Shown here one piece after another: positions 1 through 64,000 of a stretch of DNA of 64,000 bases. Positions within the stretch are counted from its first letter, which is position 1. Every line of letters starts with the position of its first letter. The position numbers and the translations under genes were made by a program. Source of the DNA: Xylanimonas ulmi (lineage in GTDB: Bacteria; Actinomycetota; Actinomycetes; Actinomycetales; Cellulomonadaceae). The stretch lies in assembly GCF_004216535.1 (NCBI RefSeq), contig NZ_SGWX01000001.1:496001-560000 (forward strand), read 5' to 3'. Under the pieces are notes generated by a model, which did not search any database, was not told where the DNA came from, and saw nothing but the letters and a program-made list of their open reading frames with translations.

Positions 1-576
1 GACGACCTCGGCGGGCACTACCGCGCGTACACGCGCGGCGAGCTGGGCTTCGACGAGCAGCGACGCCTGCGTGCGGACGAGCTGCACGTGGCGTTCGGCG
101 GTCCGCGCGTCGACGAGGCGGCCTACCCCGGCTGGCTCGCGGTCTTCTGGGGCGCCTTCGAGCGCGCCTGGGCCGCACACGACGACGTCGCCGCCGCGCT
201 CAGTGCCCTGCGCCAGGCGGGCGTGCGCGTCGGGAGCGTGACCAACGCGCGTGTCACCCTGCAGGAGTCGAAGCTGACCGCGGCCGGGATCGCGGGTGTG
301 CCCGTCCTGGTCGGGGTCGACACCTTGGGCTTCGGCAAGCCGCGTCCCGAGGTATTCCATGAGGGGTGCCGGCTGCTGGGCAGCGACCCGGCGCGCACGG
401 CGTACGTCGGTGACGAGCCCGACGTCGACGCCCGAGGGGCCACCGACGCCGGGCTCGTGGGCGTCTGGCTCGACCGCCCGGGTGTGCGGCGGGGCGGTGT
501 GGACCATGCGGTGGGCGCCGGCGTGCGTCGCATCGGCGGGCTCGACGAGCTCGCGACGGTGCTCGGGATCGGCTGA
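1..576 (+). CDS. HAD-family hydrolase (5' end outside window)
   Basis: The frame is open from the first base, so the true start lies upstream and about 191 C-terminal codons are seen. The C-terminal half of a haloacid-dehalogenase fold is clear: a Lys-Pro-Arg-Pro-Glu segment (motif III lysine) followed by GDEPDVDARGA, the acidic motif IV that helps hold Mg2+. The N-terminal DxD nucleophile motif is outside the window. Such proteins are cytosolic phosphatases or dehalogenases acting on small metabolites; the substrate cannot be told. The gene converges on a methyltransferase gene, with two palindromic repeats in between. Confidence 0.85.
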   Translation, partial: DDLGGHYRAYTRGELGFDEQRRLRADELHVAFGGPRVDEAAYPGWLAVFWGAFERAWAAHDDVAAALSALRQAGVRVGSVTNARVTLQESKLTAAGIAGVPVLVGVDTLGFGKPRPEVFHEGCRLLGSDPARTAYVGDEPDVDARGATDAGLVGVWLDRPGVRRGGVDHAVGAGVRRIGGLDELATVLGIG

Positions 577-590
577 GCGAGGGCGCGGGG

Positions 591-647
591 GGTTTCGACG
601 GGCTCAACCACCCGGGTGGGCGCGGGCGGTTTCGACGGGCTCAACCA
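591..647. repeat. Two units of the GGTTTCGACxGGCTCAACC palindromic repeat
   Basis: Two direct copies of GGTTTCGACGGGCTCAACCA (591-610 and 628-647) lie between the convergent HAD and methyltransferase genes. The same family recurs at 6033-6143, 11410, 60428 and 62343. Each unit is an imperfect palindrome and could act as a transcript-end hairpin. Confidence 0.8.
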
Positions 648-669
648 GCGGGCGCGGCGGGGGCGGTGG

Positions 670-1434
670 TCAGCGGCGGCGGGCGACGTAGGCGCTGGTG
701 ACGTAGGGGAGGGCGACGGTCTCGCGTCCGGCCAGGTCGGGATGCGTGGCCACCAGGTCGTCGACCGCCGCGAGCAGCGCGTCGCGTTCGGCCTCAGGCA
801 GCGTCAGCAGGTAGCTGCGTGACGCCGCCAGCGGCCGCAGCGAGGCGGTCGCGACGTCGTCGGACCACGCGAAGGTCCGGCGCTCGAGCGGCCCGAACGT
901 GGCGCCGAGCACCGGGGCGCGCTGCTCGGGCGTCGGTTCGAGCCGGTCGCCGCGATGCAGGATCTGGCCGAAGCGCGCGACCCAGTCGCGCGTGTCGTCG
1001 CGGTCGTTCCATACGACACCGAGCGTTCCGCCCGGCCGCAAAACTCGGGCGATCTGCGTGGCGGCCGCGGCCTCGTCGAACCAGTGCCACGCCTGGCCGA
1101 CGACGACGGCGTCGACGCTCGCGTCGTCGAGCGGGATGGCCTCGGCCGCGGCGAGGTGCGCCTCGACGCCGGGCAGGGCGTCGGTGAGGCGGCTCAGCAT
1201 GGGCTCGGACGGCTCGACGGCGACGACGTCGAGCCCGCGCGCGACGAGCGAGGCGGTGAGCTTGCCAGTGCCGGCGGCGAGGTCGAGCACGCGGCGGGCG
1301 CCTGTCGGGACCAGGTAGTCGACGGCCGCGGCAGGGTAGTTCGGGCGGACGGCGGCGTACAGGTCGGCGCCGAGTGAGAACGAGGCGGCGCGCGTGGCGT
1401 GGTCGTGGGGGTTGGGCACAGGGGCGTGGGTCAC
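670..1434 (-). CDS. Class I SAM-dependent methyltransferase
   Basis: A 254-residue cytosolic protein with the glycine-rich SAM-binding motif VLDLAAGTGKLT about 35 residues from the start, an acidic end to strand 2 (VVAVEPSEPML), and the post-motif VDAVVVGQAWHWF typical of UbiE/Methyltransf_11 proteins. The acceptor substrate is unknown. GTG at 1434 was chosen because the homologous region starts soon after it. The frame stays open to 1635, but that extension would cover the tRNA-Gln gene on the other strand and looks non-coding. It stands alone, convergent with the HAD gene. Confidence 0.82.
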   Translation of the reverse strand: MTHAPVPNPHDHATRAASFSLGADLYAAVRPNYPAAAVDYLVPTGARRVLDLAAGTGKLTASLVARGLDVVAVEPSEPMLSRLTDALPGVEAHLAAAEAIPLDDASVDAVVVGQAWHWFDEAAAATQIARVLRPGGTLGVVWNDRDDTRDWVARFGQILHRGDRLEPTPEQRAPVLGATFGPLERRTFAWSDDVATASLRPLAASRSYLLTLPEAERDALLAAVDDLVATHPDLAGRETVALPYVTSAYVARRR

Positions 1435-1593
1435 GGCGTCGATCTTGCCCGCAGGCGCGCCCGCGCACACGCCGCGCAGGGAGGTGACGTAGGACACCAG
1501 CCCGCTGGCCGACCTCGTTTTGGTGGACAGCCCTGCGTCGGGTAATGTTCTCGGCTGTTGGCCCGGTGCGGAATCGCGGGGCTGATACCACCA

Positions 1594-1665
1594 TGGGGTA
1601 TGGTGTAATTGGCAGCACGAGTGATTCTGGTTCACTTAGTCTAGGTTCGAGTCCTGGTACCCCAG
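1594..1665 (+). tRNA. tRNA-Gln (CTG)
   Basis: The acceptor stem TGGGGTA (1594-1600) pairs with TACCCCA (1658-1664), with discriminator G at 1665. The anticodon arm is GTGA-TTCTGGT-TCAC, giving anticodon CTG, and the T arm carries GGTTCGAGTCC. No CCA is encoded, as is usual in actinobacteria. Confidence 0.95.
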
Positions 1666-1746
1666 CGCAGCATCCTCGTCTGGTCACCGGCGCCGCCGGA
1701 GTCGGGTAGGATTCTCCGGCAGCCGGTCAACGACCGGCAGTCACAG

Positions 1747-1819
1747 GCCCCCATCGTCTAGCGGCCTAGGACGCCGCCCTCTCACGGCGGTAACGCGGGT
1801 TCAAATCCCGCTGGGGGTA
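1747..1819 (+). tRNA. tRNA-Glu (CTC), copy 1
   Basis: The acceptor stem GCCCCCA pairs with TGGGGGT, with one G-U pair at the end. The anticodon stem CCGCC/GGCGG is perfect, around loop CTCTCAC with anticodon CTC at 1781-1783. The D arm (GTCTAGCGGCCTAGGAC) is typical of tRNA-Glu. The discriminator is A and no CCA is encoded. Confidence 0.96.
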
Positions 1820-1860
1820 CGCACCGCTCATGCGGCAGGTCCGCGCGAGCGGAGTCACAG

Positions 1861-1933
1861 GCCCCCATCGTCTAGCGGCCTAGGACGTCGCCCTCTCACG
1901 GCGGTAACGCGGGTTCAAATCCCGCTGGGGGTA
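1861..1933 (+). tRNA. tRNA-Glu (CTC), copy 2
   Basis: This is identical to the tRNA-Glu 114 bp upstream except for C to T at 1888, the first base of the anticodon stem, where C-G becomes a U-G wobble. The 5' flank AGTCACAG is shared as well, so this is a recent tandem duplication. Confidence 0.96.
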
Positions 1934-1942
1934 CACGGTGTG

Positions 1943-1970
1943 AAGGCCCGGTCCATCTGGACCGGGCCTT
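1943..1970 (+). terminator. Rho-independent-type terminator after tRNA-Glu
   Basis: A perfect 12-bp stem, AAGGCCCGGTCC (1943-1954) and GGACCGGGCCTT (1959-1970), flanks a 4-base ATCT loop starting 10 bases after the second tRNA-Glu. The U tract is short (CTTCGTCGTC), as is common at high GC. Confidence 0.85.
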
Positions 1971-2041
1971 CGTCGTCGCGGTGAGGAGTCGGAGCGCCGT
2001 CCCCGCCTCCAGGAGAGCTGGTGCACCGGCGGGCTGCGGCG

Positions 2042-2776
2042 TCAGCGAGGCGGGTGCGGGTCGTACGGGCGCGGGCGCTGCGACTCCTGCGGGCGATCCC
2101 ATCGGGGCGTCGGGTGCGGCTGCGCAGGCGGCGTCGCCCCGGCCACCGGGATCGGCTGCGTCGTCGGGCGTCGCGCCTCACGGGCCTCGCGCCCGGGCAC
2201 GATGACGGGCGGACGCGCCGTCGACCCGTCCGCCGGGGAGGCCGGGCGGTCCGTCCGGCCAGCCTGCGGGCGGAAGATCTCGGCGCACAGCGCGCGGTAG
2301 GTCGCGTCCGGGTGCGGGACGTAGTCGATCTGGCGCAGCGCCTGCTCCTGGCCCGCCGACTCCATGACGAAGCGCCCGTAGCCCAGCACCTGACCCAGCG
2401 GGGTGCGCGTGTAGCCCATGTCGGTGACCTTGGTCAGCGGCATCATCGCCACCTTGTGGATCACCAGGCCGTAGAGCAGCAGCAGGCGCTTGTCGGTCGA
2501 GACGAACCACTCGTGGCGCCACTCCAGCCAGCGGAAGGCGAGCCAGCCCAGCACCACGAGCCAGGGGAGCCAGAGCCACTCCAGCACGCCCTGCGCCGTC
2601 GGCGGACTGGCGGCCAGGATCACGGCCACCAGGAGGAACGCCCCCACTGTGCTCGCGGCGGGCTTGAGCAGCACCGCCCAGTGGCGGCGTGTGGCCAGGA
2701 CGACGCGCTCGGTGGGCAGCACGTAGCGCCGCAGGTCGTGGTTCTGACGGGTGGTGATCTCCGGCGTCGGGGGCAC
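2042..2776 (-). CDS. PH-domain (bPH2/YdbS-like) membrane protein
   Basis: A 244-residue protein. After a short N-terminal part with RYVLPTERVVLATRRHW (a usual lead into bacterial PH modules) come two hydrophobic helices (about residues 37-57 and 66-82). A bacterial PH domain follows, with WRHEWFVSTDKRLLLL and the MMPLTKVTDMGYTRTPLGQVLGYG segment typical of bPH2. The C-terminal 80 residues are Pro/Arg-rich and probably disordered. The family is membrane-bound and of unknown biochemical role. ATG at 2776 gives a sensible N-terminus. A 55-residue membrane peptide gene lies just upstream on the same strand and may be co-transcribed. Confidence 0.8.
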   Translation of the reverse strand: MPPTPEITTRQNHDLRRYVLPTERVVLATRRHWAVLLKPAASTVGAFLLVAVILAASPPTAQGVLEWLWLPWLVVLGWLAFRWLEWRHEWFVSTDKRLLLLYGLVIHKVAMMPLTKVTDMGYTRTPLGQVLGYGRFVMESAGQEQALRQIDYVPHPDATYRALCAEIFRPQAGRTDRPASPADGSTARPPVIVPGREAREARRPTTQPIPVAGATPPAQPHPTPRWDRPQESQRPRPYDPHPPR

Positions 2777-2792
2777 GTCGGTCTCCGCGGCC

Positions 2793-2960
2793 TCAGGCCA
2801 GGAGGTTGCCGAAGAACTGCCCGATGCTCTTGAACGCGTTGACGATCACGTCGACGAGCGCGCGGACGATCTCGGCGGACCGGTCGGGGCTCTTCACGAT
2901 CGCGTAGATCAGGAAGATCACGACGAGCCAGATCAGGAAGGTCTTGGCCTTGGCCGGCAT
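2793..2960 (-). CDS. Small membrane peptide (55 aa), hypothetical
   Basis: A short gene with ATG at 2960 and TGA ending at 2793. The product begins MPAKAKTFLIWLVVIFLIYA, a positively charged start followed by one transmembrane helix, then an amphipathic stretch (IVRALVDVIVNAFKSIGQFF). Similar 50-60 residue single-helix proteins are common in actinobacteria, usually unnamed. It ends 17 bases before the PH-domain gene on the same strand, so the two are probably transcribed together. No function is assigned; it could be an accessory subunit of its neighbour. Confidence 0.65.
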   Translation of the reverse strand: MPAKAKTFLIWLVVIFLIYAIVKSPDRSAEIVRALVDVIVNAFKSIGQFFGNLLA

Positions 2961-3041
2961 CGGGTCCTCACGCGGGGTCGGCGACGGTGCGGCGGTCGCA
3001 CCATCTGTGCAGCGTAATGAGGCGCGCGGTCTGCGCGTGGC

Positions 3042-3761
3042 TCATTCTCCGGCGCGGCGCAGCACCTCGGTGAGGCGGTTCGCGGCGGCGACGACGGCGG
3101 CCGAGTGCAGTCGCCCAGGCTGGCGGGTCAGGCGCTCGACGGGGCCCGACACCGAGACGGCGGCCACGACCTTGCCCGACGGGCCGCGCACGGGCGCCGA
3201 GACGCTCGCGACGCCGAGCTCGCGCTCGGACACGGACTGCGCCCACCCGCGCCGACGCACGCCGGACAGGATCGTTGCGGTGAAGACGGCGTCGCGCAGG
3301 CCGCGGTGCAGGCGGTCGGGCTCCTCCCAGGCCAGCAGGATCTGGGCGGCCGACCCGGCGTGCATCGTGAGGGTCGCGCCGACGGGGATCGAGTCGCGCA
3401 GGCCGACGGGCCGCTCGGCGGCGGCGACGCACACGCGGTGGTCACCCTGGCGCCGGTACAGCTGGGCGCTCTCGCCCGTGTGGTCGCGCAGCGCGATCAG
3501 CACCGGGTTGGCGGCCGCCAGGAGGCGGTCCTCCCCGGCGGCCGTGGCCAGCTCGTTCAGGCGTGGGCCGAGGATGAATCGCCCCTGCATGTCCCGGGCC
3601 ACCAGGCGGTGGTGCTCGAGCGCCACCGCGAGGCGGTGCGCGGTCGGTCGCGCGAGGCCCGTCGAGGCCACGAGCTGGGCCAATGTGGCCGGACCCGACT
3701 CCAGAGCGCCGAGTACGGACGCGGCCTTGTCAAGTACGCCGACTCCGCTAGTATCGTCCAT
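3042..3761 (-). CDS. ndgR: IclR-family regulator divergent from leuCD (NdgR/AreB type)
   Basis: A 239-residue regulator with an N-terminal winged HTH (LDKAASVLGALESGPATLAQ then TGLARPTAHRLAVALEHHRL) and a C-terminal IclR effector domain that includes GSAAQILLAWEEP. ATG at 3761 starts right at the domain; an upstream in-frame start at 3797 would run into the leuC promoter region. The arrangement, an IclR gene read away from leuC-leuD, matches ndgR/areB of Streptomyces, which control leucine synthesis and amino-acid-dependent metabolism. It is likely to bind the shared 83-bp intergenic region and regulate leuCD and itself. Confidence 0.85.
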   Translation of the reverse strand: MDDTSGVGVLDKAASVLGALESGPATLAQLVASTGLARPTAHRLAVALEHHRLVARDMQGRFILGPRLNELATAAGEDRLLAAANPVLIALRDHTGESAQLYRRQGDHRVCVAAAERPVGLRDSIPVGATLTMHAGSAAQILLAWEEPDRLHRGLRDAVFTATILSGVRRRGWAQSVSERELGVASVSAPVRGPSGKVVAAVSVSGPVERLTRQPGRLHSAAVVAAANRLTEVLRRAGE

Positions 3762-3844
3762 AAGGCGATATTGCCGTCTCGGCACGTGAGATTGCAAGTT
3801 TGGCGCACCATGGTCCCTGTCACAGGGACGAGGAGGGAACGACG
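3762..3844. promoter_or_regulatory. ndgR-leuC divergent control region
   Basis: The 83-bp gap between the divergent starts holds an imperfect 12-bp palindrome GGCGATATTGCC (3764-3775) next to the ndgR start. Near leuC lies an inverted repeat, GTCCCTG-tca-CAGGGAC (3813-3829), followed at once by the Shine-Dalgarno sequence GAGGAGGGAA of leuC. Either could be the NdgR operator. The second could also fold in the mRNA and crowd the ribosome site. No T-box or other riboswitch is seen. Confidence 0.55.
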
Positions 3845-5320
3845 ATGGCCGGCACGCTGGCGGAGAAGGTCTGGCAGGCGCACCTGGTGCGCCATGGCGC
3901 GAACGGAGAGCCCGACCTGCTCTACATCGACCTCCACCTGCTGCACGAGGTCACGAGCCCGCAGGCGTTCGAGGGCCTGCGCCTGGCCGGGCGCCCGGTC
4001 CGCCGTCCGGACCTGACGATCGCGACCGAGGACCACAACACCCCGACGCTCGACATCGACCTGCCGATCGCGGACCTGACCAGCCGCACGCAGATCGACC
4101 AGCTGCGCAAGAACGTGCGCGAGTTCGGCGTCCGCATCCACTCGCTGGGCGACGCCGACCAGGGCATCGTCCACCAGGTGGGACCGCAGCTCGGCCTGAC
4201 GATGCCGGGCCTGACCGTGGTGTGCGGCGACTCGCACACCTCGACGCACGGCGCGTTCGGCGCGCTCGCGTTCGGCATCGGCACGTCCGAGGTCGAGCAC
4301 GTGCTGGCCACCCAGACGCTGCCGCTGGCGCCGTTCAAGACCATGGCCATCACCGTTGACGGCGACCTGCCGCCCGGGGCGACGTCGAAGGACATCGTCC
4401 TGGCGATCATCGCCAAGATCGGCACCGGCGGCGGGCAGGGCTACGTGCTCGAGTACCGCGGCGAGGCCATCCGCAGGCTCTCCATGGAGGCCCGGATGAC
4501 CATCTGCAACATGTCGATCGAGGCCGGCGCGCGCGCCGGGATGATCGCGCCCGACGAGACCACCTTCGAGTACCTCAAGGGCCGCCCGCACGCCCCCGAG
4601 GGCGCCGACTGGGACGCCGCCGTCGAGTACTGGCGGACGCTGCGGTCCGACGACGACGCGACGTTCGACGCCGAGGTCGTGCTGCACGCCGCCGACCTCG
4701 AGCCGTTCGTCACGTGGGGCACCAACCCGGGCCAGGGCCTGCCGCTGTCGGCCAACGTGCCGGTCCCGGCCGAGATCGCCGACGCCAACGAGCGCGTCGC
4801 CGCCGAGCGCGCGCTGGAGTACATGGGCCTCGAGCCCGGCATCCCGCTGCGCGAGGTCAAGGTCGACACGGTGTTCATCGGCTCGTGCACCAACGGCCGC
4901 ATCGAGGACCTGCGCTCGGTCGCCAAGGTGCTGCGGGGCCGTCGCAAGGCCGAGAGCGTGCGCGTGCTCGTGGTCCCGGCGTCGGCGCGGGTGCGCCTTC
5001 AGGCCGAGGCCGAGGGGCTCGACGTCATCTTCAAGGAGTTCGGCGCCGAGTGGCGCAACGCCGGGTGCTCGATGTGCCTGGGCATGAACCCCGACCAGCT
5101 CGCGCCGGGGGAGCGCTCGGCGTCGACGTCGAACCGCAACTTCGAGGGGCGTCAGGGCAAGGGCGGGCGCACGCACCTGGTCTCGCCGCTCGTGGCGGCG
5201 GCCACCGCCGTGCGCGGCACGCTGTCCTCGCTCGCCGACCTGGACCTGCCCGACGACGTCGACCTGACGTCGTTCGACGGCACGCCCCTGGCCCCGCTGG
5301 CCGTCCCCTCGCTCGTCTGA
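3845..5320 (+). CDS. leuC: 3-isopropylmalate dehydratase large subunit
   Basis: A 491-residue aconitase-family protein that isomerises 2- to 3-isopropylmalate in leucine synthesis, as a complex with LeuD in the cytosol. Visible are [18 protein letters not shown], the first cluster cysteine in [11 protein letters not shown], and the pair in [12 protein letters not shown] that completes the [4Fe-4S] site, plus [17 protein letters not shown] at 3845 was chosen because a strong GAGGAGGGAA ribosome site lies just upstream; an in-frame start at 3800 would lie inside the divergent promoter. leuD follows after 59 bases. Confidence 0.97.
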
Positions 5321-5379
5321 CCCCACACGCCCTCGGTGGTCGCGCCAGCCGGGACCACCCGCACGGAAAGAGTCCGCAC

Positions 5380-6021
5380 ATGGAGAAGTTCACCGTCCAC
5401 ACGGGCGTCGGGGTGCCCCTGCGCCGCAGCAACGTCGACACCGACCAGATCATCCCGGCCGTCTACCTCAAGCGCATCACGCGCACCGGGTTCGAGGACG
5501 CGCTGTTCGCCGCGTGGCGCGGCGACCCCTCGTTCGTGCTCAACCAGGACGCCTACAAGACCGGCTCGGTGCTGGTCGCCGGCCCCGACTTCGGCACCGG
5601 GTCCTCGCGCGAGCACGCCGTGTGGGCGCTGAAGGACTACGGATTCCGCGTCGTGCTGGCCCCGCGGTTCGCCGACATCTTCCGCGGCAACTCGGGCAAG
5701 CAGGGCCTGGTGGCCGGGGTGGTCGCACAGGAGGACATCGAGCTCCTGTGGAAGATCCTCGAGACCAAGCCGGGCACCGAGGTGACGGTCGACCTCGAGC
5801 ACCGCACCGCGCACGCCGACGACGTCACCGTGCCGTTCCAGATCGACGACTACACGCGCTGGCGGCTCATGGAGGGCCTCGACGACATCGGGCTCACTCT
5901 GCAGCACGCCGACGAGATCTCCGCGTTCGAGGCCAAGCGTGAGGCGTGGCGGCCCAAGACGCTGCCGGCCAAGCACCTGCCGTCGGTGCCGATCGAGCCA
6001 GCGCGGCCCGTCCAGGTCTGA
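5380..6021 (+). CDS. leuD: 3-isopropylmalate dehydratase small subunit
   Basis: A 213-residue partner of LeuC. It starts [14 protein letters not shown] and carries the swivel-domain signatures [28 protein letters not shown] and [15 protein letters not shown]. It completes the heterodimeric isomerase. The ATG at 5380 has GGAAAGAG nearby as a ribosome site. The gene is followed by a four-unit palindromic repeat array that separates it from the convergent gntR gene and probably ends transcription from both sides. Confidence 0.97.
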
Positions 6022-6032
6022 CGCGTCCGCGT

Positions 6033-6143
6033 GGTCTCGACAGGCTCGACCACCGCTGGTTGAGCCTGTCGGAACCAGCGCCCCGCCGCTGGTTGAGCCT
6101 GTCGAAACCAGCGCCTCACCGCTGGTTGAGCCTGTCGAAACCC
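6033..6143. repeat. Four-unit palindromic repeat array between leuD and gntR
   Basis: Four about 20-bp units are spaced 13-25 bp apart: GGTCTCGACAGGCTCGACCA (6033-6052), then three in opposite orientation, GGTTGAGCCTGTCGGAACCA (6058-6077), GGTTGAGCCTGTCGAAACCA (6091-6110) and GGTTGAGCCTGTCGAAACCC (6124-6143). The first unit can pair with the second as a long hairpin. The array fills the gap between convergent genes and ends 4 bases before the gntR stop codon. Confidence 0.9.
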
Positions 6144-6146
6144 GTG

Positions 6147-6536
6147 TCAGCGCTCCGCGAGCGATCCCCGCACGACGTCGATCAGCACCTCGTCGGGCAC
6201 GCCGGCCGTTCGCGCGGCCTCCACGAGGGCGCGCGCCCGGGCGACGACGTCGGCGGGCGGGCGTGGCGCTCGGCCGCCCGAGGCGGTGGCGCCCGCGCCT
6301 GCGGCCACGACGGTGCCCGTCCGGCGCCGGGACTCGACGACGCCGCCCGCCTCCAGCTCCTTGTAGGCGCGCTGCACCGTGCCGACGGCGACGCCCAGGT
6401 CGCGGGCCAGGTCGCGCGAGGCGGGCAGCCGGTCCCCGGGCGCGAGCGTCCCCACCGCGACGGCGGCCGTCACCTGCGCGCGGATCTGCTCGTAGACGGG
6501 GACGGGCGACCGGAGCGCCACCACGATCTCGGTCAT
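6147..6536 (-). CDS. GntR-family (YtrA-type) transcriptional regulator
   Basis: A 129-residue protein with an N-terminal GntR winged HTH (SPVPVYEQIRAQVTAAVAVG, LPASRDLARDLGVAVGTVQR) and only a short helical tail, the small YtrA layout that has no large effector domain. Its ATG (6536) overlaps the stop of the upstream membrane-protein gene in ATGA, so the pair is translationally coupled. YtrA regulators usually repress their own operon, which encodes membrane or ABC proteins. A palindrome ahead of the operon (7516-7531) is the best operator candidate. Confidence 0.88.
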   Translation of the reverse strand: MTEIVVALRSPVPVYEQIRAQVTAAVAVGTLAPGDRLPASRDLARDLGVAVGTVQRAYKELEAGGVVESRRRTGTVVAAGAGATASGGRAPRPPADVVARARALVEAARTAGVPDEVLIDVVRGSLAER

Positions 6537-7489
6537 GCGAGCACCCTTCCGCCCGTCGGGCGGTCGGCGGCCTGGACCCGTCGTGACCCGACCGCGAGCA
6601 GCGCGACAACCGCCGAGACGAGCGCCACCACCACCCCGGCCACGATGATCGTGACGCCGATCGCGGTGAGCAGGTCGTCCTCGACGAGCCGCCCGTCCAC
6701 CTCGAAGCCGCGGCCTCGGGCCGCGATCGCATGGCCCGCGAACCACGCCGTGCCCGCGACGGCGAGCCCGAGGCACAGCTGGACCCCCGCGAGCAGGCGG
6801 TCGCACGAGGTGCGGCGGACTGCGTCGTCGTGGGCTGCGGGGACGCCCGCGAGCGGGCGTCGGCGCGTGATCGCGGTCAGGGCGAGCCACGTCGCGACTG
6901 CGACCAACGCGAGCCCCACCAGCATCGGGGCGCCGTAGGGCCACCCCGGATACGGCCCATTGGCGCCGCTGACGACACCTGCGTCGGGCAGCGTGACGGG
7001 CCGGGACGTGAAGGCGCGGCCCGTGGAGTCGGCGGTCACGCCGGTCACGACCAGTCCGACGGCCAGGAGCGCGCCGGTGAGGACTACCCCGGTGAGGCGC
7101 GCGCCTGCGAGCGAGCGGGGGGAGCGGCGGGTGAGCGGCGCCGTGCGGACCGCGCCGCGCGGCCGCGGCCAGGTGAGCTCACCGAGGCCTCGCACGAGGG
7201 CGAAGACGACGGCGATGGCCAGCGGCGTGAGCGCCTGGATGACGCCTGGCGCCGGCGCCCACGCGGGCCAGCGCACGGGCTGGGCGAGCAGCACGAACGC
7301 GACGGCGACGGCGGCGACGCCGGCGAGGGTGGAGACGAGGAGCTCGTGGCGGCGCGCGGTGCGGGCGGGCGCCCCGCCGCCGTCGTCGGGCGCGCGCTGG
7401 GAGACCAGCCAGAGGATCACCCCGATGAGCGCGACAGGGCCTGCGACGGCGATGAGACCGGGGATGATCGCGACGAGGAAGAGGGACAC
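6533..7489 (-). CDS. Multi-pass membrane protein, partner of GntR regulator
   Basis: A 318-residue protein with about eight hydrophobic segments, beginning with a helix right at the start (VSLFLVAIIPGLIAVAGPVA). It contains no motif I recognise. It resembles the DUF1648-like integral membrane proteins encoded next to YtrA-type regulators, but this is not certain. GTG at 7489 was chosen because GGAGG sits 6 bases upstream; the open frame continues further but through the operator and an Arg/Pro-rich non-coding stretch. It is the first gene of a two-gene operon with the GntR regulator, which probably controls it. Confidence 0.75.
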   Translation of the reverse strand: MSLFLVAIIPGLIAVAGPVALIGVILWLVSQRAPDDGGGAPARTARRHELLVSTLAGVAAVAVAFVLLAQPVRWPAWAPAPGVIQALTPLAIAVVFALVRGLGELTWPRPRGAVRTAPLTRRSPRSLAGARLTGVVLTGALLAVGLVVTGVTADSTGRAFTSRPVTLPDAGVVSGANGPYPGWPYGAPMLVGLALVAVATWLALTAITRRRPLAGVPAAHDDAVRRTSCDRLLAGVQLCLGLAVAGTAWFAGHAIAARGRGFEVDGRLVEDDLLTAIGVTIIVAGVVVALVSAVVALLAVGSRRVQAADRPTGGRVLA

Positions 7490-7515
7490 GCCGACCTCCG
7501 GAGAGCAGAATGTGT

Positions 7516-7531
7516 AATGACTCAATTCATT
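7516..7531. promoter_or_regulatory. Candidate GntR (YtrA-type) operator
   Basis: AATGACTCAATTCATT has 5-bp arms AATGA/TCATT and lies 27 bp upstream of the membrane protein/gntR operon start. The AT-rich stretch TGTGTAATGACTCAATTC stands out in this GC-rich sequence and probably also holds the -10 region. Confidence 0.55.
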
Positions 7532-7595
7532 GTGGCATTGAGTGCCGCGTCCGTCCAGGGGCGCCGTCGGGGCGCCCGACGGCGCCCCGACGGGG

Positions 7596-8978
7596 TCAGG
7601 CGCGCGCGGCCGTGGTCGCGCGCGCCTGCGCTGCGGGGTGCTCCTCCTGTTCGGGCCAGTCGGCGAACTCGACGCCACCGCGGCGTCCCGGCGCGGTCTC
7701 GGGCAGCAGGACGAGCGCCACGATCGAGCAGGCGATCAGAGCCATGGCGTAGGCGGCGACCCAGCCGAATCCGCCGTCGGACACGACGAGCAGCGCGGTG
7801 CCGACCACCGTGAACGGTCCCGAGGCGACCATGGCGCCGAACTGCCAGACGACGGACACGCCCGAGTAGCGAGACGTCGAGTCGAAAAGCTCGGGGAAGT
7901 ACGACGCCTGTGGCGCGTACGTCCCCGCGTGGCCGAACGCGAGGCCCGCGGTCAGGAACGCGGCCATGACCCAGAAGTTCTCTGTCTGGACGGCCAGGAA
8001 GCCGGGGATGACGAGCAGGAAGTTGAGGATGGCGAGCGCGAGCATGACGGGGCGTCGGCCCACGGTGTCGGTGAGCCGGCCCCACAGGGGCAGCATGATC
8101 AGCTCGGCGACGATGCCGACGATCACGGCCTTGAGGATGACCTGGTCGTCGACGTCGTTGAACGTGGCGTAGGCGACCAGGAACGCCGTGTAGAACGGGA
8201 AGACGGCCGCCTCGACGAACTTGGCGAAGAACCCTCCGACGAGGACGCGGCGCTGGGTGCGCAGCAGGTGCGTGAGCGGCGACCCCGACTCGGAGCGGCG
8301 GGCGCGGGCCGCCTTGAACGTGGCCGACTCGTCGATCTGCGAGCGGATCCACAGGCCGATGACCACGACCAGCGCGGACAGCAGGAACGGCACACGCCAG
8401 CCCCAACTCAGGAACTGGTCCTCGGAGAGCGCGCCTTCGAGGGTCGCGAACAGGACGGTCGGCACCAGGTAGGCGGCGGGCGAGCCCAACTGCACGAGGG
8501 ACGCGTAGAAACCGCGCCGTCGCTGCGGCGCCGCCTCGGCGGTCAGCAACACGGCGCCGCCCTGCTCTCCGCCGACGCCGAAGCCCTGCACGAGGCGGAC
8601 CGCCACGAGGAGGACGGCGGCCCAGATCCCGATCTGGTCGTAGGTCGGCATGAGCCCGACGGCGAACGTGCCCAGCCCGGTCAGCAGGAGCGTGAACACC
8701 AGGGCGCGCTTGCGGCCCAGCTTGTCGCCGACATGGCCCCAGACGAGGCCGCCGAGCGGGCGTGCGAAGAACCCGACGGCGTAGGTCGAGAACGCCGCGA
8801 GCGTGCCGACCACCGGGTCGACCTCGGGGAAGAAGATCTTGCCGAAGACGAGCGCGGAGGCCGTCCCGTAGATGAAGAAGTCGTAGTACTCGGCGATCGT
8901 GCCCACCACGGAGGCGGCGACCGTCCGGCGCAGGTCGCGGGGCGAGATCTCCTGCGGGGTGACGTCATTGACACTCAT
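7596..8978 (-). CDS. MFS transporter, metabolite:H+ symporter (MHS) family
   Basis: A 460-residue 12-helix inner-membrane transporter. MHS family marks are VVGTIAEYYDFFIYGTASAL in helix 1, the loop GHVGDKLGRKRALVFTLLL, and RLVQGFGVGGEQGGAVLL in helix 4. The family (ShiA, ProP, KgtP, CitA and relatives) brings in organic acids or osmolytes with protons; the substrate here is unknown. ATG at 8978 is followed by a polar N-terminus. It stands alone. A perfect GCAAACGTTTGC palindrome 12 bp upstream of the start suggests control by a LacI-family repressor, which hints at a carbohydrate-linked substrate. Confidence 0.9.
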   Translation of the reverse strand: MSVNDVTPQEISPRDLRRTVAASVVGTIAEYYDFFIYGTASALVFGKIFFPEVDPVVGTLAAFSTYAVGFFARPLGGLVWGHVGDKLGRKRALVFTLLLTGLGTFAVGLMPTYDQIGIWAAVLLVAVRLVQGFGVGGEQGGAVLLTAEAAPQRRRGFYASLVQLGSPAAYLVPTVLFATLEGALSEDQFLSWGWRVPFLLSALVVVIGLWIRSQIDESATFKAARARRSESGSPLTHLLRTQRRVLVGGFFAKFVEAAVFPFYTAFLVAYATFNDVDDQVILKAVIVGIVAELIMLPLWGRLTDTVGRRPVMLALAILNFLLVIPGFLAVQTENFWVMAAFLTAGLAFGHAGTYAPQASYFPELFDSTSRYSGVSVVWQFGAMVASGPFTVVGTALLVVSDGGFGWVAAYAMALIACSIVALVLLPETAPGRRGGVEFADWPEQEEHPAAQARATTAARA

Positions 8979-8990
8979 GGCGGACAGAAT

Positions 8991-9002
8991 GCAAACGTTT
9001 GC
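8991..9002. promoter_or_regulatory. LacI/GalR-type operator upstream of MHS transporter
   Basis: GCAAACGTTTGC is a perfect 12-bp palindrome with the central CG typical of LacI/GalR operators (AANCGNTT core). It lies 13-24 bp upstream of the ATG at 8978. No LacI-type gene is present in the window, so the regulator acts from elsewhere. Confidence 0.75.
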
Positions 9003-9067
9003 GCTTCGGTGTCAAGAGGTTCCCGCGGTGTGGACGGCTACGCCGAGGGCGACCGGTGCGACCTGGG

Positions 9068-9922
9068 CTAACGCGACGGAAGTGCGCGCCTGGCCTTGTC
9101 CAGCAACAGCTCGGGCGTGACGGGCTCGGGGGGCCACCAGCTCTCCACCCACCAGGTCGCGCCCGCCTCCTGCGCCGCCGCGAGCTGCTCACGGGCCCGA
9201 CCCCGGTCATCCGACAGGCGGCCCTGGATGACGACGTCGAACGGCCCGGCGTCCCTGCTGCGGCGGCCGGCCATCCACGCGACGAGCGCCGCGACGTCGT
9301 CCGGCCCGGGCTCGGCGTCCGTGGCGCGCAGCTGTGGCACGACGCCGTCCCAGCGCAGCGCGCGGCGCAGGCTCTTGAGCGGGGGACGCTCCGCATCCCA
9401 CACCGCGACCGGCCACACGGGAATCCGGCCGCGCACGGGCGGCTGGGGGAGGCGGAAGTCGCCCGTGCTCAGGTGCTCGCCCTCGAAGCGGAAGGTCTCG
9501 CCCGACCACGAGCGCTCGAGCCAGGCCAGCACCTCGTCGAGCAGCCCGGCGCGGTCGCGCAGCGCCGTCGGCTGGCCGTGCGCGGACGTGAACGCCCGAT
9601 CGGAGGGGACGCCGACGCCGACCGGGAGCACCAGGCGGCCACCCGACAGGTGGTCGACCGTGAGCGCGCGCTGCGCCAGCTCCCAGGGCCGGTGGCGCGG
9701 CGGGGCGAAGACCATCGCGCCGAGCGTCATGCGCTCCGTGACGGCCGCGGCGCCCGCGAGCACGGCGAACGGGTCCCAGGTCGCGACCCCGTCGAACTCC
9801 GGGTCGTCGAGGCTGATCGCGTCCCACGCGAAGAAGCCGTCCCAGCCGTGCTGCTCGGCCTCGCGCGCGAGCCGCACCATCTGGGCGGGTGTGCCGCAGG
9901 AGCCGATGAGACCGATCCTCAT
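9068..9922 (-). CDS. LLM-class flavin/F420-dependent oxidoreductase
   Basis: A 284-residue luciferase-like TIM barrel. It starts [20 protein letters not shown] and has [13 protein letters not shown], the strand [19 protein letters not shown] and [16 protein letters not shown], the usual landmarks of the family. Members use FMN or cofactor F420 for hydride transfer to diverse substrates; the cofactor is not decided by the sequence, though F420 use is common in actinobacteria. ATG at 9922 begins the barrel directly. Its promoter region is shared with the divergent lpdA gene. Confidence 0.85.
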
Positions 9923-9974
9923 GCGCCCAACGTACGACCATCCTGTGACACACATCGCGTCAGCATCATTGACG

Positions 9975-9995
9975 GGGCGCAATAGGCTTGCGCCC
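9975..9995. promoter_or_regulatory. Inverted repeat at the lpdA start, with embedded -10 box
   Basis: GGGCGCAA-taggc-TTGCGCCC is a perfect 8-bp inverted repeat ending on the base before the lpdA ATG. TAGGCT (9983-9988) fits a -10 hexamer 7 bases upstream of the ATG, and no Shine-Dalgarno sequence is present, so lpdA may be leaderless with an operator over its promoter. Confidence 0.55.
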
Positions 9996-11399
9996 ATGGC
10001 TTCCCACTTTGACGTCGTACTCCTCGGTGCGGGCCCCGGCGGCTACGTCGCCGCGATCCGCGCCGCGCAGCTCGGCAAGTCAGTCGCGATCATCGAGGAG
10101 AAGTACTGGGGTGGTGTGTGCCTCAACGTGGGGTGCATCCCCTCCAAGGCGCTCCTGCGCAACGCCGAGCTGGCGCACATCTTCCACACGCAGGCCGACT
10201 TCTTCGGCATGTCGGGCGAGGTGAGCTTCGACTTCGGCCGCGCCTGGGACCGCTCCCGCGAGGTCGCGGACGGGCGCACCAAGGGCGTCCACTTCCTGAT
10301 GAAGAAGAACAAGATCACGGAGTTCGACGGCCGTGGCACGTTCGTCGACGCCAAGACGATCGAGGTCGCGCTCAACGGCGGCGGCACGCAGACCGTGACG
10401 GCCGACAACGTCATCATCGCGACCGGCTCGCAGGTGCGACTCCTGCCCGGCGTCGAGCTGTCGGACAACATCGTCACGTACGAGACCCAGATCATGACGC
10501 GCGAGCTGCCGAAGTCGATCGCGATCGTCGGCGCCGGCGCCATCGGCATGGAGTTCGCGTACGTCCTGAAGAACTACGGCGTGGACGTCACGATCATCGA
10601 GTTCCTCGACCGCGCGCTGCCCAACGAGGACGCGGACGTCTCCAAAGAGATCGCCAAGCAGTACAAGAAGCTCGGCGTCACGCTCCTCACCTCGACCGCG
10701 GTCCAGACGGTCCAGGACAACGGCTCGTCGGTCACGGTGTCGTACAAGGGCGTCAAGGACGACAAGCCCGGCGAGATCACCGTCGACAAGGTGCTCATGG
10801 CCGTCGGGTTCGCGCCCAACGTCTCGGGCTACGGCCTGGAGAAGACCGGCGTCGCGCTCACCGACCGCGGCGCCATCGCCATCGACGACCACATGCGCAC
10901 CAACGTCCCCGGCGTCTACGCCATCGGCGACGTCACGGCCAAGCTCATGCTCGCCCACGTGGCCGAGGCCCAGGGCGTCGTCGCCGCCGAGACCATCGCC
11001 GGCGCCGAGACCATGACGCTCGGGGACTACCGCATGATGCCGCGCGCGACGTTCTGCTCGCCGCAGGTCGCCTCGTTCGGCCTCACCGAGGCGCAGGCCA
11101 AGGACGAGGGCTACGACGTCAAGGTCGCCTCGTTCCCGTTCATGGCCAACGGCAAGGCCCACGGCCTCGGCGACCCGACCGGGTTCGTCAAGATCGTCGC
11201 CGACGCCAAGTACAACGAGCTCCTCGGCGCCCACATGATCGGCCCGGACGTCTCCGAGATGCTGCCCGAGCTCACGCTCGCCGCCAAGTGGGACCTGACG
11301 GCCGACGAGGTCGCGCGCAACGTGCACACGCACCCGACGCTGTCGGAGGCCATCCAGGAGGCCATCCACGGCATCGCGGGGCACATGATCAACTTCTGA
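9996..11399 (+). CDS. lpdA: Dihydrolipoyl dehydrogenase
   Basis: A 467-residue FAD-disulfide oxidoreductase that reoxidises dihydrolipoamide with NAD+ in 2-oxoacid dehydrogenase or glycine-cleavage complexes. Seen are the FAD motif [13 protein letters not shown] (11-23), redox cysteines C42 and C47 in [16 protein letters not shown], the NAD motif [10 protein letters not shown], the second FAD motif [10 protein letters not shown] and the C-terminal catalytic HTHPTLSE. No E1, E2 or gcv genes are near, so it likely serves several complexes. No ribosome site precedes the ATG at 9996; a leaderless transcript is likely. Confidence 0.96.
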
Positions 11400-11409
11400 C
11401 CGTTCGGAC

Positions 11410-11429
11410 GGTCGAGCCTGTCGAGGCCC
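11410..11429. repeat. Single palindromic repeat unit after lpdA
   Basis: GGTCGAGCCTGTCGAGGCCC is a GC-richer variant of the dispersed repeat. It begins 11 bp after the lpdA stop and just before the main terminator. Confidence 0.7.
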
Positions 11430-11437
11430 GGGGAAGG

Positions 11438-11471
11438 GGCCCGGATCTGCGAGTTTTCGCAGGTCCGGGCC
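11438..11471 (+). terminator. Terminator of lpdA
   Basis: A 15-bp stem runs from GGCCCGGATCTGCGA (11438-11452) to TCGCAGGTCCGGGCC (11457-11471). It has a single G-U pair, a GTTT loop and a pyrimidine-rich tail TCTTTCTGTCT, giving a classic intrinsic terminator. Confidence 0.92.
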
Positions 11472-11542
11472 TCTTTCTGTCTCCGGGGAGAGAAGGAGCC
11501 CTCGAGGCGCGGTCCGTTCCCTGATATCCCGGCGGCCGCCTG

Positions 11543-11878
11543 TCACTCCGGGCGGCTCGAGGGCAACGGGTGGAGGTAGCCCCACGTCACGAGCGGCTGC
11601 ATGGCTTCGATGAGCTCCTCGCCGAGGGGGGTGAGCGTGTACTCGGAGTAGGCAGGGGTCGTCGGCACGATGGTTCGCGTGACCAGTCCGTGGGCCGCGA
11701 GCTCCTTGAGCCGCTGGGACAGCAGGCGGTCCGAGAGCCCGGCGACGACGCGAAGGATCTCGCCGAAGCGCCGCGAGCCTCGGGAGATTGCGAGCATGAT
11801 CGCGCCCGTCCAGCGCTTGCCGACGATCTCCATGGCTGACTGGAAGGCGCGGCACGCCTCGTCGTCGAGGATCTGCAT
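11543..11878 (-). CDS. HxlR-family transcriptional regulator
   Basis: A 111-residue winged-helix protein. DDEACRAFQSAMEIVGKRWTG, SRRFGEILRVVAGLSDRLLS, QRLKELAAHGLVTRTIV and YSEYTLTPLGEELIEAM are the ordered HxlR segments. The N-terminal Cys sits where redox-sensing HxlR members carry their reactive cysteine. ATG at 11878 was chosen. An in-frame GTG at 11911 would add 11 residues but overlaps the inverted repeat thought to be its operator, so the start is uncertain. It is divergent from an LLM oxidoreductase gene, its likely target. Confidence 0.85.
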   Translation of the reverse strand: MQILDDEACRAFQSAMEIVGKRWTGAIMLAISRGSRRFGEILRVVAGLSDRLLSQRLKELAAHGLVTRTIVPTTPAYSEYTLTPLGEELIEAMQPLVTWGYLHPLPSSRPE

Positions 11879-11909
11879 GGCGCTGGCGGGACGGCTCAAG
11901 CGTGAGGAC

Positions 11910-11926
11910 ACTTACGAATGGTAAGT
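11910..11926. promoter_or_regulatory. Candidate HxlR operator
   Basis: ACTTACGAATGGTAAGT consists of perfect 6-bp arms ACTTAC/GTAAGT with a 5-base spacer, between the divergent hxlR and LLM oxidoreductase genes. This geometry fits known HxlR-family sites. Confidence 0.65.
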
Positions 11927-11975
11927 ACCTAATGGGATCCTTGGCAACAGCGCGCCCCAGGCGCAACCTGGGCTC

Positions 11976-12923
11976 ATGACCGACTACGGGCACACGCTTC
12001 GATTCGGGGTCAGCATCGACCCCTCCGCCTCAGACTTTCCAGAGGCGCTCAGCCTCGCGCGCCAGGCAGACGCAGCGGGCCTCGACCTGCTCGCCGTGCA
12101 GGACCATCCGTACCAGGAGTCGCACCTCGACGCCTGGACGATGCTCACCCAACTCGTCGCGCACACCGAGCGCATCGCTGTGATGGGCGATGTGCTCGAC
12201 CTGCAGCTCCGTCCGCCGGCTCTCACGGCGAAGGCGGCAGCATCCCTCGCCGTGATGAACGGGGGTCGGGTGCACCTCGGCGTCGGCGGCGGCGCAAGCG
12301 CACAGGGCGTTGCCGCGATGGGCGGGCGTCCGCGGAGCGCGGGCGACACCATCGCGTTCACCGAGGAGGCGATCGGCATCATGCGGGGCGCACTCGAGGG
12401 CGGCCTGGTCCAGGCCTCGTCCGAGCAACATCAGGTCGCCGGCTACCGGGCCGGGCCGATTCCCCCGGAACACGTGGGCATCTGGCTGGGCGGCCAGCGG
12501 CCACGCATGCTCCGCGTCATGGGGCGGGTCGCCGACGGCTGGATCTCACCCCTGAACATCTACGTCGCCCCGCACGAGGTTCCCGAGAAGCAGGAGATCA
12601 TCGACGACGCGGCCACGGCCGCAGGGCGCGACCCGAAGGACATCCGCCGCATCTACAACGTACTTGGCGCCATCGGGCCGTTCCGCGGCGGGCAGGGTCT
12701 TGTCGGCCCCGTGGCCGAGTGGGTCGAGACCCTCGCGTCCTGGGCCGTCGACCTCGGCTTCGACACGTTCGTGTTCTGGCCGATCACTGATGCGGAGGAC
12801 CAGGTGCGGCTGTTCTCCGACCTCGTCGTCCCCGCGGTCAGGGACCGCGTCGCGTCACTGCGCGCCGAGCGTGGCACGACCCTTGCCGACGCCGACGCCG
12901 ACGCCGAGGGGAGCCTCGCATGA
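11976..12923 (+). CDS. LLM-class (probably F420-dependent) oxidoreductase
   Basis: A 315-residue luciferase-like barrel with LRFGVSIDPSA, ARQADAAGLDLLAVQDHPYQ, RVHLGVGGGASAQGVAAMGG and VGIWLGGQRPRMLRVMGRVADGW, close to F420-dependent reductases of the MSMEG/FGD type. It probably does hydride transfer on an unknown substrate. A small inverted repeat CCCAGG-N5-CCTGGG ends 4 bases before the ATG and no clear ribosome site is seen. Its stop overlaps the start of the next flavin oxidoreductase gene (ATGA), so both form an operon, likely controlled by the divergent HxlR regulator. Confidence 0.88.
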   Translation: MTDYGHTLRFGVSIDPSASDFPEALSLARQADAAGLDLLAVQDHPYQESHLDAWTMLTQLVAHTERIAVMGDVLDLQLRPPALTAKAAASLAVMNGGRVHLGVGGGASAQGVAAMGGRPRSAGDTIAFTEEAIGIMRGALEGGLVQASSEQHQVAGYRAGPIPPEHVGIWLGGQRPRMLRVMGRVADGWISPLNIYVAPHEVPEKQEIIDDAATAAGRDPKDIRRIYNVLGAIGPFRGGQGLVGPVAEWVETLASWAVDLGFDTFVFWPITDAEDQVRLFSDLVVPAVRDRVASLRAERGTTLADADADAEGSLA

Positions 12924-14296
12924 CTGGGCTCGCCGTGCCAGCGTCCTTGCGGGCCCGTGCCGTCGAGCCGGGGGACCGTCGATGGGAGGCTCTGCGCTCC
13001 ACGTACACGACGGCGCACGATCCGGCGCTGGTCCTCCTGCCTCGCACGTCCGAGGAGGTGGCCGACGCGCTGGTGTTCGCCGGCGGGTCCGGGCTGCCGG
13101 TCTCGGTCCGCAGCGGCGGTCACGGCCTGCACGGCCGTTCGTCGAACGACGGCGGAATCGTCGTCGATCTGTCGGTGATGGACGCGATCGAGGTGCTCGA
13201 CCGGGACGCGGGTCTCGTGCGCCTGCAGGCTGGCGCGCGCTGGGGGCGGGTCGCCGAGCGGCTCGCCCGAGACGGCCTCGCGATCAGCTCCGGCGACCAC
13301 GGCAACGTCGGTGTCGGTGGGCTCGCCACGGCGGGAGGCATCGGCTGGTTGACTCGCACCTACGGTCTGACCGTCGACCACGTGCGCGCAGCGACCGTCG
13401 TCCTGCCCGACGGGCGAGTCGTGCGCACCGACCCTGAGCACGAGCCTGATCTCCTGTGGGCAGTGCGAGGCGCGGGGGACAGCGTCGGGATCGTCACCGA
13501 CCTCGACATCGAGGCCATGCCCCTCGGCCTGGTCGGGATCGGTCAGGTCGCTGTGGCGGCCGACGCCGACGTGCTGCTCCGTTGGTCGCAGCACCTGCAG
13601 GGCGCGCCTCGCGACCTCACGGTGAACGGCCTGCTCAGCGGCTCGAGCGGCGGCGCAGTCCTGCAGATGACCGCCGTCGTCGCGAGCGACGAGCCCGACC
13701 GCGTCCGCGAGCTCCTCGAGCCGCTCGGCGATCTCGGTGGGAGGGTCCTCGGGATGCAGGCCCAGCTCGCGCCCTACACGGCACTCGTGTCCAGCGAACA
13801 TGCCCACGCCAACTACGGGCAGCAGCCCGCGATCACCACGAACCTGCTCCTGCCGACGCTCACCTCGGACAGCGCCCAGGTGTTGCTCTCCGTGGCGACG
13901 CACCCGGCCCGGCCATTCGTCCAGGTCCGCTCGCTGGGGGGTGCGACGCACGACGTGGCGCCCGAGGAGTCGGCGTTCCCGCACCGGAGCCAGAACGCGC
14001 TGACCACGCTCACGGTCTTCCCGCCTCAGACAGGCAGCGAGCTCGATGAGGTGGCAGCGCCTCTGCGTCCGTTCGGGACGGGGGCTTACCGCAACTTCGA
14101 GAGCCGGCCCGACGAGCGCACCTTCTGGGCGGCCTATCCCGGCGCGACAGGGGAGCGGGTGCTGGAGCTGCGCCGTCGATACGACCCTGAGGGGGTGCTG
14201 CGCCGACTGGACGCGCCGTCGCAGCCGGTCAGAGGCGACGGTCAGGTGGTCGGCTCGACACCGAACCAGAGCTCGTTGAACGCGATGCTGTCGTAG
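12920..14296 (+). CDS. FAD-binding oxidoreductase, berberine-bridge-enzyme-like
   Basis: A 458-residue VAO/PCMH-fold flavoprotein. The motif SVRSGGHGLHGRS carries the His that covalently binds FAD. The second covalent site of BBE enzymes (a Cys) is absent: GDHGNVGVGGLATAGGIGWL has no Cys, so a single 8-alpha-histidyl link is predicted. The end RRYDPEGVLRRLDAPS corresponds to the usual C-terminal BBE motif; the last 22 or so residues are read through the antisense of the SnoaL-like gene and may not be conserved. It is coupled to the upstream LLM oxidoreductase by a 4-base overlap. The substrate is unknown. Confidence 0.87.
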   Translation: MTGLAVPASLRARAVEPGDRRWEALRSTYTTAHDPALVLLPRTSEEVADALVFAGGSGLPVSVRSGGHGLHGRSSNDGGIVVDLSVMDAIEVLDRDAGLVRLQAGARWGRVAERLARDGLAISSGDHGNVGVGGLATAGGIGWLTRTYGLTVDHVRAATVVLPDGRVVRTDPEHEPDLLWAVRGAGDSVGIVTDLDIEAMPLGLVGIGQVAVAADADVLLRWSQHLQGAPRDLTVNGLLSGSSGGAVLQMTAVVASDEPDRVRELLEPLGDLGGRVLGMQAQLAPYTALVSSEHAHANYGQQPAITTNLLLPTLTSDSAQVLLSVATHPARPFVQVRSLGGATHDVAPEESAFPHRSQNALTTLTVFPPQTGSELDEVAAPLRPFGTGAYRNFESRPDERTFWAAYPGATGERVLELRRRYDPEGVLRRLDAPSQPVRGDGQVVGSTPNQSSLNAMLS

Positions 14297-14658
14297 AAGG
14301 CGGTGCCGTCGACGACCAACCCGCCCTTGAGCCGCATGACCCAGGCATAGGTGTTCTCGTACGTCGTTCCGGCAGTGGTGGTGCCTTGTCCGTCCCAGAG
14401 GACCACCACCGTTCCGGTCGACTCGTCCGCATGCACGCTCCGCACGGCGACCGGCCGGAACGGCGCGTCGGCGCTGAAGCGCCGCGCGAACGGGATGAGG
14501 ACTTCGTCCGTGAAGGCTTGGCGGCTCGCGTAGCGACCCGCGGACGTCGAGCGGCCCGTGATCTCCCACGTCATGTCGACGGAGAAGATCCGGCTGACGT
14601 GCGCCCTGCCTGCGACCCAGTCGTCGAATGCCGCTGTGACGATCTCCCGGTTGCCCAT
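14242..14658 (-). CDS. SnoaL/NTF2-like protein
   Basis: A 138-residue alpha+beta cone protein: MGNREIVTAAFDDWVAG helix, FSVDMTWEITG, RFSADAPFRPVAVRSVHADE and YENTYAWVMRLKGGLVVDG sheet strands. Such proteins act as cyclases, hydrolases or binding proteins for aromatic and polyketide-like molecules. Its ATG shares one base with the stop of the upstream SDR gene on the same strand (TGATG), so the two are coupled. Its 3' end overlaps the convergent FAD oxidoreductase gene by 55 bp, which is unusual. Confidence 0.82.
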   Translation of the reverse strand: MGNREIVTAAFDDWVAGRAHVSRIFSVDMTWEITGRSTSAGRYASRQAFTDEVLIPFARRFSADAPFRPVAVRSVHADESTGTVVVLWDGQGTTTAGTTYENTYAWVMRLKGGLVVDGTAFYDSIAFNELWFGVEPTT

Positions 14659-15533
14659 CACGTCCCTCCTGGTCTGGTGTGGGAACCGCGCGACGAGGAC
14701 CCGTCCGGCCGCGGCGAGGTGGTCGGAGAGTAGGGTCGCAGAGCGTCGAGAGTCCACGACATGAGGGCGTCGCCGAGGTCGGCGTCGAGTGCCTCGTCGC
14801 TCGGTTGAACGAGCCGGCCGTCGTCGAAGTAGTCGCCACCACGCGCGTCGTCCATGAGCGCGCTGATGACGTTGCGGGCGCCTCGGCCGACGTCGGCTCC
14901 CTGCGCGCCGAACATGGCGTGGAGCAGGGAGGTGCTGATCACTCCCGGGTTCAGGCATACGGGGGTCACTGGGAGGTCTGCCAGCCGTTCGGCGGCCAAC
15001 CATCGGGTATAGAGAATGATGGCGAGCTTTGACCGGGCGTAGGCGCGCACCTGGTCGTAGTCCTGCTCGAGCTCGATGTCTGGGAGGTCGAGGCTCGTCA
15101 TCCGGTGCGTTGCGGAGGCGAGGTTGACGACGCGTGCTCCGTCCGCCAGGGCGGGGAGCAGATGCTCGGTCAGCAGCACCATCGCGAGATAGTTCACTTG
15201 GAGCGTGCGTTCGTGGCCGTCAGGGGTGACGCGCCGCTGGAGGGCTCCCGGGACTGCCGCGTTGTTGATCACCGCGTCGACGGGCCCCGCTGCGGTCTCG
15301 ACCATGGTGTGCGCGGCTGCGGCGACCTCGCTCAGGTTCTCGAAGTCGCACGAGACGTAGCGCACTGCGGCAGTGCCCGCGCTCAGCGCGCGCAAGGCGC
15401 CCTGCGCGTCGTGCGTGGACTCCGGGCCCTGGACGACGACGCGACGTGCCGTCATGGCCAGTCGGCGTGCGGTCTCGAGGCCGATGCCGCTCGTGGCGCC
15501 GGTGACAATCAACGTGGCTGCGTCTGGACTCAT
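14658..15533 (-). CDS. Short-chain dehydrogenase/reductase (catalytically intact)
   Basis: A 291-residue classical SDR with the cofactor motif TGATSGIGLETARRLA, VINNAAVPG (NNAG equivalent), the catalytic serine in VVNLASATHR and the YARSK pair. It resembles retinol-dehydrogenase-like SDRs, which have an insertion between Ser and Tyr. The ATG at 15533 begins just before the Rossmann fold. It is the first gene of an operon with the SnoaL-like gene. The start region is divergent from another SDR operon, with a 247-bp gap in which no clear operator was found. Confidence 0.88.
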   Translation of the reverse strand: MSPDAATLIVTGATSGIGLETARRLAMTARRVVVQGPESTHDAQGALRALSAGTAAVRYVSCDFENLSEVAAAAHTMVETAAGPVDAVINNAAVPGALQRRVTPDGHERTLQVNYLAMVLLTEHLLPALADGARVVNLASATHRMTSLDLPDIELEQDYDQVRAYARSKLAIILYTRWLAAERLADLPVTPVCLNPGVISTSLLHAMFGAQGADVGRGARNVISALMDDARGGDYFDDGRLVQPSDEALDADLGDALMSWTLDALRPYSPTTSPRPDGSSSRGSHTRPGGT

Positions 15534-15780
15534 GGCGCTTCTCCGACGAGGTCGAGGCTGCGGGTGCTGGCCTGGGTCAGGTCTCAGGCTTATCGCTCCG
15601 GTCATCACCCGTACCCGGGACTGCCTGGGGTTGCTCCCGTGTCTCGGTTGCGCGGGCGCCGGGGTTCCGTCCCCGCCGGTGCCCAACTCCGGGCGGCTTC
15701 GGCATGCTGACGATGGCGAGAGCCTGTGCTCGCCGTCTCATGCGCGGCGGAGTTACCGGGCGACGAGAAGAGGTGGAGCC

Positions 15781-16575
15781 GTGCCATTGGTGCAGGACTC
15801 ACGGCTGGTCGACGAGCCGTTCCCCTTGCGGGGGCGGACGGCGGTCGTCACCGGGGCGGCGTCGGGTATCGGGCGTGCGGTTGCTCGCGCGCTGGCGCAC
15901 ACGGGCGCCCGGGTGGCGGCGCTCGACGTCGACGACGCAGGTCTTGACCTGGTCAGCACGCTCGACGAGGAGGGCGCGGTGGGGTCGGTGGTCGGCGTCC
16001 GGGCGGACGTGACCGACCGACGCCGTCTCGAGGCGGTGCGGGGAGAGGTCCGGCGCCGTCTGGGACCGGCTGATCTCGTCGTCGCGAACGCGGGCGTGAT
16101 GTTCGGCGGGCCGTTCGAACTCTCCGACGTGGGGGAGTGGGACCAGATGATCGCCGTCAACGTGATGGGCGTGCTGAACACCGCCCGGGTCTTCGTGGAA
16201 GACCTTCTCGCCGCCGCGGACAAGGGTCGGTCCACCGACCTCGTGATCGTCGGGTCGGTCGCATCCCATCTTCTCCTCGCGGGCTTCTCGGTGTACTCGT
16301 CGACGGCGGCCGCGCGCGCCCAGCTGGCCCGCTCGCTGCGTGCGGAGCTCTCGGACCGCGGGGTGCGTGTTCGGCACATCGAGCCGGGAACCACGACGAC
16401 CGGTCTGGGCCGCGGCATCAGTGACCCTCGAGCCCGCGAGAGCCTTGAGCGTATGCGCGCGGTCCGCGATCCCCTGACCCCGGCGGACGTCGCCGACGCC
16501 GTCGTCTTCTCGGCGTCGCTGCCGGTCGGAGTCAATCTCGCCGAGGCCGTGGTCCTGCCCACCAGGCAGGGATGA
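15781..16575 (+). CDS. SDR-fold protein lacking the catalytic lysine
   Basis: A 264-residue Rossmann protein. TGAASGIG (24-31) and VANAGVM (102-108) are intact, so a nucleotide can probably bind, and the Ser in VIVGSVAS is present. The YxxxK motif reads Y172-S-S-T-A176, with alanine in place of the essential lysine. It may be a binding or regulatory protein, or may work by another route. GTG at 15781 has AGGTGGA upstream. It is followed 4 bases later by a second, even more degenerate SDR and then nhaA, all in one operon. Confidence 0.85.
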   Translation: MPLVQDSRLVDEPFPLRGRTAVVTGAASGIGRAVARALAHTGARVAALDVDDAGLDLVSTLDEEGAVGSVVGVRADVTDRRRLEAVRGEVRRRLGPADLVVANAGVMFGGPFELSDVGEWDQMIAVNVMGVLNTARVFVEDLLAAADKGRSTDLVIVGSVASHLLLAGFSVYSSTAAARAQLARSLRAELSDRGVRVRHIEPGTTTTGLGRGISDPRARESLERMRAVRDPLTPADVADAVVFSASLPVGVNLAEAVVLPTRQG

Positions 16576-16579
16576 GCCG

Positions 16580-17392
16580 ATGGGTGTGACGGGCGGCAAG
16601 GATCGGGTCGTGGTGGTGACCGGCGCCTCGCACGGCGTCGGCGTCGAGACCGCCGCCGAGCTCCTCGGGCAGGGTGCGAACGTGGTCCTCGCGGAGAGCG
16701 ACCGGGCGTGGCGCGCCTCACGCGTGCGCGAGCTCGTCGAGGCGTTCGGCCGCGACCGGGTCCTCGCGCAGCGTGTCGACGTCACGGACGCGTTCGCGCT
16801 GTTGGAGCTGCGCGACACCGTGCACGAGCGATTCGGGACCGTGGACGCGGTCGTCGTCGGCGTCGGGGTGGCGTCCTGGGACGCGTTCGAGGACGCCGTC
16901 CCGGGGGAGTGGGCGAGCATGCTGAACACGAACGTCTCGGGGATGCTTCAGACCGCGCACGTCTTCGCCCGGGACCTGATCGAGAGCGCCACCGACGGGG
17001 TCGCGGACCTGCTGTTCGTCGGCGCGCTCGTGGGGTCGGTCGCGTACCCGCGATGGTCCGTCTTCGCCGCGGTGTCCGCGGCTATCGGGCAGCTGGCCGT
17101 GAGCCTGCGGCAGGAGCTCGGTCCGCGCGGCGTCAGGGTGCACCAGGTGCAGCCCGGGCTCACGGAGGTCGACGGGTTCGGATACGACGGCAACGCCCGC
17201 ACCCGGCGCGCCTGGAACTCGCTCATCGCGGACCTGCCCCCTGTCCCGGTCACGACGGTCGCCCACGTGATCACCGCCGCGCTACAACTGCCCGCGCACG
17301 TCAACCTGGCGGACATGGTGATCATCCCGACCGGCCAGGACGCTCGGCTGCCGACCCGACTCGGCGTCGACATCGGGGAGAGCCGCCGGTGA
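16580..17392 (+). CDS. Degenerate SDR-fold protein (catalytic residues lost)
   Basis: A 270-residue paralogue of the preceding SDR, similar along its whole length. The cofactor loop TGASHGVG (14-21) is kept, but the NNAG position is GVGV, the catalytic serine region reads VGALVGS, and the YxxxK motif is F162-A-A-V-S166. Tyr and Lys are both gone, so ordinary dehydrogenase activity is very unlikely. It could pair with the upstream SDR as a heteromer. Its stop overlaps the GTG start of nhaA (GTGA), so the three are translated together. Confidence 0.82.
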   Translation: MGVTGGKDRVVVVTGASHGVGVETAAELLGQGANVVLAESDRAWRASRVRELVEAFGRDRVLAQRVDVTDAFALLELRDTVHERFGTVDAVVVGVGVASWDAFEDAVPGEWASMLNTNVSGMLQTAHVFARDLIESATDGVADLLFVGALVGSVAYPRWSVFAAVSAAIGQLAVSLRQELGPRGVRVHQVQPGLTEVDGFGYDGNARTRRAWNSLIADLPPVPVTTVAHVITAALQLPAHVNLADMVIIPTGQDARLPTRLGVDIGESRR

Positions 17393-19290
17393 CTGCGACG
17401 CCGATCCGGCTGAGGGGCGCGGTGTCGCACGAGAGGCTACAGCGGCTCTCACGGTCCTCCGCCGCCGCAGCCGGCGCTCTGCTCCTCGCGACGTTGTGCG
17501 CCCTGGTGTGGGCCAACGTCCCGGGTGGAACGTACGACGCCCTCTGGCACGCCGAGGCTGAGATCGCGATCGGTGGAGCCGAGCTCCGGCTCGACCTGCG
17601 GCACTGGGTCAACGACGGACTGATGACCCTCTTCTTCCTCCTCGTGTCGCTCGAAGTCAAGCACGCGTTCGCGCTCGGCGAGCTGCGAGACCGGGCCCGT
17701 GCTCGCCTGCCGGTGTTCGCGGCCGTCGCAGGCCTCATCGTCCCCGCGCTGCTCTTCCTCGTGGTGATGTCGCTCGGCGACGGGGACCCGCGCGCCGTCG
17801 GCGCGTGGGGAGCGGTCATCTCGACCGACACGGCGTTCGCTCTGGGCCTCTTGGCGCTGGTCGGCCGCTCCGCACCGCCGGCGCTGCGGCTCTTCATCTT
17901 GACGCTCGCCGTCGTCGACGACGTCGGCGCGCTGGCCGTCGTGGCGGTGGCCTTCACTGACGACCTCGCTGTCATCCCGATGGCCGTCGCCGCTCTCGCG
18001 CTCGTCGGTCTCGCGGTCCTGTCCCGGATAGGCGTGTGGCGGGGCCCGGTGTATCTCGCGGTGGCGGTGGTCGCATGGCTCGCCTTCCTCGCGTCCGGGG
18101 TCCACGCGACCGTCGCAGGCGTCGCCATCGGTCTCGTCCTCCCGGTCCACGCACCGCGCCGCGAACGTGTGCAGGAGGCCGCGACCAGCGCGCGCGAGTT
18201 CTCCCGGGCGCCGAACCCGCGGCGTGGACGAGACGCGACCCTTCGCATCGCGCGGGCGGTGTCCGTCAACGAGCGGCTGCAGACCCTCTTCGGCCCGTAC
18301 GTCAACCTCCTCGTCGTGCCGGTCTTCGCGCTGGCGAATGCCGGCGTCGTGCTCGACGGCCCGTCGCTGCTCGGCGCTGCGACGTCCACCTTGACCTGGG
18401 CGGTCGTGGTCGGCCTGGTCGTCGGCAAGTTCGTGGGCGTGGTATGCGGGGTCGGCGCCGCCCTCGCGCTGGGCGCGGCGCGGCTCGCCCCTGGTCTGCA
18501 CGTGAGGCACGTCGCCGCGGCGGGCGCGATCTCGGGGATGGGTTTCACGATCTCGCTGTTCATCGTCGATCTCTCGCTCGACGACGCCGAGACGCAGAGC
18601 CAGGCACGGATCGGTGTGCTCGCCGCGACCGTCGTGGCGGCGGCGCTGTCCTCGGCGGTGTTCGCGGTCGCTCGCCGCCGCGATCGGCGGGCGGGCGACG
18701 AGACGCCGCGCCTCCTGCGGCCCGTCGATCCGGCCCGGGACCACCTCCGGGGGCCCGCCGACGCGCCCAGCCAGCTCGTCGTCTACGCGTCCTTCGCCTA
18801 CTCGACTGCTGGACGGTTCGAGGAGCTCTTGGATGAGTTGAGGGAGCGGCTCGGTGATCGACTGCTCATCGTGTTCCGGCACCTACCGACGGCGGACCCG
18901 GTCGCGCTCGAGGCCGCCCAGGCAAGTGAGGCGGCTGCCTCTCAGGGGCGGTTCTGGGAGATGCGCGACGCGCTCGCGCGGGCCGGTGGACAGCTCACCT
19001 CACGAGAGGTCCGACGGTGCGCGGCCCGTGCCGGCCTCAACGTCGACCGGGTCGAGGACGCGGTCCAGAGCGGTCGTCACCTCGCGCGCGTCACCGAGGA
19101 CGCTGTCGACGCCGAGGCGATCGGCTCCGGCGAACCCCCTCAGATCTTCGTCAACGACCGCCTCTATCAGGGGCCGGTCGACATCGATGACCTCGAGGCA
19201 CAGCTCGAGTCCGCTCCCGTCGCGCCGGCCGCGCCGCAGCACGAGAGGCAGGTCGCCCGGCGCGCCCGCCCGACCGTCTACTCCTGGTGA
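17389..19290 (+). CDS. nhaA: NhaA Na+/H+ antiporter fused to a DsbA-like domain without cysteines
   Basis: A 633-residue protein. Residues 1-440 are an NhaA antiporter: the pore aspartates appear in TDTAFALGLLALVG and LAVVDDVGALAVV, and the TM10 lysine in VVGLVVGKFVGV, so ion exchange should be intact. From about residue 460 follows a DsbA/thioredoxin-like domain, a fusion known in actinobacteria. Here the active-site segment reads YASFAYSTAGRF (466-477), with neither cysteine of the usual CPxC, while the later cis-Pro region GEPPQIFVNDRLYQG remains. GTG at 17389 overlaps the SDR stop. The 3' end overlaps the convergent LAL regulator gene by 13 bp. Confidence 0.92.
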   Translation: MTATPIRLRGAVSHERLQRLSRSSAAAAGALLLATLCALVWANVPGGTYDALWHAEAEIAIGGAELRLDLRHWVNDGLMTLFFLLVSLEVKHAFALGELRDRARARLPVFAAVAGLIVPALLFLVVMSLGDGDPRAVGAWGAVISTDTAFALGLLALVGRSAPPALRLFILTLAVVDDVGALAVVAVAFTDDLAVIPMAVAALALVGLAVLSRIGVWRGPVYLAVAVVAWLAFLASGVHATVAGVAIGLVLPVHAPRRERVQEAATSAREFSRAPNPRRGRDATLRIARAVSVNERLQTLFGPYVNLLVVPVFALANAGVVLDGPSLLGAATSTLTWAVVVGLVVGKFVGVVCGVGAALALGAARLAPGLHVRHVAAAGAISGMGFTISLFIVDLSLDDAETQSQARIGVLAATVVAAALSSAVFAVARRRDRRAGDETPRLLRPVDPARDHLRGPADAPSQLVVYASFAYSTAGRFEELLDELRERLGDRLLIVFRHLPTADPVALEAAQASEAAASQGRFWEMRDALARAGGQLTSREVRRCAARAGLNVDRVEDAVQSGRHLARVTEDAVDAEAIGSGEPPQIFVNDRLYQGPVDIDDLEAQLESAPVAPAAPQHERQVARRARPTVYSW

Positions 19291-22061
19291 AGCGCACGCG
19301 CCAGCTCGTGCCGTGACGAGATGCCGAGCTTCGCGAACACGTTGCCCAGGTGGTATTCGACGGTGCGCGGGCTGATGTAGAGACGAGCCCCGATCTCCGG
19401 GTTGGTCAGCCGCTCCCGCGCGAGGCGCGCGACGCGCGCCTCCTGCGGCGTGAGCCCGAGGCTTGTGGGCCCGACCGACGCAGGAGTCGGCAAGCCACAC
19501 GCGACGAGCTCCTGCGCCGCCCGCCGGCCGAAAGCCCGCATGCCCATCGACGTGAACATCCCGTGCGCCGCCGTCAGCTCGCGCCGAGCCGCGGAGCGGC
19601 GTCGGGCTCGCCTCAGCCACTCCCCGTAGAGCAGGTGGGCGCGCGCGAGCTCGACCCGCACCCGCGTGCCGGAGAGCTCCTCGACGGCCGTTCTGTACCA
19701 GTTCTCGGCGTCGGGACCGGGCGTGACGAGCGCGCGGCACCGCGCGGCCATCCCTGCGGCGAAACGCGTCCCGGCGTTGGCCGTCGCCTCCTCCACGCGG
19801 CGCATGGCGACCCGCGCCCGCTCGCCCTGGCCGGAGCGGGCCGCGGCCTCGATCAGCTCGACCGCCCCGAAGCCTGATGACCACAGCTCTTCCGGGTTGG
19901 CGCAGGCGACCATCGCCTCTCCCGCCGCCTCCCCGTACCGGCCCAGCGCGTTGCCGGTCACGGCGCCGGCCCAGGCCGCGACTGTCAGCCCGATGCCCTC
20001 ACCGGAGGCGGCAGCCTCGGTCCGGGCGACCTCGACGGCGGACGCCGCCTCGTCTGCGCCCTGGAGCGCGAGAACTGCGAGGGACACGTAGCGGCTGATC
20101 GGCGCGTCGGTCACCTCCGAGAGCGCGGCGACCTCGTCGAGGGCGCGCACTGCTTCGGCGAACTCGCCGGTGCCGGCGGCGACGCCGACGCGTGTGTTGA
20201 GCGCGATCGGGAGGATCGCCAGCGCTCCGGCGTCTCGGGCGAGCGCGACGTGCTTCCGGGAGAGCTCGTCCCAGGCGGCGTCATCCCATACGGCGAGTGC
20301 GACATGGCTCGCGAACCACAGCCAGCGCAGGCCGTCGCGCGGGTCGAGGTCGTCCGCCCCGAACGCCTCGAGCGCACGGCGGACTGCGGTCGCCCCCGCC
20401 GCATGGCCACCGGTCACGGTGAGTGCGAGGCCGTCCATCAAGAGGTCGGGGGCACGTGTCGGTCCGTCCGGTGGCGGCGCGTCGCGCGCCGCCAGAGCGA
20501 CGTCGCGCAGGCCGACCGGGTCCGCCAGGCGTCCGGCCACCGTCGCAGACGCGAGGGCCTCGAGGTAGGTCTCCCGCGCGAGAGAACGATCGAGAGGCTC
20601 GAGACGGCGGGCTGCGTCAAGGATCTGTGCCGTCGTGCCGGGCCCGCGGTGCGTGACGAAGGCGATCTGTGCGCGCAAGCGCTCGACGCGGGCGGTCTGC
20701 AGCGGTTGAAGAGGGCCGCCCTCAGCCCGGGCGAGGAGGTCGAGCGCGGCGTTCGTGCCGCCGGCCTCGAAGCGTCGCTGGGCTGACGCGAGCAGGCGAG
20801 AGGACCGTCGCTCGGGGTCGGGTGTGAGCAGTGCGGACTGCTCGAGGAAGGCAGCCGACGCCGCCACCCCTCCGCGAGCCCGCGCCCTCTCCGCGGAGGT
20901 CTCGAGCTCGAGGGCGACGCGCTCGTCCGGGCGAACCGTGCCCCGCGCGGCGTGCCAGGCGCGGCGGTCAGGGTCGGTCCTTGGGTCGGTCGCGGCGGCG
21001 AGGGCGAGATGCGCCTGGACGCGCTGCCGCGGGGTCGCGCTCCGGTAGGCGGCGGAGCGGACGAGCGGATGCCGGAACCGCACCCAGGTGTCGACTGAGA
21101 GCAGCGACGCAGCGGCTTCGAGTTGGTCGACACCTATCTCGAGGCCAGCCTTCCCCACCGCGCGCCACAGCAGGGCGGGGTCTCCGGTGGGGTCTGCCGC
21201 GGCGAGGACCAGGAGTTGCTGCGCCGGCGGCGCCAACTCAGCCATCTCCTCGCGGAAGGACGCCTCGATCCTGTCGGTGATCTGCACCGCCGACGGGAGG
21301 CCGAACCCTCCTGCGGTATCGGTCAACGTCGCCGAGCGGCCAAAGGTCGTGATTGCCAGCGGGTTGCCGCCGGCCTCCGAAAGAACACGATCGCTGACCT
21401 GCGGATCGAGGCGGCCGTGCACCGATGCCTCAAGGAGCGCGGCCGCGTCCGTTCTGCCCAGGCCGCCGAGGGTCACGGAGGGCAGGCTGCGGAACGCTGA
21501 CCTGTCGACGACCGCGCGCGTGGTCGCCAGGACCGCGACAGGCTCCGCGACCAGGCGACGCGTCGCAAAGACGATTGCCTGCGCTGACGCCGCGTCCACC
21601 CACTGGGCGTCGTCCACGAGGCAGAGGATCGGGGCGTCCGCGGCGGACGCGGCCAGGAGGTTGAGCACGGCAAGACCGACGACGAGTTGGTCGGGCGCGG
21701 GGCCGGTGGCGCGGCCCAATGCCACGTGAAGTGCTGCGCGCTGCGGCTCCGGCAGGGCCCCGTAGGCGTCGAGCATGGGCGCGCAGAACTGGTGGAGCGC
21801 CGAGTACGGGAGCTCCATCTCCGACTGCGCGCCGGTCACACGAAGCGTGCGGAAGCCGTCGGCCGCGGCCGCGGCCACGTCCAACAGCGCTGACTTTCCC
21901 ATGCCCGGCTCGCCTCGTACCACGAGAGCCGCGCTTGACCCCCGCCGGGCTACGGCGAGCAGCCCGAGCAGACTGGACTGCTCCGACCGCCTGCCAAAGA
22001 GCCTCGGTCCGCCCTCTCGTGACGCGCGGGGCGCTCGTTCGCCGTCCTGGCTCACGGACAT
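19278..22061 (-). CDS. LuxR-family regulator with AAA ATPase domain (LAL type)
   Basis: A 927-residue cytosolic regulator. The N-terminal STAND/AAA ATPase has Walker A GEPGMGKSALLD and Walker B LCLVDDAQWVD. A long alpha-helical, Ala-rich middle region follows, of the TPR-like kind found in LAL proteins. The C-terminal LuxR HTH reads LTPQEARVARLARERLTNPE then YISPRTVEYHLGNVFAKLG. ATG at 22061 was preferred; an in-frame start at 22115 adds 18 residues. LAL proteins activate pathway-specific genes in actinobacteria, and the adjacent redox genes are reasonable targets, which is inference from position alone. Confidence 0.9.
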   Translation of the reverse strand: MSVSQDGERAPRASREGGPRLFGRRSEQSSLLGLLAVARRGSSAALVVRGEPGMGKSALLDVAAAAADGFRTLRVTGAQSEMELPYSALHQFCAPMLDAYGALPEPQRAALHVALGRATGPAPDQLVVGLAVLNLLAASAADAPILCLVDDAQWVDAASAQAIVFATRRLVAEPVAVLATTRAVVDRSAFRSLPSVTLGGLGRTDAAALLEASVHGRLDPQVSDRVLSEAGGNPLAITTFGRSATLTDTAGGFGLPSAVQITDRIEASFREEMAELAPPAQQLLVLAAADPTGDPALLWRAVGKAGLEIGVDQLEAAASLLSVDTWVRFRHPLVRSAAYRSATPRQRVQAHLALAAATDPRTDPDRRAWHAARGTVRPDERVALELETSAERARARGGVAASAAFLEQSALLTPDPERRSSRLLASAQRRFEAGGTNAALDLLARAEGGPLQPLQTARVERLRAQIAFVTHRGPGTTAQILDAARRLEPLDRSLARETYLEALASATVAGRLADPVGLRDVALAARDAPPPDGPTRAPDLLMDGLALTVTGGHAAGATAVRRALEAFGADDLDPRDGLRWLWFASHVALAVWDDAAWDELSRKHVALARDAGALAILPIALNTRVGVAAGTGEFAEAVRALDEVAALSEVTDAPISRYVSLAVLALQGADEAASAVEVARTEAAASGEGIGLTVAAWAGAVTGNALGRYGEAAGEAMVACANPEELWSSGFGAVELIEAAARSGQGERARVAMRRVEEATANAGTRFAAGMAARCRALVTPGPDAENWYRTAVEELSGTRVRVELARAHLLYGEWLRRARRRSAARRELTAAHGMFTSMGMRAFGRRAAQELVACGLPTPASVGPTSLGLTPQEARVARLARERLTNPEIGARLYISPRTVEYHLGNVFAKLGISSRHELARALHQE

Positions 22062-22231
22062 AGCCCCTGGCGACGTTGAGCAGGAGCGTTTCCCGAGGTC
22101 ACGCCGCTCGAGCACAGGACCACCGGGTCACGCCCCCCACCGAAGTGCCAGACCGCACGCATCCCCGACTCTACGGAAGCCCATCCCGCGATGGAAGGTG
22201 CGCGCCAGCCCGGGAGTCCGACCCACCCGTC

Positions 22232-22739
22232 TCAGTCAGCGATGCGCGCGATGCGGCCCGAGCGCGGGGTCACCGCAGACGCTGACGCCGGCTCCTGGTA
22301 GTCGTACCAGTGCTCCTCGATGACGTAGCACAGGCCCTCGTTCAGGCGATGCTGCCGGCGTTGACGCCGGCGCCGCCGGTGCCGAAGACCTCGGCGCCGT
22401 CAGCGGCGATCGCCAGCACCGAGGCGGCCTTGACCGCCGAGGCGAGGCGCTGGCCGCGGTGGTCAGCGCGGACCGAGGTGGACTCGGTCTCGGCGCGGTC
22501 CGAACGGCGAGCGATCCCGGTGACCGCGACCAGGTCGTCGGCGTCGGGGGCGCGCCGAAGATGCGCAAGCCCCGCGCGAAGAGCGCCCGCACGTCCTCCT
22601 GGCTCGGGGCGGCGTGCGCGGTCGACGGCGTGGACGGGTAGTCGGCCTCGTTGACCGCCTCCAGCGCGGCGATGGCCGCGGCGTCGTGCGGGTCGAGCTC
22701 GACGACGCGGTAGCCGTGAGCGGTGGCTGCGGCAACCTC
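22232..22739 (-). pseudogene. GNAT acetyltransferase remnant with two frameshifts
   Basis: Read across frames, this segment encodes a GNAT C-terminal half: YRVVELDPHDAAAIAALEAV, then DADDLVAVTGIARRSDRAE, VRADHRGQRLASAVKAA and NEGLCYVIEEHWYDYQEP. The frame is broken in a five-G run (22546-22550, one base too many) and again near 22341-22350 (one base missing). No start codon precedes it and the first GNAT half is absent, so it is a truncated relic, or a real gene damaged by sequence errors plus truncation. It follows the lysR gene on the same strand. Confidence 0.7.
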
Positions 22740-22794
22740 GCGCCGCTGGTCTGCTCGACGCGGCGGCGTGAGGGGCCCGCGCCCTGAGGGAAGG

Positions 22795-23637
22795 TCACAC
22801 GCGCATGGCGACCGCCCGTGCGACGGCGCGGGAGGCCGCGTGGACGCGGACCTCGATCCGGTGCACCAGCCGTGGCGCCGTGAGCGGCACGCGGGCGAGC
22901 CCGTTCGGAGCCAGCCCCGACAGGGGGACGGCGGCCAGCCCGTGTCCGGCCCGGACGAGCCGCGCGACGGTGGTCGCGGCGGCGCCGTCGTACGCGGTTC
23001 CCCGCCGCAGGGTGGTCCGCGCGACGGCGGCCAGGTCCGCCGTCGCGCACACCGTGCGGCTCGTGGCCAGCCAGCGGGCGTCGGCCAAGTCGGCGAGGGC
23101 GAGCCCGTCGCGGGCGGCGAGCAGATGGTCGGCGGGCAGCAGGACCCCGAGCGGCGCCTCGGCCAGGACGCGTGTCTCGACGTCGGCCGCGGCGCCGGGC
23201 AAGGGGTCGCCGGGTGCGGTCAGGCCGTCGACGAGAGCGAGGTCGACGTCGCCGCTGGCCAAGGCGGCGGAGGCGCCCGCCAGGTCGCGCACGCGCACAG
23301 CGGCGACCGCGTGGCCCACCGGCAGCAGGTGCTCGGTCGCGGGGGTGACGGCCATCGCGATCGGCGCATGGGCGTCGTCGTCCTCCAGTCGACGCACGGC
23401 GGCGCGGGCGGCTTGCTCGTGTGCCAGCATCTGGCGCGCGTGCCGCAGGAACTCGCGTCCGGCCGGAGTCGGGGCCACCGTGGGGCGGCGGGTCAGGAGT
23501 CGCGCGCCGACGGTGCGCTCGATCGCCGCGACGTGCTGCGACACCGCCGACTGGGTGAACCCCAGCGCGTGCGCGGCGCGGGAGAAGGATCCCGTCTCGG
23601 CGACGGCGAGCAGGCTCGTCACAGCGCGCGTGTCCAC
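22795..23637 (-). CDS. LysR-family transcriptional regulator
   Basis: A 280-residue protein with the N-terminal LysR HTH (VTSLLAVAETGSFSRAAHAL, FTQSAVSQHVAAIERTVG, ARLLTRRPTVAPTPAGREF) and a short substrate-binding domain. GTG at 23637 places the HTH directly at the N-terminus; an upstream in-frame start at 23661 adds 8 residues. It is divergent from the glutamine-amidotransferase-like gene with 89 bp between starts, the typical LysR arrangement, so that gene and the hydrolase after it are likely targets. The effector is unknown. Confidence 0.9.
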   Translation of the reverse strand: MDTRAVTSLLAVAETGSFSRAAHALGFTQSAVSQHVAAIERTVGARLLTRRPTVAPTPAGREFLRHARQMLAHEQAARAAVRRLEDDDAHAPIAMAVTPATEHLLPVGHAVAAVRVRDLAGASAALASGDVDLALVDGLTAPGDPLPGAAADVETRVLAEAPLGVLLPADHLLAARDGLALADLADARWLATSRTVCATADLAAVARTTLRRGTAYDGAAATTVARLVRAGHGLAAVPLSGLAPNGLARVPLTAPRLVHRIEVRVHAASRAVARAVAMRV

Positions 23638-23726
23638 GCCGGTCAGTATCCAGCATCGCAATCGCTGATGTGGTCATCGGACTTCATCGTTGGACCTGAT
23701 ACGGCTCGCGGCGACAGCATGTCGGC

Positions 23727-24473
23727 ATGACCTCCCCGTCCACCGGCCTTCGCCGGGTCCCGACGCGCGTCGCGCTCGTCGGCGACCGTTCCCCAGCCGT
23801 CCGCGCCCACACCCGGATCCCCGACATCGCGGCGCGCTTTCCCGACGTCGACCTGCTCTGGGTCGCCAGCACGGCCGTCACCCCCGCTGACGCCGAGGCG
23901 TTCGACGGCCTCTGGGTCGTGCCCGGCTCGCCCTACGCCGACGAGGACCGTGTCGTGGCGGCGATCGGCGCCGCGCGGCGCGCCGGGACGCCGCTGCTCG
24001 GCACGTGCGGCGGGTACCAGCACATGCTCCTGGAGTTCGCGCGTGGCGTCGCCGGCCTGCGGGTACGGCACGCGGAGTCCGCCGCCGGACCGGACGACGT
24101 GCGGGCGCTCATCACGCCGCTGGCGTGCTCGCTCGTGGGCCACTGCGGCCAGGTGGACCTGCAACCCGGAACGCTCGCGGCAGACCTGTTGGGCGAGCGC
24201 GCGTTCGAGCGCTACCACTGCTCCTTCGGCCTCGCCGCCGCTGACGCCGGCCCGCTCGTCGAGGCGGGCATGGTCGTCTCGGGCCGCAGTCCTGACGGCG
24301 ATCCGCGTGTCGTCGAACTCCCCGGCGCGGGCTTCTGGTTCGGCGTCGCCTTCCAGCCCGAGCTGGCCGACACCCAGCCTCACCCAGTGATCGAGGCGTT
24401 CATCGGCGCCGCCCGCGAGCGCGCGGCGCGACGAGCCGCCAGCCCGACGGCGCCGAGGGGCGCTGCCGCATGA
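23727..24473 (+). CDS. Class I glutamine-amidotransferase-like protein (CTP-synthase C-domain type)
   Basis: A 248-residue protein with the nucleophile elbow LLGTCGGYQHMLLEFARG (Cys94) and a C-terminal segment GVAFQPELADTQPHPVIEAF. It closely follows the GATase half of CTP synthase, including CGGYQHM, but has no synthetase domain. In the triad region the usual HPE is replaced by FQPEL, so the His is absent there and glutaminase chemistry is in doubt. Similar stand-alone proteins are known and poorly characterised. Its stop overlaps the start of the following hydrolase (ATGA), and it is divergent from a LysR gene. Confidence 0.82.
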   Translation: MTSPSTGLRRVPTRVALVGDRSPAVRAHTRIPDIAARFPDVDLLWVASTAVTPADAEAFDGLWVVPGSPYADEDRVVAAIGAARRAGTPLLGTCGGYQHMLLEFARGVAGLRVRHAESAAGPDDVRALITPLACSLVGHCGQVDLQPGTLAADLLGERAFERYHCSFGLAAADAGPLVEAGMVVSGRSPDGDPRVVELPGAGFWFGVAFQPELADTQPHPVIEAFIGAARERAARRAASPTAPRGAAA

Positions 24474-25054
24474 GGTACGTGACCGTCCCGGGCATCGGGG
24501 GCTCGGGCCCCGACCACTGGCAGACCCATTGGGACGCCGAGCTGCCCGCGACACGGATCGCGCCCGCGTCATGGGACCGGCCCGACCCTCGCGACTGGTC
24601 GGCCGCGATCAGCCGTGCGGTCGCCGCGCCGGGCGCCGGCTCCGCTCCGCCCGGCGCCGCGCCCGGTCCCGACCGCGTCGTGCTCATCGCCCACAGCCTC
24701 GGCGCCCTGGCGGCCTCGGCCTGGCTCGTCGAACGCGGGCCGGGGCCCGTCGTCGGCGCCATGCTCGTGGCGGTTCCGGACCCGGACGGCCCGGCCTTCC
24801 CCGAGGCGGCCCGTGGCTTCACAGCGCGCCGCGCACCCCTGCCCGTCCCCACGCTCGTCGTCGTGTCCGACGACGACCCGTACGCCGGGCCCGCCTGGGC
24901 TCGCGGGCTCGCCCTGGACTGGGGCGCCGCGGTCGCGGACGTCGGACCGCTCGGACACGTCAACGCCACGAGCGGCGTGGGCGCCTGGGACCAGGGCCGG
25001 GCGCTTCTGCGGTCGTGTGGGGCGGTTCGGGACGCCGAAGAGCGCGAGGGCTGA
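24470..25054 (+). CDS. RBBP9/YdeN-family alpha/beta hydrolase
   Basis: A 194-residue small serine hydrolase. VTVPGIGGSGPDHWQTHWD is the family N-terminal signature, IAHSLGALAASAWL holds the nucleophile Ser in GxSxG form, VVSDDDPYAG supplies the Asp and GPLGHVNATSG the His. The substrate is unknown; relatives are small esterases or peptidases. It is coupled to the upstream amidotransferase-like gene by a 4-base overlap, so the two probably act together. The last 20 residues are polar and variable. Confidence 0.88.
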   Translation: MRYVTVPGIGGSGPDHWQTHWDAELPATRIAPASWDRPDPRDWSAAISRAVAAPGAGSAPPGAAPGPDRVVLIAHSLGALAASAWLVERGPGPVVGAMLVAVPDPDGPAFPEAARGFTARRAPLPVPTLVVVSDDDPYAGPAWARGLALDWGAAVADVGPLGHVNATSGVGAWDQGRALLRSCGAVRDAEEREG

Positions 25055-25066
25055 GGACGCCGCGGC

Positions 25067-25732
25067 TCAGCCCACGACCGTGATGCCGAGGTGTGCGGCG
25101 AGCGCGGGCGCGAGGTCGGCGAGCTGCTCCGGGCTGATCGTCGCCCCCGCGAGCGAGCCGAGGCCGCTCAGCTCCTCGATCGCGGCCCCGCGCAGGTCGA
25201 CGTGCCGCAGCGTCGACCCCTGGACGTCGAGGCGGCGCACACGCACGCCGTGGAACGCGACGCGGGTCGCGGTCGCCCCGACTAGGTCGAGCTCGTCGAT
25301 GACGCAGTCGGTGAACCGGAGGTCGTCGAGCGTCGCCCCGCGCAGGTTGATGTAGCCGAGCCTGCAGTCGGCGACGTCGACACCGCGCCACGTCGACTCG
25401 TACAGCTCGGCCGAGCCGAGGCGGGCGTTGCGCACGGTGACGTCCCGCCAGGAGCCGCGCACGCCGCGCACCACCGGGACGTCCGCGCGCTCGACGACGC
25501 AGCCCACGAGCGTGGCGTTGCCTAGGTCGACCTGGTCGGCGCGCAGCCCGCTCAGGCGCGACTCGTACAGCCGCGCGTGCGCGAGGTCGACGACGTCGGT
25601 CGAGACGCCGTCGAACGCGAGCCCCTCGAGGTCCGCGTCGGCGACCAGCGCGGCCGCGTCACCGGGGCCCAGGTCCCTCAGGTCGACTGGGTCGATCGAC
25701 GGTCGCTCGGGTGCGCTCCGGGGCCTCGCCAT
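25067..25732 (-). CDS. Pentapeptide-repeat protein
   Basis: A 221-residue protein in which roughly every fifth residue is Leu, Phe, Val or Ile, preceded by small or polar residues (ANLLGC-like runs: DLGNATLVGCVVERADV, NARLGSAELYESTWRGV, DLRGAAIEELSGL). This predicts a right-handed quadrilateral beta helix over about residues 35-190. It lacks the long symmetrical pattern of Qnr/MfpA gyrase mimics, so no resistance role is claimed. ATG at 25732 precedes the repeats by about 30 residues. It is convergent with the hydrolase gene, 12 bp apart, with 235 bp of leader sequence. Confidence 0.82.
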   Translation of the reverse strand: MARPRSAPERPSIDPVDLRDLGPGDAAALVADADLEGLAFDGVSTDVVDLAHARLYESRLSGLRADQVDLGNATLVGCVVERADVPVVRGVRGSWRDVTVRNARLGSAELYESTWRGVDVADCRLGYINLRGATLDDLRFTDCVIDELDLVGATATRVAFHGVRVRRLDVQGSTLRHVDLRGAAIEELSGLGSLAGATISPEQLADLAPALAAHLGITVVG

Positions 25733-25967
25733 CCGGGCAGGGTATCCGCCCTGGAGCGCCAGAACCCGCCTGTGCGCGCGAGGCGGCGTCGGCCGAGCCC
25801 AGGACTCGCTCGCTCGCCGGCGCTCGGCGCCAGCCCGACGCCGCCCGCCAGGGTGCGCGCAGAGGCTCCGGGCACGGTGCGCCGTCACAGTCGAGGCCTG
25901 CGTCACCCGGCGCGACGAGGCCGTGCTGGAGGGTGTGCTGCCGACCCGGTAGCGCGCTTCCCGCCGC
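25733..25967. other. 235-bp gap between pentapeptide and esterase genes
   Basis: No complete gene is seen. On the plus strand, 25888-25952 reads like a gene 3' end (VEACVTRRDEAVLEGVLPTR then stop) with strongly biased G/C third bases. It may be a gene fragment, but its upstream part is not convincingly coding. Confidence 0.35.
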
Positions 25968-27269
25968 TCAGCGCGCCGTGATCCGGCGCAGCGCCCGCGG
26001 CAGGCTGACCTCCCAGCAGGCGCGGTCGTGGCCGCCGTCGTACTCCGCGTAGTGGAGCGCCTCGCATCGGCCCGCGAGCGCGTTGCGCAGGCGCCGCGTC
26101 GGCTCCAGCAGCACCCACTCGTTGAGCCCGACCTCCAGGCTCACGCGCCCCAGGCGGGCGTCGGCCTCCAGGATGGTGCGGGTGAGCCACTCCGCCGGCT
26201 CGCCGCCAGCGGGGTTCGGCCACCACAGCGAGCCGGACTGGCACACCGACGCGCCGAAGCGGTCGGGCGCGAGGCACTGGGCGTACAGCGCGCTGAGGCC
26301 ACCGAGGGACTGCCCGGCGATCGTGGTGCGGCGTGGGTCGCGGGTCACGGGCGCGCCGAGCGCGGCCGGCGCGGTGTCGATGAGGGTCAGCACGTCGGCG
26401 ACGAGGCGCGGGTTGCAGGTCAGGTCCGCGACGCGCTCGCGCATCGGGCCGTGGTCGAGCAGCAGGGTCGCGGTCGGGCGCAGGACGCCGGAGGCGGCCC
26501 ACGCGTCGAGCCGTTCGCCGTCGTTCGCGGCCCAGGCCTCGCCGTCGAGCAGCACCAGGACGTCCCAGGGGTCGGAGCCGGGGCCGCCCGCGGGCACGTG
26601 CCACCGGGCGCGGCGCGCTCCGGTCTGGACCGGGACGAAAGCGCCGCTCACGTCCGCCCGTCGCGTCGGCAGCCCTCGCGGCGCCGTCGGCCCGGAGGCG
26701 ACCGAGCCGAGCGGGCCGCACTCGCGCGCGTGCGGGTCGGGCCGGGCATGGCTCAGGAGGTCGTACCAGGCCTCGACCGCACGACGGCGGTGCGGCGGTG
26801 TGACCGCGAGAGACCGAGCGCGGCGCTGGTCCAGGTCTGCGAGGCCGGACGCCGGACGGGATCGGCCGTCGTCGACCGCCAGGCTGTAGCTGCCCCGCCA
26901 AGCTGCGCCGAGGCGCAGCGTCAGCGTCCACACGTCGGTGCCCGCGATGGGGGTCATCAGCGCCTGGGGGTAGGTCGTGTCGTCGACGAGTTTGTTGATC
27001 ACGACGGCGACCTGTCGGGCCGTGCCGCGATGGGCGAACGTGTACTCCCGCACCGGCCCTCGGCCCTCGATGAGGGGCGTGCCGTGCGCGACGACGTGCG
27101 CCCAGAACGCGTCGACCACCTCAGGGCCCGCGCCCGCGGCGAGCGCGGTGCGCAGCGCCTCGACCTGGGGCGACGTGCCATGCGCCGGCGCGTCCGGGCG
27201 GGCGACATGGGGCGGGATGGACAGCTCGCGCGCGCCGGACGGCGGGCTCGTGAACGGGTTGGCGGGCAC
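25968..27269 (-). CDS. Enterochelin-esterase (Fes)-like alpha/beta hydrolase
   Basis: A 433-residue protein. The N-terminal half resembles the Fes lid/CBM-like domain (VREYTFAHRGTARQVAVVIN, WRGSYSLAVDD, DLDQRRA) and the C-terminal half is an esterase-D-like hydrolase with the nucleophile in TTIAGQSLGGLSALY and the His in EYDGGHDRACWEVSLP. Fes hydrolyses ferric catecholate siderophores in the cytosol to release iron. No siderophore transport or synthesis gene is nearby. GTG at 27269 was chosen. Three 16-bp direct repeats lie just upstream of the start and may be its regulator site; no IdeR/DtxR consensus was found. Confidence 0.85.
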   Translation of the reverse strand: MPANPFTSPPSGARELSIPPHVARPDAPAHGTSPQVEALRTALAAGAGPEVVDAFWAHVVAHGTPLIEGRGPVREYTFAHRGTARQVAVVINKLVDDTTYPQALMTPIAGTDVWTLTLRLGAAWRGSYSLAVDDGRSRPASGLADLDQRRARSLAVTPPHRRRAVEAWYDLLSHARPDPHARECGPLGSVASGPTAPRGLPTRRADVSGAFVPVQTGARRARWHVPAGGPGSDPWDVLVLLDGEAWAANDGERLDAWAASGVLRPTATLLLDHGPMRERVADLTCNPRLVADVLTLIDTAPAALGAPVTRDPRRTTIAGQSLGGLSALYAQCLAPDRFGASVCQSGSLWWPNPAGGEPAEWLTRTILEADARLGRVSLEVGLNEWVLLEPTRRLRNALAGRCEALHYAEYDGGHDRACWEVSLPRALRRITAR

Positions 27270-27277
27270 CGGCCCAC

Positions 27278-27325
27278 TGTAGAGACGCGTGACTGTAGTG
27301 ACGCGTGACGGTAGAGACGCGTGGC
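27278..27325. repeat. Three tandem 16-bp repeats upstream of fes-like gene
   Basis: TGTAGAGACGCGTGAC, TGTAGTGACGCGTGAC and GGTAGAGACGCGTGGC lie head to tail (27278-27293, 27294-27309, 27310-27325), each with an ACGCGT core. They begin 8 bases upstream of the fes-like GTG. The 16-bp period is near 1.5 helix turns, so they look like an iterated regulator site. Confidence 0.8.
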
Positions 27326-27352
27326 ACGAGCCGGCCGCGGCCTCAGGCGTCG

Positions 27353-28246
27353 TCAGCGCTCCGGGCGCCAGCGGCGGAACGTGTCGCCGAGCGTGGGCAC
27401 CGCCAGTTCGAGTGCGATGCGCCGGAAGGCCGCGAGCTCCGGCGCAGTCCGGTGTGCGTCGGACGCCAGTCCCACGCGCGCGGCCGGCACGCCGTCGAGC
27501 GGGCGGTAGACCACCTCGGGGCGTGGGTACAGGTCGGAGACGGACGCGCCGACGATGGCGATGCCGCGGCGCGCGGCGACGTGTTCGAGCTTCTCCTCCA
27601 TCGAGCGCGTCGTGATCCCTGGGCGGCTGCTGGGCAGATGGTCGCCTGCCCAACCGGGCACCAGGTCGGGGGAGTCGAGCAGCGGCTCGTCCTCCAGGTC
27701 GCGCACGTCGATCCGCCCACGGTCGGAGAGGGGGTGGTCGCGGCGCAGCGCGACCACGCGGGGCTCCTCGGCGAGGGGGGTCACGGTCAGTCCGGCGTCG
27801 TCGAACGGGTAGCGCAGGAACCCGACGTCGGCCGTGCCGTCGTGCAGCACGGTGACCTGGTCGAGGAACGAGGTGCGCACGACGTCGGCGTCCCACCCGG
27901 GGTGGGTGTCACAGAAGCGTGAGGCTATGGCCGTGACCACCAGGCCGGGCATGAACGCGATCGTGAGCAGCCGCCGCTCATCGCTCGTGCGCGACGCGCG
28001 GCGCACCAGGGCGTCGGCGGCGCGCAGCAGCGGCAGCGCGTCCTCAAGCACCTGCTCGCCGGCCGGGGTCAACGTGGTGCCCAGGTGCGACCGGTCGAGC
28101 AGCCGAACGCCGAGCTCGCGCTCCAACGCGCGCAGCTGACGTGTCAGGACGGGCTGGGCGACGAAGAGCTGGTCGGCGGCGGCCCGCATCGACGCCGTCT
28201 GGGCCACGGCGACGAAGTAGCGCAGTTTGCGCAGGTCGACGTCCAT
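27353..28246 (-). CDS. LysR-family transcriptional regulator
   Basis: A 297-residue regulator with a canonical N-terminal HTH (LRKLRYFVAVAQTASMRAAA, VAQPVLTRQLRALERELG, VRLLDRSHLGTTLTPAGEQV) and a full periplasmic-binding-like effector domain (LLTIAFMPGLVVTAIASRF, DVGFLRYPFDDAGLTVTPL). It is closest in style to the CbnR/CatR/BenM group that senses aromatic or hydroxy acids. Lying near the protocatechuate operon, it could serve aromatic metabolism, but it is not directly adjacent to that operon. ATG at 28246 starts four residues before the HTH. Confidence 0.9.
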   Translation of the reverse strand: MDVDLRKLRYFVAVAQTASMRAAADQLFVAQPVLTRQLRALERELGVRLLDRSHLGTTLTPAGEQVLEDALPLLRAADALVRRASRTSDERRLLTIAFMPGLVVTAIASRFCDTHPGWDADVVRTSFLDQVTVLHDGTADVGFLRYPFDDAGLTVTPLAEEPRVVALRRDHPLSDRGRIDVRDLEDEPLLDSPDLVPGWAGDHLPSSRPGITTRSMEEKLEHVAARRGIAIVGASVSDLYPRPEVVYRPLDGVPAARVGLASDAHRTAPELAAFRRIALELAVPTLGDTFRRWRPER

Positions 28247-28313
28247 GCTGCTCCTCGCTCCGGGGGCCTGAGCGATCCGGCGCCCGCGCAGGCGCCGTCC
28301 GCCGCCGGGAGAC

Positions 28314-28349
28314 GGTCAGGACGACGTCGCGTCCGCCGTCGTCCTGACC
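28314..28349. terminator. Hairpin downstream of the frameshifted SDR gene
   Basis: A perfect 13-bp inverted repeat, GGTCAGGACGACG (28314-28326) and CGTCGTCCTGACC (28337-28349), has a 10-base loop and starts 52 bases after the SDR stop on the minus strand. There is no T tract. It is likely a GC-type terminator between the SDR and the lysR gene. Confidence 0.6.
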
Positions 28350-28401
28350 ATCATGGGCCGCGGGTGGGCGCTCCGCCTGCCCCCGCACCCCACGCGGCGG
28401 C

Positions 28402-29125
28402 TCAGACGAGCACCGTGCCGCCGTCGATCACGCTGACCACGCCGGTGGCGTAGTCCTGCTCGATGAGGTGGACGTACTCGCGCGCGGCGTCCTCGGGCTC
28501 CGCGACGCGGCCGAGCGGCAGCGACTTGCCCGTCACCTCGTACATGAGCTCGCGGTCGGCCTCGGGCATGCCGGCCCACAGGGGGCTGCGGACCACGCCC
28601 GGGGGCCACGACGTTGACCCGCAGCGGGGCCAGCTCCACGGCCAAGGAGCGGGCCGCCGCGATAACGGCGCCGGAGACGGCCGCGCCGAGGAACCAGCCC
28701 GGCCCGCCCTTGAGCGCGGCGGTGCCCGCGGTCAGCGTGATCGACCCGCCCGCGCGCAGGTGCGGCACGGCCTGGCGGACGACGTCGAGCATGTGCACGA
28801 GCCGCAGGCCGAGGATCCGCGCCCCGGCATCGGCCGTGTAGCCGTCGAGCGTGGTGGCGGCGAACGCGTCTCCCGCGGTGTAGACGAGGTGGTCGAACGG
28901 ACCGACCTCATCGAGGAGGGCGGCGACCGCGGACGGGTCCGAGGCGTCGACCGCGCGACCGGAAGCCGACGGCGGAAGGCGGCGCACGGCGGACTCGACG
29001 GAGGCCGGGTTGCGGGACGCGACGACGACGCTCGCGCCCTTCGCGGCGAGCGCCTGCGCGGTGGCGAAGCCGAGGCCGCTGGTGCCGCCGAACACGACGA
29101 CGGTGTGAGAGGCGTTGAGTGACAT
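28402..29125 (-). pseudogene. SDR-family oxidoreductase broken by a +1 frameshift
   Basis: From ATG 29125 the product begins with TVVVFGGTSGLGFATAQALA and runs as an SDR to about RVNVVAPG. There the frame changes; the rest (RSPLWAGMPEADRELMYEV, GRVAEPEDAAREYVHLIEQ, YATGVVSVIDGGTVLV) lies in another frame ending at 28402. The shift falls in a five-G run at 28601-28605, where one base fewer restores a normal 240-residue SDR of the type lacking a standard YxxxK (the region reads AAVSGAVIAA). It may be a real mutation or a homopolymer sequencing error. Confidence 0.8.
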
Positions 29126-29456
29126 GGGGTGCTCCTGGGTCAGGTGCGGCCCGCTCTGGGCCGTGCCGACACAGTCCGCTGGCGCATCGCGCGTGGCTAC
29201 TACCTGGGCGGTCCGCGCGATACCCGGCGGACATCACCCCAGGCCCGCGGCGACGCGCGGCGGGGGGCTCTCTCAACCGCTCGGGCATTGACGGCGGTGA
29301 CGCGCGTCACCTATGTTCGGAGTGAGCACAGTTGTTCGGCAGGTGGTCACCAGCGTTCGAAGACGAACGCGGGTCGGCGTCAGCGACATCCCCTCCCGGC
29401 ACGCCGTGGCGACGGCACTGTGCGAAGTCGAAGGCACCGTTCAAAGGAGAACTCCC
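29126..29456. promoter_or_regulatory. 331-bp control region of the aromatic-acid operon
   Basis: This gap separates the divergent SDR pseudogene and the ABC/pca operon. It holds no convincing gene. A sigma70-type promoter, TTGACG (29287-29292), 18-bp spacer, TATGTT (29311-29316), points toward the operon and leaves a leader of about 130 bases before the GTG at 29457. AAAGGAGA (29443-29450) is the ribosome site. Codon-like sequence in the leader is open in frame with the first gene but is not needed for its signal peptide. Confidence 0.7.
29295..29310. promoter_or_regulatory. 16-bp perfect palindrome inside the operon promoter spacer
   Basis: GGTGACGCGCGTCACC fills most of the 18-bp spacer between TTGACG and TATGTT. 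A protein bound here would directly control the ABC/pca operon. The PcaR-like IclR regulator encoded within the operon is the first candidate; the nearby LysR is a second. Confidence 0.7.
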
Positions 29457-30446
29457 GTGCGTCGTCTTGTCTCGTCCGCAGCGGCGGCCTGTGCCGCCGC
29501 GCTCGTCCTCGCCGCGTGCGCCAGCGGCTCATCCGCTCAGAACGGGTCCACCCCCACCGCTCAGGAGGGCGAGGGCTCCGGCGCCCTGACGCCCGTGTCG
29601 GTCGGCGTGATCCCGATCGTCGACGTCGCCCCGATCTATCTGGGCGTCGAGCAGGGGTTCTTCGAGGAGGAGGGCCTCGACGTCACGCTCGAACTCGCAC
29701 AGGGAGGCGCCGCGATCGTCCCCGCCGTGATGAGCGGCCAGTACCAGTTCGGCTTCAGCAACACCACGTCGCTGATCCTGGCCTCCGAGCAAGGCCTGGG
29801 CATCACGATCCTCACCGCCGGGGCCATCTCGACCGGCGAGGTCGGGGCCGACTTCGGCGGCGTCGTCGCGATGCCCGACTCGGGGATCGCCACCGCCGCG
29901 GACCTGGCCGGAAAGACCGTCGCGGTCAACACGCTCAAGAACATCGGCGACACCACCGTGCGCGCCGTCGTCGACCAGGCCGGGGCCGACCCGGACTCCG
30001 TCACCTTCGTCGAGATGGGCTTCCCCGACATGCCGGCCGCGGTCGCGGGCGGGCAGGTCGACGCCGCGTGGATCGTCGAGCCGCACCTGACCCGCGCGAT
30101 CCAGGCGGGAGCCCAGGTTGTGAGCTGGAACTTCGCCGAGTCGGACCCCGACCTGCTTGTGGGCGTGTACTTCACCAGCCAGCAGCGCGTCGCGGACGAC
30201 CCCGAGATGGTGGCCGCGTTCACCGCCGCGATGCGCAAGTCACTCGACTACGGGCAGAGCAACCCGGACGCGATCCGTGCCGTCCTCGACACCTACACGG
30301 AGATTGACCCCGCGGTGAAGGAGGCCATGAGCCTGCCCCATTGGGCGCCCGACGCCGAGGCGGGCGCGATCCAGCGACTCGCCGACCTTGGTGCGAGGTA
30401 CGGCATGTTCGACTCGCCGCCCGACACGTCGAAGCTCCTGCCGTGA
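29457..30446 (+). CDS. ABC transporter substrate-binding lipoprotein (SsuA/TauA/NMT1 family)
   Basis: A 329-residue lipoprotein with signal peptide RRLVSSAAAACAAALVLAA and lipobox LAAC, so it is anchored outside the membrane. The mature part has SVGVIPIVDVAPIYLGVEQG, LELAQGGAAIVPAVMSGQYQ, KTVAVNTLKNIGDTTV and VDAAWIVEPHL, marks of the SsuA/TauA/NMT1 type II binding proteins that carry sulfonates, nitrate, thiamine precursors or aromatic acids. Given its operon, 4-hydroxybenzoate or another aromatic carboxylate is the likely ligand. GTG at 29457 follows the AAAGGAGA ribosome site. First gene of the 15-gene unit; overlaps the permease gene by 4 bases. Confidence 0.88.
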   Translation: MRRLVSSAAAACAAALVLAACASGSSAQNGSTPTAQEGEGSGALTPVSVGVIPIVDVAPIYLGVEQGFFEEEGLDVTLELAQGGAAIVPAVMSGQYQFGFSNTTSLILASEQGLGITILTAGAISTGEVGADFGGVVAMPDSGIATAADLAGKTVAVNTLKNIGDTTVRAVVDQAGADPDSVTFVEMGFPDMPAAVAGGQVDAAWIVEPHLTRAIQAGAQVVSWNFAESDPDLLVGVYFTSQQRVADDPEMVAAFTAAMRKSLDYGQSNPDAIRAVLDTYTEIDPAVKEAMSLPHWAPDAEAGAIQRLADLGARYGMFDSPPDTSKLLP

Positions 30447-31231
30447 CGAGTCGTGTGCGCCGTCGCCTCCCCGGCTGGGCCTGGGGTCTGGCCGGGGTCG
30501 CGACCCTGCTCGCCGTCCTGGAGGCCGTGCCGCGCGCCGGGGTCGTGGACCGGCGGTTCCTGCCCACGTCGTCGGACATCCTCGGCACCCTGGTCCATCG
30601 GCTCGGGTCGGGGGAGTTCTGGACGGCGCTGGGGCAGACGCTGACGACCTGGGGCGCCGGGCTGGGGATCGCGTTGACGGCGGGCGTCGCGCTCGGCGTG
30701 GTCATCGGCATGGCGCCGTTCCTGCGGGCAGCGACGGCCTCGACGATCGAGTTTCTGCGCCCCGTGCCGTCGGTCGCGCTCATCCCGGTGGCGGTGCTGC
30801 TGTTCGGCACCGGACGCGCCTCGACCCTGCTGCTGGTGGTCTACGCCTCGTTCTGGCAGGTGTTGGTCCAGGTCCTGTCCGGTGTCCAGGATGTCGACCC
30901 CGTGGCCTCGGACACCGCGCGCTCCTACCGCTTCTCGCTATGGGCGCGGGTGCGGACCGTGATCTGGCCGACGACGCTGCCGTACGCGATGACCGGGCTG
31001 CGCCTGGCCGCGTCGGTCGCACTGATCTTGACCGTCACCGGCGAGCTGCTGATCGGCACGCCGGGCCTGGGCCTGCTGATCTCGCGGGCGCAGTCGTCGG
31101 GCGCGGTGGCCTCGATGTACGCGCTGGTGGTCGTGACCGGGCTGCTCGGGGTCGCGCTGAACCTGCTGGCGCGCGCCGTGGAGGCCAGAGCCCTGTTCTG
31201 GCACCCGTCGATCCGAGGGGAGGCGCCATGA
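30443..31231 (+). CDS. ABC transporter permease 1 (SsuC/TauC-like)
   Basis: A 262-residue inner-membrane protein with six predicted helices and the BPD permease loop DPVASDTARSYRFSLWARVR (EAA-type coupling motif). Helix PSVALIPVAVLLFGTGRAST is typical of the SsuC/TauC group. GTG at 30443 overlaps the binding-protein stop (GTGA). A second, different permease follows directly with another overlap, so the channel is probably a heterodimer. Confidence 0.9.
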   Translation: MTSRVRRRLPGWAWGLAGVATLLAVLEAVPRAGVVDRRFLPTSSDILGTLVHRLGSGEFWTALGQTLTTWGAGLGIALTAGVALGVVIGMAPFLRAATASTIEFLRPVPSVALIPVAVLLFGTGRASTLLLVVYASFWQVLVQVLSGVQDVDPVASDTARSYRFSLWARVRTVIWPTTLPYAMTGLRLAASVALILTVTGELLIGTPGLGLLISRAQSSGAVASMYALVVVTGLLGVALNLLARAVEARALFWHPSIRGEAP

Positions 31232-32022
31232 CGCGCGCCTGGCGCCCGATCCTGCTCGCCACGGGCCTGCCCGCCGTCCTGCTGGGCCTGTGGTGGGCGC
31301 TGACGGCCGAGAGCACCTCGTTCTTCAACCCGCCGCTGGCCCGGATCCTGGCCCAGTTCCGCCAGACGTGGTTCACGCAGCCGTTCGGCGAGTCGCTGTT
31401 CGTGCACGACGTCCTGCCCTCGGTGGCGCGTCTGCTGGCCGGCTACCTTGTCGCGCTCGCGATCGGCGTCGGGCTGGGCGTCGCGATCGGCTCGTCGCGC
31501 GCGCTGCGCGCCTACTGCGAGCCGGTGCTCGAGTTCTTCCGCGCGATCCCGCCGCCGGTCATGGTGCCGATCCTCATGCTGTTCCTCGGCATCGGCACGC
31601 CCATGCGCGTATTCGTCATCGCGACCGGGTGCCTGTGGCCGATCCTGCTCAACACGATCGAGGGCGTGCGCGGGATCGACCCCGTGCTGCGCGACACCGC
31701 CCGCGCTTACCGCCTCGGGCGCCGCTCGATGGTGCGGCACCTGGTGGTGCGCGGGGCGAGCCCGCAGATCGTCACCGGCGCCCGCCAGGCTCTGTCGATC
31801 GGGATCATCCTCATGGTCATCTCCGAGATGTTCACGGCGCGTGACGGCCTCGGTTTCACCGTCGTGTCGTTCCAGCGCAGCTTCGCGATCCCCGAGATGT
31901 GGTCAGGCGTGATCATCCTCGGCCTGATCGGCGTGCTGCTGTCCCTCGTCTTCCGGGCCGTCACCGAGGCGGTCCTGGCCTGGTACCTGGGGTACCGGTC
32001 CGCGCAGCGTGGAGGTGCCTGA
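31228..32022 (+). CDS. ABC transporter permease 2 (SsuC/TauC-like)
   Basis: A 264-residue six-helix permease, related to but clearly different from the preceding one. It has FRAIPPPVMVPILMLFLGIG and the coupling loop GIDPVLRDTARAYRLGRRSM. ATG at 31228 overlaps the stop of permease 1 (ATGA). Most TauABC/SsuABC systems use one permease as a homodimer; two tandem non-identical ones are less common. The ATPase gene follows after 4 bases. Confidence 0.9.
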   Translation: MTRAWRPILLATGLPAVLLGLWWALTAESTSFFNPPLARILAQFRQTWFTQPFGESLFVHDVLPSVARLLAGYLVALAIGVGLGVAIGSSRALRAYCEPVLEFFRAIPPPVMVPILMLFLGIGTPMRVFVIATGCLWPILLNTIEGVRGIDPVLRDTARAYRLGRRSMVRHLVVRGASPQIVTGARQALSIGIILMVISEMFTARDGLGFTVVSFQRSFAIPEMWSGVIILGLIGVLLSLVFRAVTEAVLAWYLGYRSAQRGGA

Positions 32023-32026
32023 CCTG

Positions 32027-32890
32027 ATGACCAGTCCTGCGACCACCCCCGAGCACGGCGCGCGCCTCGACGTGCGCGGCCTGCGCAAGGTCTACACCGG
32101 ACGCGGAGAGCCGGTCGAGGCCATCGCGGAGCTCACCTTCGAGGTCAAGGCCGGCGAGCTCGTGTGCGTCGTCGGCCCCTCAGGGGCCGGTAAGACGACG
32201 CTGCTGCGCTGCATGGCCGGGCTCATGCCCGCCACCTCCGGCGCGATCACGCTCGGCGGCGCCCCGATCTCGGGGCCGCCGCCCGGCATGGCCGTGGTGC
32301 TCCAGGAGTACGGCCGCTCGCTGTTCCCGTGGATGAGCGTCGCCCAGAACGTCGACCTGCCCCTGAGGGAGAAGGGCGTGCGCCGCGCCGAGCGCCGCAC
32401 CAAGGTCTCCGAGGCCCTGGCCGCCGTCGGCCTGGGCGACGTGCATGACGCCTACCCGTGGCAGCTGTCGGGCGGTATGCAGCAGCGCGTCGCGATCGCC
32501 CGCGCCGCGGCGTACGAGCCCCAGGTGCTGCTCATGGACGAGCCATTCGCCGCGGTCGACGCGCAGACGCGCTTCGAGCTCGAGGACCTCGTGCGGTCCC
32601 TGTGGCGGCGCCTGGGGGTGACCGTCGTGTTCGTCACGCATGACATCGACGAGGCGATCTACCTCGGCGAGCGCGTGCTCGTGCTCTCGGCCCGCCCCAC
32701 CGTGGTGCTTGAGGACGTGTCCGTCGGCCTCGGCGCCGAACGCGACCAGCTCACCACCCGTGCGGACCCCGAGTTCGCGCGGCTGCGCACCCACGTCTAC
32801 GAGCTGGTCCAGGCCGCCAAACGCGGCGCCCGCACCCTCGCCGACGCCCACCTGACCCACCCTGTCCGGATTGGCGGCGAGGCCCGATGA
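32027..32890 (+). CDS. ABC transporter ATP-binding protein (SsuB/TauB-like)
   Basis: A 287-residue ATPase with Walker A VVGPSGAGKTTLL, the Q-loop VLQEYGRSLFPWM, signature LSGGMQQRVAIARA, Walker B VLLMDEPFAAVD and the switch His in FVTHDIDEA. It powers the two permeases for uptake of the operon's substrate. ATG at 32027 was chosen with GGAGG 12 bases upstream; an in-frame GTG at 32009 would make the ribosome site part of the gene. It overlaps the following regulator gene by 4 bases. Confidence 0.93.
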   Translation: MTSPATTPEHGARLDVRGLRKVYTGRGEPVEAIAELTFEVKAGELVCVVGPSGAGKTTLLRCMAGLMPATSGAITLGGAPISGPPPGMAVVLQEYGRSLFPWMSVAQNVDLPLREKGVRRAERRTKVSEALAAVGLGDVHDAYPWQLSGGMQQRVAIARAAAYEPQVLLMDEPFAAVDAQTRFELEDLVRSLWRRLGVTVVFVTHDIDEAIYLGERVLVLSARPTVVLEDVSVGLGAERDQLTTRADPEFARLRTHVYELVQAAKRGARTLADAHLTHPVRIGGEAR

Positions 32891-33675
32891 CGGCGCCCGG
32901 TCCCGGCGCTCCGCACGGCGCGGAGTTCGTCCAGTCGCTGGAGCGCGGCTTGGCGGTCATTCGGGCGTTCGGGCCCGACCGCCCCGCGCTCACGCTGAGC
33001 GAGGTCGCCCGCGAGACGGGCCTGTCGCGCGCGTCCGCGCGGCGATTCCTGCTCACGCTCGTCGAGCTCGGCTACGTCGCCTCCGACGGCCGCGAGTACC
33101 GGCTGCTGCCCTCGGTGCTCGACCTCGGCTACGCCTACCTGTCGAGTCTGCGCCTGCCCGATGTCGTGACCCCGTACCTGCGCGACCTGTCGCGCGCGGT
33201 CGACGAGTCGACGTCGGTGGCCGTCCTGGACGGGTCCGACATGGTCTACGTGGCCCGGGTTGCCACGCGGCGCATCATGAGCGCCGCGATCCACGTCGGC
33301 ACGCGGTTCCCTGCGTACGCGACGTCGATGGGGCGCACGCTGCTCGCGCACCTCGAGGGGGCCGTGCTCGACGACTACCTGGAGCGCACGCCGCTGCGGC
33401 CGCTGACCGCGCGCACCATCACCGACCCCGACGCCCTGCGCGCCGAGCTCGCCCAGGTGCGCGAGCGCGGTTGGGCGCTGGTGGACCAGGAGCTCGAGGA
33501 GGGTCTGCGCTCGGTCGCGGCCCCGCTGCGCGACGGCTCGGGCGCCGTCGTCGCCGCCGTCAACGTCTCGGCGCCCGTGCGCCGCGGCACGGTCGAGGAG
33601 CTCCTCGAGCACATCCTGACGCCGCTGCTCAAGGCGGCGGCGTCCATCGAGGCCGACCTGGGTCGGCTGCGGTAG
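32887..33675 (+). CDS. pcaR: IclR-family regulator, PcaR/PcaU/PobR type
   Basis: A 262-residue regulator with N-terminal winged HTH (VQSLERGLAVIRAFGPDRPA, LSEVARETGLSRASARRFLL) and an IclR effector domain (VYVARVATRRIMSAAIHVGT, YATSMGRTLLAHL, TDPDALRAELAQVRERGWAL). It matches the beta-ketoadipate regulators PcaR/PobR, usually activators that respond to beta-ketoadipate, protocatechuate or 4-hydroxybenzoate. It is embedded mid-operon, overlapping the ATPase gene (ATGA) and 11 bases from pcaF, so it would be autoregulated. The promoter palindrome at 29295-29310 is its probable site. Confidence 0.87.
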   Translation: MTAPGPGAPHGAEFVQSLERGLAVIRAFGPDRPALTLSEVARETGLSRASARRFLLTLVELGYVASDGREYRLLPSVLDLGYAYLSSLRLPDVVTPYLRDLSRAVDESTSVAVLDGSDMVYVARVATRRIMSAAIHVGTRFPAYATSMGRTLLAHLEGAVLDDYLERTPLRPLTARTITDPDALRAELAQVRERGWALVDQELEEGLRSVAAPLRDGSGAVVAAVNVSAPVRRGTVEELLEHILTPLLKAAASIEADLGRLR

Positions 33676-33686
33676 GGGACGCGCAC

Positions 33687-34883
33687 ATGCGACACGCATT
33701 CGTCTACGACGCGGTCCGCACCCCGTTCGGGCGGTACGGCGGCGCCCTGGCCGGGGTCCGCCCCGACGACCTGGCGGCGTTCGCCCTCGCCGAGCAGGTG
33801 CGCCGCGCCCCCGACCTCGACCCGGCGCGCGTGGACGACGTCGTGCTGGGCAACGCCAACGGCGCCGGTGAGGAGAACCGCGATGTCGCGCGCATGGCCG
33901 TGCTGCTCGCGCGCCTGCCGCTGTCGGTGCCGGGGACCACCGTCAACCGCCTGTGCGCGTCCTCGCTCGAGGCCGCGGTGCAGGCCGCCCGCGCGGTCGA
34001 GTGCGGCGACGCCGACCTCGTCGTGGCGGGCGGGGTCGAGTCGATGTCCCGCGCGCCCTGGGTGCTGCCCAAGCCTGAGCGCGCGTTCCCGGCCGGCGAC
34101 GCCGCCCTGGTCTCCACGGCGCTCGGCTGGCGCCTGGTCAATCCGCGCATGGACGCCGAGTGGACGGTCTCGCTGGGCGAGGCCACCGAACGGTTGGGCG
34201 AGAGGTACGGCGTGACGCGTGAGCGCGCCGACGCGTGGGCGCTTCGCAGCCACCGCCTGGCCCAGCGGGCGTGGGACGAGGGCCGCTACGACGACCTGGT
34301 CGTCCCGGTCCCGGGCACGACGCTCACCCGCGACGAGGCGATCCGCCCCGACACTTCGGCGCCCCGGCTGGCCGCGCTCGCCCCGGTGTTCCGCCCCGAG
34401 GGCGCGGTCACGGCCGGCAACGCCTCGCCGCTCAACGACGGCGCGTCCGCCGCGCTCGTCGGGTCGCAGGCCGCGGCCGGGCTCACGGGCCTGGACCCGC
34501 TCGCGCGCGTGGCGGGCCGCGCCGTCGTCGCCGGCGAGCCGCAGTACTTCGGGTACGCGCCCGTCGAGGCGGCCGAGCGCGCGCTCGCGCGCTCGGGCGT
34601 CGGCTGGGTGGACGTCGCCGCGGTCGAGCTCAACGAGGCCTTCGCCGCACAGACGCTCGCGTGCGTCGACGCCTGGGGCGTCGACGCCGACATCGTCAAC
34701 GCCTGGGGCGGCGCCGTGGCCATCGGCCACCCGCTCGGCGCCTCGGGCACGCGCGTGCTGGGGACGCTCGCGCGGCGCCTGGTCGCCGAGCGCGCGCGAT
34801 GGGGCGTCGCGGCCATCTGTGTCGGCGCCGGGCAGGGGGTCGCGGTGGTGCTGGAGAACGTCCGCAACGGGGAGGTCTCATGA
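33687..34883 (+). CDS. pcaF: Beta-ketoadipyl-CoA thiolase
   Basis: A 398-residue thiolase that splits beta-ketoadipyl-CoA into succinyl-CoA and acetyl-CoA, the last step of the pathway. Seen are the nucleophile Cys in TTVNRLCASSLEAAVQAAR, the VAGGVESMSRAPWV motif, NEAFAAQTLA, the His in WGGAVAIGHPLGASGTR and the second Cys region replaced by AAICVGAGQG (CxG), as expected. ATG at 33687. pcaI overlaps by 4 bases. The assignment to PcaF rather than a general acetyl-CoA acetyltransferase rests on the operon. Confidence 0.93.
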   Translation: MRHAFVYDAVRTPFGRYGGALAGVRPDDLAAFALAEQVRRAPDLDPARVDDVVLGNANGAGEENRDVARMAVLLARLPLSVPGTTVNRLCASSLEAAVQAARAVECGDADLVVAGGVESMSRAPWVLPKPERAFPAGDAALVSTALGWRLVNPRMDAEWTVSLGEATERLGERYGVTRERADAWALRSHRLAQRAWDEGRYDDLVVPVPGTTLTRDEAIRPDTSAPRLAALAPVFRPEGAVTAGNASPLNDGASAALVGSQAAAGLTGLDPLARVAGRAVVAGEPQYFGYAPVEAAERALARSGVGWVDVAAVELNEAFAAQTLACVDAWGVDADIVNAWGGAVAIGHPLGASGTRVLGTLARRLVAERARWGVAAICVGAGQGVAVVLENVRNGEVS

Positions 34884-35566
34884 CGCGGGTCCGGTTCGCG
34901 CAGACGCCGGCCGAGGCGCTGGGGGAGGTCGCCGACGGGGCGACCGTCATGATCGGCGGGTTCGGCCCGGCCGGGCAGCCCGCCGCGCTCGTCGAGGCGC
35001 TGCTCGCGCACGACGCTCGCGACCTGGTCATCATCAGCAACAACGCGGGCAACGGCGACGACCCGCTCGCCCGGCTCGTGCGCGACGGGCGCGTGCGCAA
35101 GATCGTGTGCTCGTTCCCGCGGCAGACCGACTCGTGGCACTTCGACGACGCCTACCGCGCGGGGCGCGTCGAGCTTGAGCTCGTGCCGCAGGGCAACCTC
35201 GCCGAGCGGATCCGCGCGGCCGGGGCGGGCATCGGCGGCTTCTACACGCCCACGGGCTTCGGCACCCCGCTCGCGGCGGGCAAGGAGACGCGCCGCATCG
35301 ACGGCGTCGACCACGTGTTCGAGCTGCCGCTGCGCGCCGACCTCGCGCTCGTGCGCGCGCACCGCGCCGACGGCGTCGGCAACCTCGTCTACCGCAAGAC
35401 CGCGCGCAACTTCGGCCCGATCATGGCGGCCGCCGCGGCGCGCGCCGTGGTCCAGGTCGACGAGGTCGTGCCCACGGGCGGCCTCGACCCCGAGGCGGTG
35501 GTGACGCCCGGGATCTACGTCAGCGCGGTGGTCGCCTCCGCGTCCCGGGAGCGGGCGCCGGTATGA
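34880..35566 (+). CDS. pcaI: 3-oxoadipate CoA-transferase subunit A
   Basis: A 228-residue alpha subunit with the oxyanion-loop signature TVMIGGFGPAGQPAALVEAL and GFYTPTGFGTPLAAGKETR. With PcaJ it moves CoA from succinyl-CoA to beta-ketoadipate. Its ATG overlaps the pcaF stop and its stop overlaps the pcaJ start, both as ATGA. Confidence 0.93.
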   Translation: MTRVRFAQTPAEALGEVADGATVMIGGFGPAGQPAALVEALLAHDARDLVIISNNAGNGDDPLARLVRDGRVRKIVCSFPRQTDSWHFDDAYRAGRVELELVPQGNLAERIRAAGAGIGGFYTPTGFGTPLAAGKETRRIDGVDHVFELPLRADLALVRAHRADGVGNLVYRKTARNFGPIMAAAAARAVVQVDEVVPTGGLDPEAVVTPGIYVSAVVASASRERAPV

Positions 35567-36213
35567 GCCCGGCGACGGCCGCGCTGACCAAGCGCCAGCT
35601 CGCCGCGCGCGTCGCGGCGGACATCCCACGCGGGGCGTACGTGAACCTCGGGATCGGCCTGCCGACGCTGGTGGCCGACCTGCTGCCCGCCGACGCCGAC
35701 GTCACGCTGCACACCGAGAACGGGATGCTGGGGATGGGGCCTGCTGCGGCGCCCGGGCGGGCCGACCCCGACTTGGTCAACGCGGGCAAGACGCCCGTGA
35801 CGGAGCTGCCCGGCGCCTCCTACTTCCACCAGGCCGACTCCTTCGCCATGATGCGCGGAGGGCACATCGACGTGTGCGTGCTCGGCGCGTTCGAGGTCTC
35901 GACCCGCGGCGACCTGGCCAACTGGTCGACGGGGGAGCCCGGCGCCGTCCCGGCCGTCGGCGGGGCCATGGACCTGGCGGTGGGCGCCCGCCGCACGGTC
36001 GTCATGATGACGCTGCTGACCAAGGACGGGCGCCCCAAGCTCGTCGAGACGTGCGCCCTGCCGCTGACCGGCGTGCGATGCGTCTCGCGCATCTACACCG
36101 ACCTGGCGGTCTTCGACGTCGGGCCCACGGGCGCCCGCCTCGTCGAGACCTTCGGGACCACCGCCGCCGAGCTCGAGGACGCGCTCGGCCTGAGGCTGAG
36201 GAGAGCCGAGTGA
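35563..36213 (+). CDS. pcaJ: 3-oxoadipate CoA-transferase subunit B
   Basis: A 216-residue beta subunit. It carries YVNLGIGLPTLVADLLP, the active-site glutamate Glu52 in HTENGMLGMGP that forms the glutamyl-CoA intermediate, and the Gly-rich GGHIDVCVLGAFEVS. It forms the transferase with PcaI. The stop overlaps the GTG start of pobA. Confidence 0.94.
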   Translation: MSPATAALTKRQLAARVAADIPRGAYVNLGIGLPTLVADLLPADADVTLHTENGMLGMGPAAAPGRADPDLVNAGKTPVTELPGASYFHQADSFAMMRGGHIDVCVLGAFEVSTRGDLANWSTGEPGAVPAVGGAMDLAVGARRTVVMMTLLTKDGRPKLVETCALPLTGVRCVSRIYTDLAVFDVGPTGARLVETFGTTAAELEDALGLRLRRAE

Positions 36214-37409
36214 GGGAGCGAACACGCGTCGCCGTCGTGGGGGGCGGGCCTGCGGGCCTGCTGCTGTCCCGTCTGCTGCGCCGCGACGGCGTCGACCATG
36301 TGGTGCTCGAGACCCGCACGCGCGAGCAGATCGAGGCCACCCACCGCGCGGGCATCCTCGAGGCGGGTGCGGTCGACGCGCTCGTCGAGGCGGGGATCGA
36401 CCGGGTGCTGCGCGACGGCGACGAGCACGAGGGCATCACGCTGCGGTTCGACGGTGAGAGCCACCGCATCGACCTCGCCGGGCTCACGGGCCGCACCGTG
36501 TGGCTGTACCCGCAGACCGACGTCTTCACCGACCTGGCCGAGCGCGCGCAGGCCGACGGCGCCGACGTGCGCTGGCAGGCCACGGTGACGCAGGTGCTCG
36601 ACCGGGACACCGCGAGTCCGGGGGTCCGCTGGACCGACGCCGAGGGACACGAGCACGAGCTGCGCGCCGATCTGCTCGTGGGAGCGGACGGCTCGCGGTC
36701 GGTGCTGCGACACACGCTCTCGGAGCAGGAGCGGCACACCTTCTCCCACGAGTACCCCTACGCCTGGTACGGGTTCATCGTGCAGGCGCCGCGCAGCGCG
36801 CCGGAGCTGGTCTACACCGCCTCCGAGCACGGCTTCGCGCTGCTGAGCCAACGCACGCCCACGCACCAGCGCATGTACTTCCAGTGCGACCCCGACGAGG
36901 ACCCGGCGGCGTGGGACGACGCGCGCGTCTGGGAGACCATGCGGGCGCGCGTCGCGGGTCCCGACGGCTTCGCCGTGGCCGAGGGGCCCATCGTCGAGCG
37001 TTCGGTGCTGCGCTTCCGCTCGGCCGTCGTCGAGCCCGTGCGGCACGGGCGCTCGCTGCTGGTCGGCGACGCCGCCCACACCGTACCCCCGACGGGCGCG
37101 AAGGGGCTCAACCTCGCGATCGCCGACGTCGTCGTGCTGCACGACGTCCTCACGGGCTGGCTGCGCACGGGTGACGACGACGCGCTCGACGAGTACGGCC
37201 GCCGCGTCGGCGAGCGCGTGTGGCGCGCGCAGCACTTCTCAGCCTGGATGAGCCGCATGCTGCACTCCGCAGCAGGAGAGACCCCGTTCGAGGCGCGCCG
37301 CCGGGTCGCCGAGCTGCGCACCCTGTGCGCGTCCGAGGCCGGGCGCCGATACCTCGCCGAGGGGTACACCGGCTGGGGTCCGATCACCACACGGAAGGAG
37401 AGGCCATGA
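36210..37409 (+). CDS. pobA: 4-hydroxybenzoate 3-monooxygenase
   Basis: A 399-residue class A flavin monooxygenase that converts 4-hydroxybenzoate to protocatechuate. It has the FAD motif VAVVGGGPAGLLLSRLLRR, the substrate/FAD segment RAGILEAGAV, the DG motif LLVGADGSRSVLR and the GD motif LLVGDAAHTVPPTGAKGLN. GTG at 36210 overlaps the pcaJ stop (GTGA). Its place between pcaJ and pcaH shows that the operon feeds 4-hydroxybenzoate into the protocatechuate branch. Confidence 0.95.
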   Translation: MRERTRVAVVGGGPAGLLLSRLLRRDGVDHVVLETRTREQIEATHRAGILEAGAVDALVEAGIDRVLRDGDEHEGITLRFDGESHRIDLAGLTGRTVWLYPQTDVFTDLAERAQADGADVRWQATVTQVLDRDTASPGVRWTDAEGHEHELRADLLVGADGSRSVLRHTLSEQERHTFSHEYPYAWYGFIVQAPRSAPELVYTASEHGFALLSQRTPTHQRMYFQCDPDEDPAAWDDARVWETMRARVAGPDGFAVAEGPIVERSVLRFRSAVVEPVRHGRSLLVGDAAHTVPPTGAKGLNLAIADVVVLHDVLTGWLRTGDDDALDEYGRRVGERVWRAQHFSAWMSRMLHSAAGETPFEARRRVAELRTLCASEAGRRYLAEGYTGWGPITTRKERP

Positions 37410-38221
37410 GCGACGACGACGTCGCGCCGATCAGCACCGAGCTCGACACCGCCTCCGACAGCCAGGAGCGCATCTCCTCGGAGATCGAGGCGGGCCACGC
37501 GGCCTACGCCGACGGCCGCGCACGCGGCGAGGTCGAGGAGCTCGGCCCACGCAAGGACTTCCCGCCGTACCGCTCCTCGCTGCTGCGGCACCCGACCAAG
37601 GACCTGCGCCACGCCGACCCCGAGACGATCGAGCTGTTCTCGCCCGTGTTCGGCGAGCGCGACATCAGCCCGCTCGAGGCGGACCTGACGATCCAGCGCG
37701 GCGGCGAGCCCATCGGCGAGCGCATCGTGGTGCGCGGCCGCGTGCTCGACGGCGGTGGGCGCCCTGTGCGCCACCAGCTCATCGAGGTGTGGCAGGCCAA
37801 TGCCGGAGGTCGGTACGTGCACAAGCGCGACCAGCACCCGGCCCCCATCGACCCGAACTTCACGGGCGTCGGTCGCCTGCTCACCGACGACGACGGCCGC
37901 TACCAGTTCCAGTCGATCAAACCGGGGCCCTACCCGTGGAAGAACCACTTCAACGCGTGGCGCCCCGCGCACATCCACTTCTCGCTGTTCGGCACCGACT
38001 TCACCCAGCGGATCGTCACCCAGATGTACTTCCCGGGCGACCCGCTGTTCCCGCTCGACCCGATCTACCAGTCGATCCACGACCCGCGGGCGCGCGAACG
38101 GCTCATCGCGACCTACGACCACGACGTGTCGCGGCACGAGTGGGCGACCGGCTACCGCTGGGACATCGTCCTGACCGGGTCCAGGCGCACCTGGACCGAG
38201 CCCGAGGAGGGGGAGCACTGA
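37406..38221 (+). CDS. pcaH: Protocatechuate 3,4-dioxygenase beta subunit
   Basis: A 271-residue non-haem Fe(III) dioxygenase subunit that opens the protocatechuate ring between the hydroxyls. The iron ligands Tyr137 (GRYVHKRD), Tyr176 (GPYPWKN), His189 and His191 (RPAHIHFSLFG) have exactly the spacing of the Pseudomonas enzyme. The N-terminal 45 residues are acidic and extra relative to the core. ATG at 37406 is preceded by GGAAGGAGAGG and overlaps the pobA stop. Confidence 0.97.
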   Translation: MSDDDVAPISTELDTASDSQERISSEIEAGHAAYADGRARGEVEELGPRKDFPPYRSSLLRHPTKDLRHADPETIELFSPVFGERDISPLEADLTIQRGGEPIGERIVVRGRVLDGGGRPVRHQLIEVWQANAGGRYVHKRDQHPAPIDPNFTGVGRLLTDDDGRYQFQSIKPGPYPWKNHFNAWRPAHIHFSLFGTDFTQRIVTQMYFPGDPLFPLDPIYQSIHDPRARERLIATYDHDVSRHEWATGYRWDIVLTGSRRTWTEPEEGEH

Positions 38222-38805
38222 TGACGCTCGCACCGACGCCCGGCCAGACCGTCGGGCCGTTCTTCGGCTTCGCGCTGCCGTTCGCCCGCGGGCACGAGCT
38301 CGTCGATCCCGGCGCACCAGGCGCCGTGCGCGTGCACGGCACGGTCACCGACGGCCACGGCCAGCCCGTGCCCGACGCGCTGGTCGAGCTGTGGCAGGCC
38401 GACCCCGCCGGCCACGTCGTCCAACGGCACGGCTCGCTCCTGCGCGACGGAACCTTCACCGGGTGGGGTCGCGCCGAGACCGACCGCGCGGGCGGCTACT
38501 GGTTCCGCACGGTCGAGCCCGGCCCGACCGAGCCCGGGCGCGCCGCGTTCCTCGCCGTGACGGTGTTCGCCCGCGGGCTGCAGAACCGGCTGTTCACGCG
38601 TGCGTACCTCCCGGGCGACGACGCGGCGCTGGCGGCCGACCCGCTGCTGTCGGCGTTGCCCGCGGGCGACGCGGCAACGCTGGTCATGGACCGTGAGCCG
38701 GACGGCTCGCTGCGGTTCGACATCCGGCTCCAGGGCGAGCGCGAGACCGTCTTCCTGACCTACGACGGCGACGGGCACGCGGGCCGGGACGGTGTCAGTG
38801 CGTGA
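38221..38805 (+). CDS. pcaG: Protocatechuate 3,4-dioxygenase alpha subunit
   Basis: A 194-residue partner of PcaH. TPGQTVGPFFGFALPFARG is the alpha-subunit start, with VELWQADPAGH and LFTRAYLPGDD later. It shapes the active site but has no metal ligands. The ATG shares one base with the pcaH stop (TGATG). The next gene starts within its 3' end. Confidence 0.95.
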   Translation: MTLAPTPGQTVGPFFGFALPFARGHELVDPGAPGAVRVHGTVTDGHGQPVPDALVELWQADPAGHVVQRHGSLLRDGTFTGWGRAETDRAGGYWFRTVEPGPTEPGRAAFLAVTVFARGLQNRLFTRAYLPGDDAALAADPLLSALPAGDAATLVMDREPDGSLRFDIRLQGERETVFLTYDGDGHAGRDGVSA

Positions 38806-39976
38806 CGTCGGCCTGCTGTTCCCGGGCGCCGCGGCCGACGCGGTCACCGACGACGTGGCCGTGGCACGCGCGCTGCTGGCTGTCGAGGCCGCCTGGGCGC
38901 GCGCCCAGGCCGGCCGCGGCGTCGCGCCCGGCGACGGCGCCGACGCGGTCGAGCGCGCGGCCGCCGCGCTCGGCGCTGACGCCGCGGCGCTCGCGGCCGA
39001 CCTCGCGTCGACGGTCGGCGGAGCCAACCCGGTCATCGCCCTGGTCGCCCGGCTGCGGGCCGCGGCGCCCGAGGCCGCGCACGTGGTCCATGCGGGCCTG
39101 ACCAGCCAGGATGTGCTCGACACGGCCCTCGTGCTGGTGCTGCGCGACGCCTGTCGCGCCGTCGCGGCCGACCTGGGCCGGGCGTGCGCGTCCGCCGCGG
39201 CGCTCGCGCGCGCCCACCGGGATGCGCCCGCGCTCGGACGCACGCTCGGGCAGGCGGCTGTCCCGACGACGCTCGGGGCGCGGTTCGCGGGCTGGCTCAC
39301 CGGACTGAGCGCCGCACGCGCCTCGCTCGTCGACGTCGCGGCCGCCCTGCCGCTCGCGTACGGCGGCGCCGCGGGCGAGCTGTCCGGCGTCGCCGCGCTG
39401 ACCGGCGACCCGTTCGCCCTCGTGGACGCCTGGGGCGAGGCGCTCGCACTGCCCGTGCCCGCGGGCCCATGGCACACCTCCCGCACGCCCCTGGTGCGCG
39501 CGGCCGCGGCGCTCGCCGAGGCCTGCGCCGCCCTCGGGCACGTGGCCGGCGACGTGCTGCAGGGCTGCCGTCCCGAGACCGGCGAGCTGCGCGAGCCCGC
39601 CGCCCCAGGTCGCGGGACGTCGTCGTCCATGGCGCACAAGCGCAACCCGGTGCTGGCGGTGCTGCTGCGCCGCTCGGCCATCGCGGCGCCGCCGCTCGCG
39701 GCGACCGTGCTCACCGCCGCCGGGCTCGCGCACGACGAGCGCCCCGACGGCGCGTGGCACGCCGAGTGGCCCGCGCTGCAGCAGCTCGCGCGGCATGCCG
39801 TGGTCGGCGCCGGCCTGGCCGCCGAACTGCTCGACGGGCTCGAGGTCGACGCCGCCGCAGCCGAGGCGAACCTGCGCGCCGCGCTGCCGGACGCGCGCGG
39901 CGTCGGGGCGGCGCCCGCCGTCGTCGACCGCGTCCTCGCCCACCTCGCCGACGTGAACCCTTCGGAGGAGCCATGA
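38792..39976 (+). CDS. pcaB: 3-carboxy-cis,cis-muconate cycloisomerase
   Basis: A 394-residue fumarase/argininosuccinase-superfamily enzyme that lactonises 3-carboxymuconate. HAGLTSQDVLDTALVLVLR and the signature RGTSSSMAHKRNPVLAVLLR are clear; the usual SSMPHK proline is Ala here. GTG at 38792 overlaps the pcaG end by 14 bases; a second in-frame GTG at 38798 is equally possible. The stop overlaps the pcaD start. Confidence 0.93.
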   Translation: MSVRDVGLLFPGAAADAVTDDVAVARALLAVEAAWARAQAGRGVAPGDGADAVERAAAALGADAAALAADLASTVGGANPVIALVARLRAAAPEAAHVVHAGLTSQDVLDTALVLVLRDACRAVAADLGRACASAAALARAHRDAPALGRTLGQAAVPTTLGARFAGWLTGLSAARASLVDVAAALPLAYGGAAGELSGVAALTGDPFALVDAWGEALALPVPAGPWHTSRTPLVRAAAALAEACAALGHVAGDVLQGCRPETGELREPAAPGRGTSSSMAHKRNPVLAVLLRRSAIAAPPLAATVLTAAGLAHDERPDGAWHAEWPALQQLARHAVVGAGLAAELLDGLEVDAAAAEANLRAALPDARGVGAAPAVVDRVLAHLADVNPSEEP

Positions 39977-40791
39977 CCGCCAGACCCGACCTCGGGGCCG
40001 TCTCATTCGCGCTGAGGGACGCGTCGCGCCCGCTGCTCGTGCTCGGCCCGTCGCTCGGCACGAGCGTCACCGCGCTGTGGCAGGACGTCGTGCCGCTGCT
40101 TGACGACGTCGTCGACGTCGTCGGCTGGGACCTCCCCGGACACGGCGCCGCGCCCGCCCCCGACCCCGCCGACCTCGACGGACTGACCGTCGCCGACCTG
40201 GCCGCCGCGGTGCTCGACGTCGTCGACGGCGCACAGGCCGAGCGCGGCGATCCCGGCGCCCCGTTCTGGTACGCGGGCGTGTCGGTCGGCGGCGCCGTGG
40301 GGCTGCGCCTCGTGCTCGACGCGCCCGAACGGCTGCGCGGCGCCACGCTGATCTGCACGGCCGCGCGGTTCGGCGAGCCCGAGGCGTGGCTTGAGCGCGC
40401 GCGTCTCGTCGCGGCCGCCGGGACGCCCACGCAGGTGATCGGATCGACCCAGCGGTGGTTCGGTCCGGGGTTCGTCGAGCGCGAGCCCGAGGTGGTGCTG
40501 CGGCTGCTCGGCTCGCTGCAGACCGCCGACCCGACCGGGTACGCCGCGGTGTGCCGTGCGCTCGCGACCTACGACGAGCGGACGCGGCTGGCGCCGACGT
40601 CGGTCCCGGTGGTCACCGTCGCGGGCGAGCACGACGTGCCCGCGCCGCCCGCCGCCCTCGCGCAGATCGCGGACGGCCTCGGCGCGCGGCGCCGTGAGGT
40701 GCTCGACGGGGTCGCCCACCTGGCCCCCGCCGAGGCGCCCGAACGGGTCGGGCGCCTCCTGCGCGACCTGATGATGGCGGCCGTGCGATGA
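39973..40791 (+). CDS. pcaD: 3-oxoadipate enol-lactonase
   Basis: A 272-residue alpha/beta hydrolase that opens beta-ketoadipate enol-lactone. Seen are GPSLGTSVTALWQDVVPLL, VVGWDLPGHGAAP, the nucleophile Ser in YAGVSVGGAVGLRL, VVTVAGEHDVPAPP (Asp region) and GVAHLAPAEAPERV (His). It is a separate gene overlapping pcaC by 4 bases, not the fused pcaL seen in many Rhodococcus and Streptomyces strains. Confidence 0.92.
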   Translation: MTARPDLGAVSFALRDASRPLLVLGPSLGTSVTALWQDVVPLLDDVVDVVGWDLPGHGAAPAPDPADLDGLTVADLAAAVLDVVDGAQAERGDPGAPFWYAGVSVGGAVGLRLVLDAPERLRGATLICTAARFGEPEAWLERARLVAAAGTPTQVIGSTQRWFGPGFVEREPEVVLRLLGSLQTADPTGYAAVCRALATYDERTRLAPTSVPVVTVAGEHDVPAPPAALAQIADGLGARRREVLDGVAHLAPAEAPERVGRLLRDLMMAAVR

Positions 40792-41162
40792 CCGGCGCCG
40801 CGGAGGGCATGCGCGTGCGCCGGCAGGTGCTCGGCGACGCCCACGTCGACCGGGCGGTGGCGGCGACGACGTCGTTCACGGCCGACTTCCAGGACCTCAT
40901 CACGCGCTTCGCCTGGGGCGAGATCTGGACGCGGCCCGGCCTCGACCGGCGCACCCGCTCGATGATCACGCTCACCGCGCTCGTCGCGGGCGGGCACTGG
41001 GACGAGCTCGCCATGCACGTGCGCGCCGCGGTCCGCAACGGTGTGACGGTCGACGAGCTGCGCGAGGTGCTGCTCCAGACGGCGGTCTACTGCTCGGTGC
41101 CGAGCGCCAACCACGCGTTCGCCGTCGCGCAGGACGTGCTGAGCGAGGAGGGAATGCTCTGA
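40788..41162 (+). CDS. pcaC: 4-carboxymuconolactone decarboxylase
   Basis: A 124-residue AhpD-like helical protein that decarboxylates 4-carboxymuconolactone. Family sequence: RRQVLGDAHVDRAVAATTSF, ITRFAWGEIWTRPGLDRRTR, TALVAGGHWDELAMHVRAA and LQTAVYCSVPSANHAF. It overlaps pcaD upstream (ATGA) and its stop is part of CTGA at the likely start of the MFS transporter. Confidence 0.94.
   Translation: MTGAAEGMRVRRQVLGDAHVDRAVAATTSFTADFQDLITRFAWGEIWTRPGLDRRTRSMITLTALVAGGHWDELAMHVRAAVRNGVTVDELREVLLQTAVYCSVPSANHAFAVAQDVLSEEGML
41146..41151 (+). promoter_or_regulatory. Perfect Shine-Dalgarno site supporting a CTG start
   Basis: AGGAGG lies within the end of pcaC. The CTG at 41159 follows after a 7-base spacer, the ideal distance. 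No ATG, GTG or TTG is in the MFS frame between here and 41222, where the first helix would already be cut. Confidence 0.65.
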
Positions 41163-42361
41163 GCGCCGTCGCCCCGCCGACCGCGGCGACCGTCCGCCGC
41201 GGTCTCGTCCTGGTCGGCGTCGTGGCGATCGCGGCGAACCTGCGCGCGGCGATCACCGTCGTCGGCCCGCTGGCCGACGACGTCGCGGCCGACCTCGCGC
41301 TGTCGGCCGCGCAGGTCTCACTCCTGGTGTCCATGCCGCTGGTGTGCTTCGGCGCGTTCGCGCTCGTCGCCCCGCGGCTCACGGCCCGCTGGGGCGTCGA
41401 GACGACGAGCGTCGTTGCGCTCGCGGCCCTCGCCGTCGGCGTCGTGGCGCGCTCGGCGCCGTGGGTTCCCGCCCTGTGGGGCGGGACGCTGCTGGTCGGC
41501 GCCGGCATCGCGACCCTCAACGTCGCGCTGCCCGCGATGGTCAAGCGCGACTTCCCCGCGCACGTCGGGCGGATGACGGGCGTGTACTCGGCGACCCAGT
41601 CCACCTTCGCCGCCGTCGCCGCGGTCGTGGCCGTGCCGCTCGCGGGCGTGCACCCGTCCGGGTGGCGGCTCGCTTTCGGTGTCTGGGCCGGGCTCGCCCT
41701 GGTGGCGATCGGTCTCGTGGCCCCGCAGCTGCGGGGGGCGCGCCGCCCGGACGCGCGCGCCGCGGCGGCGGTCCCGCCCGCCTGGCGCCCGCCCTGGCGC
41801 AGCGCGCTCGGGTGGCAGGTCGCCTGCTACATGGGGCTGCAGTCGACGTTCTACTACTCGGTCATCACGTGGTGGCCGTCGGTCGAGGCCGACGGCGGCG
41901 TCGGCGCGGGCGCCGCGGGCGCGCACCAGGGTGTGCTCCAAGTCGTCGGCATCGTCGCCTCGCTCGTGGCGGGTCGGCTCATCGACCGCAGTCGGCCGCG
42001 CGGGCAGAGCCGGCTCGTCGTGGTGTTCTCCAGCCTGTCGACGCTCGCGGTCGTCGGGCAGCTGGTCGCACCCGGCTGGTGGGCCGCCTGGATCATGTTG
42101 CTCGGGGCCGGGACCGCGGCCGTGTTCGTCACCGGGCTCTCGTTCTTCGGCCTGCGCGCCGAGCACCACGCCCAGGCCGCGGCACTGTCGGGCATGGCGC
42201 AGGCGTTCGGGTATGGCCTCGCGGCGCTCGGGCCCGTGACCATCGGAGCCCTGCATGATGTGACGCAGGGGTGGACCTGGCCGCTCCTGGCGCTGCTCGC
42301 GCTCAAGGTTCCCGAGGTCGCGTGCGGGGTGCTCGCGGGGCGCGCCCGCGTCGTCGGCTGA
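41159..42361 (+). CDS. MFS transporter (CynX/NimT type), probable CTG start
   Basis: A 400-residue, 12-helix transporter of the CynX/NimT group. The first helix is VRRGLVLVGVVAIAANLRAA followed by ITVVGPLADDVAADL; LTARWGVETTSVVALAALAV and the later VAGRLIDRSRPRGQSRLVVV are the cytoplasmic loops. It probably moves an aromatic acid such as 4-hydroxybenzoate or protocatechuate; there is no pcaK gene here. A GTG at 41222 would remove most of the first helix, so CTG at 41159, forming CTGA with the pcaC stop, is preferred. Last gene of the operon. Confidence 0.8.
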   Translation: MSAVAPPTAATVRRGLVLVGVVAIAANLRAAITVVGPLADDVAADLALSAAQVSLLVSMPLVCFGAFALVAPRLTARWGVETTSVVALAALAVGVVARSAPWVPALWGGTLLVGAGIATLNVALPAMVKRDFPAHVGRMTGVYSATQSTFAAVAAVVAVPLAGVHPSGWRLAFGVWAGLALVAIGLVAPQLRGARRPDARAAAAVPPAWRPPWRSALGWQVACYMGLQSTFYYSVITWWPSVEADGGVGAGAAGAHQGVLQVVGIVASLVAGRLIDRSRPRGQSRLVVVFSSLSTLAVVGQLVAPGWWAAWIMLLGAGTAAVFVTGLSFFGLRAEHHAQAAALSGMAQAFGYGLAALGPVTIGALHDVTQGWTWPLLALLALKVPEVACGVLAGRARVVG

Positions 42362-42407
42362 CCGCGGGTCGCTGCTCAGGCCTCGCCGGGCCTTAGGGGC
42401 GATCCGC

Positions 42408-42413
42408 TACGGT
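42408..42413 (+). promoter_or_regulatory. Probable -10 box of the copper/peroxidase operon
   Basis: TACGGT lies 37 bp before the GTG at 42451, with GGAGGA as ribosome site between them. No good -35 is seen. Confidence 0.4.
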
Positions 42414-42450
42414 GAAAGGGCATCTCGCCCGCCGAGCCGGAGGACCCGCC

Positions 42451-43059
42451 GTGGACGCACGCCAGGAGCGCATGCTCCGCGCAGCGCTCACGGCCGGCGT
42501 CAGCACCGTGGCGACGACCTTGGCCCACGCCCTGGCGGGCGGGCACGTCGCCCCGCCGCCGGTCCTGGCCCTGGTGCTCGCCTTCAGCACCCTCGGCGCG
42601 TTCATGCTGGGCGGCGCGCGAGTCACGCTGAGAGGTCGCGTCCTGTCGGTCGCCGCGTCGCAGGCGCTGCTGCACGTCGCGTTCACCGCGAGCGCCGGCG
42701 CGCACGCGCTGCGCGGCGCCGGGGACCCCGCGGCGCACGCCCACCACGCGGGCGTGGCCGGGTCGCTGGTCGTCGCCGCGAAGCCCGCGGCGGCGCACGC
42801 CGCGGCGATGCCATGGCTGCATGTCGTGGCCGGGGCGCTGACGGTCGCGGCGCTGCAGAGCGGGACGCACGCGCTGCGCTCGCTCGCCCGCGCCGTGCGC
42901 CTGGGTGTGGGGGTCGCGCTGAGGCTCGCGACGGCGCCCGCGCTTGTGGTCGCCCGGCGCCCGCGGGTCGTGCCCGCGCGTTGCCCGCGTCCGCGGGTGC
43001 TGGTGAGGGGGACGACGGTCTCGCGGCGGGGGCCTCCCGCGCTCGCGCCCGCCGTCTGA
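42451..43059 (+). CDS. Hypothetical membrane protein upstream of copC
   Basis: A 202-residue protein with four hydrophobic segments (for example VSTVATTLAHALAGG, VLALVLAFSTLGAFMLGG and PWLHVVAGALTVAALQSG) and a histidine-rich loop (AHAHHAGV). The C-terminal 60 residues are Arg/Pro-rich. The layout matches unnamed membrane proteins often encoded beside copC and PCuAC in actinobacteria. A role in copper handling is suggested by position and the His-rich loop. GTG at 42451 has GGAGGA upstream. Confidence 0.7.
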   Translation: MDARQERMLRAALTAGVSTVATTLAHALAGGHVAPPPVLALVLAFSTLGAFMLGGARVTLRGRVLSVAASQALLHVAFTASAGAHALRGAGDPAAHAHHAGVAGSLVVAAKPAAAHAAAMPWLHVVAGALTVAALQSGTHALRSLARAVRLGVGVALRLATAPALVVARRPRVVPARCPRPRVLVRGTTVSRRGPPALAPAV

Positions 43060-43090
43060 CCACCCTGCTCCGACCTCACCCAAGGACGCC

Positions 43091-43762
43091 ATGCTCCACC
43101 ACGCCCGCACGGGGCGTGGGCCGCGGCTGCTCGCCGTCGTGTCCCTGGCCACCGCGACGGTGTTCGCGGCGGCCTGCCCCGCCCACGCCCATGACCAGCT
43201 TGTCTCGACCTCGCCGCCGGCCGAGTCCACGACCCCGCAGGCCCCGGCGCTGGTCGCGCTGACCTTCAGTGACGACCTGCTGGCGATCGGGACGACGGTG
43301 CTGGTCGTCGACGCGTCCGGATCCGACCAGGTGGTCGGCGACCCGCGGGTCGCCGGCCCGACCGTGACGGCCGACCTTCCCCCCGCACTGCCCGACGGGC
43401 CGTACGAGGTGCGCTGGCAGGTCGTGTCGAGCGACGGCCACCCGATCGCCGGGAGCTTCCGGTTCGGGGTGGGCGCGGACCCGCTGCCCGCCCCGGACGA
43501 CGCCGCGGCCCCGAGCCCGGGCGCCACGGCGTCCGCAGACGCCACGCCGTCCGCGGACGCGGGCTCCGGCGGCGACCCAGGCAATTCGAGCGACGCGAGC
43601 GACGCGAGCGACGCGGACGGCAGCCGGACGCTGCGGATCGTCGCCACCGGCGTCGGCGGCGCCGTCGTCGGCCTCGGCCTGTTCGCGGCGGGGTTGTGGT
43701 GGGCGCGACGGCGCCCCCACGCCACCTCCTCCACCGACTCACACAAGGACAACGACTCATGA
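43091..43762 (+). CDS. copC: CopC-domain protein with C-terminal membrane anchor
   Basis: A 223-residue exported protein. It has a signal peptide (LLAVVSLATATVFAAACPAHA), and the mature N-terminus starts AHDQLVSTSPPAEST, where the first His is a Cu(II) ligand in CopC. YEVRWQVVSSDGHPIAGSFR has the second conserved histidine. A Ser/Asp/Ala-rich linker includes three 9-bp repeats coding SDA. A C-terminal helix (VVGLGLFAAGLWWARRR) anchors it, the YcnJ/CopC style of actinobacteria. It binds copper outside the membrane. It overlaps the PCuAC gene by 4 bases. Confidence 0.88.
   Translation: MLHHARTGRGPRLLAVVSLATATVFAAACPAHAHDQLVSTSPPAESTTPQAPALVALTFSDDLLAIGTTVLVVDASGSDQVVGDPRVAGPTVTADLPPALPDGPYEVRWQVVSSDGHPIAGSFRFGVGADPLPAPDDAAAPSPGATASADATPSADAGSGGDPGNSSDASDASDADGSRTLRIVATGVGGAVVGLGLFAAGLWWARRRPHATSSTDSHKDNDS
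43588..43617 (+). repeat. 9-bp coding microrepeat in copC linker
   Basis: About three copies of CGACGCGAG occur in tandem and code for Ser-Asp-Ala repeats in the flexible linker of the CopC protein. The copy number may vary by slippage. Confidence 0.75.
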
Positions 43763-44349
43763 TCGCCACGACAACCCGCCGCGCCGCCACGGGCGCGCTC
43801 ACCCTCGCCGCCGCCACCGCGCTGCTCCTCGGCGGCTGCGCGACCGACGACGGCGCCGCGGCCGACACCCCGACCGGCGGCGCGACCCCCGCCACCGCCG
43901 CGGCCGACGCGCTGACAGTCACCGACCCCTGGGTCAAGGCCGCCGACGACGGCATGACGGCGGCGTTCGCCGTCCTGGAGAACACCGGCGACGCCGACGT
44001 CACGGTGGTCTCGGCGTCGACACCCGCCTCGCCCGACGTGCAACTGCACGAGACCGTCGAGGACGCCTCGGGCCAGATGGCCATGCGGGAGCGGGACGGC
44101 GGGTTCGTCGTCCCGGCGGGCGGCAGCCTTGAGCTCGCGCCCGGCGGCGACCACCTCATGCTCATGGGCCTCGCCGCCCCCATCGAGGCCGGCGACGAGG
44201 TCACGCTCACGCTCACGCTCGACGACGGATCGACGCTCGACGTCACCGCAGTCGCCAAGGACTACTCGGGCGCCCAGGAGAACTACCAGGGCGGCGAGGA
44301 CGGCGACTCGGGCGGCATGGGTGACATGTCGGGCGACGGGCAAGGCTGA
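43759..44349 (+). CDS. Copper chaperone PCu(A)C lipoprotein
   Basis: A 196-residue lipoprotein (lipobox LLGGC after a 26-residue signal). The PCuAC domain carries the Cu(I) site H(M)X10MX21HXM in LHETVEDASGQMAMRERDGG followed by GGDHLMLMGLAAPI. These proteins deliver copper to oxidases outside the cell membrane. The C-terminus adds a Met/Gly/Asp-rich tail (GGMGDMSGDGQG) that may hold further copper. ATG at 43759 overlaps the copC stop; the DyP gene follows after 11 bases. Confidence 0.92.
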   Translation: MIATTTRRAATGALTLAAATALLLGGCATDDGAAADTPTGGATPATAAADALTVTDPWVKAADDGMTAAFAVLENTGDADVTVVSASTPASPDVQLHETVEDASGQMAMRERDGGFVVPAGGSLELAPGGDHLMLMGLAAPIEAGDEVTLTLTLDDGSTLDVTAVAKDYSGAQENYQGGEDGDSGGMGDMSGDGQG

Positions 44350-44360
44350 CGGAGGCGCAC

Positions 44361-45611
44361 ATGAGCGACCGGGACCACGGCGGGGGGCGCCCGCTCACGC
44401 GGCGGCGCCTTCTGATGGGAGGCGCGGCCGCGGGGATCGGCGCCGCGGCCGCCATCGGCGGATCGGCGCTCGCCGGGAGCGGCGCGCGGCCCGCACCCGC
44501 CCCCGAGGCGTGCGCCGACCCGACCGCGATCGGCGCCGGCGTCGAGCCCTTCCACGGCGCGCGCCAGGCGGGGATCGAGACCACCCCCCAGGCGCACGCC
44601 GTGTTCGTCGCCCTGGACCTGCTCGCCGAGACCGACCGGGCGGCGCTGGGCCGCATGATGCGCGTCCTGACCGACGACGCCGCGCGGCTCACGCAGGGCA
44701 GGCCCGCGCTGGCCGACTCCGAGCCCGAGCTGGCCACGGTCCCGGCGCGCCTGACCGTGACGTTCGGGTTCGGCCCGGGCCTGGTCGAGCGCGCGGCGGG
44801 GCCGGGCGCCGTCCCGGCGTGGCTGCGGCCGCTGCCCGCGTTCGGCGTCGACCGGCTCGAGGACCGCTGGTGCGGCGGCGACCTGCTCGTGCACGTCGCC
44901 GCCGACGACCCGCTGACGCTCGCGCACACGGTGCGCATGCTGCTGAAGGACTCGCGCACCTTCGCCGAGGTGCGCTGGTCGCAGCCCGGGTTCCGGCGCG
45001 CACGCGGCGCCGAGCCCGAGGGCGCGACCATGCGCAACCTGTTCGGGCAGGTCGACGGCACCGTCAACCCGCAGCCCGGCACCGACGACTTCGACCAGGT
45101 CGTGTGGACGCACGACGGTCCCGACTGGCTGCGCGGCGGCACCAGCCTGGTGCTGCGGCGCATCCACATGGACCTCGACGGCTGGGACCGCCTCGACCGC
45201 GCGGGCCGCGAGCAGTCCGTCGGGCGCACCCTCGACACGGGGGCGCCGTTGACGGGCGCGCGCGAGCACGACGAGCCCGACTTCAAGGCCACCACGCCGC
45301 TGGGCTTCCCCGTCATCGCCGCGTTCGCGCACCTGCGCCGCGCCCGCTCCGACGACACCGCCCAGCGCATCTTCCGCCGCGCCTACAACTACGACGCGGA
45401 CCCGGCCGGGACGGGCGGCGTGTCCAGCTCGGGTCTGCTGTTCGCCTCCTACCAGGCCGACGTCGACGCGCAGTACGTGCCGCTGCAACGCCGTCTCGAC
45501 GAGCTCGACCTGCTCAACGAGTGGACGACGCCGATCGGATCCGCGGTGTTCGCGATCCCGCCCGGCTGCGCGCCGGGCGAGTACGTCGGCCAGACGCTGC
45601 TGGGCGCGTGA
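44361..45611 (+). CDS. Dye-decolorising (DyP) haem peroxidase, Tat-exported
   Basis: A 416-residue protein with a twin-arginine signal ([19 protein letters not shown], residues 13-31), so it is exported folded with haem. The DyP hallmark GxxDG appears in [19 protein letters not shown], with the proximal His region [17 protein letters not shown] and [10 protein letters not shown]. It belongs to the EfeB-like class, which oxidises dyes, phenolics and lignin-type compounds or takes iron from haem. Operon partners are copper proteins rather than EfeUO, so a peroxidase role outside the cell seems more likely than haem-iron uptake. Confidence 0.92.
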
Positions 45612-45649
45612 CGCGCCGTGGTCTGCGGGTGACGTGAGCGGCGCGCAGA

Positions 45650-45669
45650 GAGACACGCAATTGTGTCTC
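45650..45669. promoter_or_regulatory. Inverted repeat over the pntAB promoter
   Basis: GAGACAC-gcaatt-GTGTCTC is a perfect 7-bp inverted repeat with a 6-base spacer. It overlaps TTGTGT (45661-45666), a possible -35, while TAGGTT (45686-45691) fits a -10 before pntA. It is well placed as an operator. Confidence 0.6.
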
Positions 45670-45723
45670 CCGTCACCGCAGTCGGTAGGTTGCCCCCCGT
45701 CCCTACCGATCTGTGGAGGTCCC

Positions 45724-47298
45724 ATGCGCATCGGCGTGCCCCGCGAGCCAGGACAGGGCCAACGGCTCGTGGCCGCGACCCCCGCCACCGTCGCGAAGCT
45801 CAGAAAGCTCGGGTACGAGGTCGTCGTCGAGCACGACGCCGGCGCCGCAGCCAACTTCTCCGACTCCGCGTTCACCGAGGCCGGCGCCAGCGTCGCGAGC
45901 ACTGCGGAGGTCTGGGGCAGCGACGTCGTCATCGCCGTCGACGCCCCGGCCGACGACCGGCTCGCGCTGCTGCGCCCCGACGCGGTGCTCATCGCCCAGC
46001 TCTTCCCGGGCGCGCACCCGGAGCGCGTCGAGGCCTACCGCGACCGCGGGATCACGGCGATGGCGCTCGACGCCGTCCCGCGCATCTCGCGCGCCCAGGC
46101 GCTCGACACGCTCTCGACCATGTCGAACGTGTCCGGATACCGCGCCGTCATCGAGGCGGCCGCAGAGTTCCAGGGGATGTTCACCGGCCAGGTGACCGCG
46201 GCGGGCAAGACGCCGCCCGCCACCGTGTTCGTCATCGGCGGCGGTGTCGCGGGCCTGGCGGCCATAGGCACGGCGTCGAGCCTCGGCGCCGACGTGCGCG
46301 CGTTCGACGTGCGCCCCGAGGCGGGCGAGCAGATCGAGTCCATGGGCGCGACGTTCGTCCAGGCCGAGGCCGCCCAGCAGGAGGTCAGCGCCGACGGCTA
46401 CGCCCGCGAGCTGACCGCCGACCAGGAGGCGGCGACCGCGCGCATGTACGCGCAGGAGTCCGCGCGCGCCGACATCGTCATCACGACCGCGCTGGTGCGC
46501 GGCAAGGCCCCGCGCACGCTGACCAACGAGATGATCGCGGCCATGCGGCCGGGCTCGGTCATCGTCGACCTGGCGGCGTCGGGCGGCGGCAACGCCGAGG
46601 CCACGGCGCCCGGGGAGCGGGTCGTGACCGAGAACGGCGTCGTCGTGCTCGGGTACACCGACCTGCCCGGACGCATGCCCGCGCAGACCTCGCAGCTGTA
46701 CGGCACCAACATCGTCAACCTGCTCGCGCTGCTGACCCCAGGCAAGGACGGCGAGCTCACGCTCGACCTCGACGACCCGGTGCAGCGCGGCATGACCATC
46801 GCGCGCGCGGGCGAGGTCCTGTGGCCGCCGCCGCCCGTCGCGGTCTCGGCCGCGGCGCCGGCCGCCGACGTCGCGGCGGCGCCGACGCCCGAGCAGCACG
46901 CGGCCGAGCTCGCGGCCGCCGCCGAGAAGGCTGAGGCCCAGGCCACGCTGCGCCGTCGGCGCCTGACGTTCGGCGGCGCGCTCGCGGCCGTGCTCGTCAT
47001 CCTCGGGCTGACCTACGGGCCCGGCGAGTTCCTGGGGCACTTCACGGTGTTCGCGCTGGCCGTCGTCATCGGCTTCTACGTCATCTCGAACGTCAGCCAC
47101 TCGCTGCACACGCCGCTCATGGCTCAGACCAACGCGATCTCCGGCATCATCCTGGTCGGCGCGCTCCTGCAGCTCGGCAACGACAACCTCGTCGTCACGA
47201 TCCTCGCGTTCGTGGCCGCGACCGTCGCGAGCGTCAACATCTTCGGTGGCTTCCTGGTCTCGCGCCGGATGATCGCCATGTTCCGGAAGGACGCGTGA
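45724..47298 (+). CDS. pntA: NAD(P) transhydrogenase subunit alpha
   Basis: A 524-residue subunit of the proton-pumping transhydrogenase. Domain I binds NAD(H): [34 protein letters not shown], the Rossmann motif [16 protein letters not shown] and [14 protein letters not shown]. An Ala-rich linker (about 375-415) leads to four C-terminal helices with [19 protein letters not shown]. The enzyme makes NADPH from NADH using the proton gradient. ATG at 45724 has GGAGGT upstream. pntB follows after 4 bases. Confidence 0.96.
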
Positions 47299-47302
47299 CC
47301 AC

Positions 47303-48709
47303 GTGCTGACCCAGCTCGCCCAGGCCGTGTACGTCGTCGCGGCCATCCTGTTCATCCTCTCGCTCGCCGGCCTCGCCAAGCAGTCCTCGGCGCGCCGCGG
47401 CGTGACCCTCGGCATGGTCGGCATGGCCCTGGCGCTGGCCGCGACCGTCATGCTGGCCGCCGACCAGTCGCAGCGGCCCGTCGGCGTGACGCTCGGGCTC
47501 ATCGTCGTCGTGCTGCTCATCGGCGCGAGCGTCGGCGCGTGGCGCGCCCGCAGCGTCGAGATGACCCAGATGCCCGAGCTCATCGCGATCCTGCACTCGT
47601 TCGTGGGCCTCGCGGCCGTCGCCGTCGGCTTCGACTCCTACCTCACCGAGCGCGTCCACGCGGGCGCGGGCGGCGCGGTGCACCTGGTCGAGGTGTTCCT
47701 CGGCGTGCTCATCGGCGCCGTCACCTTCACCGGCTCGATCGTCGCCTACCTCAAGCTCAGCGCCAAGATGAAGTCGGCGCCGCTGACCCTGCCGGGCCGC
47801 AACCTGCTCAACCTGGCCGCGCTCGTGGTCTCGGCCGGGCTCATGGTGTGGTTCGTCGCGGCGCCGTCGTCGGGCCTCGTGCCATTGGGCGTCATGACCG
47901 TCATCGCGCTGCTGCTCGGCTTCCACCTGGTCGCGGCGATCGGCGGCGGCGACATGCCCGTCGTCGTGTCGATGCTCAACTCCTACTCCGGCTGGGCCGC
48001 GGCGGCGGCGGGCTTCATGCTCGGCAACGACCTGCTCATCGTCACCGGCGCCCTCGTCGGCTCCTCCGGCGCCATCCTCAGCTACATCATGTGCAAGGCC
48101 ATGAACCGCTCGTTCGTCTCTGTCATCCTGGGCGGGTTCGGCGCCGAGGGCGGGACGGTCGCCGCCGCCGGAGGCGCCGAGCAGGGCGAGCACCGCGAGA
48201 TCCTCGCCGACGCCGTCGCCGACCTGCTGCGGGCCGCGAAGACCGTGGTCATCACCCCGGGGTACGGCATGGCCGTCGCCAAGGCGCAGTACCCGGTCGC
48301 CGAGCTCGTCTCGCGGCTGCGGGCGCACGGCGTGACCGTGCGGTTCGGCGTGCACCCCGTGGCCGGGCGCCTGCCCGGGCACATGAACGTGCTGCTCGCC
48401 GAGGCCAAGGTGCCCTACGACATCGTGCTCGAGATGGACGAGATCAACGACGACTTCGCGGACACCGACGTCGTCCTGGTCATCGGCGCCAACGACACCG
48501 TCAACCCGGCGGCGCTCGAGGACCCGTCCTCGCCCATCGCGGGCATGCCCGTGCTCGAGGTGTGGAACGCGAAGCAGGTCATCGTGTTCAAGCGGTCGAT
48601 GGCCACCGGCTACGCGGGTGTGCAGAACCCGCTGTTCTTCCGCGAGAACACCGAGATGCTGTTCGGCGACGCGAAGGACCAGGTCGAGAAGATCGTCCAG
48701 GCGCTGTAG
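47303..48709 (+). CDS. pntB: NAD(P) transhydrogenase subunit beta
   Basis: A 468-residue subunit. The first 280 residues are membrane domain II ([39 protein letters not shown] with the proton-path His and Asn). The last 180 are the NADP-binding domain III with [40 protein letters not shown] and [15 protein letters not shown] at 47303 follows pntA closely with a weak ribosome site, suggesting coupling. Confidence 0.96.
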
Positions 48710-48829
48710 CGGCGCCCACCGCCGCGCGCGGGGGCGTTGCGACTCCGCGCGCGGCGCCACCGCCGCCGCGTGGCGGCGGGCGTGGCGCCTCCGCGCGCGG
48801 CGCTGGCCCGGTGTGCCAGGATGCCCGGC

Positions 48830-49732
48830 ATGTCGACGCCACCGCTTGTCGTGATCGGTCCGGGCGCCATCGGGGGACTGGTGGCTGCGCTCCTGGAGCG
48901 CGCCGGGCGGCCGGTGACCGTCGTCGGGCGGCCGGGCTCACTCGCCCAGGTCGCCGCGCACGGGATCGCCGTCGAGTCCGACCGCGTCGGGGCGTGGCGG
49001 GCGCGGCCCGCCGCCGCGCCCGACGTGCCGCCGGGCGCGCGCGTGATCGTGGCGGTCAAGGCCGACGGCCTGGCCGCGGTCGCCGCCCAGGTGGCCGCCG
49101 CGCGGCCCACCGAGGTGCTCTCGCTGCTCAACGGGGTCGAGCATCTGGAGGCGCTGCGCGCGGCCGCGCCCGGCGCGCGCGTGGTCGCGGGCTCGATCGC
49201 GGCCGAGGCGCTGCGGACCTCGACGCCTGGAGACGGCCCGGTGACGATCCGGCACCGGGGGCAGATCCTGCGGGTCGCCGTTCCCGCCGTGGCCGCGGAC
49301 CTCTCACTGACGCGCGCGCTGCGCGACACCGAGGCCGACGTCGCGGTGGGCGGCGCCCAGGCCGAGGTGCTGTGGCTCAAGCTGCGCTTCCTCGCGCCGC
49401 TCGCCCTGTTGACCTCGCGCGCGCAGGCGGGCATCGGGCCGGCGCTCGAGCGCGACCGCGCCGCGAGCGACGCGCTGCTGGCCGAGGTCGCCGCCGTCGC
49501 CACGGCCGAGGGCGTGCCCACCACGGGCGCCGAGCTGGGCGGCATCCTCACGGGGCTGCCGCCGGCCATGCGCTCCTCGCTGCAGGCTGACGTCGAGGCC
49601 GGACGGGTCGGCGAGCTCAACGCCATCGGCGGGGCGGTGCTGCGCCGCGGACGCCTCCACGGGCTCGCCTCGCCCACGCTCGCGCGCACGATCGACGAGA
49701 TCGCCGCGGTGGCCGCGCGCCGCGCGGGGTAG
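48830..49732 (+). CDS. Ketopantoate reductase-family (ApbA/PanE) oxidoreductase
   Basis: A 300-residue protein: Rossmann motif VVIGPGAIGGLVAALLERAG at the N-terminus, VIVAVKADGLAAVAAQVA, LLNGVEHLEALRAAAPGARV and the C-terminal helical domain with VLWLKLRFLAPLALLTSRAQ (catalytic Lys region) and GRVGELNAIGGAVLRRG. It reduces ketopantoate or a similar 2-oxo acid with NADPH. With no pan genes nearby, a paralogue with another substrate is possible. ATG at 48830 was preferred over an in-frame ATG at 48821. The 120-bp upstream gap holds GC-rich direct repeats around CTCCGCGCGCGGCGC. Confidence 0.85.
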   Translation: MSTPPLVVIGPGAIGGLVAALLERAGRPVTVVGRPGSLAQVAAHGIAVESDRVGAWRARPAAAPDVPPGARVIVAVKADGLAAVAAQVAAARPTEVLSLLNGVEHLEALRAAAPGARVVAGSIAAEALRTSTPGDGPVTIRHRGQILRVAVPAVAADLSLTRALRDTEADVAVGGAQAEVLWLKLRFLAPLALLTSRAQAGIGPALERDRAASDALLAEVAAVATAEGVPTTGAELGGILTGLPPAMRSSLQADVEAGRVGELNAIGGAVLRRGRLHGLASPTLARTIDEIAAVAARRAG

Positions 49733-49747
49733 CCCGCCCGGCCGCGC

Positions 49748-50380
49748 TCAGGCGCTCGGCGCGACCAGAAGGCCGACGGCGAGCGCGGTCATCACCACGG
49801 CGACACCGCCGTCGAGCGCGCGCCAGGCGACAGGGCGGGCGAACAGCGGGCGCAACAGCCGCGCGCCGTACCCCAGCCCCGTGAACCACACGAAGCTCGC
49901 GACGACCGCGCCGACCGCGAACCACCAGCGGCGCTCGCCGAGGCCCGAGGCGACGGAGCCCATGAGCACGAGCGTGTCCAGGTAGACGTGCGGGTTGAGC
50001 CAGGTCAGCGCGGCCGCCGTCGCGACGACCGGTCCGAGGCCGGCGCGGATCCCCGCGTCGTCGGCGCGCAGAGCCCCGCCGCTCGCGGTCAGCGCCCGGC
50101 GTCCGGCGAGTGCGGCGTAGGCGAGCAAGAAGGCCGCGCCGCCCCAGCGCAGCGTCCCGCCGAGCCACGGCACGGCGCGGATCAACGCCCCCGCGCCCCC
50201 GACGCCCGCCGTGATGAGCACGACGTCGGAGAGGGAGCACACGGCGACCACCGCGCCGATGTGCTCACGGCGCAGGCCCTGACGCAGCACGAACAGGTTC
50301 TGCGCGCCGATCGCGACGATGAGGGACAGGCCGAAGCCGAGGCCGGAGCCCGCGGCGAGCAGGGCGGGGGAGGTGAGCAC
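49748..50380 (-). CDS. lysE: LysE/ArgO-family amino-acid exporter
   Basis: A 210-residue membrane protein with six predicted helices and the family motif GFGLSLIVAIGAQNLFVLRQGLRR near the N-terminus, then VCSLSDVVLITAGVGGAG and TWLNPHVYLDTLVLMGS. It exports basic amino acids such as lysine or arginine. GTG at 50380 starts right before the first helix. It is divergent from an ArgP/LysG-type regulator, 81 bp apart, as in Corynebacterium lysEG. It is convergent with the panE-like gene, 15 bp apart. Confidence 0.93.
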   Translation of the reverse strand: MLTSPALLAAGSGLGFGLSLIVAIGAQNLFVLRQGLRREHIGAVVAVCSLSDVVLITAGVGGAGALIRAVPWLGGTLRWGGAAFLLAYAALAGRRALTASGGALRADDAGIRAGLGPVVATAAALTWLNPHVYLDTLVLMGSVASGLGERRWWFAVGAVVASFVWFTGLGYGARLLRPLFARPVAWRALDGGVAVVMTALAVGLLVAPSA

Positions 50381-50461
50381 GCCGTCGACCGTAGGCGGGG
50401 GCGTTCGCTGTAGTCCAGAGAATGTTTCTTGGGTATCAGTAGCAGCGCTTAAGATGTCGCC

Positions 50462-51340
50462 ATGGAGCTCGCCCAGCTCGAAGCCCTCGTCGCCGTCGTC
50501 GACGAGGGGTCGTTCGATGCCGCCGCACGCGTCCTGCACGTCACGCCGTCGGCGGTGAGCCAGCGCATCAAGGCGCTGGAGACCTCCGCGGGGACGGTGC
50601 TGCTGCGGCGCACGCGGCCGGTCGCCGCGACGGGCGCGGGCGCCGACGTCGTGCGGGCGGCGCGGCAGGTGCTCGCCGTCGTGCGCGAGTCGGGGCTGCC
50701 GCGGCCGCGCGCGGGCGGCGCCGGGCTGCCGGTCGTGCCGCTCGCGATCAACGGCGACTCGCTCAACACGTGGGCGCTGCGCGCGCTCGCCGACGTCGCG
50801 CACCTGGCCGTGTTCGACGTGCACCGCGAGGACCAGGACCACTCGGCCGAGCTGCTTCGCCAGGGCGAGGTCATGGCCGCAGTGACCACGCAGGCCACAC
50901 CGGTGCAGGGCTGCGTCGCCGTGCGGCTGGGCGTGATGCGCTACCGCCCGTTCGCGACGCCCGCGTTCGCCGAACGCTGGTTCGGGCAGGGGGTCACGCC
51001 CGCGGCGCTCGGCGCCGCGCCCGTCATGATGTTCGACCGCAAGGACGACTTGCAGGACCGCTACCTGCGCGAGCGGGCGGGCGGCCAGGTCGAGCCGCCG
51101 CGCCACTACATTCCCTCGTCGGCCGACTACGGGCGCGCCGTGCGGCTGGGGTTCGGCTGGGGTCTGCTGCCCGCCGAGCACTCGGCCGACGCCGAGGCCG
51201 CGGGGGAGCTGGTCGACCTGGACCCGGGCCGGCACGTCGACGTCGCGCTGCACTGGCAGCAGTGGTCGCTGCGCACACCGGTCCTCGACGCGGTCGCCGC
51301 CGCCGTCCGATCAGCCGCCCGCGCCGCCCTCCTGCCCTGA
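50462..51340 (+). CDS. argP: LysR-family regulator ArgP/LysG
   Basis: A 292-residue LysR regulator: LAQLEALVAVVDEGSFDAAA, RVLHVTPSAVSQRIKALETS and GTVLLRRTRPVAATGAGADV form the HTH region, and the effector domain has VPLAINGDSLNTWALRAL, the ArgP/LysG signature. It activates the exporter gene when lysine, arginine or histidine accumulates. It is divergent from lysE, whose promoter it should control. ATG at 50462. Confidence 0.92.
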   Translation: MELAQLEALVAVVDEGSFDAAARVLHVTPSAVSQRIKALETSAGTVLLRRTRPVAATGAGADVVRAARQVLAVVRESGLPRPRAGGAGLPVVPLAINGDSLNTWALRALADVAHLAVFDVHREDQDHSAELLRQGEVMAAVTTQATPVQGCVAVRLGVMRYRPFATPAFAERWFGQGVTPAALGAAPVMMFDRKDDLQDRYLRERAGGQVEPPRHYIPSSADYGRAVRLGFGWGLLPAEHSADAEAAGELVDLDPGRHVDVALHWQQWSLRTPVLDAVAAAVRSAARAALLP

Positions 51341-51364
51341 CCCACCCCGGGTCGCCGCCCACGA

Positions 51365-51470
51365 GTTCGAGCATCCGCGCGGTGTTCGAGCAATCGTCGG
51401 GTTGGTCGAGCACTCGGGCGCTCGAACACGCCCCGGATTGCTCGAACACCGCTCGAATGCTCGAACGCGC
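51365..51470. repeat. TTCGAGC/GCTCGAA repeat element, copy A
   Basis: About 106 bp between the convergent argP and mqo genes contain three TCGAGCA units followed by four GCTCGAA-type units, so the halves can pair as a branched hairpin. From 51382 the order and spacing match copy B at 55233-55337; segments GGTCGAGCxCTCGGGCGC and CCGCTCxAATGCTCGAAC are nearly identical in both. Confidence 0.85.
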
Positions 51471-51575
51471 GGTAGCCCGTGGGGTCGGGGACCCGATCGG
51501 GAGGAGGGCCGGTCGGATGGCGGTGCCGCGTGGGTGGGTGGCCCAGGTAGGGGGATGGCTCGGGTGGGTGGCTGG

Positions 51576-53099
51576 TCAGGCGCGGGCGTCGGCCTCGTAC
51601 GCCTCGGCGTCCAGGACCAATCCGTGGGCGTCGGCGTGGGACTCGCCTGTGAGGGAGCCGGTGTCGGCGGGCACGCCGTCGAGGCTCGGCATCATCTGGG
51701 CCAGGCGGGGGCGCCACGCCTCGGCCTTCGCCGGGAAGCAGCGTCCCAGCAGCTCGACCATGGCCGAGACCGCGGTCGACGCGCCCGGCGAGGCGCCGAG
51801 CAGGCCGGCGATCGAGCCGTCCGCGGCGGCGACCACCTCGGTGCCGAACTCGAGCACGCCCTTGCCGTCTTTGTCGCGCTTGATGACCTGTACGCGCTGG
51901 CCCGCCGTGATGCGCTCCCAGTCCTTGGGCTGCGCCTGCGGGAAGAACGCCTGCAGGGTGCGGAACTTGGTCTCCGGGCGGGCCACGAGCTCGCCCACCA
52001 GGTACTGGGTCAGGTCCATGTTCTTCAGGCCCGCGCCCAGCATCGACGTGAGGTTGTGCGCGCGCAGCGAGGTGATCAGGCCCAGGTACTTGCCCTTCTT
52101 GAGGTACTTGGGGCTGAACCCGGCGTAGGGGCCGAACATGAGGTAGGACTCGCCGTCGACCACGCGCGTGTCGAGGTGCGGCACCGACATGGGCGGGGCG
52201 CCGACGTCGGCCTTGCCGTAGACCTTGGCCTGGTGGCGGGCCACGAGCTCCGGGTTGGACGTGCGCAGAAACTCACCCGAGATCGGGAAGCCGCCGAACC
52301 CGCGGATCTCGGGGATCCCGGCCGACTGCAGCAGGGGCAGGGCGCCGCCGCCCGCGCCGACGAACACGAACCGCGCGCTGACCGTATGGGTTCGCTCGAC
52401 GGCGTTCCATGTGCGGTCCTTGACCTTGAGCCGCCAGCGTCCGTCCTTGGTGCGGCGAATGCCACGCACCTCGTGGCGCAGCCGCACGTCGGCTCCGCGC
52501 TCGACCATGGACGCGACGAGTTGGTGCGTGAGCGCCCCGAAGTCGACGTCGGTGCCGGCCGCGTTGCGGGTCGCGGCGACGGGTTCGGCGTCGTCGCGGC
52601 CCTCGACCAGCAGCGGCGCCCACTGCGCGATCTGGCTGCGGTCGGCGCTGAACTCCATGTCCTTGAACAGGGGGTGGGCGGTGAGGGCCTCGAACCGGCG
52701 GCGCAGGAAGTCGACGTTCCGCTCGCCGCGCACGAACGTCATGTGCGGGGTGCGCTGCAGAAAGTCGGTGCTGGTCAGCGCGCCCTGTGCGAGCAGGTGG
52801 TGCCAGTATTCGCGCGAGACCTCGAACTGCTCGTTGATCGTGACGGCCTTGGACACGTCGATCGAGCCGTCGCGGCGCTCGGGGGTGTAGTTGAGCTCGC
52901 ACAGCGCCGCGTGGCCGGTGCCGGCGTTGTTCCACGGGTTGCTCGACTCGAGGGCGACGTCGTCGAGGCGCTCGTACAGGCGGATGGACCACGACGGCTC
53001 GAGTTGCTGCAGCAGCGTGCCGAGGGTGGCGCTCATGATGCCGCCGCCGATCAGGACGACGTCGACCTGATCCGTGGCGCTGGGGTGAACGGCAGTCAT
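51576..53099 (-). CDS. mqo: Malate:quinone oxidoreductase
   Basis: A 507-residue FAD enzyme on the inner face of the membrane that oxidises malate to oxaloacetate and passes electrons to menaquinone. Seen are the FAD motif DVVLIGGGIMSATLGTLLQQ, SSNPWNNAGTGHAALCELNY, GAGGGALPLLQSAGIPEIRG, FGGFPISGEFLRT and FGPYAGFSPKYLKKGKYLG, all typical of Mqo. ATG at 53099. The divergent upstream region holds two GTGA-N6-TCAC sites that suggest cAMP-receptor (GlxR-type) control. Confidence 0.96.
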   Translation of the reverse strand: MTAVHPSATDQVDVVLIGGGIMSATLGTLLQQLEPSWSIRLYERLDDVALESSNPWNNAGTGHAALCELNYTPERRDGSIDVSKAVTINEQFEVSREYWHHLLAQGALTSTDFLQRTPHMTFVRGERNVDFLRRRFEALTAHPLFKDMEFSADRSQIAQWAPLLVEGRDDAEPVAATRNAAGTDVDFGALTHQLVASMVERGADVRLRHEVRGIRRTKDGRWRLKVKDRTWNAVERTHTVSARFVFVGAGGGALPLLQSAGIPEIRGFGGFPISGEFLRTSNPELVARHQAKVYGKADVGAPPMSVPHLDTRVVDGESYLMFGPYAGFSPKYLKKGKYLGLITSLRAHNLTSMLGAGLKNMDLTQYLVGELVARPETKFRTLQAFFPQAQPKDWERITAGQRVQVIKRDKDGKGVLEFGTEVVAAADGSIAGLLGASPGASTAVSAMVELLGRCFPAKAEAWRPRLAQMMPSLDGVPADTGSLTGESHADAHGLVLDAEAYEADARA

Positions 53100-53119
53100 G
53101 GTCCGCGATTTTAGGACTA

Positions 53120-53135
53120 CGTGAAAAGCGTCACG
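53120..53135. promoter_or_regulatory. GlxR/CRP-type site 1 upstream of mqo
   Basis: CGTGAAAAGCGTCACG fits the GTGA-N6-TCAC pattern with perfect 5-bp arms (CGTGA/TCACG). It is 21 bp upstream of the mqo start. Confidence 0.6.
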
Positions 53136-53185
53136 AAACCGTTCCGTCGTCTATGGCCCAGATCACAACGGGCGGTCAGAATGAC

Positions 53186-53201
53186 CGTGAAATCGATCAC
53201 A
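53186..53201. promoter_or_regulatory. GlxR/CRP-type site 2 between mqo and the MFS gene
   Basis: CGTGAAATCGATCACA differs from the CRP/GlxR consensus TGTGA-N6-TCACA only at the first base. It is 57 bp upstream of the MFS start and 87 bp from mqo. Confidence 0.6.
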
Positions 53202-53257
53202 GCGCGCCATGGCCGCTCGTGACGCGACATCATCCCTCGGGTCGTAGCGTCGCGGGT

Positions 53258-54658
53258 GTGGCCGTCACCGCTCACGCACCCGACGACGGCGCGGTCCGCC
53301 GCCGCGTGCTGCTCGTCGCGATCCTCGCGACGTTTGTCGCGTTCCTCGACGGGACCGTCGTCACGGTCGCGCTGCCCGCGATCGGGCGCGAGCTCGGCGG
53401 CGGCTCGGACGCCGTGCTCGGGCTGCAGCAGTGGGTGGTCGACGCCTATCTCGTCACGCTCGGGTCGCTCATCCTGCTGGCCGGGTCCCTGAGCGACGTG
53501 TACGGACGCCGTCGGGTGCTCGCGGCGGGCCTCGTCGGATTCGCGCTCGCCTCCGCGGCGTGCGCGCTCGCCCCCACCGGCGCCGCGCTGGTCGCGGCGC
53601 GGGCGGTGCAGGGCGTCGCGGGCGCCCTCCTGGTGCCCAGCTCGCTGGCGATGATCGTCTCGGCGTTCGACGGCGAGGACCAGGGCCGGGCGATCGGGCG
53701 GTGGACGGCATGGACGGGCGCCGCGGCCATCGTCGGCCCGCTCGTCGGCGGCGTCCTGGTCGACACCCTGTCGTGGCGGTTCGTCTTCTGGCTGACCGTG
53801 CCCGTGTGCGTCATGACGACGGCGCTGCTGCGCCGGCTGCCGGGCGGCTCCCGCGCCCCGGACCGGCGGATCGACGCGCGCGGCGCCGCGCTGGCCGCCG
53901 TCGGGCTGGCCGCCACGGTCAGCGCGCTCATCGAGGCCGGACGGCTCGGCTGGGGGCACCCGCTGGTGGCGGGAGGGCTGGCCGTCGGGGTCGCCTCGCT
54001 CGTCACGTTTCTGGTGACGCAGGCCCGCTCGCGGGACCCGATGCTGCCGCTGCGCCTGTTCAGCGCGCGCAACTTCGCCTGGGGCAACGCCGCGACCGCG
54101 GCCATCTACGGCGCACTCGGATTCGGCGGGTTCCTCGTGACGCTGTTCCTGCAGCAGGTCGCGGGCTACCCCGCGACGCTCGCAGGCCTCGCCCAACTCC
54201 CCGCCACCTTCGCCATGCTGGGCCTGTCGAGCCGGTTCGGCGCGCTCGCCGGGCGCTACGGCGCTCGCGCCTTCATGACCGTGGGTCCGCTGCTGGCGGC
54301 GGCCGGCTTCCTCCTGATGCTGGTCACCGACGCCGGCGCGCACTACTGGACCCAGGTGCTGCCCGGGATGCTCGTCTTCGGCCTCGGACTGGCCGTGACC
54401 GTCGCGCCGCTGACCGCCGCGATCCTCGGCGCCGTCCCACCCGCCGACGCGGGCATCGCCTCGGGGGTCAACAACGCCGTCGCGCGCGTCGCCGGACTCG
54501 TCGTCGTCGCGCTCGCGGGCGTCATCCTCGGTGGGGCGCTCGACGTCGGAGCGTTCCACCGGGGGCTCCTGGTGACGGCGGCGCTGTTCGCCGTCGGAGG
54601 GCTGACGAGCCTGGCCGGTATCCGGCGCCCCGCAGATGGTGGCACGCTCGGCTCGTGA
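53258..54658 (+). CDS. MFS drug transporter, DHA2 (EmrB/QacA) family
   Basis: A 466-residue multi-helix exporter (14 helices expected for DHA2). FLDGTVVTVALPAIGRELGG in helix 1, AYLVTLGSLILLAGSLSDVY plus GRRRVLAAGLVGFALAS (motif A) and RAVQGVAGALLVPSSLAMIV (motif C region) mark the family. It probably exports toxic hydrophobic compounds with protons; the substrate is unknown. GTG at 53258 was chosen, since an upstream in-frame start at 53153 would run through the putative GlxR site. It overlaps the YbhB gene (GTGA). Confidence 0.88.
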   Translation: MAVTAHAPDDGAVRRRVLLVAILATFVAFLDGTVVTVALPAIGRELGGGSDAVLGLQQWVVDAYLVTLGSLILLAGSLSDVYGRRRVLAAGLVGFALASAACALAPTGAALVAARAVQGVAGALLVPSSLAMIVSAFDGEDQGRAIGRWTAWTGAAAIVGPLVGGVLVDTLSWRFVFWLTVPVCVMTTALLRRLPGGSRAPDRRIDARGAALAAVGLAATVSALIEAGRLGWGHPLVAGGLAVGVASLVTFLVTQARSRDPMLPLRLFSARNFAWGNAATAAIYGALGFGGFLVTLFLQQVAGYPATLAGLAQLPATFAMLGLSSRFGALAGRYGARAFMTVGPLLAAAGFLLMLVTDAGAHYWTQVLPGMLVFGLGLAVTVAPLTAAILGAVPPADAGIASGVNNAVARVAGLVVVALAGVILGGALDVGAFHRGLLVTAALFAVGGLTSLAGIRRPADGGTLGS

Positions 54659-55167
54659 CCACGATCTCCTGGGTGGGACGCGCGCTGCGCTCCCGCCGCG
54701 CGGGGACCGGACGCGGCGTCGTCGCGCTCCTGGCCCCGGACCTCGCTGCGACCCTCACCGTCGCCTCGCCGTCGTTCGACGACGGCGGCCCGATCCCGCC
54801 GCGGCACGCCGGGCCGGGCGTCGGGCAGAACGTCTCGCCGGCGCTCGACTGGTCCCCGGCGCCCGCCGGGACCGCGCAACTGCTGTTCGTCATGGAGGAC
54901 CCGGACGTGCCGGCGCCGCGTCCGATCGTGCACAGCCTCGCGGTCTTCGACGCCGGGGTGACCGGGGTCGGGGAGGGCGGGCTCGGGCGCTACTCGGGGC
55001 CGCGGGCGCTGCCTGGCCACGGGCCGCACGTCTATGGCCTTCACGTGTTCGCGCTCGACCGGGTCGTCGTGGAGCCGGGCGCGAGACCGCGGTTCTTCGA
55101 CGTCGTGCGGCGGGCGCGCGGTCATGTGATCGCACGTGGAGCGCTGTTCGGCGTCCAGGAGCGCTGA
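54655..55167 (+). CDS. YbhB/YbcL (PEBP, Raf-kinase-inhibitor-like) protein
   Basis: A 170-residue cytosolic PEBP-fold protein. SPSFDDGGPIPPRHAGPGVGQNVSPALDW-type sequence in the N-terminal half, FVMEDPDVPAPRPIVHSL (the ligand-binding DPD and HxL motifs) and GPHVYGLHVFALD are characteristic. The family binds anionic ligands and its bacterial role is unclear. It is coupled to the upstream MFS gene by a 4-base overlap. The first 35 residues are basic and not part of the core. Confidence 0.87.
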   Translation: MTTISWVGRALRSRRAGTGRGVVALLAPDLAATLTVASPSFDDGGPIPPRHAGPGVGQNVSPALDWSPAPAGTAQLLFVMEDPDVPAPRPIVHSLAVFDAGVTGVGEGGLGRYSGPRALPGHGPHVYGLHVFALDRVVVEPGARPRFFDVVRRARGHVIARGALFGVQER

Positions 55168-55232
55168 CCGCTCAACCCCGCCCTCACGCCGACCGCCGCC
55201 CTCCCTCGCGCCGACCGCCCCGCTCCCTCGCG

Positions 55233-55337
55233 CTGTGTTCGAGCCGTTGTCGACGTGGTCGAGCCCTCGGGCGCTCGAACTCCGCCCGATCGCTCGAACT
55301 CCGCTCCAATGCTCGAACTTCGCCCCACCGTTCGAAC
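55233..55337. repeat. TTCGAGC/GCTCGAA repeat element, copy B
   Basis: A second copy of the element at 51365, here between two genes on the same strand. Two TTCGAGC/GTCGAGC units are followed by four GCTCGAA/GTTCGAA units, in the same order and spacing as copy A. Neither copy contains an open frame that looks coding. The 287-bp gap 55168-55454 holds nothing else but a G-rich stretch before the next start. Confidence 0.85.
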
Positions 55338-55454
55338 GCAGGGCGGGGCGGCGGGCGCAGTGCGCGGGCGGGGTGCGGCGGGTGCGGCGGGCGGCGGCGG
55401 GAGGGGTGCGGGGGTCTGGGCGCGGCGTTCGGTTCGTGCGTGTGGGTGGTGCGG

Positions 55455-56747
55455 GTGAGGATCGGCGTCGTGTCACACTCCTCCGCGCGCTCCGGCGCCG
55501 TCGCGTTCTGGACCGAGCTGCCCCGTGACGGCCGATGGCTGCTGTCCACCGTCGTCGTGCAGTTCTTCGGACGCGGCCTCACGCTGCCGTTCACGATCAT
55601 CTACCTGCACGAGGTGCGCGGGTTCTCGCTCGGTCTCTCGGGCACGCTCATGGGGCTCATCGCCGTCGTCGGGCTCGCGGTGACCGGGCCCGCAGGGGCC
55701 CTCGTGGACCGGTTCGGCGCCCGCCGCGTGGTGCTCGTCGGACTGCTGATGGGCATCGCCGGGCTCGCGCTCCTGGCGTTCGCCACCGTGCCCGTCGTGG
55801 CGGGTGTGGCGCTGTGCCTGTTCGGCGTCCAACTCGGGGTCGCGTGGCCCGCCATCAACGCGCTCGTCGCCACCGTCGTGAGCGGCGACCTGCGCCAGCG
55901 CTACTACGGCGTCAACTTCGCGCTGCTCAACCTGGGCATCGGCGTCGGTGGCGTCGTCGGCGGGTTCCTGGTCGACGTCGAGCGGCCGGGCACGTTCGTG
56001 GCCGCCTTCCTGGTCAACGCGGCCACGTTCGCGGCGCCCGTCGGCGTGTTGCTCGGCCCGCTGCGCGGCCTGCACGGCCGGGCGGCGCGCCCCGACGACG
56101 ACGGCGCGGCGCGCGTCGGATACCTCGCCATCCTGCGCCGCCCTGAGGTGCTGTGGCTCACCGGTCTGGCGCTGCTCGCCTCGTTCGTGGGATACGGCCA
56201 GATGGAGGGCGGGTTCCCGGCGTTCGCGCGACAGGCCGCCCAGGTCTCCACGCGCATGGTCGGGTTCGCGTTCGTGGTCAACACCGTGGTCATCGTGGCG
56301 GCGCAGTTCTGGGTCATGAACCGGGCGCGTGGACGGCGGCGCACGCGCGTGCTCGCGGTCATGGCGGGAGTCTGGGCCGTGGCGTGGCTGGTCCTGGGCA
56401 CGACCGGACTCGTCCCGGGTGGGCTCGCGGCCGCAGCCGGCGTGCTCGTCTTCCACGGCGTCTTCGGACTCGGCGAGACGCTGCTGCAGTCGGCCTTGCC
56501 CGCCCTGACCAACGACATGGCGCCCGACCACCTGCGTGGGCGTTACAACGCCGTCAACTCCGGCGCGTTCCAGGCGGGCACGATCGCGGGGCCGATCGTC
56601 GCGGGCTTCCTGCTGCAGCACCACCTCGCGGGCGGGTTCATCGCCGTCGTCGTGGCGGGTTGCGCGGCGCTCGCCGGCACGGCGCTTGCGCTCGAACGAC
56701 GTGTGACGCCGCACGTCAACGGCGTCCAGGCGCCAGCCCTGCGGTAG
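55455..56747 (+). CDS. MFS transporter (MdtH/YfcJ-like)
   Basis: A 430-residue 12-helix MFS protein. WLLSTVVVQFFGRGLTLPFT in helix 1, GPAGALVDRFGARRVVLVGL (motif A) and RGRYNAVNSGAFQAGTIAG in the C-half resemble the MdtH group of multidrug exporters. The substrate is unknown. Several in-frame GTG codons (55446, 55449, 55455, 55470) compete; 55455 is a compromise and 55470 has GAGG at a good distance, so the N-terminus is uncertain by a few residues. It is convergent with the DUF2599 lipoprotein gene. Confidence 0.85.
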   Translation: MRIGVVSHSSARSGAVAFWTELPRDGRWLLSTVVVQFFGRGLTLPFTIIYLHEVRGFSLGLSGTLMGLIAVVGLAVTGPAGALVDRFGARRVVLVGLLMGIAGLALLAFATVPVVAGVALCLFGVQLGVAWPAINALVATVVSGDLRQRYYGVNFALLNLGIGVGGVVGGFLVDVERPGTFVAAFLVNAATFAAPVGVLLGPLRGLHGRAARPDDDGAARVGYLAILRRPEVLWLTGLALLASFVGYGQMEGGFPAFARQAAQVSTRMVGFAFVVNTVVIVAAQFWVMNRARGRRRTRVLAVMAGVWAVAWLVLGTTGLVPGGLAAAAGVLVFHGVFGLGETLLQSALPALTNDMAPDHLRGRYNAVNSGAFQAGTIAGPIVAGFLLQHHLAGGFIAVVVAGCAALAGTALALERRVTPHVNGVQAPALR

Positions 56748-56840
56748 TCGTCCGTCCGGCCAGCCGAGGGTGGCCCGGTCGCCGGGCGGGTGGGCCCCGC
56801 TGTCGGCGGCACGGTGGAGGTGACTGGCGGGTGAGCGCGA

Positions 56841-56869
56841 GGTGGTCGGCGAGGTGGTCGGCGAGGTGG
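56841..56869. repeat. 12-bp tandem repeat between convergent genes
   Basis: GGTGGTCGGCGA is repeated twice plus a partial third copy (56841-56852, 56853-56864, then GGTGG) in the 158-bp gap after the MFS gene. Confidence 0.7.
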
Positions 56870-56905
56870 GGAGGCGCGCTGACTGACAGCGCGGCGCCGC
56901 GTTCC

Positions 56906-57679
56906 TCAGGTGGGGTTGCAGCGCGCCGCCATGGTCGCGAGCAGCCCCACCTCGGGGCGCCACGGCTCCAGGTTCCACGTCGCCTTGTCGGGCGCGCCGA
57001 TCGTGTGACAGATGAGCTGGTCGCGCATGGTCGTCGTGTCGGCTTCCGGCTCCGCTGCGATGAGCTCGGCCCACACGAGCTCACGCCCCGCGTCGCCCGC
57101 GCGGCGCGCCCAGCCGGTGGGCGCCACCGCAACGGAGCGGCCCCCCTCACGCTCGCCCCAGGTCGCCGAGACGATGCCGCGCGTGCCGAGCGTGAACGTG
57201 ACGGGCTGGGCCGCCTGGGCCGCGCCCGGTGTCGGCAGCCGCAGCTCGGCTCGGCCGGCGCCCACGACCGCGAACCGCGCGCCGCTCGACGGCGCAGAGA
57301 GTCCGCCCACGAGCGCGCCGTCCGCGGCGAGCACCGCCAGGCCGCCGTCGGAGTAGGCCTGCAGCGTGCCGCCGCCCGGCGCGAGCCTCACGCCGACGAC
57401 GCCTGACGGCACTGCGGCGGGGTCGACGGACACCGTGACCGCGCCGTCCTGCTCGGGGCCCACCGTGGCGGGCGCGTCGTGGACGTCGCCGCCCGGTAGG
57501 GAGAGCAGGAGCGCCACGGGGCCGGCGGTGACGCTCAGCGGCAGGGCCTCGGAGTCGGCGGCGCTCGCCGGCGTCGGGGGCGGCCCACTCGGCGCCGACC
57601 GCGGATCGCCCGAGCACCCGCCGAGGGCCGCGGCCAGCAGCGCGACGGCGGCGAGCGTCGTCGTCGGACGCGGCCTCAT
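56906..57679 (-). CDS. DUF2599 lipoprotein
   Basis: A 257-residue exported lipoprotein: signal TTTLAAVALLAAALGG with lipobox LGGC, a Pro/Ala/Ser-rich linker, a beta-rich middle, and a C-terminal DUF2599 segment (RDQLICHTIGAPDKATWNLE then PWRPEVG) with two cysteines (ICH and RCN) likely joined by a disulfide outside the cell. The function of DUF2599 is unknown. Its ATG overlaps the stop of the M24 peptidase gene (ATGA), so the two are co-translated. Confidence 0.82.
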   Translation of the reverse strand: MRPRPTTTLAAVALLAAALGGCSGDPRSAPSGPPPTPASAADSEALPLSVTAGPVALLLSLPGGDVHDAPATVGPEQDGAVTVSVDPAAVPSGVVGVRLAPGGGTLQAYSDGGLAVLAADGALVGGLSAPSSGARFAVVGAGRAELRLPTPGAAQAAQPVTFTLGTRGIVSATWGEREGGRSVAVAPTGWARRAGDAGRELVWAELIAAEPEADTTTMRDQLICHTIGAPDKATWNLEPWRPEVGLLATMAARCNPT

Positions 57680-58824
57680 CCGACGATCTGCAGCTCGCGC
57701 GGCGAGACGTTGAGCCGGCGCGCGCCTTCGGGCTCCGCCTCGTCGAACGCCACCACGATGTCCTCCACGCGCACACCGAAGCGGTCGGGCAGGTAGACGC
57801 CGGGCTCGACCGAGAAGCACATGCCCGCGGCGATCGGCGTGGTCTCGCCCTCGACCATGTACGGAGGCTCGTGCGTCGTCAGGCCGATGCCGTGCCCCGT
57901 GCGGTGGATGAAGTGCTCGCCGTACCCGGCGTCCTCGATGACGCGGCGCGCGGCCCGGTCGACGTCCTGGCAGGTGGCGCCCGGGCGCACGGCCTCGACG
58001 CCGGCCCGCTGGGCGGCGCGCACGACGTCGTGCGCCTCGCGCTCGACGGCGGTGGGCTCGCCCACGTGCACGGTGCGCGTCGTGTCGGAGCCGTAGCCGT
58101 CGGCCAGGCCGCCGAAGTCGAGCACCACCATGTCGCCCTCGCGGATCACCGTGTCGTCGGCCTCGTGATGCGGGTCGGCGCCGTTGCTCCCGGCGCACAC
58201 GAGCGTGAAGTCGACCTGCTCGTGGCCGTGTTCGCGCAGCAGCGCGTCGAGGTCGGTCGCGATGTCGCGCTCGCGCCGACCTGCGAACGGCCGCCGCACG
58301 ATCTCGGCGAACGCGGCGTCGGCGCCCGCCCCGGCGGCGGCCAGGCGCGCGACCTCCTCGGGGGACTTGACCGCGCGCAGCAGGGGCAGCGCCCGCGTGA
58401 ACGGGGTCCACACCGTGCCCGGCAGCGTGCGCTGCAGGCCGAGCACGTGCAGCGCCCACGCCGAGTCGCTGATCGCGTAGCGGCCGCCGGGGTGCAGCAG
58501 CCGTGCGGCGGCGGCGTGCTCGTCCTCGCCGTCGGTCCACGCGAGCGTCTCCACCGGCCCGACGGCGCCTTGGCGCAGGTCGTGCTCCTCCAGCCGCGGC
58601 ACGACGGCGAGCGCCTGGGCGACGCCGTCGGGCTCCGCGCCCGTCGGCGCGGCCGGGACGTACAGCAGCGTGAAGCGCTCGCCCGCCGTCGAGGCCGGGT
58701 AGCCGAGGAAGTAGGTGAGGTCAGGGCCTGGCGTGACCACCACGCCGTCGAGCCCGGCGGCGGCCGCCTGCGCGGCGGCTCGACGGCGGCGGTCGGCGTA
58801 GACGTGCGGGGCGAAGGGGGTCAT
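57676..58824 (-). CDS. M24-family Xaa-Pro peptidase
   Basis: A 382-residue metallopeptidase. The N-terminal creatinase-like domain (residues 1-145) is followed by a pita-bread domain with all five metal ligands: Asp in VVLDFGGLADG, Asp in GYGSDTTRTVHVG, His in FIHRTGHGIGLTTHEPP, Glu in FSVEPGVYLP and Glu in GVRVEDIVVAFDE. It removes N-terminal residues before proline from peptides in the cytosol. ATG at 58824. It leads an operon with the DUF2599 lipoprotein gene. Confidence 0.93.
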   Translation of the reverse strand: MTPFAPHVYADRRRRAAAQAAAAGLDGVVVTPGPDLTYFLGYPASTAGERFTLLYVPAAPTGAEPDGVAQALAVVPRLEEHDLRQGAVGPVETLAWTDGEDEHAAAARLLHPGGRYAISDSAWALHVLGLQRTLPGTVWTPFTRALPLLRAVKSPEEVARLAAAGAGADAAFAEIVRRPFAGRRERDIATDLDALLREHGHEQVDFTLVCAGSNGADPHHEADDTVIREGDMVVLDFGGLADGYGSDTTRTVHVGEPTAVEREAHDVVRAAQRAGVEAVRPGATCQDVDRAARRVIEDAGYGEHFIHRTGHGIGLTTHEPPYMVEGETTPIAAGMCFSVEPGVYLPDRFGVRVEDIVVAFDEAEPEGARRLNVSPRELQIVG

Positions 58825-58927
58825 GCGTCCACGGTAGAGCGCGGGCCCTGACCTGGCAGCCGCGTGGGCGGCGCGGTTGCGCGGGTCGGTCGGGCCTCGG
58901 GCGCGGGGCGCTCGGACGGCGCGCGCC

Positions 58928-61474
58928 TCAGGCCTCGACGGTGATGTCGTCAGGCGCGACGTCGGTGCGCCAGCCCCGCCAGCGCGCCGCCCGCAGGCGG
59001 GCGTCCGGGCCGTCGGCCGTCCAGCCGTCGAACTCGACCTCGGCGACCAGGTGCGGCGTGGCCCAACGGGTGTGCTGTGCGTCGGGGCGCGGCACGCCGT
59101 CGAGGGGCGCTGTCGCCCGCTCGACGGCGGCCAGGCGCGTCGCGGCCTCGCGTCGGTCGGCGTCGGTCAGGCCGGTGCCGACCCGGCCCACGTACCGCAG
59201 CGCGCCGTCGGGGCCGGGCACAGCGAGCAGGAGGGCGCCCGCGAGCCGCGGATCGGGGTGTGGCTCACCCGCGTGCAGGGGCCGCCACCCGACCACGACC
59301 ACGTCCTGGGTGCGCGTGTGCTTGAGCTTGAGCCACTGCCGGGTGCGCCGACCCGGTGTGTACGGCGCGTCGCGGCGCTTGGCCATGACGCCCTCGAGCC
59401 GCAGCCGCCGCGACGTGGCGAGCGCCGCGGTCAGGTCGCCGTCGAACGCGGGGGGAAGGTGGATGGGCGCGCGTGCGTCGAGCAGCGCCTTGAGCGTGCG
59501 GCGGCGCTCGTCATACGGCTCGCAGGTCAGGTCGCGGGCGCCCACCCGCAGGAGGTCGAAGACCATGAGGTCGACCGAGCGCCGCCCCGTGGCGTCCTCG
59601 CCGCTCGCGTGTTGGGGGTGCGCGCGCCGCTGCAGGCGGTGGAAGTCGGGGCGCCCGGCCTCGTCGAGCGCGACGATCTCGCCGTCGAGCACCACGGGCA
59701 GCGTGTCACCGACCTGGGCCGCCAGGGCGCGCAGCTCGGGGAAGGCCGCGGTCTGGTCCTGCCCGGTGCGCGAGATCAGACGCGCCCGCCCGGCGCCGTC
59801 GTCGCCGCGTTCGACGACGGCGAGGGTGCGGAACCCGTCCCACTTCATCTCGAACGCCCACTCGGCGCCCGCGTCGCGCCCCCGCATGCCCCGCACCTGC
59901 CCAGGAGTCGCGGCGGAGGCCAGCATGGGCAGCAGCACGTCTCCCAGCGCCGCCGCGTCTCCCTGCGGCACTTTGTCGTCACCTCGTGCGCTCGGGGGCA
60001 CGAGTTGACGACGAAGTGCCGAGTCGACTGGGTGGCGCAGGGGGTGGGGGCGGGCGGGCTGGGTGAGGTGGGCCAGCCAGTGGGCGCCGTCGGTGTGGAT
60101 CAGGGCCAGGCGGCGCGAGCCGCGGCGCGCGCTGTGGAGGGTGACGATGACCTCCTCGCCCTCGCGCCACTTCTCCAGGTCGTAGGTGCCCGAGTCCCAG
60201 ATGGCGACCTCGCCGGCGCCGTACTCGCCGGGCGGGATGACGCCGGCGAAGGCGCCGTAGGCGAGCGGGTGGTCCTCGGTCTGGACGGCGAGGTGGTTGC
60301 GGCCCGGGTCCGTGGGCTCGCCCTTGGGCAGGGCCCAGCTCACCAGGACGCCGTCGCGCTCGAGGCGGAAGTCCCAGTGCAGGCGGCGGGCGTGGTGCTC
60401 CTGGATGACGAACGTCGGGGTGGGCGTGGTTTCGACAGGCTCAACCACCGGGGGTGGGGCGACGTCGGGCTCCGGAGTGCGGGCCGGGTCGCGCTTGGCG
60501 CGGTAGTCGGCGAGGCGCTCAAAGCGGGCGAGGTGCGCGGGGGTCGGCTCCAGGTGGGACAGGTGTCCGGCGGCCAGCCCCGCCAGCAGGTCGCCGTCGC
60601 GCGCCACGCGGTCGAGCACCTCGGTGAACGTGAGTTGCCGCAGGCCGGGGTCGTCGAGCTCGTCCCAGGTGCGCGGCGCCGCGACGGTCGGGCGCTCACG
60701 CCCACGCAGCGAGTAGGGCGCGATGGTGGTCTTGCTCGCGTTGTTCTGCGACCAGTCGACCAGCACCTTGCCGGCGCGCAGCGACGTGCGCATGTCACTG
60801 ACCACCAGGTTCGGGTGCTCGGCCTCCAGGTGCCGGGCCAGTTCGTGGGCGACGGCGCTGACCTGGTCGGACGACGGCGGCCGCGCGGCGCCGCGTGCCG
60901 AGGCCGCGGCGTGGGGGTCGGCGCTGAGCGCGGCGTACAGATGGATCCCCTTGGACCCGCTGGTGACGGGGATCGGATCCAGGCCCATGCCACGCAGCAG
61001 CGTGCGGGCCAGCCGCGCGACCTCGGCGCACTCGGGCAGCCCCGCGCCCGGACCCGGGTCGAGGTCGAGCACGAGCCGGTCGGGCGGCAGGTGGGCGCCG
61101 GTGCGTCCCACCCGCCACTGCGGCACGTGCAGCTCGAGCGTCGCGGTCTGGCCCAGCCAGGTCAGCGTGGCCACGTCGTCGACCAGCACGTAGTCGTTCG
61201 CGGAGGCCTTGTGCTGGATGCGGTGCGTGACGACCCACGACGGCGTGGACGCGTCGGCGTTCTTCTGGAAGAACACCTGGCCCTCGACGCCGTCAGGCCA
61301 GCGCTTGCGCGTCACGGGACGGCGGCGGGCGTGGGGCAGCAGGACAGGCGCGATCCGGGCGAGGTAGTCGATCACCTCGCCCTTGGTCGTGCCGGTGGCC
61401 GGGTAGAGCACCTTGTCCAGGTGGGTGAGCTGGACGCGGCGCCCGTCGACGGTCACGGTCAGCGCGCCTGACAC
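58928..61474 (-). CDS. ligD: Multifunctional DNA ligase D (polymerase-phosphoesterase-ligase)
   Basis: An 848-residue end-joining enzyme in the mycobacterial domain order. The polymerase domain (1-290) has LVLDLDPGPG (metal Asps) and TSGSKGIHLYAAL. The 3'-phosphoesterase domain (355-480) has EHHARRLHWDFRLERDG, SWALPKG and GVIPPGEYGAGEVAIWD. The ligase domain (from about 515) has the adenylation motif FEMKWDGFR with Lys near 544, and GVMAKRRDAPYTPGRRTRQW. Both linkers contain translated palindromic DNA: VVEPVETT (about 343-349) from the dispersed repeat and about residues 485-503 from a 54-bp hairpin. It works with Ku encoded nearby. The start is divergent from the ppGpp synthetase gene. Confidence 0.95.
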   Translation of the reverse strand: MSGALTVTVDGRRVQLTHLDKVLYPATGTTKGEVIDYLARIAPVLLPHARRRPVTRKRWPDGVEGQVFFQKNADASTPSWVVTHRIQHKASANDYVLVDDVATLTWLGQTATLELHVPQWRVGRTGAHLPPDRLVLDLDPGPGAGLPECAEVARLARTLLRGMGLDPIPVTSGSKGIHLYAALSADPHAAASARGAARPPSSDQVSAVAHELARHLEAEHPNLVVSDMRTSLRAGKVLVDWSQNNASKTTIAPYSLRGRERPTVAAPRTWDELDDPGLRQLTFTEVLDRVARDGDLLAGLAAGHLSHLEPTPAHLARFERLADYRAKRDPARTPEPDVAPPPVVEPVETTPTPTFVIQEHHARRLHWDFRLERDGVLVSWALPKGEPTDPGRNHLAVQTEDHPLAYGAFAGVIPPGEYGAGEVAIWDSGTYDLEKWREGEEVIVTLHSARRGSRRLALIHTDGAHWLAHLTQPARPHPLRHPVDSALRRQLVPPSARGDDKVPQGDAAALGDVLLPMLASAATPGQVRGMRGRDAGAEWAFEMKWDGFRTLAVVERGDDGAGRARLISRTGQDQTAAFPELRALAAQVGDTLPVVLDGEIVALDEAGRPDFHRLQRRAHPQHASGEDATGRRSVDLMVFDLLRVGARDLTCEPYDERRRTLKALLDARAPIHLPPAFDGDLTAALATSRRLRLEGVMAKRRDAPYTPGRRTRQWLKLKHTRTQDVVVVGWRPLHAGEPHPDPRLAGALLLAVPGPDGALRYVGRVGTGLTDADRREAATRLAAVERATAPLDGVPRPDAQHTRWATPHLVAEVEFDGWTADGPDARLRAARWRGWRTDVAPDDITVEA
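59967..60020. repeat. 54-bp hairpin element embedded in ligD
   Basis: Arms of 23 bp (59967-59989 and 59998-60020, starting GGCACTTTGTCGTC and ending GACGACGAAGTGCC) match at 21 of 23 positions around an 8-base loop. The element lies in frame in the linker between the phosphoesterase and ligase domains. No other copy was seen in this window. Confidence 0.85.
60428..60447. repeat. Dispersed palindromic repeat unit inside ligD
   Basis: GGTTTCGACAGGCTCAACCA is an exact member of the intergenic repeat family. It is translated as part of the linker between the polymerase and phosphoesterase domains of LigD. Confidence 0.9.
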
Positions 61475-61531
61475 AGTGACATCTCAACGCACCTGCCAGC
61501 CAGTCGCACGCGCCAGGCGAGCGCGGGGGCC

Positions 61532-61537
61532 TACGGT
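61532..61537 (+). promoter_or_regulatory. -10 box of a probable leaderless ppGpp synthetase transcript
   Basis: TACGGT lies 6 bases before the GTG at 61544 and no Shine-Dalgarno sequence is present. This spacing predicts a transcript that begins at or near the start codon. Confidence 0.5.
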
Positions 61538-61543
61538 GGGCGG

Positions 61544-62317
61544 GTGACCGACCCCCTCACCCTGCGCCCCTCAGGCTCTCTCGACCCCGCCGAGGTGCGC
61601 GCGCTCATGCTCGACCTGCGCCGGCTGATGCTCAGCTACAAGTTCGGGATCGACGCGGTCATGACCAAGATCGGGATCCTGCGCGACGAGTTCCGCCACA
61701 TCCACGACTACAACCCCATCGAGCACACGGGCTCACGGCTCAAGTCGTTCGAGTCGATCGTCGCCAAGGCCCAGCGCAAGGCGATCCCGCTGACGCTCGA
61801 CGGCGTGCGCTCGCAGATGTTCGACGTCGCCGGTGTGCGTGTGACGTGCAGCTTCATCTCGGACATCTACCGGGTGCGCGACATGCTCGTGGCGCAAAAA
61901 GACCTCACGCTGCTGGAGGAGCGCGACTACATCGCGAACGCCAAGCCCAACGGCTACAAGTCGCTGCACCTGATCGTGCAGGTGCCCGTGTACCTGTCCG
62001 ACCGGGTCGAGGACGTCATCGTCGAGATCCAGCTGCGCACCATCGCGATGGACTTCTGGGCGAGCCTTGAGCACAAGATCTTCTACAAGTACGGCCAGGA
62101 GGTGCCGCGGCACCTGACCGACTCGCTCAAGCTCGCCGCCGACGTCGCCTGGTCGCTCGACAGCTCGATGGAGCGCATCCACGAGGAGGTCAAGGCCCTC
62201 GCCGACGACCGCGAGCCGCTGGGCCGTGGCGAGGATCACCTGCGCCCCGAGGAGGTGTTGGAGGCGTTCATGCGCACGGTCGAGGTCGTCGACGACGCCT
62301 CCCGTTCGCGCCGCTGA
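61544..62317 (+). CDS. Small alarmone synthetase (GTP pyrophosphokinase)
   Basis: A 257-residue RelA/SpoT-type synthetase without hydrolase or TGS domains, as in YjbM/YwaC. Motifs: PIEHTGSRLKSFESIVAKAQ, FDVAGVRVTCSFISDIYRVR, YIANAKPNGYKSLHLIVQVP (the G-loop/catalytic YKSLH region) and VIVEIQLRTIAMDFWASLEH (catalytic EIQLRT). It makes (p)ppGpp or pGpp from GTP/GDP and ATP, giving stress-driven growth control. GTG at 61544 appears leaderless. It is divergent from ligD and upstream of ku on the same strand. Confidence 0.93.
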   Translation: MTDPLTLRPSGSLDPAEVRALMLDLRRLMLSYKFGIDAVMTKIGILRDEFRHIHDYNPIEHTGSRLKSFESIVAKAQRKAIPLTLDGVRSQMFDVAGVRVTCSFISDIYRVRDMLVAQKDLTLLEERDYIANAKPNGYKSLHLIVQVPVYLSDRVEDVIVEIQLRTIAMDFWASLEHKIFYKYGQEVPRHLTDSLKLAADVAWSLDSSMERIHEEVKALADDREPLGRGEDHLRPEEVLEAFMRTVEVVDDASRSRR

Positions 62318-62342
62318 CCCACCCGCCCCGACCGCCCCCGCC

Positions 62343-62362
62343 GGTCGAGCCTGTCGAGGCCC
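62343..62362. repeat. Palindromic repeat unit between ppGpp synthetase and ku
   Basis: GGTCGAGCCTGTCGAGGCCC is the same GC-rich variant as at 11410 and begins 26 bp after the upstream stop codon. Confidence 0.75.
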
Positions 62363-62410
62363 GTACCCGCCGCCCGTGCGAGCCACGGCGGCGCGCGTGA
62401 CGATGGACCG

Positions 62411-63211
62411 ATGCGGGCCATCTGGAAGGGCGCGGTGACGTTCGGACTCGTCAACGTCCCGGTCAAGCTCTACAGCGCGACCGAGGACCACGACGTGCCG
62501 CTGCACCAGGTGCACGACGCCGACGGCGGGCGCATCCGCTACCAGCGCGTGTGCGAGCTCGACGGCGCCGTCGTGCCCTACGAGCACATCGACCGCGCCT
62601 ACGACGACGGCGAGCACACCGTGGTGCTGTCCAAGGCCGACCTCGCCGACCTGCCCGCCGAGCGCGCCCGTGAGATCGAGGTCGTCGAGTTCGTGCCCTC
62701 GGCGCAGATCGACCCGATCATGTTCGACCGGACGTACTACCTGGAGCCCGACTCGACGTCGACCAAGGCGTACGTGCTGCTGCGCCGCACGCTCGGGGAG
62801 ACCGAGCGCACCGCCGTCGTGAGGTTCGCGCTGCGCCAGCGCACGCGGCTGGCGGCGTTGCGCGTGCGCGGTGACGTGCTGGTGCTGCAGACGCTGCTGT
62901 GGTCCGACGAGGTGCGTGAGGCGGCCTTCCCGTCGCTGGAGGACCCGGTCGACGTCACCGACAAGGAGCTCGCGATGTCGCGCCAGCTCGTCGCGAGCTT
63001 CGAGGCGGACTTCGCCCCCGAGGCGTTCGAGGACGACTACCAGGCGCAGTTGCGCACGCTCATCGAGGCCAAGATCGAGCGGGGTGAGGCGACCAGCAGC
63101 GCGGAGACGTTCGGCCAGGCGGAGCCGGGCGAGGGCGCCGAGGTCATCGACCTCATGGAGGCGCTGCGCAGGAGCGTCGAGGAGGCCAAGGCGCGCCGCG
63201 CGAGCGGCTGA
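62411..63211 (+). CDS. ku: Non-homologous end-joining protein Ku
   Basis: A 266-residue bacterial Ku. It starts MRAIWKGAVTFGLVNVPVKL, with HQVHDADGGRIRYQRVCELD, YEHIDRAYDDGEHTVVLS and the core PIMFDRTYYLEPDSTSTKAY. As a homodimer it rings broken DNA ends and recruits LigD, encoded 0.9 kb away on the other strand. The short C-terminal tail (EEAKARRAS) is the LigD-contact region in this family. Its 3' end overlaps the convergent SRPBCC gene by 59 bp. Confidence 0.95.
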   Translation: MRAIWKGAVTFGLVNVPVKLYSATEDHDVPLHQVHDADGGRIRYQRVCELDGAVVPYEHIDRAYDDGEHTVVLSKADLADLPAERAREIEVVEFVPSAQIDPIMFDRTYYLEPDSTSTKAYVLLRRTLGETERTAVVRFALRQRTRLAALRVRGDVLVLQTLLWSDEVREAAFPSLEDPVDVTDKELAMSRQLVASFEADFAPEAFEDDYQAQLRTLIEAKIERGEATSSAETFGQAEPGEGAEVIDLMEALRRSVEEAKARRASG

Positions 63212-63713
63212 CCGCCGGCTCGGGCGCTCGCAGGCGCCGCACCAGGCCGCGCTCACCCGCCCGCATGACGGCGGCGTGCGCGGCGGCCAGCACGGGGCGC
63301 GGGCAGGCCCGCAGCGCCCGCCCGACGGCGTCGGCGCGCGTGAGCGCGACCGTCCACGTGAGCGTCACCCGCGTTCCGCCGGGCACGGGCGCGACGACGA
63401 CGGCGCCGAAGCCGCTCAGGTCGCCCGTGGCGCGCAGCAGCGCCCTCCCGGGCGTGGGGGAGCGGCCGGGCGTGGGCTCCGTCACCGACACCAGCATGAG
63501 CCCGAAGCGCAGCGACCATCCCAGCGGGCTGCGCACCCGCACCCGCACGCGCGACCAGCGCTCGGCGGTGCGGCCGCCCGAGGCCCGCACCTCCTCGGCC
63601 TGCAGCCCGCGCCACCACGTGGGCCAGGTGAAGGCGGGGTCGGCGAGCTCGTCCCACACGGTCGCGACGGGAGCGGGCACCTGCCAGTGGGACACCAGGC
63701 GGAAGTGGCGCAC
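63153..63713 (-). CDS. SRPBCC/START-like lipid-binding protein
   Basis: A 186-residue protein with a START-type fold: VRHFRLVSHWQVPAPVATVW, DPAFTWPTWWRGLQAEEV and the C-terminal helix AVGRALRACPRPVLAAAHAA. It is of the polyketide-cyclase/dehydrase type; the ligand is unknown. GTG at 63713 starts the domain directly. The last 20 residues lie in sequence antisense to ku and are Arg/Pro-rich, so the natural end may have been lost or extended. Confidence 0.8.
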   Translation of the reverse strand: MRHFRLVSHWQVPAPVATVWDELADPAFTWPTWWRGLQAEEVRASGGRTAERWSRVRVRVRSPLGWSLRFGLMLVSVTEPTPGRSPTPGRALLRATGDLSGFGAVVVAPVPGGTRVTLTWTVALTRADAVGRALRACPRPVLAAAHAAVMRAGERGLVRRLRAPEPAVSRSRGAPWPPRRSCAAPP

Positions 63714-63855
63714 GCCCTCATCCTGCGCCCGCGACCCAGGCGTCGCGCGCGCCAGCCGGGTCGCGCCCACAGTGCGGGGACGCTTGCCACGACGAACAGG
63801 CGGCGCACCGAGCGACCGTGTTGGCGTCGGGGTCACTCGTCGGTCATGGTTGCCC

Positions 63856-64000
63856 TGTGGCTGAAGCACCGCGTCGCATCCCTCCGCGCTGGGTGCGCTG
63901 GACTCTCGCGTGCGCGGTGGCGTTGGTCGCCTGCGTCGCCTTCGGCGTGCTGACGGCGTCGGCCAACCTGTCGCTGGGCCCGCACGAGGCGCGGTACGAG
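63856..64000 (+). CDS. Membrane-anchored protein, 5' part only (possible metallophosphoesterase)
   Basis: From GTG at 63856 the frame is open to the window end (48 codons). After a short basic start (VAEAPRRIPPRWVRW) comes one hydrophobic helix (TLACAVALVACVAFGVLTA) and then SANLSLGPHEARYE. The LGPHxARY segment after a single helix is what I associate with actinobacterial membrane metallophosphoesterases, but the catalytic part lies outside the window, so this is only a suggestion. Confidence 0.5.

Follow-up and report, generated by a model that had tools for sequence, protein, structure and literature searches.

The window, a stretch of 64,000 nucleotides from Xylanimonas ulmi, carries a three-gene cassette at 15781–19290, composed of SDR1, SDR2 and an NhaA-type antiporter with a C-terminal thioredoxin-like tail, and the coordinates given for the trio in a first-pass annotation were correct. 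SDR1 (15781–16575, + strand; 264 aa from a GTG start; Pfam adh_short, E 3.9e-42) and its paralogue SDR2 (16580–17392, + strand; 270 aa; adh_short, E 9.9e-33) are SDR-fold pseudoenzymes. The nhaA gene (17389–19290, + strand) encodes 633 aa with matches to Na_H_antiport_1 (E 3e-113) and Thioredoxin_4 (E 1.4e-11), and its GTG start overlaps the TGA of SDR2; the two genes also overlap in another cassette genome, G109.

Distribution and surroundings of the cassette

Profile searches found all three genes in 4/221 genomes of one actinobacterial family, representing four genera (the X. ulmi window, G018, G109 and G158), and a fifth genome of the family, G219, has the SDR2–nhaA pair only, its contig stopping within nhaA. 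SDR2 and nhaA adjoin at 5/5 loci, and the trio is present at 4/4 loci with a sufficiently long contig. The order is SDR1-SDR2-nhaA in the window and SDR2-nhaA-SDR1 in the other three full loci. The cassette is rare (5/221 genomes), a caveat for any model of it, and two of the five assemblies are incomplete (G158, 74%; G219, 84%).

At strict thresholds, no cassette was found outside the family in overlapping samples of the order, class and phylum, searched with the SDR1 profile (396 genomes of the order and 396 of the phylum) or the NhaA profile (394 genomes of the class). The extra-family SDR1 matches that passed, six in the order sample and two in the phylum sample, all retain YxxxK, and the four such NhaA matches from the class sample all retain CxxC. 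A scan of contigs with SDR1, followed by gene calls, gave no nhaA adjoining an SDR among 80 loci kept of at least 512 confirmed. In plasmids, NhaA had nine matches at an E limit of 1e-60 and SDR1 had three at 1e-30, each of <60% identity.

Divergent from SDR1 in the window is a further SDR gene, SDR3 (14658–15536, - strand; adh_short, E 5.6e-25), which retains YxxxK as YARSK. G018 and G158 have relatives of SDR3 close to their cassettes as well, the copies being 51–60% identical, but gene calls on the 20 kb read of G109 gave no SDR3. Another gene, SDR4 (YSGTK), lies near the cassette in G018 and G109; the G158 contig is too short for SDR4 to be called, and the X. ulmi genome has no second match to the SDR1 profile at E <= 1e-50, the score range of SDR4-type genes elsewhere. 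Each of the four full loci thus has a YxxxK-bearing SDR within about 6 kb. This proximity would suit a scheme in which SDR1 and SDR2, as dead paralogues, modulate SDR3 or SDR4 through hetero-oligomers while the antiporter is merely co-expressed, and there is a precedent in the trypanosomatid deoxyhypusine synthase, which is activated by a dead paralogue (PMC3663545). We consider the scheme improbable, as no YxxxK SDR common to all four loci was found, SDR2 keeps its place beside nhaA throughout, and the loss of CxxC from the antiporter follows the SDR losses.

An Atu4866 gene is divergent from SDR2 in all four loci other than that of X. ulmi; a search of the X. ulmi genome for Atu4866 gave no match, and neither did the control genomes. 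In G018, G109 and G158 an MmyB-type regulator gene lies no more than 4 kb from the cassette, and a search of the X. ulmi genome with PF17765 gave three matches, none of them inside the window. Many of the closest YxxxK relatives of the cassette SDRs are themselves divergent from genes resembling MmyB-type regulators, a linkage of regulator and SDR that is described in PMC3406030.

A pair of SDRs that have lost the catalytic lysine

The predicted structures of SDR1 and SDR2 are complete SDR folds (mean pLDDT 91.2 and 87.6, respectively), the nearest solved fold to the SDR2 model being clavulanic acid dehydrogenase, 2jah. Both proteins belong by fold to the classical SDRs (PF00106), with a predicted Rossmann fold and the TGxxxGxG loop, but both lack the Asn-Ser-Tyr-Lys tetrad with YxxxK that defines the classical SDR enzyme. 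Aligned at Tyr172/Ala176 of SDR1 and Phe162/Ser166 of SDR2, all nine cassette SDRs are without the YxxxK lysine, which is present in 89/89 other SDRs compared.

In SDR1, whose N-terminus is conserved from the GTG start among the cassette copies, the motif is Y172-S-S-T-A176 (16294–16308, + strand), just as the first-pass annotation had read it, and Ala176 is found in 4/4 copies. The rest of the tetrad, Asn127, Ser159 and Tyr172, is retained in all four. Seven residues past the tyrosine, Arg179 is likewise invariant (4/4), at a position that is Val in 19/19 of the closest YxxxK relatives. With Ser, Tyr and Asn in place and a new invariant arginine nearby, residual or altered catalysis may remain in SDR1. 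The pair could then be an enzyme with altered chemistry, in which Arg179, as a relocated basic residue, or SDR2 stands in for the lysine and NhaA aids the pathway via Na+ or pH. This is unlikely, if the least unlikely of the alternatives. The retained triad, the arginine and the purifying selection on SDR1 described below speak for it; both paralogues, however, lack the lysine, and 5/5 SDR2 lack the catalytic serine as well. In halohydrin dehalogenases the glycine-rich cofactor loop has been replaced, whereas the cassette SDRs retain theirs, and altered chemistry would not explain why NhaA lost CxxC in parallel.

SDR2 is more degenerate. Its motif in X. ulmi is F162-A-A-V-S166 (17063–17077, + strand), with Ala149 at the site of the catalytic serine and Gly94 where NAG has its Asn, while the cofactor loop persists as TGASHGVG. 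The lysine is replaced by Glu in three and Ser in two of the five SDR2 proteins. The first-pass annotation had listed Tyr, Lys, Ser and NNAG as lost from SDR2 and the loop as kept; all of this stands except that the loss of Tyr is peculiar to the X. ulmi copy, the other four reading YSAVE (three) or YSAVS (one). The X. ulmi SDR2 also has a long branch in the tree (0.9), and its pairs show the highest dN/dS among the SDRs (0.48–0.66 at dS 0.7–1.2), so that, with the tyrosine gone, weaker constraint may apply to this copy.

The cofactor pocket is retained, including the glycine loop, Asp76 and Asn127. Residue 49, a determinant of cofactor specificity, is Asp in 8/9 cassette SDRs but Gly in 15/16 of the closest YxxxK relatives. 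This change is consistent with a switch to NAD(H), an argument that depends on the closest relatives since, across the wider set of 89 SDRs, residue 49 is most commonly Ala (46) and acidic in nine. The catalytic lysine of 17beta-HSD14 is presumably K158. A K158A mutant of that enzyme was solved with NAD, according to the title of the 6h0m entry. Judged from their residues and models, the cassette SDRs look able to bind NAD still, even though the catalytic lysine has gone. It is also conceivable that the pair binds a small organic ligand instead of reporting NADH/NAD+, and either signals to NhaA or merely scaffolds it. The divergent arrangement of many close YxxxK relatives with MmyB-type-like genes lends this some colour, as MmyB-type regulators bear a ligand-binding domain, and SDR1 retains two substrate-site residues, Ser and Tyr; but the specificity position has changed in both paralogues, which suggests that the choice of nucleotide was under selection, and we rate an organic ligand as improbable as the tuning of a neighbouring SDR.

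SDR1 and SDR2 each form one clade and are mutual sisters (support 100/98; 100/100 for the SDR2 group) in a midpoint-rooted tree whose root serves as a drawing aid only. The tree has 98 rows; SDR matches of 60 bits or fewer or under about 170 aa were excluded, and from one batch of loci 13 were taken and two, L103 and L114, excluded. By the program's rule 20 end branches are long, that of the X. ulmi SDR2 among them.

Both SDRs evolve under purifying selection. For pairs among G018, G109 and G158, dN/dS is 0.16–0.26 for SDR1, 0.24 for SDR2 and 0.27–0.28 for the thioredoxin-like tail; a neighbouring YxxxK-bearing SDR, compared in one pair, gives 0.32. Pairs with G219 are higher, at 0.27–0.38 for SDR2 and 0.25–0.41 for the tail (67 codons). 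The losses are real and are not decay. The long branch and missing tyrosine of the X. ulmi SDR2 would fit a single decaying copy of an old SDR–antiporter operon, but four other genomes share the losses in open frames and no compared pair has a dN/dS as high as 1; decay confined to one copy, like chance, was therefore rejected and has a negligible probability. Homologues retaining YxxxK or CxxC in the same context, or a loss of synteny, did not appear, and this favours nucleotide-binding SDR-fold pseudoenzymes tied to the antiporter, as their sequences suggest.

An antiporter whose tail lacks CxxC

The membrane domain of NhaA (residues 21–423; 17449–18657, + strand) is full-length and its pore residues, as first annotated, are intact, with the STDTAF, VVDDVGA and GK helix motifs all present; we take their E. 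coli counterparts to be D133, D163/D164 and K300. The protein belongs to the NhaA family (PF06965; TIGR00773, 282.1 bits against a cut-off of 254; TDxAF and DD motifs), and exchange activity is predicted.

The tail (residues 451–607; 18739–19209, + strand) has a thioredoxin fold by Pfam (Thioredoxin_4, 45.3 bits against a cut-off of 23.2) and resembles DsbA-like PDB chains (E 6e-5 to 2e-3), although the DSBA model scores under its own cut-off (20.9 against 25.6). Where CxxC would lie (18778–18819, + strand), the sequence reads VVYASFAYSTAGRF. The absence of the motif noted at first from this one protein extends to 5/5 cassette NhaA proteins, and the tail therefore lacks the active site of a dithiol oxidoreductase; CxxC is present in 59/60 other NhaA–thioredoxin fusions examined from the family. 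For the loss, a Fisher test with rows treated as independent gives 7e-7, a value on which we place no weight because the loss is likely to be one inherited event. The tail is not devoid of cysteines, as had been claimed: only the CxxC pair has gone, and Cys544 (codon at 19018–19020, + strand), the sole cysteine of the X. ulmi domain, is found by sequence comparison in 4/4 complete cassette copies against 0/60 other fusions. These other fusions have the same two-domain architecture, and no SDR1- or SDR2-like neighbour was found at the 25 of them read with about 1.5 kb of flanking DNA.

A possible redox gauge for ion transport

The closest parallel in plan is that of KefC–KefF and KefB–KefG, in which a cation/proton antiporter likewise has an adjoining gene for a soluble partner of oxidoreductase fold, as SDR2 adjoins nhaA. 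PMC10224563 describes the Kef partner as encoded 5' in the same operon, typically with overlap, the antiporter as bearing a cytosolic regulatory domain, and the catalysis of KefF as not directly needed for activation. The parts differ. Kef antiporters are CPA2 proteins with KTN/RCK domains and one active FMN quinone reductase as partner, whereas the cassette pairs an NhaA antiporter and a thioredoxin-like domain with two SDR paralogues without catalytic residues; Pfam found on the NhaA protein only the NhaA and thioredoxin-fold domains, and no CPA2 or KTN/RCK domain. The cassette SDRs cluster with the MmyB/MltR-linked classical SDRs of actinomycetes, but differ from them in lacking the catalytic Lys, in the altered cofactor position and in being tied to nhaA. 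We know of no NmrA, HSCARG/NMRAL1 or MAT2B protein that regulates an antiporter. These belong to other SDR subfamilies, yet they too put the SDR fold to use in a regulatory nucleotide-binding protein, as the modelled cassette SDRs may do; PMC3793261 names HSCARG and NmrA as NAD(P)-sensing regulators, and MAT2B retains YxxxK.

The product of the operon, we propose, is a redox-gated Na+/H+ antiporter, Kef-like in plan but built of other parts, in which a non-catalytic SDR pair would bind NAD(H) and gate transport; from the sequences and models we put its probability at roughly 0.4. In this scheme we infer the cofactor and setting of the ancestor, the binding of NAD without turnover, the hetero-oligomer, tail docking and gating. 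A YxxxK SDR, probably of NADP type and beside an MmyB-type regulator, was duplicated; the catalytic lysine disappeared from both copies, whose Rossmann nucleotide pocket persisted and would have shifted towards NAD(H), and the pair became fixed next to an NhaA whose cytosolic tail dropped CxxC. SDR1 and SDR2 would now form a cytosolic hetero-oligomer that binds NAD+/NADH without turnover and docks on the redox-inert tail, antiport rising or falling with the nucleotide state. The new Cys544 may be a second input, for a thiol or an electrophile. The complete version, with a heteromeric NAD(H) sensor from a duplicated SDR plugged into a dead NhaA tail, NADH/NAD+ gating exchange, a gained cysteine as thiol input, and a counterpart of Kef assembled independently from former enzyme parts, all now without chemistry, is more doubtful than the general proposal. 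The module that the first-pass annotation envisaged, redox-nucleotide sensors controlling an ion antiporter, is partly supported; that the SDRs sense the nucleotide and control NhaA we infer.

The related YxxxK enzymes and the sister fusions with CxxC are available for direct comparison. A conserved gene set with lysine-less SDRs suggests a redox gauge that might switch ion transport. If the proposal is true, the cassette would be a second, separately evolved coupling of an ion antiporter to the redox state of the cell, made from proteins without catalysis, and, to our knowledge, the first known role of SDR pseudoenzymes as antiporter subunits.

Cassette genes and their missing residues

The cassette comprises three forward-strand genes: SDR1 (15781-16575; Pfam adh_short, E 3.9e-42), SDR2 (16580-17392; adh_short, E 9.9e-33) and nhaA (17389-19290; Na_H_antiport_1, 3e-113, and Thioredoxin_4, 1.4e-11). 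In the window, SDR1 and SDR2 are separated by 4 bases, the GTG start of nhaA overlaps the TGA stop of SDR2, and the nhaA product scores above the cut-off of NCBIfam TIGR00773 NhaA. The window's genome, a single contig of 3.97 Mb, has three nhaA genes; the other two stop soon past the membrane domain and have, by eye, no visible thioredoxin-like tail. The immediate upstream neighbours of the SDR stretch, close together at 11976-14296, are genes for a luciferase-like monooxygenase and an FAD-binding oxidoreductase.

The SDR losses claimed in the first-pass annotation, YSSTA in SDR1 and the absence of Tyr, Lys, Ser and NNAG from SDR2, are real. SDR1 of the window has YSSTA and retains Ser159, Tyr172 and Asn127; SDR2 has FAAVS, with Ala149 at the Ser position and Gly94 at that of the NAG Asn. 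Among the homologues the YxxxK site, with the window's copy first, reads YSSTA, YSATA, YAATA and YSATA in the four SDR1 copies and FAAVS, YSAVE, YSAVE, YSAVE and YSAVS in the five of SDR2. In one alignment of 98 SDRs (nine cassette rows, 89 non-cassette rows), Lys is found in 89/89 non-cassette rows and is absent from all nine cassette rows, which have Ala (4), Glu (3) or Ser (2). The catalytic Tyr is present in 89/89 and 8/9 rows, respectively, and the catalytic Ser in 89/89 and 4/9.

The NhaA tail had been described as free of cysteines. This holds for CxxC, which is absent from all five cassette NhaA, but not for the tail as a whole, as Cys544 is present in all four complete copies; the fifth ends before that position. 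In a search of 220 family genomes the cassette copies scored 813-1196 bits, and none of the other matches listed exceeded 609. CxxC is kept in 25/25 and 34/35 of the 60 non-cassette NhaA reaching into the tail among those matches, and Cys544 occurs in none of the 60. The sole exception for CxxC among them, locus L168 (G173:C12:68400-70800), reads ECPFS, the second Cys being gone.

Distribution and neighbourhood

The trio proposed from the single window recurs in three other family genomes (G018, G109 and G158), and SDR2-nhaA in a fourth (G219). A profile search for SDR1 in 221 family genomes gave matches in 13 at E <= 1e-50, with SDR1 proper in the window's genome (G000) and the three others at 473-526 bits and the next match at 218; SDR2 and nhaA adjoin it in 4/4. 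The SDR2 search of 200 family genomes found matches in four at E <= 1e-40. In G219, SDR2 and nhaA lie on a 4.9-kb contig that ends within nhaA and is too short to judge SDR1; the G158 and G219 assemblies are incomplete (74% and 84%). The gene order is SDR2-nhaA-SDR1 in G018, G109 and G158, in contrast to SDR1-SDR2-nhaA in the window. The SDR2 stop and nhaA start overlap also in G109, and gaps of 80 (G018), 47 (G158) and 56 bases (G219) elsewhere depend on script-chosen starts.

The five genomes belong to the genera g1, g18, g20 (two) and g21, and the SDR1 profile matched none of the 10 other family genomes of the window's genus. The leuD gene is ~10 kb from the cassette in the window and on separate contigs from it in G018 and G109, and two same-genus genomes carry different genes past lpd (dihydrolipoyl dehydrogenase, named by eye). 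The cassette therefore looks accessory and patchily inherited. In one of these two genomes a gene that is integrase-like by eye (L160:14832-16118) adjoins lpd, where the window holds the oxidoreductase and cassette stretch (11400-19300), so the lpd-side site may be an insertion hot spot.

In the four non-window loci, a gene whose ~240-aa product carries an Atu4866 domain at the C-terminus lies upstream of, and divergent from, SDR2 (L009:11821-12570, L010:8808-9512, L011:262-963, L117:1588-2304). Pfam scans of three of the four copies found no domain besides Atu4866; the N-terminal part resembles, by eye, an amidohydrolase outer sandwich without the catalytic barrel. An Atu4866 search of the window's genome gave no match, the control genomes being silent too. 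G018, G109 and G158 each have an MmyB-type regulator no more than 4 kb from the cassette; PF17765 has three matches in the window's genome, none inside the window. In G109 and G158, a short relative of the MmyB ligand-binding domain follows the full regulator (L010:14286-14822, with PF17765, and L011:6605-7091). Neighbouring SDRs with YxxxK kept are SDR3 (window, G018, G158) and SDR4 (G018, G109).

Origin and selection

Maximum-likelihood analysis of these 98 SDRs, with midpoint rooting only, places SDR1 (99/95) and SDR2 (100/100) as sisters (100/98). This placement suggests that both pseudoenzymes arose from one duplication, with Lys most simply lost before or along with it. The pair lies inside a 28-row group (90/99; not a program-starred branch) whose YxxxK enzymes come from Streptomyces, Nocardia, Jiangella, Micromonosporaceae, Pseudonocardia and three same-order genomes. 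Many of these relatives have a divergent gene like an MmyB-type regulator, a class whose link to SDR genes is already described in PMC3406030.

Pairwise Nei-Gojobori dN/dS, with dS rough owing to high GC, was 0.16-0.26 for SDR1, 0.24 for SDR2, 0.16-0.23 for the NhaA membrane domain and 0.27-0.28 for its tail among G018, G109 and G158, compared with 0.62-0.71 for the Atu4866 gene and, in one pair, 0.32 for a neighbouring SDR with YxxxK. G219 pairs gave 0.27-0.38 (SDR2), 0.25-0.35 (membrane domain) and 0.25-0.41 (tail, 67 codons). Window pairs were higher, at 0.29-0.34 (SDR1), 0.48-0.66 (SDR2) and 0.29-0.46 (tail), at dS 0.7-1.2. No stop codons were flagged in the frames used.

Cofactor pocket and proposed working

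All nine cassette SDRs retain the glycine loop and the residues Asp76 and Asn127. The position closing strand 2, where an acidic residue favours NAD(H) in classical SDRs, is Asp in 8/9 of them; in window SDR2 it is Glu or Ala, depending on which of two alignments is used. The closest YxxxK relatives have Gly (15/16) or Ala (1/16), three further rows being gapped, and the residues in the wider 89 SDRs include Ala (46), Gly (22), Asp (8) and Glu (1). Structure models of SDR2 and SDR1 are complete SDR folds (pLDDT 87.6 and 91.2). Among solved folds, clavulanic acid dehydrogenase (2jah) is closest to SDR2; other matches include 6h0m, whose title gives it as 17beta-HSD14 with the K158A mutation, in a structure with NAD.

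The cassette is consistent with an antiporter whose subunits bind nucleotide without catalysing a reaction. The chemistry residues are gone from both SDR partners. NhaA tails are cytosolic by known NhaA topology, so cytosolic SDRs could dock on the tail. Among the titles and abstract openings listed in searches of open-access PMC literature, none describes a unit of NhaA with a thioredoxin/DsbA tail and an SDR operon or SDR pseudoenzyme, though one may be in print. The cassette is not a member of the Kef potassium/proton efflux systems (KefC-KefF, KefB-KefG), and Pfam found neither their CPA2 nor their KTN domains in it, but on this reading of its genes it would work alike.
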